Positions 1 to 58,367 of a stretch of 58,367 bases of DNA are shown one piece after another. Origin of the DNA: Desulfurococcales archaeon. GTDB lineage: Archaea; Thermoproteota; Thermoprotei_A; Sulfolobales; Fervidicoccaceae. The stretch lies in NCBI GenBank assembly GCA_027014955.1, contig JALWDA010000073.1, positions 76,926 to 135,292 on the forward strand, in the 5' to 3' direction. The notes under the pieces were generated by a model. It searched no databases. It saw only the letters and a list, made by a program, of their open reading frames with translations, and was not told the origin of the DNA. How positions within the stretch are numbered: the stretch's first letter is position 1; each line of letters opens with the position of its first letter. The translations under genes and the position numbers were made by a program.

Positions 1-652
1 CGCCTGGCCTGGAACCAGGAGGCCTGGCGGTGACCAGGGCTATATCAGCAAGACCTGCACCGCTTGCGAAGTACTTGTACCCGGTGAGCCTCCATATTTG
101 ACCATCATTCTCAGCCATCGTAACATTGGCTCCAAGGTCACTTCCTCCTTGAACCTCGGTGAACCAGGTGGCACCCCATAGTATATTGCTTGAAATGCCG
201 ACGAGTCCCTTGTAGAGGTCCCTTATCTCGTCCCGAGCGTACTTGTATAGAGCGTAGGCTGTTTGGATTGTTATAGTTAATATACACGAAATGCCAGAGT
301 CCCCTACAAGGTAGATCCCGGCATAATGCTCAAGCCAAGACTTTCCCTGGAAAGGCGGTTTGTTAACGCCGTAATCGCGTACAAGACCGACAAGTACCTC
401 CCTCTCACGAGGATCTAGCCATACTGTGTCGAGTTCTCTGCCATATACGGACCAGTTAAGCAGGATGGGCTCACTTAGTCTGTCTACACGATAAGCTACT
501 TCGTAGACTTCTCTCCCTGCGAATCTACCCAGCTCGCTTAAGTCGGGTTGATATCCTAGGAATGCTGATAGCATGCTGCGAAAAGGGTAGTCCAGCTTGT
601 AATGGTCGAGACCGTAGGCAAGGCTTATGTTTTCTATTCCTTTAAGAGGCAT
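1..652 (-). CDS. Acyl-CoA dehydrogenase, AidB-like (N-terminal part; runs off the window edge)
   Basis: Minus-strand frame open from ATG at 652 to the window edge: MPLKGIENISLAYGLDHYKLDYPFRSMLSAFLGYQPDL... GATWFTEVQGGSDLGANVTMAENDGQIWRLTGYKYFASGAGLADIALVTARPPGSRPG; the TE.QGGSD...W.LTG.K.F motif is typical of acyl-CoA dehydrogenases. Confidence 0.8.
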   Translation of the reverse strand, partial: MPLKGIENISLAYGLDHYKLDYPFRSMLSAFLGYQPDLSELGRFAGREVYEVAYRVDRLSEPILLNWSVYGRELDTVWLDPREREVLVGLVRDYGVNKPPFQGKSWLEHYAGIYLVGDSGISCILTITIQTAYALYKYARDEIRDLYKGLVGISSNILWGATWFTEVQGGSDLGANVTMAENDGQIWRLTGYKYFASGAGLADIALVTARPPGSRPG

Positions 653-777
653 GAGTGATGCACCGTAGGGCCTTGCAATCAAAGAATCTCAGCATAACTA
701 CTTATTTATTGCCAAAATAACTCAGTCGAAAATTGTAGTTGGACACGGGTGAAAAAGTCTGAATCAGTGAAAAACGC

Positions 778-1806
778 TCATGGTGCGATGACAATCCTAC
801 CCTGAGCCTTACCAGCTTCGAGCAAAGAGTGGGCCTGCCGCACCTCATCAACGCTAAGAGGTATCCTCTTGTAAACAGGTTTTACCGCGCCATTACTCAA
901 TAGCCCCACGGCCTCCTGCAAATCGCTAAGGGTTGAATTAAGAGAGCCCAGCACGCCAGTCTCTTTCAGTATAACCAGACCTAGCAACACCTGCTGAGGC
1001 CGGGGGTCAACATTGCCTGTCAGGATAACGCGTCCTCCTTTCCTAACGCTGCGCAGGGACTGGTCCAATGTTGGGCCACCAACGTTTTCGAGCACTATGT
1101 CAACCCCCTCGCCGTCGGTGAGCTTCTTCACCTCTTGCGAGAATCCCCCCGACCCATAGACGACCACATTGTCCACCCCCAGCGATTCTAGTATCCGGGC
1201 CTTCTCCTCGCTCCTCGTGACCGCTATAACTCTAAGTCCTAGGGCCCGTGCAACCTGGGCTGAGTGTAAGCCGAGTCCCCCGCCAGCTCCTGTGACAAGG
1301 ACGGTCTCGCCTTCGACGGCCTTGGCTCTTTGCTTTAGCGCCCTATAAGCTGTGCCAACTATACAAGCTGCGAAACTGTAAGACTCTAGAGGCGCTTCGC
1401 TGTGCGCTCCAATCTTGACTAGGGACCAGTGGGGGAGGCTCACGTACTCGGCGTAGCAGCCGTCTCTGTCCTCGCCGAGCCACTGGTTGCCTCGGCAGAG
1501 GTTCTCTTCTCCCCTCTTGCAGTTCTTGGGAAAGGTGTAGATAAGCGAGGCCACATTGTCTCCCTTGTTGAGTTCCTCAACCCCTTCACCCACCTCCACG
1601 ACTTGGCCCGCCAGCTCGTGGCCGGGTATTACTGGTAGCCTAGCCCTCATATGGCCCCTTCTGACCAGTGTGTCCCTGTAACAAACTCCGCATCCAGCCA
1701 CTCTTACAAGAACCTCGCCCTCGCCTGGAGTGGGTGTGTCAATGTCTCTCTCTACCAGAACTTCGGGTCCTCCGTAACCTGTTTGGACTATGGCTTTCAA
1801 GACCAC
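778..1806 (-). CDS. Zinc-dependent medium-chain alcohol dehydrogenase / acryloyl-CoA reductase-like
   Basis: ORF 342 aa; GHELAGQVVEVGEGV, VLVTGAGGGLGLHSAQVARALG Rossmann motif. Confidence 0.85.
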   Translation of the reverse strand: MVLKAIVQTGYGGPEVLVERDIDTPTPGEGEVLVRVAGCGVCYRDTLVRRGHMRARLPVIPGHELAGQVVEVGEGVEELNKGDNVASLIYTFPKNCKRGEENLCRGNQWLGEDRDGCYAEYVSLPHWSLVKIGAHSEAPLESYSFAACIVGTAYRALKQRAKAVEGETVLVTGAGGGLGLHSAQVARALGLRVIAVTRSEEKARILESLGVDNVVVYGSGGFSQEVKKLTDGEGVDIVLENVGGPTLDQSLRSVRKGGRVILTGNVDPRPQQVLLGLVILKETGVLGSLNSTLSDLQEAVGLLSNGAVKPVYKRIPLSVDEVRQAHSLLEAGKAQGRIVIAP

Positions 1807-1912
1807 CCACCTATGGACCAGTTATGAGTGGCTGAATTATAGATTCTCGGAAGCCGATATATATCCTCCATTGACATAGTATTCATTTGGGTCCCCAGAC
1901 TTCTCCCGTAGG

Positions 1913-3238
1913 GTGACTAGCTTGAAGAAAATGAAATACGTGGAAAACGCTAAGAAGGTGTTTCTAGACACTGGAACCCGGATACCAAGAGAGATGATAT
2001 GGGCAATAGGAATAGTAAAATACTCGGCAGCTAAAGCCAACAAGCATCTTGGACTCCTAGAACCCCAGTTGGCAGACGCGATAATGGAGACTGCACTGGA
2101 GCTGGCTGAGGGCAAGTATGACGACCTGATACAGGTTGACGTCTTCCAGACGGGCTCAGGAACGGGTCTTAACATGAATGCCAACGAGGTCATAGCCCTT
2201 AAGGCAACAGAGAAGTTGGGCAAGGACGTTCACCCGAACGACCATGTAAACATGGGCCAGTCTAGCAACGACGTCATACCGACCGTGATACGCATAGCTG
2301 CCGTGGAGACGGCGCTAGGCCGACTAAAACCATCACTCGAGAACCTCATAGGAACGCTTAGGAAAAAGGCAGAGGAAACCCAAGACGCTGTAAAACCGGG
2401 CAGGACTCACCTGAGGGACGCGCTACCAGTTACGCTCGGTCAGGAGCTGGAAGCTTGGGCGAACGCCCTGGAGAAGGACCTTGACATGCTCCTGAAGGCG
2501 GTTGAAAACGTAATGGAGCTCCCCCTAGGAGGCACTGCCGTGGGCACAGGGCTGAACTCCCATCCCCGCTACGCTGAGCTAGCGATAGGCTACATATCAG
2601 AGACCACCAAGAGAAGCTACAGGCCCGCGAAAAGCCGGTTCAGGGCGATGAGGAGCCTCAGCGACCTTCTCATACTATCATCAATATACAAGGCCATTGC
2701 AACCGACCTTTGGAGGCTCTCCCAGGACCTCAGGCTAATGTACTCCGGCCCCAACACTGGGTTCAACGAGATAGACATGCCCCAAAAGGTGCCGGGTAGC
2801 AGCATAATGCCTGGCAAGGTGAACCCGGTCACAGTAGAGGCAGTAATGCAGGCCTCCTCACACGTAATGGGAATGGAGCAGAGCCTAACCAATGCAAGCC
2901 TTCTCGGAGAGCTCGAGCTGAGCATGGGCCTCCCACTATCCGGGTACCTTATAATCAGGCAGGCGAAGCTACTCGCCGAGGCCATGGACAAGCTGTCTGA
3001 GCAGGCCATAGAGACCCTGAGACCCAACCTGGAGAGAATGAAGACCCTCGCGGAGAACAGCCAAGCACTAATAACAGTACTGTCACCGAAAATAGGATAC
3101 GATAAGGCAGCGGAATTGTCCAAGATGATATACGAGGGCAAAAGCGTCCGAGAAGCGCTTAAGGCAGCGGGCCTTAGTGAGGATGAGATAGAGAGGCTCC
3201 TTGACCTCAAGAAGCTAACACAACCAGGAATACCATAA
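1913..3238 (+). CDS. fumC: Fumarate hydratase class II
   Basis: ORF 441 aa; GSSIMPGKVNPV signature, QTGSGTGLNMNANEVIA, HPNDHVNMGQSSND; short N-terminus as in crenarchaeal homologues. Confidence 0.93.
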   Translation: MTSLKKMKYVENAKKVFLDTGTRIPREMIWAIGIVKYSAAKANKHLGLLEPQLADAIMETALELAEGKYDDLIQVDVFQTGSGTGLNMNANEVIALKATEKLGKDVHPNDHVNMGQSSNDVIPTVIRIAAVETALGRLKPSLENLIGTLRKKAEETQDAVKPGRTHLRDALPVTLGQELEAWANALEKDLDMLLKAVENVMELPLGGTAVGTGLNSHPRYAELAIGYISETTKRSYRPAKSRFRAMRSLSDLLILSSIYKAIATDLWRLSQDLRLMYSGPNTGFNEIDMPQKVPGSSIMPGKVNPVTVEAVMQASSHVMGMEQSLTNASLLGELELSMGLPLSGYLIIRQAKLLAEAMDKLSEQAIETLRPNLERMKTLAENSQALITVLSPKIGYDKAAELSKMIYEGKSVREALKAAGLSEDEIERLLDLKKLTQPGIP

Positions 3239-3484
3239 ACAAACCCAAAAACCGGAGCGGGCGGTCCCCACGCGTGTTTTTAGCACAATTTCGTCTCCCA
3301 CAAACTTTTTTCACTAGGCATCCATATGACATTGAGATATTCTATGTAATACAGCCACGTTACCTAGGAACATGATTACCTAGAGCTTATCCACACACAA
3401 GCGTTTAGTCTATAGTCGTTAAGCTCAACGGCAAATCCATAATAGAAAACATACAGAAAACCAACAAGTGACCACCTCCAGAGA

Positions 3485-4690
3485 GTGGTCAAATTGGCCA
3501 AGGAAGTCTACATTGTAGGTGGCCTGAGGACACCCATAGGCAAGTTCGGGGGTGCCTACAAGAGCATCCATCCCTCCAAGCTAGCAAGCACCGTCATAAG
3601 TGACCTTATAGAGAGGACTAGGATACCCCCCGAGTCAATAAACTTGGTCATAATGGGCCAGGTGATAAGAGCCGGGACTGGTATGAACACCGCGAGGCAA
3701 GCAGCTCTCGCCGCGGGCGTGCCTGAGGAGGTTGACGCAATGAATGTGGACATGGTCTGCGCAAGCGGTCTGACAGCTGTGATAACAGCGTCTCAGTACA
3801 TAGCGGCTGGGGAATACGACGTGGTCATTGCTGGCGGGATGGAGTCTATGAGCTACGCCCCCTTCCTCCTACCCGGGCCCAGGCTTAGGTGGGGTATAAA
3901 ACACCTAATATTTGACAAGTCCCTGCCCCTGGAAGACTCGATGGTGAAGGACGGCCTTTATGACCCCATTTACAACATGGTCATGGGAGAGGAGGCGGAT
4001 AGGGTGGCAAGGGAGGAAGGAATAGAGAGAAGCGCGCTCGAGGAGGTTGCGCTGGAGAGTCACAGGAGAGCCCACAAAGCATGGGAACAAGGGCTGATAA
4101 AAGACACAATAACGCTTGTAAGGGACAGTAATGGGCAACCGCTCTTGGATATAGATGAAGGTATAAGGCCCAGCCTTACCCCGGAGAAACTGGCGCGCCT
4201 TCCCCCCATATTCACGGAGGAGGGACCGCACACGGTGGGAACATCAAGCCAGCTAAGTGATGGAGCGGCTGCACTGGTTCTAGCTTCTGGAGAGGCTGTA
4301 AAAAGGCTAGGTCTAGAACCCAAGGGTAGAATAGTGGCCCACGCTTACGCGGCCACGACTCCCTACAGGTATGCAATAGCCCCCGTCAAGGTCATTAAGA
4401 GAATGCTGGAAAAGACTGGCTGGAGTCTAGACAAGGTGGACTTCTGGGAAAACAACGAGGCGTTCGCGGTTAACACTATAATACTTGAGAAGCACCTGGG
4501 CATACCAAGGGAACGCCTGAACGTCCACGGAGGCGCCATCGCCGTCGGACATCCACTGGGCATGTCTGGAGCTCGTATACTTATCGAGCTTATCAACGTG
4601 CTCGAGAAACACGGGGGTTCCAGGGGCATGGCCTCCATATGCCACGGCTTGGGAGGTGCTGCTGGGATTACAATAGAGCTTGTAGTCTAA
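3485..4690 (+). CDS. Acetyl-CoA C-acetyltransferase (thiolase)
   Basis: ORF 401 aa; GGLRTPIGKFGG, DMVCASGL, NVHGGAIAVGHPLGMSGAR, C-terminal CHGLGGAAG. Confidence 0.93.
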   Translation: MVKLAKEVYIVGGLRTPIGKFGGAYKSIHPSKLASTVISDLIERTRIPPESINLVIMGQVIRAGTGMNTARQAALAAGVPEEVDAMNVDMVCASGLTAVITASQYIAAGEYDVVIAGGMESMSYAPFLLPGPRLRWGIKHLIFDKSLPLEDSMVKDGLYDPIYNMVMGEEADRVAREEGIERSALEEVALESHRRAHKAWEQGLIKDTITLVRDSNGQPLLDIDEGIRPSLTPEKLARLPPIFTEEGPHTVGTSSQLSDGAAALVLASGEAVKRLGLEPKGRIVAHAYAATTPYRYAIAPVKVIKRMLEKTGWSLDKVDFWENNEAFAVNTIILEKHLGIPRERLNVHGGAIAVGHPLGMSGARILIELINVLEKHGGSRGMASICHGLGGAAGITIELVV

Positions 4691-4779
4691 GGTACCTCAC
4701 TGTAAAAAGTCTGTGGAGAACATGGGGGCTTTTAAAGAAATAATACTGTGATTTTGGGTGGAAATCACCGCGCGAGTGA

Positions 4780-5118
4780 CTAGCCCTTTATCCCCGCCTC
4801 TATAAGTTTCCTCAGATTAGCCGTCTCTATGACATTGCCAGTAATCTTCATCTTTCCCCTGATAAAGGCGGCCATAGCGTCCATCTCTCCTTTCAAAATC
4901 TTCTCCAAGACTTCCCTGCTCATTTTGAGGGTGGCGGTGGGCCGTTCGATTTCCCCCTTATCGAGTATAACCTCCCCATCCGCTATCTTTATGAAGAACT
5001 TGTCGCCTTCATCAGTCTCTATCTGGAACGACTTGTTCCAGGCCTTTATCTCATCAGCCATCTTCGCCTTGGCTTTGTCAAGAACGCTTTTCGCAAGAGC
5101 TAGGAGATCATCGCTCAC
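4780..5118 (-). CDS. SCP2 sterol-binding domain protein
   Basis: 112 aa; W.....I..DEG...F.IKIADGEV......P.ATL.MS...L..IL.GE.DAMAAFIRGKMKI.GN. Confidence 0.8.
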   Translation of the reverse strand: MSDDLLALAKSVLDKAKAKMADEIKAWNKSFQIETDEGDKFFIKIADGEVILDKGEIERPTATLKMSREVLEKILKGEMDAMAAFIRGKMKITGNVIETANLRKLIEAGIKG

Positions 5119-5258
5119 GGGTATTCACCGTGTGAAATATGGTTCTCGGGCTTTGTATTTATTCTTATTTATTTTAAATTTAAATAAAGAGGACAACATA
5201 TTCTCCAGTGAGGAACATAACTTCTACCACCAGGTGCTCCAGCTGGAGGGTGCCCGAC

Positions 5259-6449
5259 TTGGTGCGTAATGTCGCCATAGTTGGGGTAGGTCAATCTAAG
5301 TTTGGCGTCAGACACGACGTGAGTTTCCCCGAGCTTGCTTGGGAAAGCGTCTCCCAGGCGCTGGACGACGCTGGTTTGGAGCAGAAAGATATAGAATATT
5401 TTATTGTTTCAAACGCGGGTGGGTGGAGTAGTGAGCCCCTCCCCGCTGTGGTTGTGGGGGAGTACTGCGGGCTTACGCCCAAGGGCACTGCCCGCGTAGA
5501 GGCCGCATGCGCGTCTGGAAGTTCGGCTATTAAACTGGCTCATGACATTATAGCGAGTGGTCAGGCGGACATTGTTCTGGCGCTGGGCATTGAGAAGATG
5601 AACGAGTCCCCGACGCCCACCGTAGTGGAGTTTATAGGGAGGGCGGGTAACTACTTCTGGGAGTTCCAGAACTTCGGCCTGACCTTTCCCGGATACTATG
5701 CACTTTACGCGACTGCATACATGCACAAGTATGGAGCCACAGAGGAAGACCTATGCAGGGTCGCCGTCAAGAACCATTACTATGGCTCGTACAATCCCAA
5801 GGCCCAGTTCCCCAAAAAGATAACACTGGAGGAGTGCATGAAGTCCCGATACGTGGCTTGGCCTCTAAAGCTTCTAGACAGCTCCCCTATAACCGACGGA
5901 AGCGCCGCCGCCATACTTGCATCGGAGGACGTGGCCCGTAAGCTAACCGATACTCCTGTGTGGATAAGGGCCATAGGTCACGCCTCTGACACGAGCAACT
6001 TGAGCAAGAGGGACAACTTCCTAAGCTTAAGGGCGGCTGTTGAGGCTGCTCACATGGCATATAAGAAGGCGGGTGTGGACCCAAGTAACCCAGCGAAGTA
6101 CTTCGACGTGGCCGAGGTTCACGACTGTTTCACCATCGCCGAGATACTCGCGTACGAAGACCTCGGGTTCGCCAAGAGGGGTGAGGGTGTTAACCTGATA
6201 AGAGAGGAGCAGACCTACGTCGGAGGACCTATTCAAGTTAACCTCAGCGGTGGTCTCAAGGCAAAGGGTCATCCGATTGCAGCCACGGGTGTGGGTATGG
6301 CTGTGGAGCTGACCAGGCAGCTTAGGCAGGAGGTTGAAAAAGAGAGGCAGGCCGTAATCGACAGGGGCTGGGCCCTGTCCCACAACATTGGTGGGACGGG
6401 CCATTATGCATACGTCAACATCTATAGTCTGGATAAGCCCCGGGGGTGA
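5259..6449 (+). CDS. Thiolase family (SCP-x-like) acetyl-CoA acetyltransferase
   Basis: ORF called from 5208; start more likely TTG5259/GTG5262 (LVRNVAIVGVGQSKFG) behind a GGAGG. VEAACASGSSAIKLA and KAKGHPIAATGVGMAVEL motifs. Confidence 0.88.
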   Translation: MVRNVAIVGVGQSKFGVRHDVSFPELAWESVSQALDDAGLEQKDIEYFIVSNAGGWSSEPLPAVVVGEYCGLTPKGTARVEAACASGSSAIKLAHDIIASGQADIVLALGIEKMNESPTPTVVEFIGRAGNYFWEFQNFGLTFPGYYALYATAYMHKYGATEEDLCRVAVKNHYYGSYNPKAQFPKKITLEECMKSRYVAWPLKLLDSSPITDGSAAAILASEDVARKLTDTPVWIRAIGHASDTSNLSKRDNFLSLRAAVEAAHMAYKKAGVDPSNPAKYFDVAEVHDCFTIAEILAYEDLGFAKRGEGVNLIREEQTYVGGPIQVNLSGGLKAKGHPIAATGVGMAVELTRQLRQEVEKERQAVIDRGWALSHNIGGTGHYAYVNIYSLDKPRG

Positions 6450-6452
6450 AGC

Positions 6453-7004
6453 GTGTTGAGCCAGAAGAGCCAGAAAGAGGCTATGGAGGAGGCCCTCAAG
6501 CAGTTCGAGCAATTCGTCGAGTCCATAAAACAGGCCACAGGCCTCCCAATTGTGCCTGACCAGAAGACCGGCGCTGCCCTTTGGGTTGACCAGAGGGAGC
6601 TGAGGCTAAAGTACACGATATCGGTGGAGAGGATAAAGCCCTTCTACGACGGGCTTATGGATGGGAAGCTGATGGCCACGAAGTGTAGTAAGTGTGGCAC
6701 GGTATATTTCCCGCCACAATCATACTGCCCCACGTGCAGGAAAAGCGAGATGCAGTGGATAGAGCTAAGCAGAGAGGGGGAGCTACTGACCTTCACGGTT
6801 ATAAACATAAAGCCAGCCAGCTTCGCGCATTATGATGACTATATTGTGGGCATAGCACGTCTTAAGGAGGGCATAAATGTGACGGCATGGGTAAGGGAAA
6901 AAGACCCTACGAAACTAAAGGTTGGTATGAAGGTGAGGATCGAGGTCGTTAAAAGGCAGCCCGAGGGTTACCTTACCTACGAGATAGTCCCTGTGAGCGA
7001 GTAG
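6453..7004 (+). CDS. DUF35 / OB-fold zinc-ribbon protein (thiolase partner)
   Basis: 183 aa; CSKCGTVYFPPQSYCPTC rubredoxin-like ribbon followed by an OB-fold; starts 3 nt after the thiolase stop. Confidence 0.9.
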   Translation: MLSQKSQKEAMEEALKQFEQFVESIKQATGLPIVPDQKTGAALWVDQRELRLKYTISVERIKPFYDGLMDGKLMATKCSKCGTVYFPPQSYCPTCRKSEMQWIELSREGELLTFTVINIKPASFAHYDDYIVGIARLKEGINVTAWVREKDPTKLKVGMKVRIEVVKRQPEGYLTYEIVPVSE

Positions 7005-7033
7005 GTTTTTAGGGGAACATTTATCTCCAGAGC

Positions 7034-8296
7034 ATGACCATTTTTCAACACGGCGCACAACCCCGGTTGGTGAGAGGTGGAGCTGGAATGGTTTTCCCCT
7101 TCAACTCCTCCCTCGACTTCAACATACAACTTTCCGAGGAGCACGAGCTTTTCAGGAAGACGATAAGGGAGTTCGTGGAAAAGGAGCTCGAGCCAATAGC
7201 CATGGAGATTGAAAAGAACAACCATATCCCAGATGAGCTTTTCGAGAAGGCGGCTCAGCTAGGCTTGTTTGGTGTGGGCATTCCCGAGGAGTATGGTGGT
7301 CAGGGAGCTGACCACATGAACACAGTTCTCATGATGGAGGAAATATCGCGGGTTAGCCCAGCCTTTGGTACAGCTGTTACTGTTCATGGGCTGTTTGTGG
7401 TCCCCGTGCTACTCTATGGAACGGAGGAGCAGAAGAGGAAATATGTGCCCCCAGTAGCCAGAGGAGAGAAACTGGCAGCCCATGCTAACACGGAGCCCTG
7501 GGCCGGGAGCGACATAGCGGGTATCAGGACCACCGCTAAGAAGGTCAATGGACACTGGGTCATAAACGGGAGAAAAATGTTCATAACCGGGGCCGATAGG
7601 GCAGAGTTCTTCGTCGTGAGCGCTAGGACTAGTCCTCCTCCCCAGGATAAGAGGTGGAAGGGCATCACCTTCTTCATAGTTGAGAGAGACACGCCGGGTT
7701 TCAAGGTGGGGCAGAAGATAAACGTCACTGGCCTAAGGGGAGAGCATCCCCATGAGATTATTCTCGAGGACGTGAAGGTTCCCGAGGAAAACGTCCTGGG
7801 ACCCATAGGCGAGGGGTTCAAGGTCGCTGTTAACACCTACAACCACGGCAGGGTTAACATAGCTGCCCAGGCGGTTGGTATTGCTCAGGCGGTTTTCGAG
7901 AAGAGCCTCAACTATGCTATGCAGAGAGAGGCGTTTGGTAGGCCCATAATTGGCTTCGAAGCCGTCGCCTTCAAGTTGGCGGACATGCTCATAAAACTAG
8001 AGGCTGCGCGGCTGCTGGTGTACTGGGCCGCTACTTTGGCCAACCAGAAGCGCAGGGAGTACGTGATGGCGGCAAGCCTTGCAAAGACCTTCGCCACGGA
8101 AGTAGCTGAGGAGGCATCCGCTCATGCAATAAAGATACACGGAGGGTACGGTGTTGACGTGGAGACGGGTGTGGAGAGGTACCTCAGGGACACCCTGATA
8201 ACAACCATATACGAGGGCACCAACGACATACAGCGGCTCAACATAATAAGAGAGCTATTGCGACAGGTGTTCGGGGCACCCATAAACATCACCTAA
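7034..8296 (+). CDS. Acyl-CoA dehydrogenase
   Basis: 420 aa; AHANTEPWAGSDIAGIRTTA, R.AFG.PI..F......LADM, IHGGYGVD...ERYLRD..I..IYEGTNDIQ. Confidence 0.95.
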   Translation: MTIFQHGAQPRLVRGGAGMVFPFNSSLDFNIQLSEEHELFRKTIREFVEKELEPIAMEIEKNNHIPDELFEKAAQLGLFGVGIPEEYGGQGADHMNTVLMMEEISRVSPAFGTAVTVHGLFVVPVLLYGTEEQKRKYVPPVARGEKLAAHANTEPWAGSDIAGIRTTAKKVNGHWVINGRKMFITGADRAEFFVVSARTSPPPQDKRWKGITFFIVERDTPGFKVGQKINVTGLRGEHPHEIILEDVKVPEENVLGPIGEGFKVAVNTYNHGRVNIAAQAVGIAQAVFEKSLNYAMQREAFGRPIIGFEAVAFKLADMLIKLEAARLLVYWAATLANQKRREYVMAASLAKTFATEVAEEASAHAIKIHGGYGVDVETGVERYLRDTLITTIYEGTNDIQRLNIIRELLRQVFGAPINIT

Positions 8297-8330
8297 GCTA
8301 ATCGAGGGCTTAGCAAGGGGGTGAAGGGAC

Positions 8331-10319
8331 TTGCCTGGGGATATAAGGAAGATAGCAGTCATAGGAGCAGGCACCATGGGCCACGGGATTGCAGAGGTTG
8401 CCGCTATGTCGGGATTCCAGGTGGCCCTGACAGACATTTCTGACGACATACTTAGGAGTGCCCTTGAGAAGATAAGGTGGAGCCTACAGAAGCTTAGAGA
8501 TAAGGGGGTTCTTAGGGAAAGCATTGAGGATGTAATGTCACGCATCACAACCACGACAAACCTAGAAGAGGCGTTGAAAGGAGCAGACTTCATGATAGAA
8601 GCAGTTCCCGAGAAACTGGACTTGAAGGCAAAAATATTCCAAACGGCAGACAGGGTAACCCCGGAGCACGCGATACTCGCAACAAACACCAGCAGCCTCC
8701 CCATTACAGAGATAGCTGCTTCGACCAGCAGGCCTGATAAGGTCGTTGGAATGCACTTCTTCAACCCACCTCCACTAATGCCGCTGGTGGAGGTCATAAG
8801 GGGGGAGAAGACCAGCGACCAGACCCTGGCAACCACCGTGGAGTTGGCCAAGAAGTTCGGCAAGCAGCCCGTGGTCGTAAACAAGGATGTCCCGGGCTTC
8901 ATAGTAAACCGTATACTCGCACGCGTGATGAACGCGGCCTGCTGGATGGTTGTTAGCGGAAAGGCGCCAGACCACATAGCGGTCGACAGCGCGCTTAAGT
9001 ACAAACTGGGCCTTCCCATGGGGGCCTTCGAACTCGCCGATTATAGTGGGATAGACGTCTTCTACTACGTTTTCAAAGCAATGAGTGAGCGTGGGTTCAA
9101 GAGTAACCCTTGCCCATTGTTTGAGGAGAAGTTTAAGAAAAACGAGCTTGGCATGAAGACTGGCAAGGGCTTCTACGAGTACCCCAAGCCAGGCGTCTAC
9201 GCTAGGCCCAATATACCCAAGGAGAAGGGAGAAAACATAGACCCCCTAAACGTCATAGCCCCAGCTGTAAACGAGGCCGCCTACCTCCTAAGAGAGAACA
9301 TAGCTACAAGAGACGACATTGACAAGGCGGTGAAACTGGGCCTAGGATACCCCAAGGGTGTATTCGAGTACGCTGACGACCTGGGAATAGACACGATTGT
9401 TCAAACACTAGAGGAAATGTACAAGGAAACCGGATGGGAGGAGTACAACCCCGATCCCCTTCTCAAGAGGATGGTCGAGGAAGGGAAACTGGGGAGGAAG
9501 ACTGGCAAGGGCTTCTACGAGTACCGTGAAGTAAAGACTATTGAAAAGGACACGCTCCTAATAAAGCTCGAACCCCCTCTGGCGTGGATTGTGCTCAACA
9601 GGCCCAACAAGCTAAACGCGCTATCGCCGAAGCTTCTCCAAGAGCTCTCCCAAACCCTGGACGAGCTAGAGGAAAACGAGGACATAAGAGTACTCATAAT
9701 AACGGGTAGTGGCAAGGCCTTCAGTGCTGGCGCGGATGTGAACCAGTTCGTCGGCCTCACTCCCTTCAAGGCAGCTATACTCTCAAGGAGATTCCAGGAG
9801 CTCCTGTTTAAGATAGAGTATTACACTAAGCCAGTAATAATGGCCATTAACGGCTTCTGCCTCGGCGGCGGAATGGAGCTAGCGATGGCAGGAGACTTCA
9901 GGATAGCCTCGGAGACGGCAATGCTCGGGCAGCCTGAGATAAACCTGGGCATAATACCAGGTGCTGGGGGAACAATGAGGCTACCCAGACTAGCGGGTCC
10001 CAGTAGAGCGAAGGAACTCATCTACACAGGGGACATGGTCCCAGCCAGCGAAGCGCTGAAAATGGGCGTCGTTGACAAGGTGGTGCCCCCTGAGAAGCTC
10101 GAGTCGGAGGCACGTACACTGGGGCTAAAGCTGGCCGAGAAACCCCCACTCGCCCTGCTGGCGGCAAAGTACTCCATACAGGTGGGTAGGGAGACAAGCA
10201 TTTGGAGCGGCATGTTCCTAGAGAGCAGCTATTTCGGGCTGCTATTCAGCACAGATGATGTGGTCGAGGGGATAACAGCTTTCATGGAAAAAAGGAAGCC
10301 AAAGTTCAAGGGCCGCTAG
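8331..10319 (+). CDS. Bifunctional 3-hydroxyacyl-CoA dehydrogenase / enoyl-CoA hydratase
   Basis: 662 aa; N-terminal GAGTMGHGIAEVAA, two HCDH C-terminal domains ending GKGFYEYPKP and GKGFYEYREV, C-terminal crotonase domain (NRPNKLNALS, FSAGADVNQF, GFCLGGGMELAMAGDFRIAS). Confidence 0.95.
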   Translation: MPGDIRKIAVIGAGTMGHGIAEVAAMSGFQVALTDISDDILRSALEKIRWSLQKLRDKGVLRESIEDVMSRITTTTNLEEALKGADFMIEAVPEKLDLKAKIFQTADRVTPEHAILATNTSSLPITEIAASTSRPDKVVGMHFFNPPPLMPLVEVIRGEKTSDQTLATTVELAKKFGKQPVVVNKDVPGFIVNRILARVMNAACWMVVSGKAPDHIAVDSALKYKLGLPMGAFELADYSGIDVFYYVFKAMSERGFKSNPCPLFEEKFKKNELGMKTGKGFYEYPKPGVYARPNIPKEKGENIDPLNVIAPAVNEAAYLLRENIATRDDIDKAVKLGLGYPKGVFEYADDLGIDTIVQTLEEMYKETGWEEYNPDPLLKRMVEEGKLGRKTGKGFYEYREVKTIEKDTLLIKLEPPLAWIVLNRPNKLNALSPKLLQELSQTLDELEENEDIRVLIITGSGKAFSAGADVNQFVGLTPFKAAILSRRFQELLFKIEYYTKPVIMAINGFCLGGGMELAMAGDFRIASETAMLGQPEINLGIIPGAGGTMRLPRLAGPSRAKELIYTGDMVPASEALKMGVVDKVVPPEKLESEARTLGLKLAEKPPLALLAAKYSIQVGRETSIWSGMFLESSYFGLLFSTDDVVEGITAFMEKRKPKFKGR

Positions 10320-10341
10320 TCCCCATTTTTAGAATGACTCC

Positions 10342-12351
10342 TCAACCCTCTTTTTCCTCCAGTCCCTGAGCCAGGATCTCGGCCACATCCTTGACCTCAA
10401 AACCGAGGTCACCAGCCTCGCTCCTGAACATGGCATTGCAGAAGGGGCAGGCAACGGCGACAATCTTGGCACCCGTGCTGGCAGCTTCTTCGGCCCTTAT
10501 TCTGCTTATCCGCTTGCCTTTCTTGAGCTCGAAGAACCCATGGGCTCCTCCCGCCCCGCAGCAGAAACTCCTTTCCCTGTTTCGGGGCATCTCCTTGAGC
10601 CGAAGGCCCTTAACGTTGCGCAGCAGGTTCCTTGGCTCATCGAAATGCCCGTTCCACCTGCCCAGGTAGCAGGGGTCGTGGTAGGTCACATCCTTGTACG
10701 CGTTAGCGACTGGTGTTGGTAGCCTGCCCTCCTTTACCAGCTGGTCTAGGAGAAGGGTGTGGTGGACTACTTCCAGATGGTAGCCGTAGAGTGGGTACTC
10801 GTGCTTGAAAACATTGTAACCATGGGGGCAGTTAACGAGAAGTTTCCTAAACTTGTACCTCTTAAGGGTCTCATAGTTGGTCTTTGCAACCTCGGCGAAC
10901 ATGAGCTCATCCCCTGCCCTCCTTACCGGTTCCCCACAACATTGCTCCTCAGCGAGGACTGCGACCCTTAGACCCGCGGATTTCAGTAGTTTTAGAAGGC
11001 TCTCGCCCACCCCCCTAAGGTTGGGATCGTAGGACACGTTGCACCCGGTCCAGTAGAGGATGTCGTACTCCTCTCCCTCCTTCGCCACCTCCGCCAGTCC
11101 CCTCTCCTCGAGGCTCCTTATCCACTCCTCACGGTCTACAGGGTTCATGCCATACGCGTTACCCGTCCTCATAATGTTATAGGACAGCTGGAGGAGGCCC
11201 TCGGGCACATTCTCCCCCTTGGCGTAAAGACCCCTCCTGGCGTCAAGGATAGTCTCCACATGGTGTATGTCTACGGGGCACTCATATACACATGCGCCGC
11301 ACATCACACAGGACCAGAAGACGTCGGGCTCCATTATCGCTTCTATCCCCTTGTCCCAGTCCCCCTTGTCCATGGCCTGCCTCATGTCGAGGATCATCCT
11401 CATTGGGGATAGTGGCTTTCCGCTTATGTTCGCAGGGCACGCGTTGTGGCAGCGGGCACATTTCGTACACGCGTCGTAGTCCATCCTCTGCTTCCAAGTT
11501 GTGTGGGAGAGCTTGACTATACCCAGCTCCCCTGTCTCCACAGCCTTCTCCAGATTGTCCACCGGCTTGAACGCGGAGGGATGTTCCAGCCTAGAGTAGA
11601 AAATGTTCAGGATGCCGCCGACAACTATGTGGGATAGTTTGGTGAACGGCAGGAGGGCAATCCCGGCCATTGCGATACCCAGGTGGAAAAGCCACAGCCC
11701 CCTGTAGAGCTGACGTAGGTCATCCCCATCCATTCCCTGGAAGAGCCCCGACAAATACATGCCTATGGGGTCCCAGTAGCCTATCCACTCCCTCCTATAG
11801 ACAAGCGTGTTAATAGCATCCAGAATAAAACCTGTAACCAGAATCACTCCGAGAAGCAGCAGCACAGCGTAGTCCTCACGGGACTGTGGAAGACCCGTGG
11901 TCAGGCCCCTCGCCCTTCTATAAAAAGCCAACACTATGCCAGCAAGAGCCATAAGGCCTCCAGAGACTGCCATAAGCTTAAAGGCCCTATAAACACCGTC
12001 CACGAGAAACCTCCTGTCAAAGAATCTTAGCGTAATGTCGAACTCGATAGCCCTTAGAACCGTAGCTATGAAAAGAAGGAGCATCCCATAGAAGATCAGA
12101 GCATGCATGACTCCCTCGAACATCTTCTGGAGAACCTTCGCCTGAAGCAGCGAGTGAGACATGAGCCTCCCTAGGCGCTCTCTAATCCTGTCGGGCTTGG
12201 GCAGGTAGAAGGCCTTGCCAAACCACCTTCTTGAATACCTTGAGAACCCATACAGAAGAACAAAGGCGACGGCAAGGGTGAAAACGTAAACAAGAGGCTC
12301 GAGGTCCTCGACGTAGAGGAAGTGTTCAATGCCCACAAGGCTGATGGACAA
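10342..12351 (-). CDS. Membrane Fe-S oxidoreductase: NarI-like transmembrane domain + 4Fe-4S + CCG domains (HdrD/EtfD-like)
   Basis: 669 aa; N-terminal TM segments, CTKCARCHNACP and CVMCGACVYECP ferredoxin motifs, CCG domains (EEQCCGEP, RSFCCGAGG). Confidence 0.85.
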   Translation of the reverse strand: MSISLVGIEHFLYVEDLEPLVYVFTLAVAFVLLYGFSRYSRRWFGKAFYLPKPDRIRERLGRLMSHSLLQAKVLQKMFEGVMHALIFYGMLLLFIATVLRAIEFDITLRFFDRRFLVDGVYRAFKLMAVSGGLMALAGIVLAFYRRARGLTTGLPQSREDYAVLLLLGVILVTGFILDAINTLVYRREWIGYWDPIGMYLSGLFQGMDGDDLRQLYRGLWLFHLGIAMAGIALLPFTKLSHIVVGGILNIFYSRLEHPSAFKPVDNLEKAVETGELGIVKLSHTTWKQRMDYDACTKCARCHNACPANISGKPLSPMRMILDMRQAMDKGDWDKGIEAIMEPDVFWSCVMCGACVYECPVDIHHVETILDARRGLYAKGENVPEGLLQLSYNIMRTGNAYGMNPVDREEWIRSLEERGLAEVAKEGEEYDILYWTGCNVSYDPNLRGVGESLLKLLKSAGLRVAVLAEEQCCGEPVRRAGDELMFAEVAKTNYETLKRYKFRKLLVNCPHGYNVFKHEYPLYGYHLEVVHHTLLLDQLVKEGRLPTPVANAYKDVTYHDPCYLGRWNGHFDEPRNLLRNVKGLRLKEMPRNRERSFCCGAGGAHGFFELKKGKRISRIRAEEAASTGAKIVAVACPFCNAMFRSEAGDLGFEVKDVAEILAQGLEEKEG

Positions 12352-12464
12352 GCCTAACCCCTCCCTAGAGCCAGCGGGCTCTGACAGGCTAGAATATCAG
12401 TGTCGAAGATATAAATCGTCAGCGACAATAAACAAAACCCAACATCCCCTAAGGGGCGTCAATC

Positions 12465-13655
12465 TTGTTCATACTCCAGGTCTACAAGCTTCTCGATGAC
12501 AAGAGATTCCAAGAGAGTATAACGAGGGCCTCTAACAACGCCCGCCATGGGGTCTCAAAGGCGCTCAAGGAGAACCCTTGGCTGGAGGAGCTGGCTGCGA
12601 GGATAAAGGAGGTAGGGGACCAGGTAATCAGCAACCTGGAGCACTATATAGACAAGACCATAACCAGTCTCCAAAGAGCTGGTGCGGGGGCACACCTGGC
12701 CAGAGATTCGAGAGAGGCGCTCAGGATATTCGACGACCTTACGCCGGATGTGGACCTTGTTGTCATGTCTAAGAGCATGGCGGCGGAGGAGATAGGGTTG
12801 AGGGAACACCTTGAGAAACGAGGGGTGGAGGTCTGGGAGACCGATTTGGGGCAGTTCCTAGTACAGCTTGAGAATGGGAAGCCCATGCACACCATAGCTC
12901 CAGCAATACACATAACCCGCGCCAAGGCCAGGCGGTTATTAAGCAGGCTGGGAAGGGATCCGGGCAGTGAGGAGCCGGAGAAACTAGCCCATGCTGCCAG
13001 GGAGTTTCTCAGGGGAAAAATACTATCCGCTAAAACGGGGGTCACCGGCGGCAATGCGATAGCTGCTGATACCGGGAGCCTCGTGTTGGTTGAGAATGAG
13101 GGAAACATTAGGCTGGTATCAGGTGTTGTCGAGCATCATATTGCAATAGTTCCGGTCGACAAGATACTACCCGACCTAAGGACGGCGCTGGACATGGTGC
13201 TCGTCCAGTCCGCCTACGCGGGTATATTCCCCCCAACCTACATAAACGTGATAACCGGGCCCAGCAGCACCGCCGACATAGAGCACAAGAGGGTTCTTGG
13301 CGCCCAGGGGCCTCGCAGGCTGGACGTAATATTGCTCGACAACGGGCGCCTAAGGGCCAGCAAGCACCCCGTTCTCAAAGCCCAGCTAAGGTGCGTGAGG
13401 TGCGGACGCTGCCAGTTCGAATGCCCCGTTTGGGAAAAACTCGCTAATCACTGGGGCGGCCCCGTTTACGGGGGGCCCATGGGGCTCAACTGGACTTCAA
13501 TCGTGCATGATCCCGACCTCGCTAGCGAGCTTTCCTTCTACTGCCTCCTCTGCGGCCGCTGTAGCCAGGTCTGTCCCGTGTCCATTCCTCTGGATGACAT
13601 AATAAGATGGCACCGTACACGGGTTTGGAAAGAGGGGCACTCTGGGGAAAACTAA
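12465..13655 (+). CDS. LutB-like LUD-domain iron-sulfur protein
   Basis: 396 aa; GNAIAADTGSLVLVENEGN, GPSSTADIEHKRVLGAQGPRRLDVILLDNGR, ferredoxin motifs CVRCGRCQFECP and CLLCGRCSQVCP. Confidence 0.85.
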   Translation: MFILQVYKLLDDKRFQESITRASNNARHGVSKALKENPWLEELAARIKEVGDQVISNLEHYIDKTITSLQRAGAGAHLARDSREALRIFDDLTPDVDLVVMSKSMAAEEIGLREHLEKRGVEVWETDLGQFLVQLENGKPMHTIAPAIHITRAKARRLLSRLGRDPGSEEPEKLAHAAREFLRGKILSAKTGVTGGNAIAADTGSLVLVENEGNIRLVSGVVEHHIAIVPVDKILPDLRTALDMVLVQSAYAGIFPPTYINVITGPSSTADIEHKRVLGAQGPRRLDVILLDNGRLRASKHPVLKAQLRCVRCGRCQFECPVWEKLANHWGGPVYGGPMGLNWTSIVHDPDLASELSFYCLLCGRCSQVCPVSIPLDDIIRWHRTRVWKEGHSGEN

Positions 13656-13691
13656 CAATATTAACATTCCAAAGCCAATATACTAGACCCG

Positions 13692-14873
13692 GTGTCGGGC
13701 TTGAAACTGCATGAGTACCAAGCTAAGCAGTTCTTCGCCAAACACGGGATACCTATACCCAGAGGGAAGCTGGCCACAACCCCTGAGGAAGTAGAGCAAG
13801 CCGCCCGCGAGCTTGGTGGCAGAGTGGTCCTGAAGTCACAGATACTCGTAGGAGGCCGTGGCAAGGCGGGTGCGATAAGGCTGGCAAACTCTCCCGAGGA
13901 GGCCCGCAGGGTGGCTGAGGAGCTGTTCGGCCGGGTCTTTAAAGGCCATGTTGTTAAGAAGATCTACGTGGAGGAACAGCTTGACATAGCCCGTGAGATG
14001 TACGTGGGCTATGTGCTTGACCGTGCTAAGAAGGGCTTCACGCTCATTGTGAGCAGTGTTGGGGGGATGGAGATAGAAGAGATAGCGGCGAGACACCCTG
14101 ACAAGATTTCCAAGACAACCATAGATCCCGTCTATGGGCTATGGGACTTCCAAGTGAGAAACGCCCTTTACAAGGCGAGCATGCCCAATGAGTACTTCAA
14201 AGAGGTTTTCAGAATAGCAAAGAAACTGTATGAAATACTAACCACCTATGAGGCAGAGTTGACTGAGATAAACCCCCTGGTCGTGACAGGAGAGGGGAAA
14301 ATAGTTGCGGCGGACGCCCGTCTTAACATAGACGACAACGCCCTCTTCCGCCACAAGGACCTGGAACAGCTCAGGGACTACACCGAGGAGGACCAGCTCG
14401 AGAGAATAGCAGTCGAGAGAGGACTGAACTATGTCAAGCTGGACGGAAACATAGGAGTGATAGCAAATGGCGCGGGCATGTCCATGGCCACCATGGACCT
14501 CATCTACATAATGGGAGGTAAGCCGGCCAACTTCCTCGACGTGGGAGGCGGCGCGAGTAGCGAGGTAGTGAAAAAAGCCATAGAGACAATACTGATGGAC
14601 AAGAACGTCAAAGTGATATTCATCAACATATTCGGGGGAATAACCCGGTGCGACGAGGTGGCAAGGGGCATAGTCAAGGCCCTCTCCGAGATGGAGATTG
14701 GGGTACCAATAGTCATTAGGCTCGCGGGCACCAACGAGGAGGAGGGCCGTAAGATACTTGAGGACTTCATACGTGAGACGGGCATAAAGTTGCACATAGC
14801 CAAGACAATGGAGGAGGGAGCGCGGATTGCTGTTGAACTAGCCCGTAAAATAGAGGAGGGAGGTGAGGCCTGA
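13692..14873 (+). CDS. sucC: Succinyl-CoA synthetase beta subunit
   Basis: 393 aa; [51 protein letters not shown]. Confidence 0.95.
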
Positions 14874-15751
14874 TGGCGATAATAGTAGATCGTAACACCA
14901 AGGTTATTGTACAGGGCATAACTGGTAGCCAGGGGCGCTTCCATACTGAAAGGATGCTGAAGTACGGCACCCGTATAGTAGCTGGTGTAACCCCGGGCAA
15001 GGAGGGTCAGAGTGTGCATGGTGTCCCGGTTTACAATACTGTGGAAAAGGCAGTAAAGCAGACAGGTGCCGACGCTAGCATAATATTCGTGCCCGCCCCC
15101 TTCGCAGCGGATGCCTTCATGGAAGCCGTTGAAGCAGGGCTAAAAACCGTGGTAGTGATAACAGAGGGCATACCCGTGCATGACGAGCTGAAGATGTACC
15201 ACAAGGCAAAGAAGGAGGGAGTAACACTAATCGGTCCAAACACTCCCGGTATTCTCAGCGTTGGTGAGACACACCTAGGAATAATGCCCACGCACGTTTT
15301 CAAGCCAGGACCGGTGGGCATAGTGTCGAGAAGCGGGACCCTCACATACCAGGTAGGTGCCTACCTAACCAGCTTGGACGTCGGCCAGTCAACAGTCCTC
15401 GGCATCGGAGGCGACAGGATAGTTGGCCTGACTTTTGTGGAAGTGCTCGAGAAATTCGAGAAGGACACCCAGACAAAGCTAGTCATTCTAATAGGCGAAA
15501 TCGGAGGCACGGCTGAAGAAGAGGCAGCAGAGTACATAAAGAGCAAAATGACCAAACCCGTTGTGGGCTACATTGCTGGAATAACTGCTCCCCCCGGGAA
15601 GAGGATGGGTCACGCGGGGGCCATAATAGAGGGGGGGAAAGGGACGGCTGAGTCGAAGATAAAAGCCCTGGAGAGCGCAGGGGCCAAGGTCGGTAAGACT
15701 CCTCTCGAGGTAGCGCAAATAGCAAAGCAAATACTAGAAGGGGACCAATAA
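14873..15751 (+). CDS. sucD: Succinyl-CoA synthetase alpha subunit
   Basis: 292 aa; [47 protein letters not shown]; overlaps sucC stop (TGATG). Confidence 0.95.
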
Positions 15752-15912
15752 AACCCCTCCAGGATAGAAGTCCCCCTAGTTTTTAGGGAGTAGGTTACCC
15801 ACATATTTCTCAGGATTGTAGTATTGTAATTTGTAAGAGTTTCCCAACAATCCAAGGCCAGTCAATTAGCATTGCAGGTACGCGCGGAATAGCCGCCAGT
15901 ATGGGTCGTTTT

Positions 15913-16812
15913 TCATGCCTTGAACGGATTACCTTTCCAGAGGCGTTTCCTAAATGCCTCCAGGGGCTCTGGCTCCCTTCCCATGTATTCAGCCGCAGTC
16001 ACTAGCCTAACGCCCAACCTCTCAGCCTCCTCTACATGCTGACGTATCCTCTCCCGGTACTTAGGGTCCCTCACCAGATGGTGGTCTGCGATTAACGTTT
16101 CGGGTTTCAGGGTCCTTATTATCTCGAGCATGCCTTCAAGCCCCTGCTTAACTGCCTGTACCGGGACCTTGTAACCCGCGAAGTAAGTGGGCGGGCCCCC
16201 AAGGATAACGAGCTTTGGCCGGGGTGTCCGCCATCTCCTGAGAACCTCCAATGCAGCAGCATCTGCTGGCCCCTGTACGTCGCTTGTAAAGATAAGCGTC
16301 TCGTCACCGCATTGGAGTCTCACCATGAGGACCTTGCCTACCCTAGTGCCAGGCTCTCCGTGCCACACGGGTGGGGAAAACTGTATCCTGAGGTCTCCCA
16401 GCTCTATAGTCTCGCCGTCAGCGTATATAACGCGGGCAGTCTCAGCGACTCCTGATTTCTCCAGGAAGAACCGGGCTCTGGACCTTTGGCTGGAGTTGAT
16501 GTCCTTCAAGGGGTGTTTGACCAGGAGGATTTTCCCCTCATAGGACCCGGGGTGGTCCCTCATATAATGGTCATAGTGATAGTGGGTGATGGTAACCACC
16601 TCGGAGGACTCCAACGCCCTCAGTGCCTCTCCCCGTAATTCCCTAAGCCTATCCGTCTCAAGAGGGTGGGGTGGTAAGCCAAAGCGTGTGGGTGCGAGGG
16701 AAGCGCCGAGGTCGAGACCCACCTTTACGCTACACATTTCCACCTGAGTTGCGAGACTCCTTACCCCCATACTATCCGCTGCGATTATCCTGACACGCAA
16801 CCCTGGCGCCAC
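15913..16812 (-). CDS. UPF0282-family metallo-beta-lactamase-fold protein
   Basis: 299 aa; N-terminal AADSMGVRSLAT, THYHYDHYM metal motif, ADHHLVRDPKYRERI. Confidence 0.8.
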   Translation of the reverse strand: MAPGLRVRIIAADSMGVRSLATQVEMCSVKVGLDLGASLAPTRFGLPPHPLETDRLRELRGEALRALESSEVVTITHYHYDHYMRDHPGSYEGKILLVKHPLKDINSSQRSRARFFLEKSGVAETARVIYADGETIELGDLRIQFSPPVWHGEPGTRVGKVLMVRLQCGDETLIFTSDVQGPADAAALEVLRRWRTPRPKLVILGGPPTYFAGYKVPVQAVKQGLEGMLEIIRTLKPETLIADHHLVRDPKYRERIRQHVEEAERLGVRLVTAAEYMGREPEPLEAFRKRLWKGNPFKA

Positions 16813-16850
16813 CTACCTGGTTGAAAATAGAGGCGGGACGGCGCAAAAAC

Positions 16851-17498
16851 CTAACCATTCTCTCCCTGCTTAATAGTCCTAGACATTATGTATCGGCCCT
16901 GTAGGTACTGGACCTCTGCGAGCAGGAGGGACTGGTCCAAGAGGTTATGAGCCAAGGCCCTGAGGCCAGTAACGAGCAGGCTCAGCCTATCCCTCAGCCC
17001 ACTGGGCCTGTAGCCATTAACCCTAATAACACCCCATATGTCGCCCAATAGGCATAGAGCGAGGAAGACAAGCCTTAGCGCAGCCAGGTATGTTAGCCCG
17101 ACCCCAGGTGACGCTTTGGATAGTAGCCTAACAATGGCTACTGTGTCTATCATACTATACGCGACGAGACCCCCAAACGTGAGAGCCGCCAATCTCACCA
17201 CTCCCAGTAACAGGTGCTCGGGGGAGAACGTGCCTACGAGTAGCTGGAAAAAAGACGCGGTGGCTACGAATACACCTGCAAACACTAGTAAAAACCTAGC
17301 CGCGGCCAACAGCATAGCAAGCGAGCCCACGGCAAGACGGGCAACGAGGACTATTAAGAGCATGGTGATGAGGAAGGGGCTTAACGTGAACGCAGAGATC
17401 CCTATGAATAGCATTAGGAATAAGGGTAGTAGGGCACCCCTAATCATTCCTCTATTCTCGGAGGAGTTTGCTTGCATCGCGTTACAGAGAGAGGTCAA
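16851..17498 (-). CDS. ECF transporter T component (EcfT-like membrane protein)
   Basis: 215 aa, strongly hydrophobic; follows ECF ATPase; RLVFLALCLLGDIWGVIRVNGYRPS region resembles EcfT coupling region. Confidence 0.7.
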   Translation of the reverse strand: MTSLCNAMQANSSENRGMIRGALLPLFLMLFIGISAFTLSPFLITMLLIVLVARLAVGSLAMLLAAARFLLVFAGVFVATASFFQLLVGTFSPEHLLLGVVRLAALTFGGLVAYSMIDTVAIVRLLSKASPGVGLTYLAALRLVFLALCLLGDIWGVIRVNGYRPSGLRDRLSLLVTGLRALAHNLLDQSLLLAEVQYLQGRYIMSRTIKQGENG

Positions 17499-18795
17499 CT
17501 AGGCCCCCTCCATGATTAATGGCATAAACTTTGTCGAAGAACCCCTCCGTCTCCCAGGGTCTCAGCATGGCAGCTAGAACGATGCCCCCAGCATCCCTGA
17601 ACCTCTTGAGCGAGTCCAATACCAGCTTTCTCAGCTCATTGTCCAACCCCCTCAGAGGCTCGTCCACAACGAGTATATTGGGGCCTTCCATAAGGTGCTT
17701 CGCGTATAGAAGTATCCTTGCTTCGCCAGTACTTAGGGTGTAAGGATCCCTGAGCCTATCCCCCCAGAGCCCAATTTCCTCCAACACCTTCCCAACGTCA
17801 TGGCCGGCCCTGCCCGCGGGGTATTTGAGCTCCTCTAGTATGGTATTCTTGAAGAAAACGTGGGAGTGGGGGGAGGGTATTATTCTTAAATCACCCTTAC
17901 TATACACATGGCCTCTACTGCATTTCATAACGCCGCTCGCAAGCTTGAGCAGGGTGGTCTTACCGCTTCCGTTGGAACCGGTTATCGCTACAGCGTCCCC
18001 AGGCCCCAGTTTTAGTGATAGTTCTTTAAACAAAGGCCTTCCCGGATAGGCGAAACTACAGTCTTCGAGCACAAGGCTGGCCTCACCCACAGGTTCCCGC
18101 GGCGAGGGAAGCTTCTTTGCTATGGTTTTGCTGATTTTTGGGAGGCTTAGCATAAGCCTTCCCGAAGCGGTCTCCCCCCTGATGTCGTGCATGGTGGCAA
18201 CAATGGTGACTTTCCTATTCCTTGAATGAGCCTCAATCAGGGAGGTTATCCTGTCCATGTTCTTGTCATCTAGGTTGGACCGGGGCTCGTCCATCATTAA
18301 AAGCCTACTCTTCTTGGCACTGAGCGCTAGGAGTGTTATTACCAGATACTTCTCTCCGTCTGAAAGAACGTCTACAGGCTTACCCAGATGAGGCCTAAGG
18401 GCCTCCCACACCTCCTCGGCTGCCTGGTTCAGCGCGAGCTCGTCACGTACCCAGTTTGTCAGGAATCTTAATGTGGGCGGGTTGGGCACGAGGTCTAACA
18501 TGCCCTCCAAAGCCGCCTGTTGGGGGGTCCTACCCCATATTCTTATCAGAGCATCCGCATTATACCCCTTGTATACGTTGGGTATCAGACCAGAGAGTGT
18601 CTTCAGGAGGGTTGTCTTACCACTGCCAGTATCGCCTGCAATCCAGTAAAGTCCAGGCTCACCTATCTCAATATCAATGTCTCTTATGATGACTTGTCCT
18701 CTCGGGGAGACTATTTTAGAGATCTCTGCGTATAGAGCTTGACCGCCCGTCTCCGAATCCCCTCTCAACAAGCTGTCTGTAAAGTCCGGATGCAA
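17482..18795 (-). CDS. ECF transporter ATPase with two fused ABC domains
   Basis: 437 aa; two Walker A (GDTGSGKTTLLK, GSNGSGKTTLLK), two signature regions (LSDGEKYL, LSTGEARI), two Walker B; true start may be downstream of 18795 because the call overlaps bioY by 80 nt. Confidence 0.88.
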   Translation of the reverse strand: MHPDFTDSLLRGDSETGGQALYAEISKIVSPRGQVIIRDIDIEIGEPGLYWIAGDTGSGKTTLLKTLSGLIPNVYKGYNADALIRIWGRTPQQAALEGMLDLVPNPPTLRFLTNWVRDELALNQAAEEVWEALRPHLGKPVDVLSDGEKYLVITLLALSAKKSRLLMMDEPRSNLDDKNMDRITSLIEAHSRNRKVTIVATMHDIRGETASGRLMLSLPKISKTIAKKLPSPREPVGEASLVLEDCSFAYPGRPLFKELSLKLGPGDAVAITGSNGSGKTTLLKLASGVMKCSRGHVYSKGDLRIIPSPHSHVFFKNTILEELKYPAGRAGHDVGKVLEEIGLWGDRLRDPYTLSTGEARILLYAKHLMEGPNILVVDEPLRGLDNELRKLVLDSLKRFRDAGGIVLAAMLRPWETEGFFDKVYAINHGGGLVDLSL

Positions 18796-19381
18796 TTAGA
18801 ACTGCCAGAGGATGGTCTATCAGAAGGTCCTCGGGGAGGAATATGAGGACACTAGCCGCGAAGGCGAGGAGCCATCCATCCGCGTCTATTCCCAGGTATC
18901 CCAAGGATGACAGCGACCACTCATACAGTGGGGAACCGGGGATGGCATAATATGCGAAAACAGCGAATCCCAGCAAATAAGTGGGTAGCATGCCCAGGGC
19001 TGAAAGGATAACCAGTGCCGCCTTATCGGCTGCGCTAAGCCTGGTTAGGTCCTTCCCACTCTTTCTCAGGAAAGCGCGCGTAAGTATTGATACTATGGGT
19101 GCGCTGACTAGGAAGCCCCATAGATAACCCGCAGTGTACCCGAACAACACGGGCAACCCGCCTCTAAATCCCGATGCAAGTGGAAGGCCGAGGCCGATGA
19201 GCATTATGTATATCAGCATAGAGTAGAAGGCGCCTCTCGGGGATAGTAGGAGCCCTGTCAGGACAACTGCTGTGTTTTGGAGAGTGTAGGGTATTGGTCC
19301 AATCATTATCCGGAGTTGGGCCGTGATAGCCGTTAGGACGGCCATTAGTGGTATCAGGGCTTTCTCGGCGTGGCTGTTCAT
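18716..19381 (-). CDS. bioY: BioY-family biotin transporter S component
   Basis: Start at the internal ATG (MNSHAEKALIPLMAVLTAITAQLRIMIGPIPYTLQNTAVVLTGLLLSPRGAFYSMLIYIMLIGLGLPLASGFRGG...GYTAGYLWGF); BioY hallmark P.T.Q...V...G..L.P..G....L.Y...G..G.P. Confidence 0.88.
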   Translation of the reverse strand: MNSHAEKALIPLMAVLTAITAQLRIMIGPIPYTLQNTAVVLTGLLLSPRGAFYSMLIYIMLIGLGLPLASGFRGGLPVLFGYTAGYLWGFLVSAPIVSILTRAFLRKSGKDLTRLSAADKAALVILSALGMLPTYLLGFAVFAYYAIPGSPLYEWSLSSLGYLGIDADGWLLAFAASVLIFLPEDLLIDHPLAVLIASGLYRQLVERGFGDGRSSSIRRDL

Positions 19382-19514
19382 CCCAGGCTGTCCCTGCTGG
19401 TGTTTGTCTTTACATTTCCTGTGAATGGAGGTAATCTTGTTTGTGAGGATATTGTGTGGTGTAATAGATGTAATAGAAAAACTATATAAAAACCAGTAAA
19501 TAATATACATTAAA

Positions 19515-20345
19515 GTGCTTGAGCGTATCAGAGTGAGTGCAATGGAGGGGAATACTGGGAAGGCAGCACACAAGACCCTGTCACAGACACTCGCGCTAAT
19601 CCTTCTAACCCTGATAATAGTAACCTCTATAGTAGTTATACACTCGACCATTGCGAACTTCGGGATAGCACTGGGGGAGGACAGCGGGACCTCTCTCCTA
19701 GGTGGCGCCCTAATAGAAGAGGTAGTCCCGCTGGTTGATGAAAAAAGGCCCAACTACTGCTACGCCATAGGAATAGTGGTTAGGAATCCTACCAGAGAGC
19801 CCATAAGCTCTGACCTCAACCCAGTATTCATTAAGACAGATAAGCGCACGATATTAGGCGAGCGCGTCTTTTCATGGAAACGGGAGACGATAGAGCCCGG
19901 AAGCTCGTTTACAGCAATATACTATCCCAGCATGCGCATAAACCCCGATCATGTAGAGATAAGACTATCCCCAGGCACAGCCTCGTCTGGCATAATAAGA
20001 AAACACATGCCCTGCACACTTGGAAGAGGAGGCACAGTAACACTATCCAAGGAGAGCGAGGAGACCAAGACCCTAAGACTCGGCAACGTCTCCATAACCC
20101 TATGGCTCAGCAATACAGGTTCCAACAGCATCATGGTCTGGTTCAATATAACCGTGAACACCACCCTACCCCCGGGAAGTATAAGAGGAGAGGTCATGCT
20201 CCGCGAGACTCCAGGACACCCACTGGGACCAGTTTTCCACAACCCAACGGAATATGTCCCTGGAGAGGTCTATATGGGCTACTTAGGCCCCGTAAGCCTA
20301 GGGGGTTACGAGAAAGTGACGGTTCTCTGGAGCCTTCTACGCTAG
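19515..20345 (+). CDS. Secreted/pilin-like protein with single N-terminal hydrophobic helix (paralogue of 20457-21401)
   Basis: 276 aa; KTLSQTLALILLTLIIVTSIVVIHSTI N-helix; LIEEVVPLVDEKRPNYCYAIGIVVRNP is shared with the next gene; start may be ATG 19541. Confidence 0.65.
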   Translation: MLERIRVSAMEGNTGKAAHKTLSQTLALILLTLIIVTSIVVIHSTIANFGIALGEDSGTSLLGGALIEEVVPLVDEKRPNYCYAIGIVVRNPTREPISSDLNPVFIKTDKRTILGERVFSWKRETIEPGSSFTAIYYPSMRINPDHVEIRLSPGTASSGIIRKHMPCTLGRGGTVTLSKESEETKTLRLGNVSITLWLSNTGSNSIMVWFNITVNTTLPPGSIRGEVMLRETPGHPLGPVFHNPTEYVPGEVYMGYLGPVSLGGYEKVTVLWSLLR

Positions 20346-20456
20346 AGCCGTCCTTGGTACCATATCTTAGGTTTAAGTTAAGAGAAAAAATAAAAATATT
20401 ACTTCATAGAAACAAGTATAATAAATACATATTATTGTATTCACAATGGTGCTAGC

Positions 20457-21401
20457 ATGATAAATAGAAACACTGGCTCGAAGGCCAAAAGCACCAGCCA
20501 GTCCCTGACAATGATAATCCTGCTTGTTCTCATAATAGCAGCCTCGGTGGGAATATACCACGCTGTTAACAGCATGGGCAGAGAAAGGGCTACAGCAAGT
20601 GCCGGGCCGATACTGGGCAAGATGTTCGTAGAAGAAGTGATCCCAGTCCAAGACGAAGAGCGTCCAGACACCTGCGTTCTACTTGGAATAACTGTTAGGA
20701 ACAATGGAAAAGACCCTCTCCCCCTTCACGACATAAGGCTATACATATACATAGACGAAACCCTGGCCCAAGTCATGGATCCCGTGATCACCTACAATGA
20801 TATACTGATGCCGGGGGAAACACAGGAGCTTGTCTTCTCTACGTCGAGGAGCATTGGCTCGGGTAAGATTGTTCTTAAAATATCGGGGAGGTACTCGATA
20901 AGCGACTTATTCAAGTACGAGCTGCCCTGCACCCTTGCCCCGACGGTTCACTCTGTTCTTACTATTGCAAACACGCGTCATAATCCCAAGGTTATAGAGC
21001 TAGGAGGTGTCATGCTCGAGATTTGGGTGGAGTACATGGGAGAGGAGGAGGGCTATGCTATACATGCCCGTCCCTCGTACCAAAGCCAAGGTCTTGGAGA
21101 TGAGGCTGAGCTGTGGCTAGGGATTATGAACGTTAACGGAAAACATGCTCGCCCTTACCTAGGTTCCAAACAATTAGAACTGAGGTTGCCTGATGGAGTA
21201 TGCGATGACATGGAGAAGGCGCGCAACGACGATGATGAGGAAGATGAGAGGCACTATCACGGCAAAGACTATTGGCATTTAAGGGAACACGAGGAGGAAG
21301 GTCGTGAAGGCCACCAATGTTATGAGAGAGACTATGTTGTTTGGAGGGGGATCGAGGAGAGATCGTTCCCGTTTATAGTAATTGTGAGTCGGGTAGGTTA
21401 G
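20457..21401 (+). CDS. Secreted/pilin-like protein with acidic/His-rich loop (paralogue of 19515-20345)
   Basis: 314 aa; KAKSTSQSLTMIILLVLIIAASVGIYHAVNSMG; MFVEEVIPVQDEERPDTCVLLGITVRNN; acidic/His-rich insert NDDDEEDERHYHGKDYWHLREHEEEGREGHQC. Confidence 0.65.
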   Translation: MINRNTGSKAKSTSQSLTMIILLVLIIAASVGIYHAVNSMGRERATASAGPILGKMFVEEVIPVQDEERPDTCVLLGITVRNNGKDPLPLHDIRLYIYIDETLAQVMDPVITYNDILMPGETQELVFSTSRSIGSGKIVLKISGRYSISDLFKYELPCTLAPTVHSVLTIANTRHNPKVIELGGVMLEIWVEYMGEEEGYAIHARPSYQSQGLGDEAELWLGIMNVNGKHARPYLGSKQLELRLPDGVCDDMEKARNDDDEEDERHYHGKDYWHLREHEEEGREGHQCYERDYVVWRGIEERSFPFIVIVSRVG

Positions 21402-22652
21402 TTACTTCTCCGGGATATGGACGATAGTGGGTCTCCCACCATTCGTCTCCCTTTTAAGCTTGGGATAGTACCGGACAACCACTACTGCTAGGAGAACCGC
21501 GCTTGCCGCGAAGGGGGAGCCCAATCCTATGTGAGAGAACATCCATCCCCCCAGTCCGGAGGAGGGGCTACCCACTATTGTTCGGTAGAAGTTGGACTTT
21601 GCGAACAGGCGCCCCCTTTCCCTTGGGGAGGGGGATATACGTGAGAGTAGTGTGTTGTATGCGGGTATCCAGGACGATATTGCTATTCCCAACAAAACCA
21701 TGGCGACTGGCAGGAGGTTTTCTGGCAGCCCCACGAACATAAGCGTACCTATAGTAATGCCAGCTACCTCGCTTAGCATAAGGGGCTTGAGCGCCCCCAC
21801 CCTGTCGGCGGCTATGCCTACTCCATACTGGGTGAGGACACCCACGACATCGACCAGAGTCATCAGCAAACCCACCTCGGCAGGCTCGAGGCCGTAGGCG
21901 ACCTTGAGATATGGCGTTAGGAGGGGGAACCAGAGCGACCACGCAATCCTATCCATGACCATAAACTCTATGACTGTCTTCTCACGGGGTTGCACCTTAA
22001 CAGTCTCAATCAGCCGTGCCCGGAGCTCGCCTGGATGGGGGAGCCTCCTGCCGGGCAGGGTTTCCCTGAACGCGATTGCCGCGAACACGAGGCTGGCGAG
22101 GGCTAGAACCAGTATTAGGGAGAACAGCCGGGCATAGCCCATTTTCTCGGCGACAAGACCTGCAGGGTATGGTGAGAGGACTCTAGATAAGCTGAAGAAT
22201 GTGGCAATGAGGCCGAAGGCCGCCCCAAGCCTCTCTGGGGGGACACTGTCGGCGATTAGGGAACTCCGCGCGGGGTTACCTGTGACGAAGGCCGTGTAGA
22301 AGAAAAACAGTGCCAGTACAGCTAGGGGTAGGCTAAGGGGAGCTAGTGCTATGAGGGATGCCACGGTTATCATGAGGCTCGTCATCAGGATTACGGGTTT
22401 CCGCCCAACAGTGTCTATGAGCGCACCTGCAAGGGGGAGTGCGATGGCCGATGCCAGTAGGCCTACGCCAGTTAGTCCTCCAATAATGTTTAGCTCCAGC
22501 CCCCTCTCTGCTAGGTAGTAGGGATAGTATATCCTAAACGTGTTCATGGAGAAGGAGAACATGAGCACATAAACCAGCATGGCCTTCAGGTTCCTGTGCA
22601 ACAGGCACCCCTTCTGCAGTAGGGTTGTGTAACGGGCTTGTTTTTCTATCAC
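21402..22652 (-). CDS. MFS transporter
   Basis: 416 aa, ~12 hydrophobic segments; GALIDTVGRKPVILM and GIAADRVGALKPLM loop motifs. Confidence 0.88.
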   Translation of the reverse strand: MIEKQARYTTLLQKGCLLHRNLKAMLVYVLMFSFSMNTFRIYYPYYLAERGLELNIIGGLTGVGLLASAIALPLAGALIDTVGRKPVILMTSLMITVASLIALAPLSLPLAVLALFFFYTAFVTGNPARSSLIADSVPPERLGAAFGLIATFFSLSRVLSPYPAGLVAEKMGYARLFSLILVLALASLVFAAIAFRETLPGRRLPHPGELRARLIETVKVQPREKTVIEFMVMDRIAWSLWFPLLTPYLKVAYGLEPAEVGLLMTLVDVVGVLTQYGVGIAADRVGALKPLMLSEVAGITIGTLMFVGLPENLLPVAMVLLGIAISSWIPAYNTLLSRISPSPRERGRLFAKSNFYRTIVGSPSSGLGGWMFSHIGLGSPFAASAVLLAVVVVRYYPKLKRETNGGRPTIVHIPEK

Positions 22653-22725
22653 GTTTCGAGGGTAATAATGGATAACAATTCCAATATGGGCCCATGAACG
22701 TGGGCTGGCGCCCAGAAGCTCAGGG

Positions 22726-23934
22726 CTACTCGTACCTGAGGGCCCTAACAGGGTCCATCCGGGCCGCCCTCCAAGCGGGGTATAGACTGGAGAGCATGCT
22801 CACGAGAACAGCGACGCCGAGCGCCAGAAGTATGATTTGGGGGTCTAGGACCGGCGTGTACCCGATGGGAGCGGGTGCCTCGAAGGCCGATGCCCTCTCG
22901 GCGGCCCTGCGGGCTATTATCTTTGGGATGGCTAGGGAGCCAGCAACACCCATCCCCACGCCAACGAGGCCCCCCATTAAGCCTATGAGGGTCCCCTCCA
23001 CAAGTATCATGAGGAGGACGTGCCTGTTCTTGTAGCCCAGGGCCTTATAGGTTCCAATCTCGCGTGTCCTCTCAAGCACGGTTATTAGCATTGTGTTGAG
23101 TATGCCCAGGCTGGCCACGACGAGGCTGATGCCCGCTATACCTGCCATGAGGAAGCTGAGCTGTCGGACCACGGTCTGGAAGGCCTCGCCTATCTGCTGG
23201 GCGGAGACAGGCATAGCGTTCTCCCCAAACATGTTAGAAATACTCTCGACGACAGAGTCCACCTGGTCCACGCTAACCGCTTTTACTATAATCCTGTTGT
23301 AAGTAGCGCTACCCAGGATGTCCTGGGCGCTCCTCAGGGGTATGAATATTATGTCATCGGGCCTGAGGAACGCGAGGGCACCGTACCTGTCCATGACGCC
23401 CGAGACCGTGAGCCTCACGAGCCTAACGTCGCCGCCTGAGCCAACCTCCATGAAAATAGGCTGCCCCGCGTAGACCTTCTGACGCTCCCTTAGGTGATCA
23501 TAGCCTATATTGTACCCGACTAGAGCCAGGGGGGCCTTTGTGTCGGGGAATAGTGTGCCGTCCAGCAGCTTAATGTCTGAGAGGAACATCTCAAGACCCT
23601 TGGGCGTCACTCCCAGGACTATCTGCTGCTGGAGCTTCTCTCCCCCCACATAGACGTTTGTTATAAGCGTAATCATGGGCTCAGCGTCCCTGACCCCAGG
23701 TATTCTCTTGACGGCCTCGATATCACTGGGGGTGAGCCTGCTGCTGAAGACGAATATTGTCTCGGGACCCATCTTCTCCAGGGTCTCCTGTATGCTCTGA
23801 CTTATACCCGCGGTCTGGGCCACTAGGGCAAGAATAGTCGCCACACCAACGGCGACGCTGAACAGCGTCAACACTACCCGGGTCTTCCTGGCAGTAAGCG
23901 ACTTGAGTGAGACAAGTATAAAATCGCTAATCAT
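22726..23934 (-). CDS. ABC transporter permease, MacB/FtsX family
   Basis: 402 aa; KSLTARKTRVVLTLFSVAVGVATILALV N-terminus; ILNTMLITVLERTREIGTYKALGYK; YPAWRAARMDPVRALRYE C-terminus. Confidence 0.93.
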   Translation of the reverse strand: MISDFILVSLKSLTARKTRVVLTLFSVAVGVATILALVAQTAGISQSIQETLEKMGPETIFVFSSRLTPSDIEAVKRIPGVRDAEPMITLITNVYVGGEKLQQQIVLGVTPKGLEMFLSDIKLLDGTLFPDTKAPLALVGYNIGYDHLRERQKVYAGQPIFMEVGSGGDVRLVRLTVSGVMDRYGALAFLRPDDIIFIPLRSAQDILGSATYNRIIVKAVSVDQVDSVVESISNMFGENAMPVSAQQIGEAFQTVVRQLSFLMAGIAGISLVVASLGILNTMLITVLERTREIGTYKALGYKNRHVLLMILVEGTLIGLMGGLVGVGMGVAGSLAIPKIIARRAAERASAFEAPAPIGYTPVLDPQIILLALGVAVLVSMLSSLYPAWRAARMDPVRALRYE

Positions 23935-26900
23935 GGCCCCGGCTCCTCACGAGCTTGGCGACTACAAGTGCAACAATGACAACGCCGAGTACAGCTACCA
24001 AGTAAACCACCTCAAGCCCAAAGGGGCCGGCTGCGCTCCTTTGACTAGCCAACTCCCCGCTTTCTACTGTGCCCTGGGCGCTAGAAGGCTGGATGCTGAC
24101 GGGCACCTCTAGGGTTTCATGATACGGGTTGCCAAGATTGTCCTCATAGGTTATCAGTAGGGAAATGGCCCTGTCTCCAGCAGAACCCACAAGTGGAACG
24201 AGGCTAAGCGTGAGTGTACTGCTGGTGCCCGGGCCTATCCTGCCAACGAAGACCCTGGGCGAAGAGAGGGCCTCGATGCCCTGTGGGAGCCTGGCTTCCA
24301 AGAAGACCTTCTCAGCCGCACCCTTGCCGAGGTTGCTTAGGGTTATCGAGAGGCTGAAGGGCTGCCCCTCAACCACATCTTCGGGTATGATGCTCATTTC
24401 AGTAGCCTCCAGTAGGGGTGTCTTTTTGACTAGTAGGCCCAGAGTGCTTGTTACTGTGAAGGGCATTCCTCCCTGGTAAAGCTTCAGGGTCAGGGTAAGG
24501 GCAACATTATCCCCAATCGTGGGAGGCACGTAAACTGTTGTGTTCAACGCAATAGTTTCTCCCGCAGGTATCCTCCCTAAGGAGTAATGTGATGTGCCAA
24601 CGACAATCGAGGACGTACCCAGGGGCGTCAACGTGGCCTCAACCGACTCCCAGTCACTCTCACCCGAATTGCCGATTTTTATCAGGACAGGCGTGGGCCT
24701 CCCAGCCTCCACCGTCGTTGGCTCCAGGCTCACCTGAAGCTGGGGTGTGGTTATGGGCCTGACCCTGAAATAGGCCTCCATCAAACTGTTTCCAGGGCCT
24801 CCCTTAGGGTCCCAGTAGGAGACGCTGAGGGTTATGGATGCCCGGGTCTCAGCCTGTACTGGGAGAACAAGCACGTCAAGCACGATCTCTTGAGACTCCC
24901 CAGGCCCCATCCTCCCTATAACGATGGGAGAGGCCTCGGTGTTCACTACTATGGGGGAGGCAGCCACGGTCCTGACGTCAACAACTACATTCTCTATTGC
25001 GTGGTCTAGCTTGTTGACAACCCTGAAGACCACCCTGTAGTCCCCCGGTCCAAGCTCGGCGCTTTCGGGGTGGAGTAGCCTTATCTCAATGGCGCTTGAT
25101 GTCGGCTTCGGTAGAACCTTGACTCCCAACGTCTGAGAAGCTGAACGTTGCCTCCCAAGCTTGTCCTCGTAGAGCATCTGTAGCTGGAGAGTGAGTGGCC
25201 CCGGGGAGGAGGGAGTCACGGTTAGGCTAAATTCCTTGCTACCACCAGGTGGAAGTGTGCCTACGTAGAGCGTAGGCGGAGCTACGGTGGCACCGGGGCT
25301 TTGTATACTGAGGGTGAGGTTGTAGGCGGTCTCCCTGCCACGGTTCTCAACGACTATGGAGACGTTATTCTCCTTGCCCTCGACAAGAGTTGTCTCATAG
25401 AGCCTAGCAGATGGCATAGGAGTTGGGGGGCTCACTATGGGGATGCCCAGGGGGAGGACATTCTCGTTCCTCATCCCATCCTTATAGTAGGTCAGGGTTA
25501 CGGTTATGGTCTCGACACCGCTCGCCTGGGGAACGGCGTACGCTTGGTATGTTCTCTCGGCCTTCTCACCGGGCTCGAGTTTTGGTATGAACCACTCCTG
25601 GTTTACTCCCACTAGCCTTATCGTGGGGGGCAGGCTGAGGGTTATGGTTATGTTCTCCAGGGTGGATTGACCGGTGTTTACAACACTCGCCTTAACCGGG
25701 ACCACGTGGCCTGCCCTCAAGCTGGGTGGAGCGAGGGTGACAGACAAGTCACCGCTGCTCCTAACCTGTATTGGTAACGCGAAGACCTGTTCCTCCACCT
25801 TGGGCTTCCCCGTCAAAGCTTCCTCGTATGAAAGTGAAGCCCTTAGCTGTAGGGTACCTGAGACGCCCGGGGGGATGTATATATTGTAAGGCAGGCTCAC
25901 CTGCTCCCCCGGGCCCAGCCTCCCTAGCGTTCTCGACGCCGGTCCGAGGACCTGTACGGGCGGCTGGGCGCTGAGTACAACCCTAGCGTTCTCAACCGTT
26001 ACATTCCCACCATTGGAGACCGTGACCTTGACCCTCGCGACGCTCCCCGAAACCGGTGTGTCCTCCACTTGTATATCCAGGTCGACCTGGGATTGAATGG
26101 GCTTACCGATGGGGATATCAATGGACGTGGCGTGTGAAAGACTAACCAAGCCCACCTTATAAGCGACGCTTATCCCAATCCTGCCCAGGTCGGGTGCGGT
26201 GCTCGACACCCTGAGGGGCAACTCTACACTGATAGACTCCCCTGGTCCAATACTCCCAATGTCAACAAAGCTGCTAGTATTCGTGAGAGCCAGGAAGCCC
26301 GGCAGGCTCAGGCTGACTGCAACGTCGCGAGCTGGGTACGGTAGCCGATTCTCCAGGATGATGTGGAGAACCCCCTGCTCCCCCGCTCTAAGCTCTCCCG
26401 CCCAGGCTGTTATCCTGACACCGTCAATAGGAGGCGGCTCGAGAGGTAGTGTTAGGAGCTCCGTTTCCTCCCAGAGCCCCCTACACTCGTCATAACCGCT
26501 TAGCCTAACCACCAGGCCTAGAGGCCGGGGGGCCGTCTCCCGGCTTGTGTTGAGCATTAGTTCGATTACCCTCTCCTCCCCACCAGGCAGGGCTCCAATG
26601 TAGACGGTACTTGGCTCCAGGGGGAGCCCTTCCCTGCTCTCCAGGTAGACCCTCAGGTCACGGGCCTCCCCAGCGCCCCTGTTTGCTATGCTGAGCAAGA
26701 GCCTGTTCTCGCCCCCCAGCAGGGCGCTGAGGTTATGCATCCTGACCTCAAGTAGGGGGGACTTCCCAACCCATATGGCAACCCTGTGGGTCTCCTCGAA
26801 CACGCCGGGAGCCCTCAGGGTAAGGTCGGCCTCGCGCTTCCTCTCTGTAAGCTCATCGCTCACGTTCAGGGGAAACCTGAACACCACGACTCCCCCCGGC

Positions 26901-27244
26901 TGAACGGTGCCGGGAACATACACCTCTGCCCTGTCGCCTCCCTCCAGGCTCTCCAGACCCCATGGTAGTTCAAGGACGGCCTCCATTCCCGGCAGAGGCT
27001 CCATCCCCAGGTACTGGACCCTGACAATCAGGTTCACAGAGCTATCGCCTGGGGAGGGGCAGACACCGCCCTCTACACCCTCCCACGCGACGCCTATGAC
27101 CCGGGTCATGTTAAGGGGGGGAGACAGCTGGGCCACTGCCTCTTGGGCTGACATGATGGTGACGAGTACGAGGAGAACCATAGCCAAGACTATAATGGTG
27201 CGGGGGTCGCGTGAAGCCCCGCTTCTAACCGGCACGCCAACCAC
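23927..27244 (-). CDS. Large exported surface protein with tandem CARDB/NEW3-like Ig repeats and C-terminal TM anchor
   Basis: 1105 aa; N-terminal signal, repeated N.G....ENV.V.L..P.....G....GR..PGE units, C-terminal GLEVVYLVAVLGVVIVALVVAKLVRSRGHD. Confidence 0.85.
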   Translation of the reverse strand: MVGVPVRSGASRDPRTIIVLAMVLLVLVTIMSAQEAVAQLSPPLNMTRVIGVAWEGVEGGVCPSPGDSSVNLIVRVQYLGMEPLPGMEAVLELPWGLESLEGGDRAEVYVPGTVQPGGVVVFRFPLNVSDELTERKREADLTLRAPGVFEETHRVAIWVGKSPLLEVRMHNLSALLGGENRLLLSIANRGAGEARDLRVYLESREGLPLEPSTVYIGALPGGEERVIELMLNTSRETAPRPLGLVVRLSGYDECRGLWEETELLTLPLEPPPIDGVRITAWAGELRAGEQGVLHIILENRLPYPARDVAVSLSLPGFLALTNTSSFVDIGSIGPGESISVELPLRVSSTAPDLGRIGISVAYKVGLVSLSHATSIDIPIGKPIQSQVDLDIQVEDTPVSGSVARVKVTVSNGGNVTVENARVVLSAQPPVQVLGPASRTLGRLGPGEQVSLPYNIYIPPGVSGTLQLRASLSYEEALTGKPKVEEQVFALPIQVRSSGDLSVTLAPPSLRAGHVVPVKASVVNTGQSTLENITITLSLPPTIRLVGVNQEWFIPKLEPGEKAERTYQAYAVPQASGVETITVTLTYYKDGMRNENVLPLGIPIVSPPTPMPSARLYETTLVEGKENNVSIVVENRGRETAYNLTLSIQSPGATVAPPTLYVGTLPPGGSKEFSLTVTPSSPGPLTLQLQMLYEDKLGRQRSASQTLGVKVLPKPTSSAIEIRLLHPESAELGPGDYRVVFRVVNKLDHAIENVVVDVRTVAASPIVVNTEASPIVIGRMGPGESQEIVLDVLVLPVQAETRASITLSVSYWDPKGGPGNSLMEAYFRVRPITTPQLQVSLEPTTVEAGRPTPVLIKIGNSGESDWESVEATLTPLGTSSIVVGTSHYSLGRIPAGETIALNTTVYVPPTIGDNVALTLTLKLYQGGMPFTVTSTLGLLVKKTPLLEATEMSIIPEDVVEGQPFSLSITLSNLGKGAAEKVFLEARLPQGIEALSSPRVFVGRIGPGTSSTLTLSLVPLVGSAGDRAISLLITYEDNLGNPYHETLEVPVSIQPSSAQGTVESGELASQRSAAGPFGLEVVYLVAVLGVVIVALVVAKLVRSRGHD

Positions 27245-27929
27245 CCCTTACATCATGCCCTGCAATCCTGCCATCTTGGATGCGTACTATCCGGTCACAG
27301 TAACGGGTTATCTCAAGGTTGTGGGTAACCATGATGATGGTCCGGCCCTCTCCGTGAAGCTCTCGGAAGACCTCAATAACCCTCTCGGCTGACCTGGAGT
27401 CAAGGTTCCCCGTGGGCTCGTCCGCAAGTATTATGCGGGGGTCGTTGGCCAGGGCACGCGCTATCGCCACCCTCTGCTGCTCCCCACCACTTAGCTCCAA
27501 GGGCTTCTTATCCGCAATCTCGGGTGGAAGGAACCTCTCCAGAAGCCTGCGGGCCCTCTTCTTCCTCTCAGACCGGGGGATGCCCGCGGGTATCATGGGG
27601 ACCATGACGTTCTCCAGGGCCGTCAGGTGGCTTATCAGGTTAAAGCTCTGGAACACGAACCCTATGACACGGTTGCGCAGCTCCGCCATCTGGTTGTCAC
27701 TGAGCCTCGATATGTCCACCCCGTTTATAAGAACACTCCCCCTACTGGGCCTGTCAAGAGCCCCTATGAGGTTAAGGAGGGTGGACTTGCCACTCCCCGA
27801 GGGACCAACAATAGCCACAAACTCCCCCTCTTCCACAGTCAAACTCAAGCCCCTCAGCGCAGGATAGCTCCTCTTCCCTACCCTATACACCTTCCAAACA
27901 TCCCTAAGCTCGACAACATCCCCCGCCAT
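27225..27929 (-). CDS. ABC transporter ATPase, LolD/MacB type
   Basis: Likely start at MAGDVVELRDVWKVYRVGKRSYPALRGLSLTVEEG; GPSGSGKSTLLNLIGALD, LSGGEQQRVAIARALANDPRIILADEPTGNLDS. Confidence 0.95.
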   Translation of the reverse strand: MAGDVVELRDVWKVYRVGKRSYPALRGLSLTVEEGEFVAIVGPSGSGKSTLLNLIGALDRPSRGSVLINGVDISRLSDNQMAELRNRVIGFVFQSFNLISHLTALENVMVPMIPAGIPRSERKKRARRLLERFLPPEIADKKPLELSGGEQQRVAIARALANDPRIILADEPTGNLDSRSAERVIEVFRELHGEGRTIIMVTHNLEITRYCDRIVRIQDGRIAGHDVRGGWRAG

Positions 27930-28093
27930 AAACACCGCCATATATACAAACATATACAAGAAAAGACTAGCCACCAACCAACAATACCAAAAACCAGAAT
28001 AAAAAAGCTAACGCAAAAACCAACAACACCAAACACATTGGGAAGCGCCAAAAATAAAACCCTCACACAAACAACAAATAAAAAACTGAGAAA

Positions 28094-28201
28094 GCCGCCG
28101 TAGCTCAGCTGGCAGACCCCTGCGCAGGGCCCCACAGGGGGGCCAAGAGCGCCGGCCTTGTAAGCCGGTGGCCGCGGGTTCGAATCCCGCCGGCGGCTCC
28201 A
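28094..28201 (+). tRNA. tRNA-Thr(UGT), CCA encoded, with predicted D-arm intron 28116..28147
   Basis: Acceptor GCCGCCG/CGGCGGC, anticodon arm GCCGGC-CTTGTAA-GCCGGT, T-arm GCGGG-TTCGAAT-CCCGC, discriminator T + CCA; D-arm GCTC...GAGC only closes after removal of 32 nt. Confidence 0.93.
28116..28147 (+). other. Predicted BHB tRNA intron in D-arm
   Basis: UGGC(28110-28113)/GCCA(28142-28145) central helix flanked by AGA (28114-28116) and AGA (28146-28148) bulges; cutting each after the second nt gives GCUC-AGCUGGCA-GAGC. Confidence 0.8.
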
Positions 28202-28301
28202 CAAGACGCCTCCTAACCATCACGGGCCTAATTGTAATTAATTGCAAGCACTACATCCCTGTGGTGCTTTTAAGGCTTAGGATTGTGTTATAGAGAGTTA
28301 G

Positions 28302-28517
28302 GTGGACGGATTGGCTAGGGTTGTTCGTGTGCGTTATGAGGAGGGTGTGTTAAAGCCTCTAGAGGAGCTAAACCTTAGTGAGGGAGAGGAGTTAACGGTT
28401 GTTATTAAGGGCAGAAGCTTTTACGAAGTGGCCAGAGAGTTCCAGGTTGAAGCGAGGGAATATGTGGATAAACTAGTTTCCGAGGTTCGTGGGCGTGACA
28501 AGAAACTCTACGGATAG
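28302..28517 (+). CDS. DUF104/VapB-type antitoxin
   Basis: 71 aa; VRVRYEEGVLKPLEELNLSEGEELTVVIK; overlaps downstream PIN gene. Confidence 0.85.
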   Translation: MDGLARVVRVRYEEGVLKPLEELNLSEGEELTVVIKGRSFYEVAREFQVEAREYVDKLVSEVRGRDKKLYG

Positions 28518-29001
28518 TGTTGTGCTAGACACTACTGTCATCGTTAAAAGCATCCTAAAGCCTCCAAAGCATCTCCCTCCCCACGTATATAGGCGGGAGG
28601 TTGAGACACGCAGGAAAATCCATGCCCTTCTGGAGATTCTTGAGAGCCAAGGCTATACAGTCTACTTTCCCCGGGCTGGTATTATTGAAGTGGCAGCTGT
28701 TCTGAAACGGGGCGGACTTAGCGGACAAGCCATAATTGGACTGGTAAAGAGTATGGAGGAGACGTTTATCATCGTAGGCGAGGACATAGTCTACAGTAAA
28801 GCCTTCGAGATAGCTCTTGAAAGGGCTCCCTCGGGCTTTGATACCTACTTTATAGCATTAGCTACAGCGACAAGCTCAATGCTGATAACCGATGACAAAC
28901 CCATGGCTAGTCATGCAAAAGCCCTAGGTATAAAAACGATTCTCATGCGAGATAATGGTCTAGAACAAATACGAAGGAAACTAACAAAACAGTCAAAGTA
29001 A
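28489..29001 (+). CDS. PIN-domain VapC-type toxin
   Basis: 170 aa; VVLDTTVIVKSIL, internal acidic residues and FDTYFIALATATSSMLITDDKPM. Confidence 0.83.
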   Translation: MGVTRNSTDSVVLDTTVIVKSILKPPKHLPPHVYRREVETRRKIHALLEILESQGYTVYFPRAGIIEVAAVLKRGGLSGQAIIGLVKSMEETFIIVGEDIVYSKAFEIALERAPSGFDTYFIALATATSSMLITDDKPMASHAKALGIKTILMRDNGLEQIRRKLTKQSK

Positions 29002-29314
29002 AACTCGTAGCACATCCACGGCTCCTCGAAGCCTTCATGATGATATTCGAGATTGGTTGTCCTGAGCCCATAGTAACGTTGATAGCTAGTAGTAATACAA
29101 CTAGGCTACTGCCCGCCTCTGGCGCTGCACTGGGATACGGACGCCTCTGAAGGGGGTCTACGAGAGGAGGTTTCCCAGCCCCAAGCTCTCGCAACAGACC
29201 TTACTCCTAAGGCAGTGTTTCACTAGGCGGGCGTGACCGTGTGTCTTGATAGTCGGCTATGCATAAACGTTTCAGATTCTCATCACCTACTGAAACGTCC
29301 GTATTTATATCTCT

Positions 29315-29362
29315 GGCCTTGTAAGCCGGTGGCCGCGGGTTCGAATCCCGCCGGCGGCTCCA
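29315..29362 (+). repeat. tRNA-Thr 3'-half direct repeat, copy 2 (candidate att site)
   Basis: 48 nt identical to tRNA-Thr 28154-28201 (GGCCTTGTAAGCCGGTGGCCGCGGGTTCGAATCCCGCCGGCGGCTCCA), no 5' half present. Confidence 0.93.
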
Positions 29363-29486
29363 CCTAAATACACTCGAAACCTCCACAGCACACAGGCTAC
29401 TTTAAAGCTCTGACTCTGTGACGTAGTGATCTAGTTAGAATTGCTCATAATTGATTAAATTTCAAAGTCTCGTGCCTATCGGTCTC

Positions 29487-29942
29487 TTAGCAATCCTTTT
29501 CAGCCTTCTTTAGCGCCTTTTGGATTATGTCTTGGGAGAGCTGGAAGGATGTGTGGAGGAGCTTCTCTATTTCTTCCCTTAAGTCGCTTATGTGACCCTT
29601 CTTTTTAGCTAGAATAAGGATGCCGAGCGTGCCTATTACCTTCAATCCTAGCCTTCTGGCCGTTCTTCTAGCCTTCTTATCATCAAGGGCTATGACTGCT
29701 CCCTGCAACTCTACTGCTAAGGCTATTGCCTCAGCTTCCCCTCCGTGTAAGTATTCGTGTAAGACTTGAACAAGATGCTTGTGTTTAACTTCCAAGACCC
29801 CTATCCAGCTTGGTAAAGGCTCGCCATACTCTTCTACTACAGCCTTAGGCACAAGTACTTTAGAGAAGAGTTCTCTTAGCAACCCAAGCCTGCCAATATT
29901 AGAGAGCGCTATTAGCACGCTAGTATCGACTACAGCCTTCAT
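29487..29942 (-). CDS. PIN-domain protein, DUF3368-like toxin
   Basis: 151 aa; VVDTSVLIALSNIGRL, GGEAEAIALAVELQGAVIALDDKKARRTARRLGLKVIGTLGILILAKKKG. Confidence 0.88.
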   Translation of the reverse strand: MKAVVDTSVLIALSNIGRLGLLRELFSKVLVPKAVVEEYGEPLPSWIGVLEVKHKHLVQVLHEYLHGGEAEAIALAVELQGAVIALDDKKARRTARRLGLKVIGTLGILILAKKKGHISDLREEIEKLLHTSFQLSQDIIQKALKKAEKDC

Positions 29943-29947
29943 AAAAT

Positions 29948-30226
29948 CTAGCTCCCTTTGCCTTCTACGAGCATTCTCACTGTCTCCATATCCTTCTCAA
30001 GCTCCTCGAGGTCGTAGTTTAGCGATACTCTTCTGGAACGCAGCTCGTAGAGAAACTCTCTGAGACTTAACCCAGCTAGCTTAGCAGCTTTCCCCAGCGA
30101 AACCCTCCCCTCACGGTAGAGCTCAAGTGCCACTAGTAGCCTTAGCTCCTCCTCGACGCCACGTGGTCTCGCGAGCTCAGCTAGCTCACTAGGAATCCTT
30201 ATCTTAACCTCAACTTGCCCGGTCAC
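29948..30226 (-). CDS. UPF0175-family antitoxin
   Basis: 92 aa; RLLVALELYREGRVSLGKAAKLAGLSLREFLYELRSRRVSLNYDLEELEKDM; adjacent to the PIN gene. Confidence 0.87.
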   Translation of the reverse strand: MTGQVEVKIRIPSELAELARPRGVEEELRLLVALELYREGRVSLGKAAKLAGLSLREFLYELRSRRVSLNYDLEELEKDMETVRMLVEGKGS

Positions 30227-30343
30227 ATTCAGCCCCCTTATTTATAAGTATAGTTATGGAGTCTAATTAGCATGCTGGCCTATTGTGTTCTAAAAGCATG
30301 AAAGGCGGCTCTCTCTAGACCCGGCCCTTGTTGCCGTACTTCC

Positions 30344-30508
30344 CTATGAGCACCCTGTTCTTATGAGCTGGTAGGCTAGCTCCTCTCTCCCAACTGGCTC
30401 GTGGACAACCACCTCTACGCCCCCGATAACATACCTGCCAGGCTCCACTACCTCAGGAAGCTCATCCAGACTACGATAGACCCTAGCCTTAGCCTTAACC
30501 GCACCCAA
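30344..30508 (-). CDS. Small unlisted ORF (antitoxin-like?), possibly remnant
   Basis: TTG-start minus-strand frame LGAVKAKARVYRSLDELPEVVEPGRYVIGGVEVVVHEPVGREELAYQLIRTGCS*, below the ORF-track length cut. Confidence 0.35.
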   Translation of the reverse strand: MGAVKAKARVYRSLDELPEVVEPGRYVIGGVEVVVHEPVGREELAYQLIRTGCS

Positions 30509-30601
30509 AGCACCACAACCCCTGCCCCACCATCTCTCCTGACGCCAAGACGCTAATCCAAGATGTTAATAATACCTTAGTTCCGCCCCTTAGACGGAAA
30601 G

Positions 30602-30772
30602 CATATATGGCTAGCGGAGAAGGTGGCCGAGTTCTATGATCGGCTCACAGGCCTCTACTTCCTCCTCCACACCCTACTAGGGGCGGGCAGATAGGCTATT
30701 AGACGAATTACTTGTAACATTGTACCACGGGGAAGAGTTCTACAAACTCTCCCACACATTATATCAGCAGAG
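30602..30772 (+). pseudogene. Frameshifted small ORF remnant
   Basis: HIWLAEKVAEFYDRLTGLYFLLHTLLGAG in one frame continuing as DRLLDELLVTLYHGEEFYKLSHTLYQ in another. Confidence 0.35.
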
Positions 30773-30836
30773 AAATCCGATAAATTAAAGAACAGGATAG
30801 TAAAGAAGCTAATCAGTGACACCTAAAGAGTAAGAT

Positions 30837-31853
30837 GTGGCTAATATGAATTATAAGGATGTCCTTGCTATAATAGGATTCATAACTATTGTTGTAAAAC
30901 TTCTCGAACTCCTCGGCAAACTCTTTGATGAGATTGCAGATTTCCTAACTAAAGCTAAGATTTACATCTACTATCCTATAATAATTAAAATTAACAAAAA
31001 GAAGCATAAGGACTATGTTGAAGAATACTTCAACAAACTACTCTTCAGTAACTCGATTGAATGGCCTCTAGCTATGGGGAATGTAAAGATTGAATGGACT
31101 GATGAAGAGGGTGTTGAAGTGGATTTAAAGGAGAATCTTCTCCTTGTAAGAGTGGAATATGCTAGTAAGGTAGAAGAGGCTTTAGCTAGGGTCGCATTTC
31201 TCTCAGCTCCATACCTAGTTTCTAGATACCTTGAACCGGCTCTAGGAGAGGAGTTTTCTAGGCTTGTAGCTATCGGTGTTGTCGAGAATCTATTACAAAC
31301 GCACCCCCCAGTTTTAGCTAGGTTTAGAAAGCTTATTGATGAAGCCTATGGAGCGAATAATGAATATAAGGAGCTGCTCAGTCTAATAACTAGGGCCGAT
31401 GACACCTCCCTCTACAAGCATGTATTCCTCTATGAACTCCGAGAAATACTTGGCATGTTTGGTGCTAGAGTAGATAAAAGTAAATTAATTCCAGAGCTTA
31501 AAGAGTTACTACATATTGTTGCCAACCTAGAGAACATAGATGCTCCAAAGGTTTGCGGATATTACATGAATCTAACGATTGTACGTGCTGGTAAGCTGAT
31601 GAAGGTTGCACTTCAGCTATGGGAACCCTATATACTATACATAGAAAAGATACGTAGAGAGTGTCAAAATCTCCAGCGGATCTATATAGTCTCAGCTGGA
31701 GGTTTTACGTCAAAGGCCGCTGAGAGGCTTCTCAAATATATGGAGGAGAGGTTACCAAATCTTCGTCTGCTTGGCAGGTTTGAATATAGGGCTAGATACT
31801 ATAAGGGTAAAGCCCATGTTCCTCACTTAGTTGCTATTATGGAATTCAAATAG
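30837..31853 (+). CDS. Uncharacterised protein with N-terminal TM segment
   Basis: 338 aa; hydrophobic N-terminus (VLAIIGFITIVVKLLELLG) then soluble region; codons visibly more AT-rich than flanking core genes. Confidence 0.75.
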   Translation: MANMNYKDVLAIIGFITIVVKLLELLGKLFDEIADFLTKAKIYIYYPIIIKINKKKHKDYVEEYFNKLLFSNSIEWPLAMGNVKIEWTDEEGVEVDLKENLLLVRVEYASKVEEALARVAFLSAPYLVSRYLEPALGEEFSRLVAIGVVENLLQTHPPVLARFRKLIDEAYGANNEYKELLSLITRADDTSLYKHVFLYELREILGMFGARVDKSKLIPELKELLHIVANLENIDAPKVCGYYMNLTIVRAGKLMKVALQLWEPYILYIEKIRRECQNLQRIYIVSAGGFTSKAAERLLKYMEERLPNLRLLGRFEYRARYYKGKAHVPHLVAIMEFK

Positions 31854-31884
31854 ACTCTAAAGAAGACTACTAGGTTTTACAATG

Positions 31885-32136
31885 TTAAGCTCGTGATATT
31901 CTGTTGCGTCTAACCCTTTCTGCGGCATCCACTAAGCACTCTATTCTGTTGCAGACCAGCTTTACCTCGTCGTTATCATGGTACAACCCGCCTAGATTCT
32001 CTAGGGTCAGCGGGCGACCGCAAATAGCACACTTTAGCTCTCCTCTGACTAGTCTCTCATAGAGTCCTAACTTCTTCAGCACCTTCTCCAAGTCGCTATC
32101 ATGTATGGCCTTAACAATGCTAGCTGCTTTAGCCAA
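31885..32136 (-). CDS. Small zinc-finger-like protein
   Basis: 83 aa; CAICGRPLTLENLGGLYHDNDEVKLVCNRIEC. Confidence 0.55.
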   Translation of the reverse strand: MAKAASIVKAIHDSDLEKVLKKLGLYERLVRGELKCAICGRPLTLENLGGLYHDNDEVKLVCNRIECLVDAAERVRRNRISRA

Positions 32137-32321
32137 TGTACTCTCCCAAGTATACTTTTACCTCGAGAGGCTTAATGAGTGTTTGTCTGTACCAACGTAG
32201 AAGAACCGTATTCTCAACTGTTGTTTAATTCCTCAATCGTGATTGCTAAGTCTGATAGCATATCTTGCCGGAATGTTTCAGATTGATGTTTCTATGTGAA
32301 ACAATCCTATTTATACTCTCT

Positions 32322-32368
32322 GGCCTTGTAAGCCGGTGGCCGCGGGTTCGAATCCCGCCAGCGGTCCA
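32322..32368 (+). repeat. tRNA-Thr 3'-half direct repeat, copy 3 (diverged candidate att site)
   Basis: GGCCTTGTAAGCCGGTGGCCGCGGGTTCGAATCCCGCCAGCGGTCCA: one substitution and one deletion relative to tRNA-Thr 28154-28201. Confidence 0.9.
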
Positions 32369-32510
32369 ACGACATGTTTTATAAGAATTTAAACCATAAC
32401 TTAGCACATGATGGTGGTTAGCAGGTTAGCTATTGTTAATTGTTATAAGTGAAACTATGTATCAGTGGGGATATCCAGTTGTAACATGATTATAATTGTC
32501 TTTACTTAAA

Positions 32511-32960
32511 CTATTGCTTGGTGCATTTTTTCTTGTAATGTTTAAGATGGTAGGCATGTGGTTCTAACCTGCTTAATTTTTTGAGTAGCTTTTCGTCAGC
32601 AGTATAGAAACGTGCTGCTTTTCTTCGTGCTAAAATTACATAGTATGCGTCATATAGTGTAATGCTATTTTCAATACTGTAGCTGATAGCATCTGTCAGG
32701 GCTTCTTTTACGATATCAACTATGGTCAGGTTAAACTCGGTTAGTATATTAAGGGCCTCTATGGCATCATTTGGGCTTATGTAGCTAAGTTTTGCATATT
32801 TTCTAAGAGCATCGCCAACTTCAAGCAGTGCATGTATTGGTATTATTATTTTTGCACATCCACCGATATGGTCATCACGCAGTAGCAAGGCCTTATCTGT
32901 GTAATCCTCTTCGACAAACCATTTAACTAGAACATTCGCATCCACTACTATGTGTTCCAA
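32511..32960 (-). CDS. PIN-domain VapC-type toxin
   Basis: 149 aa; IVVDANVLVKWFVEEDYTDKALLL, ENSITLYDAYYVILARRKAARFYTADEKLLKKL. Confidence 0.9.
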   Translation of the reverse strand: MEHIVVDANVLVKWFVEEDYTDKALLLRDDHIGGCAKIIIPIHALLEVGDALRKYAKLSYISPNDAIEALNILTEFNLTIVDIVKEALTDAISYSIENSITLYDAYYVILARRKAARFYTADEKLLKKLSRLEPHAYHLKHYKKKCTKQ

Positions 32961-33205
32961 CCCCTATCCCTGCTTTCCCTTATAACAAGTGCTGATAGGT
33001 TTCCTTCAACCCTCTTGGCCCTTTTCCTTATTTGGTCCATCCTAGAGGAGAGTCTTTTCATCTTCTCCTCTTCTAACCTCTTCATAATGAATTCTCTCAT
33101 TTCACGCGTATAGTCTATACCCAGCTTGTCTAGCTCTTCCTTTACCCACTTTGGGACTCTTATCCCTATAACAATGCTGGAACCCAAGGCCATTCCCGTT
33201 AACAT
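32948..33205 (-). CDS. VapB-type antitoxin
   Basis: 85 aa; IVIGIRVPKWVKEELDKLGIDYTREMREFIMKRLEEE; overlaps vapC start. Confidence 0.83.
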   Translation of the reverse strand: MLTGMALGSSIVIGIRVPKWVKEELDKLGIDYTREMREFIMKRLEEEKMKRLSSRMDQIRKRAKRVEGNLSALVIRESRDRGWNT

Positions 33206-33440
33206 ATTGTGGCTATGATTATTAAATTCTTTTTGTTAACAGATCTAGTTAACTAAGCTGTTCTATTACTAAGGGGAAAATATTAAAGGACATGGCCACA
33301 GACCACGCACAGAGAAAGCCTATGTAGACGTCCCTGAGGAGATTTGAGGTATGTTTTTAACCGTCTCCTGCCATATCTTATCAAACAGTTCTTGCTAACA
33401 TGCTAAAACCATTCTTTGTAGCTTATGAGGTGATAGTGGT

Positions 33441-33875
33441 ATGGGTAAGCTCCTTTGCAGTGAGGGCCCTCCCCTCTTCACTCTCGAGATTAAGGATGTT
33501 GTGAAGATGAGGCGTGATGACCGGGTTGCTGATGCTGTTAGGGAGATGGTTGATAGGAGGATAGGCTCGGTGGTCATAGTTGACGACGAGGGTAGGCCTG
33601 AGGGTATCTTTACCGAGAGGGACCTGCTCATCAAGGTCATCGGTGAGGGTAGGAGCCTTGACACAAGGCTGGGCGAGGTTATGACCCCCAACCCCATCGT
33701 CGGCAAGGAGGACTGGAGCGCCTCCCGAGCGCTCGAGACGATGATATCAAGGGGGTTCCGCCACCTGCCCATAGTTGACGACAATGGGGTTCTGGTGGGG
33801 ATTGTGAGCATAAAGGACATTGCCCGGGTGTTCTTCGAGGAGGTTGACGTGGAGGAGCTGTACTCGGCAGGCTAG
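33441..33875 (+). CDS. Tandem CBS-domain protein
   Basis: 144 aa; two CBS motifs (AVREMVDRRIGSVVIVDDEGRPEGIFTERDLL; ALETMISRGFRHLPIVDDNGVLVGIVSIKDI). Confidence 0.93.
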   Translation: MGKLLCSEGPPLFTLEIKDVVKMRRDDRVADAVREMVDRRIGSVVIVDDEGRPEGIFTERDLLIKVIGEGRSLDTRLGEVMTPNPIVGKEDWSASRALETMISRGFRHLPIVDDNGVLVGIVSIKDIARVFFEEVDVEELYSAG

Positions 33876-33973
33876 CCCCCATCCCTATCCCTGTCCACAG
33901 TTTGGAATGAGAGCGTTCATTTTAGAACGTGTTCCCTGCTGGATTCATGCAGGTTTGTTGAGGATAGGTTGAA

Positions 33974-34816
33974 GTGAACTTAACCCTGTTATTACTAACT
34001 GTTTTTCTCATTCTACAGGGTATCCAGGCTTATGAAAACGAGTTCTGCTACTGCATAGGACAGGTACACAGGGCCCCCGAGTACCGGGGATTTGACGTAA
34101 TAGTCCTGGACTTGGACGAGGCGTCCAAGGAGCTGGTGGAGAGCCTTCGCGAAGGGGGTGCCCTTGTCTTTGCGTATATAAACATAGGCTACGCTGAGGA
34201 GTGGAGAAGCTACTGGCATGACGTGAAACAGAAGGGCATTGTCCACGAGGAGAGCGAGTACGAGGGGGAATACCTTGTTGAGCTCTGGAGTCCCTATTGG
34301 CGCAGTTTGGTAGAGGAGCGTGCAAGAGAGGCTCTTGACAAGGGATTCGACGGGGTTTACCTCGACAACATTGACGCCTACGTCGCGATAGGGGAGGACA
34401 ACCCCTCCTGGGCCCTTGGAGCGGACCCTGAGCGTGCAATGATAAGCCTTGTCTCCCAGGTAAGGGAGGTCGTCGGTGAAAGGCCTATAATGGTCAACAT
34501 CGGCGTTGCTACCAGTCTCTTGGCAGACGAGGCTTTTATACAATTGGTAGACGGGGTTCTGAGGGAGGAGCTGTTCCAGGAACTCTTCATGGAATGCACA
34601 TCCGTCCCAAGAGAGCCTAACGAGGTTCTGCGGGACCTGGTCTTCCTAGAAGTGACAAGGCTTAGGGGGAAGACTGTAGTTGACGTGGAGTTCGTCGACA
34701 GCTGGGGGGAGATGTTATCAGAGAAACTGTTTCTCACACTCATGGGGATAAGCCTGGTGGCTCAGCCCGCCTGCGACCCCGGTTATGAGGGTCTTCCCAT
34801 ACGCATAAATGGTTAG
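33974..34816 (+). CDS. Exported GH114/TM1410-like glycosidase-fold protein
   Basis: 280 aa; signal peptide, FDVIVLDLD, LVFAYINIGYAEEWRSYW, GFDGVYLDNIDAY, MVNIG. Confidence 0.78.
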   Translation: MNLTLLLLTVFLILQGIQAYENEFCYCIGQVHRAPEYRGFDVIVLDLDEASKELVESLREGGALVFAYINIGYAEEWRSYWHDVKQKGIVHEESEYEGEYLVELWSPYWRSLVEERAREALDKGFDGVYLDNIDAYVAIGEDNPSWALGADPERAMISLVSQVREVVGERPIMVNIGVATSLLADEAFIQLVDGVLREELFQELFMECTSVPREPNEVLRDLVFLEVTRLRGKTVVDVEFVDSWGEMLSEKLFLTLMGISLVAQPACDPGYEGLPIRING

Positions 34817-34865
34817 AAACAAACCCTGAGGGAAGCATATCAAGGGAAAGAAGGAGGAGTCAATC

Positions 34866-35354
34866 CTAGTGATAGCCACAACCGCAGCCGTAATGACCCG
34901 TGTAGTAGTCCTCGTCGCCAGTCTCCTCCTCGAGTAACCTCCTGAACTCCTCTGGGTTACCCGATATGTAGTCGAGAACCTCCTCCACGGTAGCAGGGGG
35001 TGTGAAGAGCACCCTCACACCACTGTCCTCAAAGACCTTAACGCTAGTAGGACACGCGTCATAGCATATAACCACATCAACGTCGGGGAGGACCTTCTCC
35101 CTCAGGTAATCATACTTTGAACGACCATGTATGGATATGCCCAGCTTTTCAAGATATTTCGCGGCCTCCTCAGGGTCCTCAATATCCGGCATCCTCCCCA
35201 GGGGGTTATCCCTCTCCCCCAGCTCCCTCAGCCCGCCGTTGAAGTCGTATTCATAAACCCTGAACTTAGGGGCATGGGCAAAGTGACCGGGGTGGACATC
35301 CCCCGTGCCCTCCACGGCTATTGCAATCCTCACCCTACCTGGAGCCTTATCCAT
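34866..35354 (-). CDS. NifX/NifB-associated dinitrogenase FeMo-cofactor-type protein
   Basis: 162 aa; IAIAVEG.GDVHPGHFAHAPKFRVYEY, CYDACPTSVKVFEDSGVRV, C-terminal YYTGHYGCGCGYH. Confidence 0.78.
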   Translation of the reverse strand: MDKAPGRVRIAIAVEGTGDVHPGHFAHAPKFRVYEYDFNGGLRELGERDNPLGRMPDIEDPEEAAKYLEKLGISIHGRSKYDYLREKVLPDVDVVICYDACPTSVKVFEDSGVRVLFTPPATVEEVLDYISGNPEEFRRLLEEETGDEDYYTGHYGCGCGYH

Positions 35355-35548
35355 AGAACCACCCTCTACACACTCTATCTAAACAACTAGTAGTGTCCTC
35401 CCCGGGGTTTCTATCTAGTGTATATAAAACGCTGTGAAACCCAAACCGTGCCGTTAAGCATGTTATGTGGGAGAAAGGATTAATACCCCCTACAAATGCC
35501 AGAGAATATATCGGGCCCAGTGGGCTAAGGGGATTAGAAACCCCCTGA

Positions 35549-35624
35549 GCCGGGGTAGCTCAGCGGGTAGAGCGCCGGGCTGTTAACCCGGTGGTCGGAG
35601 GTTCGAGCCCTCCCCCCGGCGCCA
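35549..35624 (+). tRNA. tRNA-Asn(GTT), CCA encoded
   Basis: GCCGGGG/CCCCGGC acceptor, GCTC/GAGC D-arm, anticodon arm CCGGG-CTGTTAA-CCCGG, T-arm GAGG-TTCGAGC-CCTC, GCCA end. Confidence 0.95.
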
Positions 35625-35627
35625 GGT

Positions 35628-37517
35628 TCACTGAATATTCTTTGACCCGTCTTCTTCCTTTCCTAAACCCAGCTTCTCCCTAATCCACTCGGTCTTTATC
35701 CTGAGCCTCTTGACCCTCGTCTGGGGCTCCCCCCTCACACTGAAACCATGGCTCCCCTTCTTGAAGACGACCAGTTTCGATTCCTTGCCGCGAGACAGCA
35801 TGGCCGCGTGCATGGCGAGGGCCTGGTCTATCGGGCATCGATAGTCCTCCATGCTGTGGATTAGCAGGAGAGGTGTCTTCACGCCATCCACGTGGTAAGC
35901 GGGGCTCTTCCTTACGTATTCCTCGAGGTTTTCCAGCGGGGTCCTGCCTATCTGGTCGGGGTCGAACCAGTAGCCAATGTCGCTTGCCCAGTAGTCTGTT
36001 GTCCAGTCAGCTATCCCGTTCTCGGACACCGCGGCGGCGAACCTGTCCGTCTTTGTTATTATAAGGTTAGTCATGTAGCCCCCGTAGCTTATCCCTGTGA
36101 CGACTAGCCTGGCCTTGTCCGCCACGTGGTTTTCCAACGCGTTGTCAAGGAGGTCCATTAGCTGCTTGTAATCAACCTCACCGTACTTACCCCTAATGTC
36201 TGCGAACTCCTCCTCGTACCCGTCGCTTCCCCTAGGGTTGCCATAGACTATCATGAAGCCCTGGCTCGCATAGAACTGCATCTCGGGGTGGAACATGTAC
36301 CCGTACATTCCTTTAGGCCCTCCATGCACGTATAGAATGACCGGCTTCTCATCCCCGGGCCTGGGGTCCATGACCCAGTAGTCCACCCTGTCCCCCTGAG
36401 ACTCTGTGACATAGTGGCGGGGCTCCACAAGGTCAGCCTTCTCCTTAACCCACTGGTTTAGGTTGGTTAACCTCTTCTCCCCCTCATCTTCTCTCCACGA
36501 GTATAGCTCGGGGGGCTCCGTGGGAGAGCTTTTCCAATAAGCAACCCGGTCTCCACGGGCACTGGCGACCATGACATACTGTTTCTCGGGGGTAATCCTT
36601 ACCACGCCGCCCACACCCACCTTCGCGAGAATGCTAGAGCCTCTCCAGACATAGTTTATTACAGGCTCACTGCCCACCTCGCCTGCAATACTCCAAATAT
36701 TGGGCTCGAAGCCCTGGGCAAGGGGCTTGAACTCGCCCGTGAAGGGGTCCACCTCGTAGAGCCGGCTATGACTCGCTATACCTATGGGGTGTCTTGTGGC
36801 AAGCGAGAGGAGCCTGCCATTGCTCATGCAGTACAGGCCCCTGATGCCCCACCCCTTGGCTATTACCTCTGGCTCCTGACCCGGTTTCACCCGTTTGAGA
36901 ACATGCTTGTAGGGCTCTCTCCATTCTTGGGGCACGGTATAGTAGATGGAACCATCCCCGCATACAGTGGCGTCGAAAATCGTCTCCCTCTCCACGGCAA
37001 CCCTGTCAATGAAGCCACTGTCCCATGAAACCAGGTGAACCCCACTGTCAAGGCCAGCTACGAGGCCCTCGCCGTCGAACCAGAGTGGGAGCTTGTCCGT
37101 TGCAACGTAGTCGTCGTCATAGTCGTTCTCTCGGGCAACTGGGGCAAGTACAACTATCCTATCCCTGTCATACCAGTCGAGCCAGCTAACACCGTGCTTG
37201 AACCAAGTAACCCTACGGGGCTCGCCCCCCGCTAGGCTTGCGACGAAAAGTCCAACCCCCTTGTCGTCCTTGGAGGCCCCCCTCCTGCTCAAGAAGGCGA
37301 TTAGCCTCGAGTCGGGGCTCCACCTCGGCATAGTGTCCCCCTGTCCTGGGGTGAAGAAGACCACTTTGTCGTCCCTCGTGTAGACTCTTATCTCGCTGAG
37401 ATTCCTGTTCTTGTCCAAATCTGGCCTCACATGTATACTTGCAACATCGCCCCTGGTGGACACCTGGACTTCTGTAACCCTTACTATGCGCACAATATCC
37501 TCTATCTCTAAGGCCAT
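35628..37517 (-). CDS. S9-family prolyl oligopeptidase / acylaminoacyl-peptidase
   Basis: Start probably MALEIEDIVRIV at 37517; GHxG-type region GISYGGYMTNLIITKTD, HSMEDYRCPIDQA, FKKGSHGF. Confidence 0.92.
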   Translation of the reverse strand: MALEIEDIVRIVRVTEVQVSTRGDVASIHVRPDLDKNRNLSEIRVYTRDDKVVFFTPGQGDTMPRWSPDSRLIAFLSRRGASKDDKGVGLFVASLAGGEPRRVTWFKHGVSWLDWYDRDRIVVLAPVARENDYDDDYVATDKLPLWFDGEGLVAGLDSGVHLVSWDSGFIDRVAVERETIFDATVCGDGSIYYTVPQEWREPYKHVLKRVKPGQEPEVIAKGWGIRGLYCMSNGRLLSLATRHPIGIASHSRLYEVDPFTGEFKPLAQGFEPNIWSIAGEVGSEPVINYVWRGSSILAKVGVGGVVRITPEKQYVMVASARGDRVAYWKSSPTEPPELYSWREDEGEKRLTNLNQWVKEKADLVEPRHYVTESQGDRVDYWVMDPRPGDEKPVILYVHGGPKGMYGYMFHPEMQFYASQGFMIVYGNPRGSDGYEEEFADIRGKYGEVDYKQLMDLLDNALENHVADKARLVVTGISYGGYMTNLIITKTDRFAAAVSENGIADWTTDYWASDIGYWFDPDQIGRTPLENLEEYVRKSPAYHVDGVKTPLLLIHSMEDYRCPIDQALAMHAAMLSRGKESKLVVFKKGSHGFSVRGEPQTRVKRLRIKTEWIREKLGLGKEEDGSKNIQ

Positions 37518-37637
37518 GGTTAGCACCCCGCAGAAGGTATAAACATGGTCAGAGCGTTCATCCATCAATGGGTTCCACTATTTTGATAAATATGTTTTTA
37601 CCGAAAACGTGTATATTTATAGAGAAATCCAAACAGT

Positions 37638-38099
37638 TCACAACATGAACCACGTGCCCAACGCAACAGCGGCAGTAGCGCCCATCTTGTCCTCGACCGT
37701 AACATCCACGACCACAGTCCGGCTACCCTTGTGCCTCACCCTAGCCTTCACCGTATAGGGGCTGTTATCTCGCGTGAGGGGTTTAGTGAAGTTAATCTTG
37801 AGCTCCAGCGTTACCTGGTTTGTCTTATCATTTACCGTGAGAACAGCTAGGCCCCCAACCTGGTCTATGGCAGCCATTATGTTGCCCCCGTGAATCATCC
37901 CACCCACACGGGTTAGCCTATCATTATACTCGAACACCGCTTCTGCGATCCCTTCCTCCAAACGCGTTATCTTTAGACCAAGGTGCCTGTGCATAGGGCT
38001 CTCTCTCTGAAAGAACTCGTTAATGAGCTTCAAAGGCTCCTTTTCATTCCTAAGGATCTCCCTCAACAACTCTGCCATGCTCAAGTCCATCAACCACAT
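37638..38099 (-). CDS. PaaI-like hotdog-fold thioesterase
   Basis: 153 aa; HLGLKITRLEEGIAEAVF, GGMIHGGNIMAAIDQVGGLAV. Confidence 0.85.
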   Translation of the reverse strand: MWLMDLSMAELLREILRNEKEPLKLINEFFQRESPMHRHLGLKITRLEEGIAEAVFEYNDRLTRVGGMIHGGNIMAAIDQVGGLAVLTVNDKTNQVTLELKINFTKPLTRDNSPYTVKARVRHKGSRTVVVDVTVEDKMGATAAVALGTWFML

Positions 38100-38177
38100 A
38101 CAAACAAATCATTAATATAGCTAAACATGTGCGTAGCAAGCCGGTGGCGAGGTCGCGGGTTTTGGTATAAAAATAAT

Positions 38178-40889
38178 CTAGGAGGAGGCCTGGCCCTTCT
38201 CCTGCTTTATTATCTTGCGTAGCACGTACCGGAGTATACCACCATGCTTATAGTACTCGACCTCAATGGGAGTATCCAGGCGAGCCTTTACCTTGAACTC
38301 AATCACACGCCCGTCCTTCTTCCGCGCCCTTACCGTGAGAACCTTGCCCGGGTAGAGACCCTCCTCTATGCCAAGTATATCGTACTCCTCACTACCATCG
38401 AGGCCAAGCTTGTCCGCATTCTCCCCTGGCATGAACTGTAGCGGGAGTATCCCCATTCCCACCAGGTTGCTTCTGTGTATCCTCTCATAGTCCTCGGCAA
38501 TTACCGCCTTGACGCCGAGCAGATAGGGGCCCTTAGCAGCCCAGTCCCTGCTACTGCCCACACCATATTGTTTCCCGCCCAGTATAATGACGGGTATTCC
38601 CTGCTCCTTGTACTTCATGGCAGCGTCGAACACGTGCATTACCTCACCAGTGGGCCAGTATATGGTCCAGGCACCCTCCTTGTCAGGTACAAGCCTGTTC
38701 CTGAACCGTGGGTTATCGAAGGTCCCCCTCATCATTACCTCGTGGTTGCCCCTCCTGCTTCCAAACGTGTTCAGCTCGTGGGGCTTCACGCCCTGTTGTA
38801 GTAGATACTGGCCCGCTTTGGACTCGGGGCTTATCCTGCCCGCAGGGCTGATGTGGTCGGTGCTGGTCCTATCAGGGGCCCAGACGAGGACACGGGCGCC
38901 CCTGATGTCCTTGGGGGGCTCCACTGTCAGGTCGAAGTCCTCGAAGAAGGGAGGCTTCTTTATATAGGTGCTCTTGGGGTCCCACTGGTATGTCACGCTC
39001 TCCTTGACTTCAAGCTTGTTCCAGTTCTCGTCGCCCTCGAAGACGTCCTTGTACTTCTCCCTGAACAGATCGGGGTTCAGTGCCTCTTCTGCGAGCTTCT
39101 TGACCTGCTTCATATCAGGCCAAATGTCCCTCAGGTACACGGGGTTCCCGTTCGGGTCTGTTCCCAGGGGCTCCTTCTCAAAGTCTATGTCAATCCTACC
39201 AGCCAGAGAGTAGGCTATGACCAGTGGTGGGCTCGCCAGGAAGTTGCCCCTCGCCAGAGGGTGCACCCTTCCCGAGAAGTTCCTATTACCGCTCAGGACG
39301 GTCACAGCGTAAAGGTCATGCTTCTTTATGGCCTCCTCCACTGGCTTGGGCAGGGGTCCACTGTTGCCAATACATACGGTGCACCCGTATCCGGTTATGT
39401 GGTACCTCAGGGCCTCTAGGTATGGCATAAGGCCAAGGCGTGTGAGATACTCTGTGACAACCCTGCTCCCCGGCGCATCGCTTGTCTTCACATAGGGCTT
39501 CACGGTCAGCCCCTTCTCCACAGCGTTCTTGGCGAGAAGGCCTGCCGCTATCATGACTGTGGGGTTGCTCGTATTGGTGCAGCTGGTTATGGCCGCGAGG
39601 ACAACGCTCCCGTCTCTCAGAGTGGCCTTAGCCCCATCCACAACAATGTCAACACTGGTTATGCCTCCCTTCTTCTTAGCGTATTCCTCTATTATCTTGC
39701 GGACCCTCTCAGCGGCCTGTCTCAGGGGTATCCTGTCCTCGGGGTGCGCGGGCCCTGATATGCTGGGCTCCACGTCGCCCAGATCTACCACCACGACCTC
39801 TGTATACTTGGGCTCCTCTTCCCCGCTATACCAAAGCCCCGTTTTCTTGGCATAGTACTCCACCAGCTTGGCGAGCTCAGGGGGCCTCCCCGTGCCTTCC
39901 AGGTACTTCACCGTGGCCTCGTCTATTGGGAAGTACCCCATGGTAGCCCCATACTCGGGCGCCATGTTGGCAATAGTAGCCCTATCGGGGACGCTCAGTG
40001 ACTTGACCCCCGGCCCGTGGAACTCGACAAACTTGCCTACTACGCCTTTCTTTCTAAGGAGCTCGGTTATGTACAGGACGAGGTCAGTGGGGGTGGCACC
40101 CTCCCTGAGCTCCCCCTCCAGCTTCACGCCCACTACCTGGGGGAGCAGCATGTAGTAGGGTTGTCCCAGTATGGTCGCCTCGGCCTCTATCCCTCCAACC
40201 CCCCAGCCGAATACCCCCAGGCCGTTTATCATGGTCGTGTGGCTGTCGGTGCCCAGCAGGCTGTCGGGGAAAGCCCAGAGCTCGCCATTCTCCCGGGCCA
40301 TCCATACAACCTTAGCCAGATACTCTAGGTTGACTTGGTGGATTATGCCCTTGCCCGGGGGAGCTACGCGGAAGTTCTTGAAGCTCTTCTGAGCCCATTT
40401 TAGGAGCATGTATCTCTCTCGGTTCCTCTCGTATTCTCTCCTCAGGTTGAAGAAGTATGCATAGTCTGTGCCGAAGTAATCAACCTGTACACTATGGTCT
40501 ATGATGAGGTCAACTGGTATTATGGGGTTGATTTTCGAAGGGTCTATGCCAAACCTTACCACAGCGTCCCTCATAGCCGCCAGGTCGACCACGGCTGGGA
40601 CTCCTGTGAAGTCCTGCATCACAACACGTGCAGGGTGGAAGGGTATCTCCTTCCTGCCTGCGTTCTTGCTCCAAGAAGCAACAGCGTATACATCCTCGTC
40701 CCTGACTACGAACCCGTCATGCTTTCGCACCAGGTTCTCTAGAAGTATCCGTATGCTAAAGGGGAGCTCGTCGAAACGGTCCTCCCCCACGCCATCCAGC
40801 TTCCTCAGGTCAACAATCTTTGCCCTTCCCTGGTACGTGTCGATCGTGGTTATATATTCGTCCTTTTTAAACTCGGCCATCGAGACCAC
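38178..40889 (-). CDS. acnA: Aconitate hydratase
   Basis: 903 aa; LGTDSHTTMINGLGVFGWGVGGIEAEA, SCTNTSNPTVMIAAGLLAKNAVEKGL, GYGCTVCIGNSGPL, GKQYGVGSSRDWAAKGPYLLGVKAVIAEDYERIHRSNLVGMGILPL. Confidence 0.97.
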   Translation of the reverse strand: MVSMAEFKKDEYITTIDTYQGRAKIVDLRKLDGVGEDRFDELPFSIRILLENLVRKHDGFVVRDEDVYAVASWSKNAGRKEIPFHPARVVMQDFTGVPAVVDLAAMRDAVVRFGIDPSKINPIIPVDLIIDHSVQVDYFGTDYAYFFNLRREYERNRERYMLLKWAQKSFKNFRVAPPGKGIIHQVNLEYLAKVVWMARENGELWAFPDSLLGTDSHTTMINGLGVFGWGVGGIEAEATILGQPYYMLLPQVVGVKLEGELREGATPTDLVLYITELLRKKGVVGKFVEFHGPGVKSLSVPDRATIANMAPEYGATMGYFPIDEATVKYLEGTGRPPELAKLVEYYAKKTGLWYSGEEEPKYTEVVVVDLGDVEPSISGPAHPEDRIPLRQAAERVRKIIEEYAKKKGGITSVDIVVDGAKATLRDGSVVLAAITSCTNTSNPTVMIAAGLLAKNAVEKGLTVKPYVKTSDAPGSRVVTEYLTRLGLMPYLEALRYHITGYGCTVCIGNSGPLPKPVEEAIKKHDLYAVTVLSGNRNFSGRVHPLARGNFLASPPLVIAYSLAGRIDIDFEKEPLGTDPNGNPVYLRDIWPDMKQVKKLAEEALNPDLFREKYKDVFEGDENWNKLEVKESVTYQWDPKSTYIKKPPFFEDFDLTVEPPKDIRGARVLVWAPDRTSTDHISPAGRISPESKAGQYLLQQGVKPHELNTFGSRRGNHEVMMRGTFDNPRFRNRLVPDKEGAWTIYWPTGEVMHVFDAAMKYKEQGIPVIILGGKQYGVGSSRDWAAKGPYLLGVKAVIAEDYERIHRSNLVGMGILPLQFMPGENADKLGLDGSEEYDILGIEEGLYPGKVLTVRARKKDGRVIEFKVKARLDTPIEVEYYKHGGILRYVLRKIIKQEKGQASS

Positions 40890-41147
40890 CCGCTACTCTA
40901 TGTGCATGTCATACAGTATAGTTGAAGGAGAGGCAGGTAAGGCCAGTATACTGGGCTTCCATATTGTGTTCTACACATGTTCGTTAAAAACAATTATGAC
41001 AAAACAGCAAGTTACGGGTATTTTGGCAACCTTTTTATAAAAACAAGGCCCCCTACAAAAGAATGGGGGTTAATAAACCTCCCGCAAGCTCCAGAATTAT
41101 GGTTTCAGCCTCCCTAACAGGAGCCCTTACTAAAGGGTGCACGGCAT

Positions 41148-42899
41148 ATGGAGTCCAAGGAAGAGGCAATTCAGGAGACACATCTTGACTCTGACACCGT
41201 TTTTGAAACCTATATCAAACCCAGGGTCTGGGTCAAGAACTATGACCCAGACGTGCCCCCCACCATAGACATACCCGAGGTCCCCCTCTATAAGCTCTTA
41301 GACGATAGTGCTTCCAGCTTCCCCGGACACACTGCGCTCGTCTTCTACAAGAAGAGGATATCATATGCTGAGCTCAAGGACTCGACCGATCGGTTCGCCA
41401 ACGCCTTGGCAGAGAAATGGGACGTCGGCAAGGGGGATGTGGTGTCGCTGTATCTCCCCAACACACCCCAGTTTGCAATCGCATATTATGGAGCGCTCAA
41501 AGCAGGGGCTACGGTGAATCCGATAAACCCACTCTACACGGGGGAGGAGGTTGCGTTCCAGCTAAGGACCAGTAAGACCAGGGTGCTCGTGGCCCTCGAT
41601 ATCTTCAAGGACAAGGTTGACGAGGCCCTTTCCAAGGCCGAGAACGTAGAGTCAGTTGTCTACACGGGGGTCGACGACTACCTGCCCAGTTTATTGGGCT
41701 TCCTCTACCGGCTCAAGACCAAGAAGCCCAAGATACCCTACGATGACAACAAGACCGTACGGTTCAAGGAACTGCTTGCAAACCACCCGCCGAAGCCCCC
41801 CCTTCCGCCAGTGGAGCCCAAGGAGGACGTGGCCGCCCTTATGTACACAGGGGGCACAACGGGGAGGCCCAAAGGGGCCATGCTGACCCACTATAACCTA
41901 GTCTCAAACGTCCACCAGATAGACGCTTGGCTAGAGAGGGGCCGCAAGGCCAGGGACGTGCTCATCGGCCTCCTCCCCTGGTTCCACATATATGGCCAGA
42001 CAGCAGTGCTCCACACGGGACTCTTCAGGGCAGGCACCATAATAGTTCTCCCCCGCTTCGAGCTGAAAGAGGTTCTGGACGCCATAGTAAAGTATAAGGC
42101 CAACATGTTCCACGGCGTCCCAACGATATACTCGCTGATAGTCAACTACAAGGACATACAAAAGTACGACCTGAGCAGCGTGGAGGTCTGCATAAGCGGG
42201 GCAGCACCCCTGCCCAAGAGCGTTGCGGAGAGGTTCGAGAAACTCACGGGAGGCAGACTAAGGGAGGGATACGGCCTGACCGAGACAAGCCCCGTAACCC
42301 ATGTCAACCCGATTAAGGGCAAGTACAAGATAGGCAGCATAGGCGTACCCGTGCCAAACACGTACGCGGCCATAGCAGACCCCGTGGAGCCCCGGCTGCT
42401 GCCTCCCGGCGAGGTGGGGGAGCTGGTTGTAAGCGGTCCCCAGGTCATGAAGGGCTACTATGCAGGCGGTGATGAGAATGTGTTCTTCGAGCTCTATGGA
42501 ATGAGGTGGTTCCGCACGGGAGACATGGCTAAGATGGATGAGGAAGGCTACTTCTACATAGTGGACCGTAAGAAAGACCTGATAAAATATAAGGGCTACA
42601 GCGTCTACCCGCGTGAGATTGAAGAGGTGCTCTACAAGCACGAGTGTGTAGCGGAGGCTGCCGTCATAGGCGTCCCCGACCCCAACGTTGGAGAGAGGGT
42701 CAAGGCGTTCATAAGCCTGAAGCCCGAGTGCAGGGGCAGGGTTACTGAGAACGACATAATTGAATACTGTAAGAAACACCTTGCCCCCTACAAGGTGCCC
42801 AAGGAAATAGAGTTCAGAGAACAACTCCCCAAGAGCGCCGTGGGCAAGGTCCTGAGGAGGGTCCTTAGGGAGGAGGAGCTGTCCAAGAAGACCAGTTAA
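41148..42899 (+). CDS. Long-chain acyl-CoA ligase (AMP-forming)
   Basis: 583 aa; LMYTGGTTGRPKGAMLTH, GYGLTETSPVTH, W.RTGDMAKMDEEGYFYIVDRKKDLIKYKGYSV. Confidence 0.95.
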   Translation: MESKEEAIQETHLDSDTVFETYIKPRVWVKNYDPDVPPTIDIPEVPLYKLLDDSASSFPGHTALVFYKKRISYAELKDSTDRFANALAEKWDVGKGDVVSLYLPNTPQFAIAYYGALKAGATVNPINPLYTGEEVAFQLRTSKTRVLVALDIFKDKVDEALSKAENVESVVYTGVDDYLPSLLGFLYRLKTKKPKIPYDDNKTVRFKELLANHPPKPPLPPVEPKEDVAALMYTGGTTGRPKGAMLTHYNLVSNVHQIDAWLERGRKARDVLIGLLPWFHIYGQTAVLHTGLFRAGTIIVLPRFELKEVLDAIVKYKANMFHGVPTIYSLIVNYKDIQKYDLSSVEVCISGAAPLPKSVAERFEKLTGGRLREGYGLTETSPVTHVNPIKGKYKIGSIGVPVPNTYAAIADPVEPRLLPPGEVGELVVSGPQVMKGYYAGGDENVFFELYGMRWFRTGDMAKMDEEGYFYIVDRKKDLIKYKGYSVYPREIEEVLYKHECVAEAAVIGVPDPNVGERVKAFISLKPECRGRVTENDIIEYCKKHLAPYKVPKEIEFREQLPKSAVGKVLRRVLREEELSKKTS

Positions 42900-42954
42900 G
42901 ACGGAATTTTTCATTATTAAACACTTTTAATCCCTCACGGGCTTTCAGGTTTCC

Positions 42955-43764
42955 ATGGGGTGGTGCTTTTTGAACATAGGTGTCCTCGCAAAAGCATCCA
43001 TAGACCCCAACATGGTCCGCGCGGATAGTGAGGGCAACATCCTTCTCGAAAGCATGCCCCTCGCCCTCAGCGAGTATGATAAAAACGCCCTCGAGGAGGC
43101 GCTTAGGATAAAACAGGAAAAGGGAGGCAAAGTCATTGTACTCTCGGCACTCACGTGGGGGCCCACGTCTAAAAGATTGAGGGAAGCAGAGCAGGTAATG
43201 AGAGAAGCCCTAGCCATGGGGGCTGACGAGGCCCATCTCATAGTAGACGAGGCCCTCATACCGGGGAACCCCCTGACAACGTCCCTCGCACTGAAAGCGC
43301 TGGTTGAGAAGATAGGAGGCATCGACCTTATCCTAACGGGCGAGGGCAGTATGGACACTGTGTCCTACCAGGTGGCCTCGCGCATGGCGGCTCTATTGGG
43401 ATACCCTGTGGCGACATTCGCCCGCAGGCTGGAGTTGCTTGACGGCAGGGTCCGTGTGACGAGGGACCTTGAAACAAGGCTCGAGACCGTGGAACTCCCC
43501 CTCCCCGCAGTCATAAGTGTTACGGGAGAGATAAACAAGCCCCGCCTCCCCACCCTCCTTCAGATAAGAAGGGCCATGTCAAAACCCTTAAACAAGTACA
43601 CACTCGCAGACCTCGGCGCAACTGTGGAGCAAGCACACGTTGAGGTGAAGGAAATGAAGCTCCTCAGAGTAGCGCGCAAGCAGGTCTTGATAGAGGAGAG
43701 CGACCCTGAGAAGGCCGCAGACAAGCTTATTGAAATACTCGAGAACGAAGGCATACTCAAGTAG
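42955..43764 (+). CDS. etfB: Electron transfer flavoprotein beta subunit
   Basis: 269 aa; LSEYDKNALEEALRIKQEKGGKVIVLSAL, DLILTGEGSMDTVSYQVASRMAALLGYP. Confidence 0.93.
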   Translation: MGWCFLNIGVLAKASIDPNMVRADSEGNILLESMPLALSEYDKNALEEALRIKQEKGGKVIVLSALTWGPTSKRLREAEQVMREALAMGADEAHLIVDEALIPGNPLTTSLALKALVEKIGGIDLILTGEGSMDTVSYQVASRMAALLGYPVATFARRLELLDGRVRVTRDLETRLETVELPLPAVISVTGEINKPRLPTLLQIRRAMSKPLNKYTLADLGATVEQAHVEVKEMKLLRVARKQVLIEESDPEKAADKLIEILENEGILK

Positions 43765-43769
43765 GAGAG

Positions 43770-44690
43770 GTGATTGATGTGAGGGCACTTGTGCTCGCCT
43801 ACCCTAGCCAGTCAGCCCTAGACGCGATAGGCTTTGCCCAGAGGGCCTCTGAACAGGTTTCAATAACCGTTCTGACCACGCGAGGCGGGGAAAAGTACTC
43901 CTACAGGGGCGTGGAAAAGGTAATTGTGGCCAATGTGGAGGACCCGACGCCCGACCAGCTTGCTGGTCTATTGGAGAAAACCTTCTCCTCCTACGATATA
44001 GTTGTCGCCCCCAGCTCGAAGGACTCCACGGACGCCCTGGCACGACTGTCTGCCCTCAAAAACCTCCCCATGTTCACCGAGGTGAACCATCTGGAGCCCT
44101 CGGGGGACGGGCTAGTGGTAACGAGGCCGGTGATAGCGGGAAGGGCCTACGTCACCTACAGTACCCGGGTACCCGCTGCTTTCACGGTTGCAAAAAAGGC
44201 ATTTCCCCCCCAATCCGCGGACCATGAACCGGATGTAGAGGAGATAGAAGCACCCCCTGCAAGCATGGTGCGGGTAGGTGTGGAGGAGAAGAAGTTCAGC
44301 GGGGTCAACATAGAGGACGCGGAGGTAGTAATAGGAGTGGGCAGGGGGTTCAGGAAAAAGGAGGACATAGCAATGGCCGAGGAGTTGGCCCGTCTCCTCA
44401 ACGGTGCAGTCGGGTGCAGCAGGCCCATAACAGCTGACCTAGGATGGCTTCCCGAGGATGCCTGGATAGGCATATCGGGTAAGAGGATAAGGCCAAAGCT
44501 CTACATGCCCATAGGAATATCAGGGGCTCCCCAGCATATGAGTGCTGCGATAGACTCTAAGCTAATAATAGCGGTGAACAAGGACAAGTCGGCGCCCGTG
44601 TTCCAGTACTCTGACTACGGCTTCGTAATTGACCTGTACAAGCTACTACCCGCGCTTATTGAGAAGCTGAAGCAGAGAAAAAGGACCTAG
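43770..44690 (+). CDS. etfA: Electron transfer flavoprotein alpha subunit
   Basis: 306 aa; VVIGVGRGFRKKEDIAMAEELARLLNGAVGCSRPI..LGWLPEDAWIGISGKRIRPKLYMPIGISGAPQHMSAA. Confidence 0.95.
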   Translation: MIDVRALVLAYPSQSALDAIGFAQRASEQVSITVLTTRGGEKYSYRGVEKVIVANVEDPTPDQLAGLLEKTFSSYDIVVAPSSKDSTDALARLSALKNLPMFTEVNHLEPSGDGLVVTRPVIAGRAYVTYSTRVPAAFTVAKKAFPPQSADHEPDVEEIEAPPASMVRVGVEEKKFSGVNIEDAEVVIGVGRGFRKKEDIAMAEELARLLNGAVGCSRPITADLGWLPEDAWIGISGKRIRPKLYMPIGISGAPQHMSAAIDSKLIIAVNKDKSAPVFQYSDYGFVIDLYKLLPALIEKLKQRKRT

Positions 44691-44791
44691 AAGGCGGGTC
44701 TTTAAAACAATTTTTCGACTTACCTTGACCCAGCCCTTGCTTGTTTTTGCAGGCTTTGTGGAAAGACTGCACCATCGCACCTATAACTGAT

Positions 44792-45868
44792 TCACATCAT
44801 TGCCTTAAGGTTTCTTATGATTTCCTCAGTGTACTCCTTATTGCTAACCGGCTCAATGTCCGCTATCCCCGCATTCCTAAGAGTCCTGGCCATATCGTAG
44901 GTGAGCTTCTTGGCATCGTTCAGTGTCTTGAATATTGCCTTCTCGATAAGGTCAGCCTTCTCCTCCAGACCCATGTAGCGTAGCATAAGTGTCCCAGTGA
45001 GCATCTGGGCCGTGGGGTTGGCCATCCACTTGCCCGCGTACTTTGGAGCGCTGCCGTGGACGGGCTCGAACATCGCGTACTTGTCTCCAATGTTGCTGCT
45101 CGGGGCCACGCCCAGGCCTCCTATGAGCCCTGACGCGAGGTCGCTGAGAACGTCGCCCATGAGGTTTTCCATGACCATCACGTCATACTCTTGGGGTTTG
45201 AGGACCATTTGCATTGCCATGTTGTCAACAATCCTGTCCTCTGCCTGTATTTCGGGGTAGTTCTTCGCTATTTCGTAGAAGACCTCCAGCCACAGGCCAC
45301 CGGTGGTCTTAAGGATGTTGGCCTTGTGTACGGCGGTTACTTTCTTACGGTTGAACTTCTTGGCATACTCGAAGGCGAAGCGTATAATCCTCTCACTACC
45401 CTTCCGTGTTATAAGCATGGTTGACTCAGCGGCACACTTGTCCTTGCCAACGAAGTGCTCAATACCACTGTAGAGGCCCTCTGTGGCTTCCCTCACTATA
45501 ACGAGGTCTACGTTCTTGTAACGGGGAACATCAGCGTACAGCCAGGAGACTGGGAGGGACTTGGCAGGCCTCACGACAGCATAGGTGTCCAGCTCTACCC
45601 TGAGCCTCACGTTAACGCTCCTGTAACCACCGCCAACGGGAGTGGTAAGTGGCCCCTTGAAGATCACGGGGTATTTCTTAATCGTCTCCAAAGCCTCCTC
45701 GGGCAGGGGGTCACCGTACTTCTTAATAGCCGGCTCGCCCAGCTCGACAACAACCCATTCAATGGGGACCTCGGCTGCCTCGAAGAGTTTTACAGTGAGC
45801 TGGGTTAGCTCGGGGCCTATGCCGTCGCCCGGTATTAGAACTACCTTGTGTGTGGCCATATTTGACAC
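44792..45868 (-). CDS. Isocitrate/isopropylmalate dehydrogenase family, probably isocitrate dehydrogenase
   Basis: 358 aa; LIPGDGIGPELT, VNVRLRVELDTYAVVRPAK, VREATEGLYSGIEH, NLMGDVLSDLASGLIGGLGVAPSSNIGD. Confidence 0.9.
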   Translation of the reverse strand: MSNMATHKVVLIPGDGIGPELTQLTVKLFEAAEVPIEWVVVELGEPAIKKYGDPLPEEALETIKKYPVIFKGPLTTPVGGGYRSVNVRLRVELDTYAVVRPAKSLPVSWLYADVPRYKNVDLVIVREATEGLYSGIEHFVGKDKCAAESTMLITRKGSERIIRFAFEYAKKFNRKKVTAVHKANILKTTGGLWLEVFYEIAKNYPEIQAEDRIVDNMAMQMVLKPQEYDVMVMENLMGDVLSDLASGLIGGLGVAPSSNIGDKYAMFEPVHGSAPKYAGKWMANPTAQMLTGTLMLRYMGLEEKADLIEKAIFKTLNDAKKLTYDMARTLRNAGIADIEPVSNKEYTEEIIRNLKAMM

Positions 45869-46076
45869 CTTGGAGTAAGGGTGGTAGAAGGTTGTGTTAA
45901 CATGTCGGATTTATTGTATTGATAGGATATTGTACTTTTTGCTACAAGGGTCCCGTGCAACGTGGTGTGGATTGTGTTTATTAGTGTTAAACACTATCAA
46001 TAATACTCGTTCATCACCCCTATTTCTCCCAAACAGTCATCGGGGGCCACGTACTCCCACATGGGGTGACAAGAAG

Positions 46077-47447
46077 GTGTACCTGGCCGAAAAATTCGCA
46101 AAATACGCAGTAGAGGACGTTTCCTATAACAAGGTCACACCCAAGCTCCTAGAGGAGGTCAAGCGAAGAGTCGTCGACAGCTTCGGGGTCATGATGGGAG
46201 CCTACAACGCGGAACCGCCTAGAATCTCCCGCCAGGTGGCCCTCCTGGGACGTGGCGGTGACTATGGAGCCACGCTTTTCGGCACAAGCCATAAGACCAC
46301 GGTCGACTACGCTAGCTTCGCTAACGGCTGCCACGTGAGGTATCTTGACTTCAATGACACCTACCTGTCAAAGGAGGCCCTCCATCCCAGCGACATGATA
46401 CCCGCCATAATAGCCGTCGCCGAGGCCGAGGGGGCAGACGGCAAAAAGGTTGTGGAGGGCATCGTGGCCGCCTACGAGATAGTGGGGAGACTCGCCGACG
46501 CCGCCAGCATAAGAGCGCGGGGATGGGACCATGTCACATACATCGCCATAGCGACGGCTGTCGGCGTGGGCAAGGTCATGGACCTCGACGTTGAGAGAAT
46601 GACCCAGGCTATAAACCTAGCCACCACCCCCAATGTAGCCCTCAGGCAGACCAGGGCTGGCGAGATAAGCATGTGGAAGGGATGTGCTGCCGCAAATGCG
46701 GCACGCAATGGGGTGTTTGCAGCACTCTTGGCTAAGCACGGCATGACAGGCCCGTCACCCGTGTTCGAGGGGGAGATGGGCTTCTTCAAACAGGTCTCAG
46801 GAGAGTTCACTGTAGACAAGTTTGGTGGAGTTAATGATGACTACAAGCTGTTCGAGACCAGCATAAAATACCATCCCGTGGAATACCACGCCATGAGCGC
46901 CGTTGACGCTGCCCTCAAGCTGAGGGAGAAGATGGGTGGCTTCAGGGTTGATGACGTGGAAAAGATAGATGTGGAGACCTTCACGGTATCCTATGTCATT
47001 ATCGTGAAGGACCCCGAGAAGTGGGATCCCAAGACACGTGAGACGGCCGACCACAGCCTCCCCTACATAATATCGGTGGCGCTACTCGATGGCAGGGTCT
47101 GGCTTGACAGCTTCCGCCCTGAGAGGGTTCTCGCGAAGGATGTTAGGGAGGTTATGAAGAAGATGAGCGTGAGGGTAAACCCGGAGTTCGACAAGGTTTA
47201 CCCCAAGGGCATACCCAACAGTATAGAGGTGACTCTCAAGAACGGTGAAAAGTACAAGGAAATGGTCACCTATCCCAGGGGCCACTTCATGAACCCGATG
47301 ACAAACGAGGAGCTGGAGAGCAAGTTTAACCAGCTCGGAGAGACCTTCATGAGCGAGGAGAGGAGGAGACAGGCCCTGGAGCTGCTCTGGAGCTTGGAGA
47401 AGCTCAGCGACATGGGGGAGCTCATGAGGGCCTTCGCCATCGAGTAG
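46077..47447 (+). CDS. prpD: MmgE/PrpD family 2-methylcitrate dehydratase
   Basis: ORF called from 45894, but family homology begins at GTG 46077 (MYLAEKFAKYAVEDVSYNKVTPKLLEEVKRRVVDSFGV); HPSDMIPAIIAVAEAEGADGKKVVEGIVAAYEI, RGWDHVTYIAIATAVGVGKVM. Confidence 0.92.
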   Translation: MYLAEKFAKYAVEDVSYNKVTPKLLEEVKRRVVDSFGVMMGAYNAEPPRISRQVALLGRGGDYGATLFGTSHKTTVDYASFANGCHVRYLDFNDTYLSKEALHPSDMIPAIIAVAEAEGADGKKVVEGIVAAYEIVGRLADAASIRARGWDHVTYIAIATAVGVGKVMDLDVERMTQAINLATTPNVALRQTRAGEISMWKGCAAANAARNGVFAALLAKHGMTGPSPVFEGEMGFFKQVSGEFTVDKFGGVNDDYKLFETSIKYHPVEYHAMSAVDAALKLREKMGGFRVDDVEKIDVETFTVSYVIIVKDPEKWDPKTRETADHSLPYIISVALLDGRVWLDSFRPERVLAKDVREVMKKMSVRVNPEFDKVYPKGIPNSIEVTLKNGEKYKEMVTYPRGHFMNPMTNEELESKFNQLGETFMSEERRRQALELLWSLEKLSDMGELMRAFAIE

Positions 47448-47457
47448 GCGAGGCGCC

Positions 47458-48372
47458 ATGTATCCCCCCCATATAAAGAGCCCGGGGCCGAGGAAGAGCC
47501 TTAGAAGACTCCTAGAGAAGCCCGGCATCATAATAGCCCCGGGGGTCTACAATCCCGCTACAGCCCTTCTCGCGGAGAAGATGGGCTTCGACGCGCTTTA
47601 CATAAGCGGCGCTGCGCTGACGGGAAGCCTGGCTATGCCGGACCTGGGCATAATAACCCTAGAGGAGGTCGCTCTACTGACCCGATGGATAGCCAGGGTG
47701 ACCACAGTCCCCCTCATAGTGGATGTGGACACGGGTTTCGGAGAGGCAATCAACGTAATGAGGACCGTGAGGCTCATGGAAGAGGCGGGAGCAGCTGCTA
47801 TCCAAATAGAAGACCAGGTCCTCCCCAAAAAGTGTGGTCACCTCAAAGGGAAGGAACTTATACCAGCGGAGGATATGGCGAAGAAGATAAGGGCAGCCGT
47901 CGAGGCCAGGAGCAGCGGGGAATTACTCATAATCGCGAGGACGGATGCAAGGGGGGTCACCAGCTTCGAGGACGCCGTTGAGAGGGCTAAGCTATACCTG
48001 GAGGCCGGGGCTGACATAATATTCCCCGAGGCCCTGACAAGCCTCGAAGAGTTCAGAGAATTCGCTAAGCGTGTCAAGGCCCCCCTCCTCGCCAACATGA
48101 CGGAGTTCGGGAAAACACCATACATAACAACCAAGGAGTTCGAGGAGGCAGGTTACAAGATAGTAATCTTCCCCGTAACCACCTTCCGCGCGTCAATGAA
48201 AGCCAGCAAAGACGTCCTGGAAGCCATAATGAGGGAGGGGACCCAGAAGAAAGTGCTGGACAAGCTGATGACGCGCCAGGAGTTCTACGAGCTCATAGAC
48301 TACAAGGCCTACGAGGAGGTCGACAGCAGGGTTTCCAGGTGGGTTGATGAACATTTGTCGAAACGGGTGTAG
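47458..48372 (+). CDS. prpB: 2-methylisocitrate lyase
   Basis: 304 aa; GFDALYISGAAL, VDVDTGFGEAINVMRTV, AAIQIEDQVLPKKCGHLKGKELI, IARTDARGV. Confidence 0.94.
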   Translation: MYPPHIKSPGPRKSLRRLLEKPGIIIAPGVYNPATALLAEKMGFDALYISGAALTGSLAMPDLGIITLEEVALLTRWIARVTTVPLIVDVDTGFGEAINVMRTVRLMEEAGAAAIQIEDQVLPKKCGHLKGKELIPAEDMAKKIRAAVEARSSGELLIIARTDARGVTSFEDAVERAKLYLEAGADIIFPEALTSLEEFREFAKRVKAPLLANMTEFGKTPYITTKEFEEAGYKIVIFPVTTFRASMKASKDVLEAIMREGTQKKVLDKLMTRQEFYELIDYKAYEEVDSRVSRWVDEHLSKRV

Positions 48373-48472
48373 GGCTTTTTCGACTCTTATTCAAATAAAC
48401 CTTATTTTCAGGATTCATCATAATTGATAATAGTCAAAACCTTCTCTCCTCATAAGGAGGAACCATGCCCGG

Positions 48473-49654
48473 GTGAGTTCCTTGTCTTCCCAGCTCCAGA
48501 AAACCGTAGAACCCCAGTACATAAGAGCCCCCAAGGGCCTGCAGAACGTGATAGTGGACCAGACCAGGATATCGGGCGTTGACCCGAAGGGAGAGACGAC
48601 GATTTACCGAGGATACCTGATCGAAGACCTTGCCCGAGCGCTCACGTTCGAGGAGGCTGCCTTCCTATTCCTATACGGGCATCTCCCAAGCGAGGAGGAG
48701 GTAAAGGAGTTCTCTCAGAAGCTTAACAGGGAGAGGGTCGTCCCCGAGGAGGTTTACGAGATATTCGAGAAGATGCCCCGCACGACACACCCCATGGCGA
48801 TTCTGAGGACGGGGATATCCTTCCTGGGCACGTTGGATGAGAAGGCGGATGACCTGAGCAAGGAGAACCTGTATGAGACGGCCATTAAGCTGATAGCCAA
48901 AACCGCCACCATTGCAGCGAACGGGTATAGGATAACGAGGGGCATGGAGCCCGTCAAGCCCGACCCCAGCCTCCCCCATGCCCTGGACAGCCTCAGGATG
49001 ATTATTGGGAGGGAACCCAGCAAGCTCGAGGCAAGGGCCTTCGAGTCAAGCCTCATACTATACATGGACCACGGGTTCAATGCCAGCACCTTCACGGTCA
49101 GAGTCATTGCATCCACGCTAAGTGACATGTACAGTGCTGTGACAGGAGGAGTGGGAGCGCTCAAGGGACCCCTGCATGGGGGAGCCAACGAGAAGGCCAT
49201 GTACATGCTGCTCGAGATAGGAAGCAAGGAGAAGGCCCGCCAGTACATACTCGACAAGCTTGCACGTAAGGAGAAGATAATGGGCTTCGGACACAGGGTC
49301 TACAAGGTCAAGGACCCCAGAGTGGATGTTGCCAAGGAGTACTTGAGGAAGATGGCCAAAACCAACCCCGAGGCCCAGAAGTACCTGGAGCTCTGCGAGG
49401 AGATAGAGAAGATAATGTGGGAACAGAAGAAGCTTCCCGCCAACATAGACTTCTACACAGCCCCACTATACTACCTTATGGGAATACCCATAGAAATGTA
49501 CACACCCATATTCGCTATGGCGAGAGTCGTGGGGTGGACCTCCCACTACATAGAGCAGCTTGAGAACAACAAGATAATAAGGCCCAAAGAGGAATACGTC
49601 GGCCCAGTCGGCCTCAAGCTACCTCCAGAAAAACAACCCAAAGAGGACCCCTAG
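48473..49654 (+). CDS. Citrate synthase / 2-methylcitrate synthase
   Basis: 393 aa; YRGYLIEDLA, DHGFNASTFTVRVIASTLSDMYSAVTGGVGALKGPLHGGANE, GFGHRVYKVKDPR. Confidence 0.95.
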   Translation: MSSLSSQLQKTVEPQYIRAPKGLQNVIVDQTRISGVDPKGETTIYRGYLIEDLARALTFEEAAFLFLYGHLPSEEEVKEFSQKLNRERVVPEEVYEIFEKMPRTTHPMAILRTGISFLGTLDEKADDLSKENLYETAIKLIAKTATIAANGYRITRGMEPVKPDPSLPHALDSLRMIIGREPSKLEARAFESSLILYMDHGFNASTFTVRVIASTLSDMYSAVTGGVGALKGPLHGGANEKAMYMLLEIGSKEKARQYILDKLARKEKIMGFGHRVYKVKDPRVDVAKEYLRKMAKTNPEAQKYLELCEEIEKIMWEQKKLPANIDFYTAPLYYLMGIPIEMYTPIFAMARVVGWTSHYIEQLENNKIIRPKEEYVGPVGLKLPPEKQPKEDP

Positions 49655-49905
49655 AAACATACTTCTCGTAAAGCAGGCCTTTTTTTAAACAAACGGAGCC
49701 TCTACACTATATTATTGCAAAATAATATCGTGAAGCCAACCTATAGGAAGCTTTCGGACCAATAACTCCAAGAAACGTAACAAAATAAAATAATACAATT
49801 GGTGACAAGCCTGGGTTGGATCAACTTTATAGATTAGTTTAACTATAATTGATCGGTTGAATAAAATCGGTTCGTTTAACCAAGGTTCGGTTAGGGGAAT
49901 TATAG

Positions 49906-50157
49906 ATGAAGGTAGTGTTAAAGGTTCGCAAGAAAGGCGTAATAATACTGCCAAAGATGCTAAGAAACGCGATTGGGGTTAGCGAGGGTGAAAGCCTGAT
50001 AGCCGAGGTCGATGGTAAAAGAATAATCCTTAGGGCGCTGAAACCCAGGGTTGTTGATATAGACCCCACAGTTGTAGATGACATATTAAAAGAGACCGAT
50101 AGAAGGGAAGAGGAGAGGTACGAGAGGATAGTCAATCGTGGACAAGGCCGTGCTTGA
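49906..50157 (+). CDS. AbrB/SpoVT-type VapB antitoxin
   Basis: 83 aa; VRKKGVIILPKMLRNAIGVSEGESLIAEVDGKRIILRAL. Confidence 0.87.
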   Translation: MKVVLKVRKKGVIILPKMLRNAIGVSEGESLIAEVDGKRIILRALKPRVVDIDPTVVDDILKETDRREEERYERIVNRGQGRA

Positions 50158-50596
50158 CACAAGCGTTATTATAGAATACATAATTGCAAGAAGTACTTAC
50201 AGACCTATAGTTGAGAACATTTTCCAACAGTCTCTCCAAGGGTTCTTGAAACTATACATCACTCCTATAACACTAAGCGAGATTCTCTACACTGCGGCAA
50301 GAATATATGAGGCTGCAAAGTTGGAGGACCCCGATAGGGAGGCATACGATTATGTCATTTGGGTAAAGTCGATAGCGGAAGTCACGGGCATAAGTGAATC
50401 AGTTGCACTGAGGGCTGGTGAGCTTAAAAAGTCGCTTGGCATAGCACTGCCAGATTGCTATGTTATCGCAACTGCTGAATCAATGGGTGCAACTCCTATT
50501 TTTAAACGAGTTGGAAAAGAGATGAAGCCGGTCTTGAAGGAACTTAGGAAATTAGGGGTCAAATTCCTGGACGACTTTGTTCAGACTGGTTCGTAG
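50138..50596 (+). CDS. PIN-domain VapC toxin
   Basis: 152 aa; AVLDTSVIIEYI, LPDCYVIATAESMGATPIFK; overlaps vapB. Confidence 0.9.
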   Translation: MDKAVLDTSVIIEYIIARSTYRPIVENIFQQSLQGFLKLYITPITLSEILYTAARIYEAAKLEDPDREAYDYVIWVKSIAEVTGISESVALRAGELKKSLGIALPDCYVIATAESMGATPIFKRVGKEMKPVLKELRKLGVKFLDDFVQTGS

Positions 50597-50907
50597 GAGT
50601 TTTACAGTTCTCACTACCGATGAGTGCTCTAAATTATTGAGTAACGTTACTACATAAGCAGGTCATTAACATGGAGGTATGAGGGAGAGGCCAAGCCTAG
50701 CCCGTGACATATTATTAAGCAAAGCCATCACAGATGCTCGTCCTCAGTATATAAACCAGCCGGTCACGATATTGGTGCATTAATTTGACGCAAGAAAGCC
50801 TTTCCAATCACTCCTTGTCTTTCCAAGGGTTCTTGTTTGCCGCAATCCCGGCCCGTAACTCACAGCCAACAATAGTATTTATAAACTTTTAGTATATATT
50901 GTATACA

Positions 50908-51041
50908 GGGTATAGCGGGGAAGTGTTAACGTATAATAAAACTCACGTAGGGAAAGGGGCTTTTTGTAGCCTACATAGTGAGCAAACAGGATAGGGCTAT
51001 CCCCTGTCTCTAAGAGTACGTTAGACTTCTCCGCTATACCC
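50908..51041 (+). ncRNA. Predicted structured RNA (three-way junction) or MITE-like inverted-repeat element
   Basis: GGGTATAGCGGGGAAG (50908-50923) pairs over 16 bp (one G-U) with CTTCTCCGCTATACCC (51026-51041), extended by TAACGTA/TACGTTA; inner hairpins 50942-50982 and 50986-51007; TATA-like TTTATAAA about 26 nt upstream. Confidence 0.6.
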
Positions 51042-51070
51042 AAAATACTACACGAGTTAAGGCGAGGTGC

Positions 51071-52789
51071 ATGGGGTTCAAGATAGGATTAGTCATTATA
51101 ATATTAATCCTGATAGTAATAGCCGCCTATTTCTTCCTCTACGGCGGTGGGCAAGTACAGCCCCCAGTCCCGGGAGGCACGGAGGAGACACGCCAAACCA
51201 CACCAATGCAGACAACATCAACGCAAGCAGCTGAAAAAACCGAAGCCAAACCCACTACTACGCGTACACCCCAGCCAACCACGAGCACCCAGACCACTCA
51301 GGTCCAGGAAGAGGAACAAATAGAAACAGAGAGCCCAACCGGGACTCCACAGCAACAGGCAACCAATACTACTAGCAAGGAGGAAGCCGAGTCCACGCCC
51401 CTTGAATCCACGCCCCCTGTCAGCGAAACAACAACTAGCAAAGAAACCCCAAAGGAAACAACCACGGCAGAACCACAGGAGAGTGAAGTGCAGGAGCCTT
51501 GGAAAAGCCTCATTTTACCAAGTATAGAATACGCTACAGAGGCCATGGAGGATGGTTTTAGGATCTACTTCACGATAACTGGCAACGATAAGCCACCCAT
51601 AGCCACCTACTACAGGCTACCAACCCTTGCAAGCTGGAGCGAGATAACAGGTGGAGACACTGTCCCGGGCTTGGCTTTCCCTGGAAAAGGCCATCTGGTT
51701 ATGCCCATGTGGATGGACCTTTCCTTTCATGCATTTCACGACTTCGTTGGAGATACGGAAGCGTCCTTCTATGTAGCTTACTTTGGCACCGAGGGCATTA
51801 ATGATGCATTAATGAGGGACCCCGCTGGGACGAGCTGGTTTCTCTTGACGCCCAATAATTCCATAATACTCATACCATCTATGGAACTCATAGAAATACC
51901 CCCCGAGTACCGTGAGTCGGTTAATGAAGCAAGGCAGCCCGAGTGTGTTGATATGCTGGCAACCGTTGATGCTGAGCATCTGGGCCTATTTGATTCCGAG
52001 CTGGCAGAGGCTGTGCTCGCTTGGAAGGATAATAGGCTTACGATATTGCTCACGGATGAGTATCTGGGCTTTCCTATGGACTGTCTAGACACTCCTAACA
52101 TAACACTTACGAAGAGCCTCGAGTTCCCTGAGAAAATAGTGTGGGCAGGAGAGTACAGTAACCAGGAAATAGTGTGGGTCAAGACAGAGAACAGCCTGTA
52201 CGCAGTACCGATAATCTCCTATGTATTCCAGACAGGCTATAGAGTAATAAGCGCAGAAAGGATAGAACCCCACCTAATAGGGGAGGCCAGCTCATTCGCC
52301 GTTCTGCAGGAATCCATGAACCCGCCTCTAGTATTCCTGGTTAAGGATGGCAAGTTGAGCGTGGTGGAGGTCATCAACGAGTGGGAGGGCAACATAACAG
52401 TGAGGCCTGTTAACCTGGTTCTTGATGGTTATAACATGAGCGATACGATTGTAGATATATACATTAGAGAATCCGGCGAGATCTTGCTGGGCTTGCTGAT
52501 GGAGAACAATGATTTTGACATATATACAATTGACGATATTGAATGGCAGGACGAGGACACGGTAGTGCTCCATCTAGGAAATGAAGAACTGTACACAATA
52601 GAGCCTGGCCTGGAGGTAACTGGATTCTCTATGTATATTCGATATGATGACGATGACCTAAGGAAGCTTATAATCGATGAGGGAGGAATGGACCTAGGTA
52701 CTGACATAAAAGTGATAAGCATAGTGGCCTTGGACACCAATGACAACACCGTTATCGGGGTCCTTGACTTCGAATCCTACACGGAGTAG
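51071..52789 (+). CDS. Membrane-anchored extracellular protein with Thr/Ser/Pro/Glu-rich stalk
   Basis: 572 aa; GLVIIILILIVIAAYFFLYGGG anchor, ~100 residues TTSTQ/TSKE-rich stalk, then folded domain of unknown family. Confidence 0.75.
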   Translation: MGFKIGLVIIILILIVIAAYFFLYGGGQVQPPVPGGTEETRQTTPMQTTSTQAAEKTEAKPTTTRTPQPTTSTQTTQVQEEEQIETESPTGTPQQQATNTTSKEEAESTPLESTPPVSETTTSKETPKETTTAEPQESEVQEPWKSLILPSIEYATEAMEDGFRIYFTITGNDKPPIATYYRLPTLASWSEITGGDTVPGLAFPGKGHLVMPMWMDLSFHAFHDFVGDTEASFYVAYFGTEGINDALMRDPAGTSWFLLTPNNSIILIPSMELIEIPPEYRESVNEARQPECVDMLATVDAEHLGLFDSELAEAVLAWKDNRLTILLTDEYLGFPMDCLDTPNITLTKSLEFPEKIVWAGEYSNQEIVWVKTENSLYAVPIISYVFQTGYRVISAERIEPHLIGEASSFAVLQESMNPPLVFLVKDGKLSVVEVINEWEGNITVRPVNLVLDGYNMSDTIVDIYIRESGEILLGLLMENNDFDIYTIDDIEWQDEDTVVLHLGNEELYTIEPGLEVTGFSMYIRYDDDDLRKLIIDEGGMDLGTDIKVISIVALDTNDNTVIGVLDFESYTE

Positions 52790-52966
52790 TGTGTCCATAA
52801 GGTTTTTTTCACTAATCCCTCTACATACAGAGGCCCTCTAGCATCTTATAACGTCGGACCTTAAGATAATACACTAACACAATAAATCTAATATAAGAGG
52901 CAGCTTATCTAGGACCCCACTAAAGATGAGCCACCCTCTACCCGGGTCCTCCAGCTCTTCCAGCTG

Positions 52967-54439
52967 GTGGTGGCGCCTTTGCCCACTTCCACCTTTTCGG
53001 TGCCGTATAGGAGGATAGCATTCGCCTCGGCCCTCATGATTGTAGCATATGTTCTAACACTATATAGTAGCAGGCGGATTGACGGAGACGACCTCTACTA
53101 CCTGAATGCAGTGGCATCTCTGATAACCTCCATAGTAGCCTGGAATGCTACCAGTTCTCTGAGAACCCTGGGGGGCCAGAGTAGAACACTAGAGACTGTG
53201 ACCCAGCGTGTCCTGGGTGCAATTTTATTCCCACCCATTACAGTTCTGGTCTCGCTCCTGCTGGTCCTCAGCTTCTTGAACCCCTATCTCCTGACCAGGG
53301 ATGTCGTCTGGATGCACCTGGTCCTAGTATCGCTCCAGGCCCTTTACCACTCCACCCTCCTTTCCCTTCTCCTGACTCGCCTAGAGACTGGTAAGTGGGG
53401 TCTTAGAGTGGTTGCTTTGGCCTTCTTTGTTGTATATCCACTCCTAGTGGTCCTAGGACAGTTCGGGATGGAGGAGAGCCAGGGTAGAGACATTGTCTTG
53501 TCAAGGGTCCCCCTGATATTACCCTACCCAGCCCTGGTTTTCTCCCCTGACCTAGGCTCGCCTGCGCGTCAGGAAGATTACAGTGTCCTAACCTTTGCCG
53601 TATCCCTGCTCTACATGTTAATATCATCCTCACTAGGACTGGTACTACTCAAGCCAAGAAGAGGCAGAATTAAAACCCCTCCCAAACCAAGCCGGGGATA
53701 CAATGGGGCGATAACCCTGATGGCAACGCTGGCTCTGGTCGCCTCCCTTACAGCAGTGGGCATATACATGCATGCCCACACAATGGGTAAAACCTACGCC
53801 TCTCACCCCCCGGCCCTTATAGTAGCAGGCGAAGCCCCCGAGGGGCTCTACACTATAGGCCTTGTAAAAGTTACAAGCCAGGTGGACCAGAGCAGGTATC
53901 CCCTCCTTCTCGATCCCAACAACTACACTCTACAGTTGAGCTGGTCCCCCGGGGAAATACCCACAGGAAACCAAGGTTTCCCCACAAGTAACTGCAAAGC
54001 CTACAGGGTAGAAGAGGACCACTGGCAGAACCTTGCCACAATCCTAAGCAACGTCACAGAAGACGGACACTCCCAAGTCTACATGGTGCCCCCGTCCCTT
54101 ATAGAAAGCCTGCTAAACACACTGGAAACCAGCGGGTCCGAGGAGCTGGCATGCGACACGGTAATAGGGAGCATGGAGGGTGGTAGAAGCAAGTATATCG
54201 TATGGGTAGCTAAAGCCCCCGTGGAAAACATGAATCATAAACAAACATCAAATGAAGGAACAGGCAGTGTAATGGACGGTGCAAACCATGGCAAAATAGA
54301 GTGGCATATCGTCACTCGCTACACCGGCATGGTTATAGTAACCAAGATGATGCCTCCCAGCACCCTGCCGCCCGTTTCCCACCCATTCCTGGCACTCCTG
54401 GCGGCTATTATACTTGGTAAAAAATTGAGAAAACAATAA
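52967..54439 (+). CDS. Polytopic membrane protein, unknown family
   Basis: 490 aa; several hydrophobic segments, extracellular domain, C-terminal hydrophobic LALLAAIILGKKLRKQ. Confidence 0.65.
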   Translation: MVAPLPTSTFSVPYRRIAFASALMIVAYVLTLYSSRRIDGDDLYYLNAVASLITSIVAWNATSSLRTLGGQSRTLETVTQRVLGAILFPPITVLVSLLLVLSFLNPYLLTRDVVWMHLVLVSLQALYHSTLLSLLLTRLETGKWGLRVVALAFFVVYPLLVVLGQFGMEESQGRDIVLSRVPLILPYPALVFSPDLGSPARQEDYSVLTFAVSLLYMLISSSLGLVLLKPRRGRIKTPPKPSRGYNGAITLMATLALVASLTAVGIYMHAHTMGKTYASHPPALIVAGEAPEGLYTIGLVKVTSQVDQSRYPLLLDPNNYTLQLSWSPGEIPTGNQGFPTSNCKAYRVEEDHWQNLATILSNVTEDGHSQVYMVPPSLIESLLNTLETSGSEELACDTVIGSMEGGRSKYIVWVAKAPVENMNHKQTSNEGTGSVMDGANHGKIEWHIVTRYTGMVIVTKMMPPSTLPPVSHPFLALLAAIILGKKLRKQ

Positions 54440-54593
54440 TGCCTCAAAGCACCGCTGCCGCTGAAGTAGAACACATGCGGGGCTCGGCTTAAAATGAGCA
54501 TGCATGACTAGATGTTATCCAGAGTAATAGAAAGACTGGAACACTATCTTGAAGGAATACCCTATTGACATAATGCAGCCTTAAGGGTCTTCC

Positions 54594-55079
54594 TTATTCT
54601 AGTAGCTTTATCACATTATCAGGAGTATAAACAGTGCCTTCTACCTCATAGCCACGTCTTCTTAAGAAATCTATAAGGCTCAAGTCCATAGTAAGGAAGG
54701 GAATGCCCTCTACGCGAGCGGTTGCGTAGTGAAGGGCATCAATGTAATCACCATGTCCATCCCTGTATATTATCATTGCCCGGATAAGGGCCTCAGGGCT
54801 AGGGCTGATGAGATGGTAAGATCTGCGTATAGCTCTGAGGCCTAGCTCAACACGGCTGAGCCTGTCCTCTGGAACCAGTTTAAGAACTTTCCACAGTGCT
54901 TCAAGGAGTCCTACCTCTAGGTAGTTGATCTCAAACCTGTGGAATAGACTGATGGCACTGAGGGCATTCTCCTCGACATCTATTCCTAGTGCTGGGAGGA
55001 GAAAAGTGGTGTCAACAAGTAGGCGTGGCTTACTTCTCCCCAATATACCTTTTCTGATGTTCAATACTTTCCGCCTCAA
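54594..55079 (-). CDS. PIN-domain VapC-type toxin
   Basis: 161 aa; LLVDTTFLLPALGIDVEE, YIDALHYATARVEGIPFLTMDLSLIDFLRRRG. Confidence 0.88.
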   Translation of the reverse strand: MRRKVLNIRKGILGRSKPRLLVDTTFLLPALGIDVEENALSAISLFHRFEINYLEVGLLEALWKVLKLVPEDRLSRVELGLRAIRRSYHLISPSPEALIRAMIIYRDGHGDYIDALHYATARVEGIPFLTMDLSLIDFLRRRGYEVEGTVYTPDNVIKLLE

Positions 55080-55293
55080 GCTCCTCTAGGCTGACCCGCA
55101 CAATCTTCTCACCCTGAAGAGAAAGCTCAACCGCATCGGGGACCTTTTCGAGAACAATCCTTCCTTCCTCAATCCTCAACTCCAGCCTACTGCCCTCCCT
55201 TATACCAAGCATATCAGCAACAGCCTTTGGGATAACCAGGGTCCTCCTCTTACCAACACGGACCTCTAGAGTATGACTCACTCTACCACCCAT
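55030..55293 (-). CDS. AbrB-type VapB antitoxin
   Basis: 87 aa; VRVGKRRTLVIPKAVADMLGIREGSRLELRIEEGRIVLEKV; overlaps toxin start. Confidence 0.87.
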   Translation of the reverse strand: MGGRVSHTLEVRVGKRRTLVIPKAVADMLGIREGSRLELRIEEGRIVLEKVPDAVELSLQGEKIVRVSLEELEAESIEHQKRYIGEK

Positions 55294-55614
55294 CAGAAAA
55301 ATCTTGAATTGCAGAAAAATAAAAAACTAACTGAAAAAATAATACTATTCAGATTGATTCCCGCGAGGGTGACTTACAAGATCGAGATAATAGTGCTAAG
55401 CTAGTCAAGGCATCTTAGGTTCTATAATAATATTCTATATAATAATATATATTAATAATAAAGTGTTCCTAATACCGGCCCAATAGCCTTGTTGTACCTT
55501 GGCCTTTCTTCTTCTTATCACGATATATTGATAGTCAATGCCCAGTGCTAGATTCTAGCGCCGTAATAACTCTTACAGAGATAAACATGGAGAGCATCAT
55601 TGGAAGGGTTTAAC

Positions 55615-55934
55615 ATGGAGATAATTGTGTAACAAGCGGTCTACGAGGAAGTCGTAGTCAAGGGCCAGGTCAGACTTGGCTCAAAGGAACTGGGAGACCT
55701 CGCACGCCGGGACAAAGTGAAGGTCTTGAAGTCTCGGCATACAGAGTTAGTCAAGGGTCCTCCACGACCCACTAAGCATGGGCGAGTCGGTAAGCAATAG
55801 CGCTAGCGGTTAAACGCAACTACAAGGTAGTCCTAGACGACAGGATTGCACGGCTTAAAGCAAAATCCATGGGGCTAGCGGTTAAGGGTACAATAGGTCT
55901 CTTGAAGCTAACCTATGATAAAGGCAGCATCTGA
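55615..55934 (+). pseudogene. Degraded PIN/DUF3368 toxin gene
   Basis: Frame 1 MEIIV*QAVYEEVVVKGQVRLGSKELGDLARRDKVKVLKS...; shifts to AIALAVKRNYKVVLDDRIARLKAKSMGLAVKGTIGLLKLTYDKGSI*; DUF3368 hallmark AIALA..vvLDD..AR..A...GL.V.GTIGLL. Confidence 0.75.
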
Positions 55935-56160
55935 TAGAACATGTTAATCAGCCTGAGTTCCCAGTCCGTTAAGAATGCGATATACGGGATGGCTTACTGT
56001 GAACATGGAGAGATAAAGCTTAGAGGCCTCTGGGCAGCATTATAGTATTGGGGATAAACGTTGTCAAAAGTCATCAGAGTCAAATACGAGAAAGGCGTGC
56101 TGAAGCCCCTAGAACCCTTAGTACTGAGGGAGGGGGAGGAAGTGGAGGTCGTTATCAAGC
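55925..56160 (+). repeat. Duplicated antitoxin-leader block, copy 1
   Basis: Shared with 57949-58190; 60-nt core 55968-56027 identical to 57997-58056. Confidence 0.88.
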
Positions 56161-56282
56161 ACAGGATGTTCGAGGAGAAGGATTATCGGGAGCTAGTGGA
56201 CTACCTTGCAAGTCTTCCCAAGGGTAAGGTAGAACTACTTGATCTAGTGGAGGAGCTGTATCTTGAGGAGGCTCTTCGTTGA
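56061..56282 (+). CDS. DUF104-type antitoxin
   Basis: 73 aa; MSKVIRVKYEKGVLKPLEPLVLREGEEVEVVIK. Confidence 0.88.
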   Translation: MSKVIRVKYEKGVLKPLEPLVLREGEEVEVVIKHRMFEEKDYRELVDYLASLPKGKVELLDLVEELYLEEALR

Positions 56283-56706
56283 TGCCAATATATTCATCCG
56301 CATAATATTCAACAAAGAACACGGTCTCCTTGAACACCTAGTAGGAACAGAGCCTTACACCTCTACCCACGTCCTGGAAGAGGCGGCATACAAGCTCATA
56401 GCCCTCTCCATAATCGAATCACAGGGACCCGTGAGCGCCTACAAGGTGAGGAAGCTATTCGAGAAGGGAGCCGCGGAAGAGACCATTAGAGCTAGACTGG
56501 TTGCACTCGATAGGATAGCTGGGAAGCTAAATGTAATCCCACCAACATACAGTGACTTCAAAGAAAGCGAGAAAATAGCATTGGAGCACAAGCTGTTGCC
56601 AAGCGACGCCCTAATCGTGGCAATCATGAGGAGAGAGGAGATAAAAGAAATACTAACACTAGACAGCGATTTCGAAAGGGTACCCTGGCTAAGGATTATA
56701 CCCTAG
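56263..56706 (+). CDS. PIN-domain VapC toxin
   Basis: 147 aa; LFVDANIFIRIIFNKEHGLLEHL, LLPSDALIVAIMRREEIKEILTLDSDFERVPWLRII. Confidence 0.9.
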   Translation: MRRLFVDANIFIRIIFNKEHGLLEHLVGTEPYTSTHVLEEAAYKLIALSIIESQGPVSAYKVRKLFEKGAAEETIRARLVALDRIAGKLNVIPPTYSDFKESEKIALEHKLLPSDALIVAIMRREEIKEILTLDSDFERVPWLRIIP

Positions 56707-56866
56707 CCCTTTACACACTTACATTAGCTGAATAGCGATTCACGATCTCAATTTACGTAATCAGGACTGAAAAGGCCCCAGCCGAGTCTCGCTGCTTCGC
56801 CATAGTACTCCTACTGGGCTGGCTGGGGGTAAGGGTTTTCACTCTAAACGTTAATTATAACTTGGC

Positions 56867-57784
56867 ATGACCCTTTTACTCGCTGGAGAGGGTCATCTAA
56901 GCGGGGTGCACCTCTTGGGGGACCCCTATAAGCCCGTGGATCTTGCGGAGTTCTACAAATTCTTCAGGTGGTATAGTAGGCCCGATGACCCGGAGGCCCG
57001 CGCTAGGTTTGATGCGATAAAGGGGTTCATGAAGGGCCTCATATCTCGTGGCATACTTGATGAGGCCATCGGGTCCGGCAAGGCTAGGGTTCTCGATGTG
57101 ATGGGGGCGTCTGGGATAGCTGGCATAGCCCTAGCATGGGCCCTTAACTCGAGTGGTGTCGAAGCCGAGGTTATGGTCACCGACTTGAGGGACGGGGAGC
57201 TGGGAATGGCTGATGAGTGGCTTAGGATGGCCAGGCTCGAGAACTCAGTCAGGCTCGAGACCCTCAGGGCTAATGCCACCAGGCTTCCAGAAGCCCTAGG
57301 GGGGAGGGAGTTCGATATCGTAGTCCTCTGGGGCAGTAGCCTACCACATCTGGACGTCTACGACCTCCACTTGTTCATGGCGGGGGCTAGAGAGCTTCAG
57401 CCGAGACACGGCGTGATATTGATGGAGCAGTTCAGCTTACTACCGAGGATCCTTGTGTATAACATGTTCAAGCACATATTGGTCGAAGGCGACGCCCTGA
57501 CTTTGTTCAGGGAGTACGATGACTCCCGAGGAGTCCAAAGGCGCCTGGTCTACGCGCTCCCGGAGCTAAGGTACATGGGTATTATAGAGGCCAGGTTATG
57601 GGAGACAAGCCAGGTCATGGCCACCGCCTGGATTTACTATAGGAGATTGGAGACCCTGGACTACACTGAAGGCAAAAGGTCATCCAAAGTCATAGTAGCC
57701 CGCAACCCGAGAGGCCAAGCACCAAGCTGGAAAGAATTATTCGAGACTCATCCACTAAGAAATGCGGGAAGGGTCCCCCGCTAG
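56867..57784 (+). CDS. SAM-dependent methyltransferase-like protein
   Basis: 305 aa; ARVLDVMGASGIAGIALAWAL motif I-like, VMVTDLRDGELGMADEWL, FDIVVLWGSSLPHL. Confidence 0.75.
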   Translation: MTLLLAGEGHLSGVHLLGDPYKPVDLAEFYKFFRWYSRPDDPEARARFDAIKGFMKGLISRGILDEAIGSGKARVLDVMGASGIAGIALAWALNSSGVEAEVMVTDLRDGELGMADEWLRMARLENSVRLETLRANATRLPEALGGREFDIVVLWGSSLPHLDVYDLHLFMAGARELQPRHGVILMEQFSLLPRILVYNMFKHILVEGDALTLFREYDDSRGVQRRLVYALPELRYMGIIEARLWETSQVMATAWIYYRRLETLDYTEGKRSSKVIVARNPRGQAPSWKELFETHPLRNAGRVPR

Positions 57785-57948
57785 AGGTTCGACCCTTAAA
57801 GCCGAGAAAAAAGAATACCGGAGGATACAGCCTATATTAATAAGTATGGAAAGATATATGGCGGGCCCTCCGGATTTTAAACCCAGCACCCCGGCTCTGG
57901 AGACCTGCGCTATAGAAAACTAATGTTGCTCAAGTTCGTGAAGAGACG

Positions 57949-58190
57949 CAGCATCTGATAGAATAGAACTAATAATCATCTCTGAGTTACCGGTCTGTTA
58001 AGAATGCGATATACGGGATGGCTTACTGTGAACATGGAGAGATAAAGCTTAGAGGCTTCGGAGCACTGTTATACTAATGGGGATAAACATTGTCTAAGGT
58101 GATAAGGGTCAGGTATGAGAAGGGCGTGCTTAAACCCTTGGAGCCTCTAGAGTTTAGGGAGGGAGAGGAGGTACTTGTCAAGGTTATAGC
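57949..58190 (+). repeat. Duplicated antitoxin-leader block, copy 2
   Basis: See copy 1 (55925-56160). Confidence 0.88.
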
Positions 58191-58293
58191 GGTTGAGGAG
58201 AGGAGGAAGCTCCTAAGGAGGAACCGGGGAGCTCTAGGCCCTGCTCCCAAGGAGCTTCTCGATAGGTTCATGTTGGAGGCTGAGGAGCAGTAA
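58090..58293 (+). CDS. DUF104-type antitoxin
   Basis: 67 aa; MSKVIRVRYEKGVLKPLEPLEFREGEEVLVKVIAVEERRK. Confidence 0.88.
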   Translation: MSKVIRVRYEKGVLKPLEPLEFREGEEVLVKVIAVEERRKLLRRNRGALGPAPKELLDRFMLEAEEQ

Positions 58294-58367
58294 TGCTATT
58301 CCTAGATACCAACGCTATAATCTATTATCTCCACGATGTTAAACACTACTCTCAAGTAGTAGAGGAC
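58293..58367 (+). CDS. PIN-domain VapC toxin, partial at window edge
   Basis: TAATG overlap with antitoxin stop; MLFLDTNAIIYYLHDVKHYSQVVED. Confidence 0.8.
   Translation, partial: MLFLDTNAIIYYLHDVKHYSQVVED

Follow-up and report, generated by a model that had tools for sequence, protein, structure and literature searches.

Among described systems, those closest to the locus reported here are the k-turn leader of the l7ae mRNA in Sulfolobus acidocaldarius (PMC5539422), the 5′-terminal stem-loops that protect mRNA in bacteria (PMC3792030) and the MITEs SM1–SM4 of Sulfolobus solfataricus, with copy numbers for SM2 and SM3 given as 25 and 44 (PMC10969869). Crenarchaea possess aCPSF2, a 5′-to-3′ exonuclease against which factors bound at the 5′ end shield RNA (PMC3792030). 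Leaderless messages are in wide use in Sulfolobus-type archaea (PMC7531240), which counts against the reading preferred below. Long structured leaders have been little described in Crenarchaea. Here we describe a 134-nt hairpin that lies upstream of a gene for a Thr-rich protein in a 58,367-nt stretch of DNA (the window) from an uncultured archaeon that belongs to a heat-loving group.

A hairpin far beyond chance

The element and the features that surround it are as follows.

50575–53004, no strand assigned: lineage-specific segment, with 610 unrelated bp in its place in a sister genome
50878–50885, + strand: TTTATAAA, TATA-box-like, a putative promoter with its centre 26–27 nt upstream of 50908
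50908–51041, + strand: the 134-nt structured element, z = −7.65, best stem in the window, single copy
50908–50924, + strand: outer stem, 5′ arm (17 bp, partner 51025–51041), pair probability 0.99–1.0 at 37–90 °C
50926–50932, + strand: 5′ arm of a 7-bp continuation past the bulged G50925, partner 51018–51024
50942–50982, + strand: possible inner hairpin 1, for which a rod-like structure is the competitor; probability of pairing 0.09 at 37 °C and about 0.6 at 75 °C
50986–51009, + strand: possible inner hairpin 2, best register 50989–50996 with 51002–51009
51018–51024, + strand: 3′ arm of the 7-bp continuation, partner 50926–50932
51025–51041, + strand: 3′ arm of the outer stem, partner of 50908–50924
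51064–51069, + strand: GAGGTG, a candidate Shine-Dalgarno-like sequence, unusually close to ATG 51071 (1 nt)
51071–52789, + strand: 572-aa ORF; its protein has a membrane anchor at the N-terminus, then a linker rich in Thr and Pro, and at the C-terminus a domain of no known family
52803–52809, + strand: run of seven T, seen directly 14 nt past the stop codon; a putative terminator

The 134-nt hairpin is real and far beyond chance. An earlier note on this DNA had described a highly structured element with a long outer stem, and both the coordinates and the stem hold: 17 bp (one of them G-U) are followed by the bulged G50925 and a further 7 bp (including one U-G), and together these enclose an interior of about 85 nt. 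The strict stem score of 50 ranks first in the 58-kb window, against a mean of 34 and a maximum of 42 in 200 simulated Markov windows, none of which reached 50. The length of the run is not rare by itself: with G-U pairs allowed, 6 of 25 Markov windows held one at least as long as 17 bp. The significance of the stem comes from its G+C content and its continuation beyond the bulge, not from the length of the 17-bp run alone. The fold energy of the + strand (50900–51050) is −65.7 kcal/mol; its z of −7.65 was calculated against dinucleotide shuffles, 0 of 200 of which were as good. The outer stem was kept at all temperatures tried, with a pair probability of at least 0.99 up to 90 °C.

Approximately 174 kb of other sequence (161 kb from the same genome and 12.5 kb from the sister genome) contained one stem with an equally high score: a short, very G+C-rich hairpin of 49 nt (GGCTCAGGGAGAGGGGGG.../CCCCCCTCTCCCTGAGCC) at 115–163 of L063 (contig C12 of genome G000). 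With a more permissive stem score the element did not stand out in the window, because such a score rewards long, loosely paired stretches. A coarse fold scan was uninformative on the element, its 35-nt steps having cut through it; the strongest fold of that scan, on both strands, was at 47356–47530 (approximate z about −5), spanning the end of an MmgE/PrpD gene and the start of an isocitrate-lyase-like gene.

The bulged G aside, only two substitutions separate the arms, and each of them yields a G-U pair when the + strand is the RNA but an A-C mismatch when the − strand is. The stem score is 50 on the + strand and 36 on the − strand, and the energies are −65.7 and −54.7 kcal/mol, respectively. 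The arm differences weakly favour a function as RNA in the direction of the ORF; two wobbles are weak evidence, and the chance that both should fall on the + strand is 1/4 if both are transitions.

The interior is a different matter. Folded alone it has a z of only −2.2, and the inner three-way junction, as judged from predicted energies, is much less sure than the outer stem. Both hairpins of the junction, as previously proposed, can be drawn, but the rod is lower in energy up to 75 °C. At 37 °C the prediction is a single long rod at −62.6 kcal/mol, the junction having −57.2. The rod is also the lowest single structure at 75 °C, by 2.3 kcal/mol, with a pair probability for hairpin 1 of about 0.6. 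At 85 °C a junction has the lowest energy, the energy parameters at 75–85 °C being extrapolated. For hairpin 2 the register first suggested (50986–51007) gives way to one of 8 bp, GGAUAGGG/CCCUGUCU (50989–50996/51002–51009), which is better at both 37 and 75 °C. No kink-turn was seen by eye: the sole 3-nt bulge (AUA, 50975–50977) is followed by Watson-Crick GUGAG/CUCAC. Inspection of the element also revealed neither a bulge-helix-bulge nor a C/D box.

Placement of the element before a Thr-rich protein gene

In archaea the usual distance from the centre of the TATA box to the transcription start is 26–27 nt. Given the spacing of TTTATAAA, the predicted start is therefore at 50908, the first base of the stem, or at the A before it. 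The sequence has two matches in the window where 0.5 are expected by chance, and no TATA-like site is present at the mirror position on the other strand. The promoter-like site had been noticed before: its spacing to the stem stands, but its coordinates were one base off and are really 50878–50885. An ORF-wide survey of TATA sequences gave no clear peak near −30 (many of the listed ORFs are probably spurious), and because it gave no general peak the promoter call rests on this single site.

From the end of the element to ATG 51071 there are 29 nt, as the earlier note had it, and no T-run occurs between stem and ATG. The Shine-Dalgarno-like GAGGTG fits a leadered message, which is a point for a leader; its position very near the ATG, and the partial pairing of the leader 3′ of the stem in the predicted fold, are points against. 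The putative promoter, stem, 29-nt candidate ribosome-binding stretch, ORF and T-run together read as one unit, from which we infer use of the promoter and co-transcription of the element with the ORF. On the other side of the element, the 311-nt stretch that separates it from VapC contains a frame of 35 codons (50679–50783; 34 aa and a stop; MRERPSLARDILL...) right after GGAGGT, which may be a small gene or a remnant.

The C-terminal domain of the 572-aa protein has no match above cut-off in Pfam, NCBIfam or PDB. Its homologues are found only in two genomes of another family of the same order, G193 and G194 (home genus g32), at 31% identity (E 1e-55 and 1e-46), and the G193 homologue has the same architecture of anchor and Thr-rich region; the protein is therefore real. 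The contigs that carry the two homologues break off within the gene's 5′ end or right at it (14 nt upstream in G193), and no Shine-Dalgarno-like sequence precedes the G193 homologue in the 14 nt that can be read. The absent 5′ portion of the G194 homologue was not found elsewhere in that genome; a match on its contig C135 was rejected as a Thr-rich coincidence. A profile search of the phylum returned low-complexity or weak partial matches only, and no solved structure matched the protein. The upstream regions of proteins that share its signal anchor were dropped, as these proteins are otherwise unrelated.

The best-supported reading, for which we estimate a probability of about one half, is that the element is a structured leader, capping the 5′ end of the message of the Thr-rich protein gene. 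This reading is best supported because of the placement of TTTATAAA, the lack of a T-run between stem and ORF, the presence of seven T after the ORF and the occurrence of wobbles on the + strand only. In the mRNA for the anchored Thr-rich protein, the 134 nt would open the 5′ untranslated leader: transcription from TTTATAAA would start at or beside 50908, such that the message begins inside the long stem; the stem would close the 5′ end, hindering 5′-to-3′ exonucleases of the aCPSF2/RNase J type, and would leave the ribosome-binding stretch (51042–51071) free of the fold. A regulatory role for the interior, through refolding in response to temperature or a ligand, is possible but unsupported. 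If the stem is the transcribed 5′ end, then the locus would provide a simple natural test of terminal-stem protection against 5′-to-3′ decay in archaea, the test case being a gene subject to turnover between sister species and, for now, one unreplicated sequence.

Distribution and alternative origins

The element is present as a single copy in its own genome (1.42 Mb, 71% complete, 234 contigs). By DNA it is absent from 229 genomes of the class, and it was not found in phages or plasmids. A one-sequence covariance model, applied to 226 genomes of the class, returned no true match beyond the element: the matches were the element, its reverse strand and one at chance level (20 bits) in G031. A comparison with Rfam 15 (riboswitches, ribozymes, SRP and RNase P RNA included), as the earlier note had suggested, gave no match at gathering thresholds or at E up to 10. 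Weak matches to the ends in other genomes are chance: those examined are mostly inside open frames and without a partner end. A viral contig matched the 17-bp end exactly, but only once in a stretch of 2 kb and with no palindrome partner seen, and was likewise rejected.

The nearest relative among the genomes compared is a sister genome of the same genus (a MAG labelled Desulfurococcales, JALTXS010000122.1, L026), in which gene order is kept on both flanks, with 92% and 87% identity. Between these flanks (a VapBC pair and a conserved membrane-protein gene) the segment that holds the element and the Thr-rich ORF is swapped for unrelated DNA: the element is absent, and the 610-bp spacer of the sister contains no comparable stem (lowest z −2.8). 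Element and ORF are thus lineage-specific and came or went together, with one lineage-specific segment.

The spot of turnover (50575–53004 in the window, 5114–5724 in L026) measures 2.4 kb in one sister species and 0.6 kb in the other; the two versions are not homologous, and the genes on either side are shared. At its borders the C-terminus of VapC and the start of the next gene also differ. PIN-domain/VapBC-like genes occur around the variable segment at 49906–50596, 54594–55293 and 56263–56706: a MazE-like/PIN pair (Pfam-tested), another pair that resembles antitoxin and toxin, and an additional PIN-like ORF. Elsewhere in the window (28094–28198) is a tRNA gene with an Rfam match that ARAGORN missed at default settings; at 105 nt it probably bears an intron.

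A segment that differs between sister genomes is a place in which the remnant of a MITE might be found, and the earlier note had offered a MITE as its alternative. The element would then consist of two terminal inverted repeats of ∼24 bp with a short stretch of non-coding DNA between them; it would by now be single-copy and immobile, and might yet be transcribed as a leader. The imperfect 24-bp inverted repeats at both ends, the size and the intergenic position all fit; moreover, Sulfolobus and Desulfurococcus are known to carry MITEs, and a family can drop to one copy per genome (PMC10969869). The main prediction, of copies and a target-site duplication, was not borne out: one copy is present in 1.42 Mb (71% of the genome, in 234 contigs, so that copies could be missing), and there is no direct repeat at the edges, where the flanks TATACA and AAAATA share one base (duplications can decay). 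Neither a second copy nor an IS with these ends was found in the 229 class genomes, phages and plasmids, nor is there a transposase among the ORFs listed around the element. We consider a MITE remnant unlikely. An integron attC site was rejected by eye: the ends are GGGTATA/TATACCC, not R″ (RYYYAAC) and R′ (GTTRRRY), and GTTAGAC at 51020–51026 is internal and lacks an RYYYAAC partner.

The spacing of the promoter to the first base of the stem, and a single stem that closes both ends, would also suit a stand-alone small ncRNA that uses this promoter and is freed, as a stable or circular RNA, when the stem is processed. The earlier note had left this open beside a structured leader; the leader is now favoured, for no T-run follows the stem and nothing marks a 3′ end. 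With no Rfam match, and absence from all relatives searched, including the sister species, a separate ncRNA is rather improbable.

The hairpin might instead be a neutral local inverted duplication (a template-switch palindrome) within the leader, without function of its own. It is lineage-specific and single copy in a segment that is a turnover spot, and the near identity of its arms, together with the weak structure of its interior (z = −2.2), is in keeping with a relatively recent origin. However, both arm differences keep the pairing of the + RNA, and the promoter spacing would be a coincidence; we think such an origin rather improbable. That the element defines a new class of crenarchaeal leader RNA, in which a long stem caps the 5′ end and a rod gives way to a three-way junction near growth temperature, so controlling a variable cell-surface protein, is very unlikely.

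Likeness to described systems

The element fits no known RNA family, but structured leaders and solitary inverted repeats are both of an already known kind. Like SM1–SM4 of S. solfataricus it is short and non-coding, with terminal inverted repeats and a stable fold; unlike them it is single copy, with no target-site duplication and no partner transposon (PMC10969869). Read as a structured 5′ leader, it resembles the k-turn leader of l7ae in S. acidocaldarius, which likewise is structured and untranslated, precedes a protein gene and comes from the same group of archaea (PMC5539422). It differs from that leader in having no kink-turn by inspection and no homologue, in preceding a gene unrelated to L7Ae and in its much longer closing stem. 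It is also like the 5′-terminal stem-loops that protect bacterial mRNA (PMC3792030), in that the stem is predicted to begin at the first transcribed base; the stem described here is archaeal and, at 24 bp, much longer.
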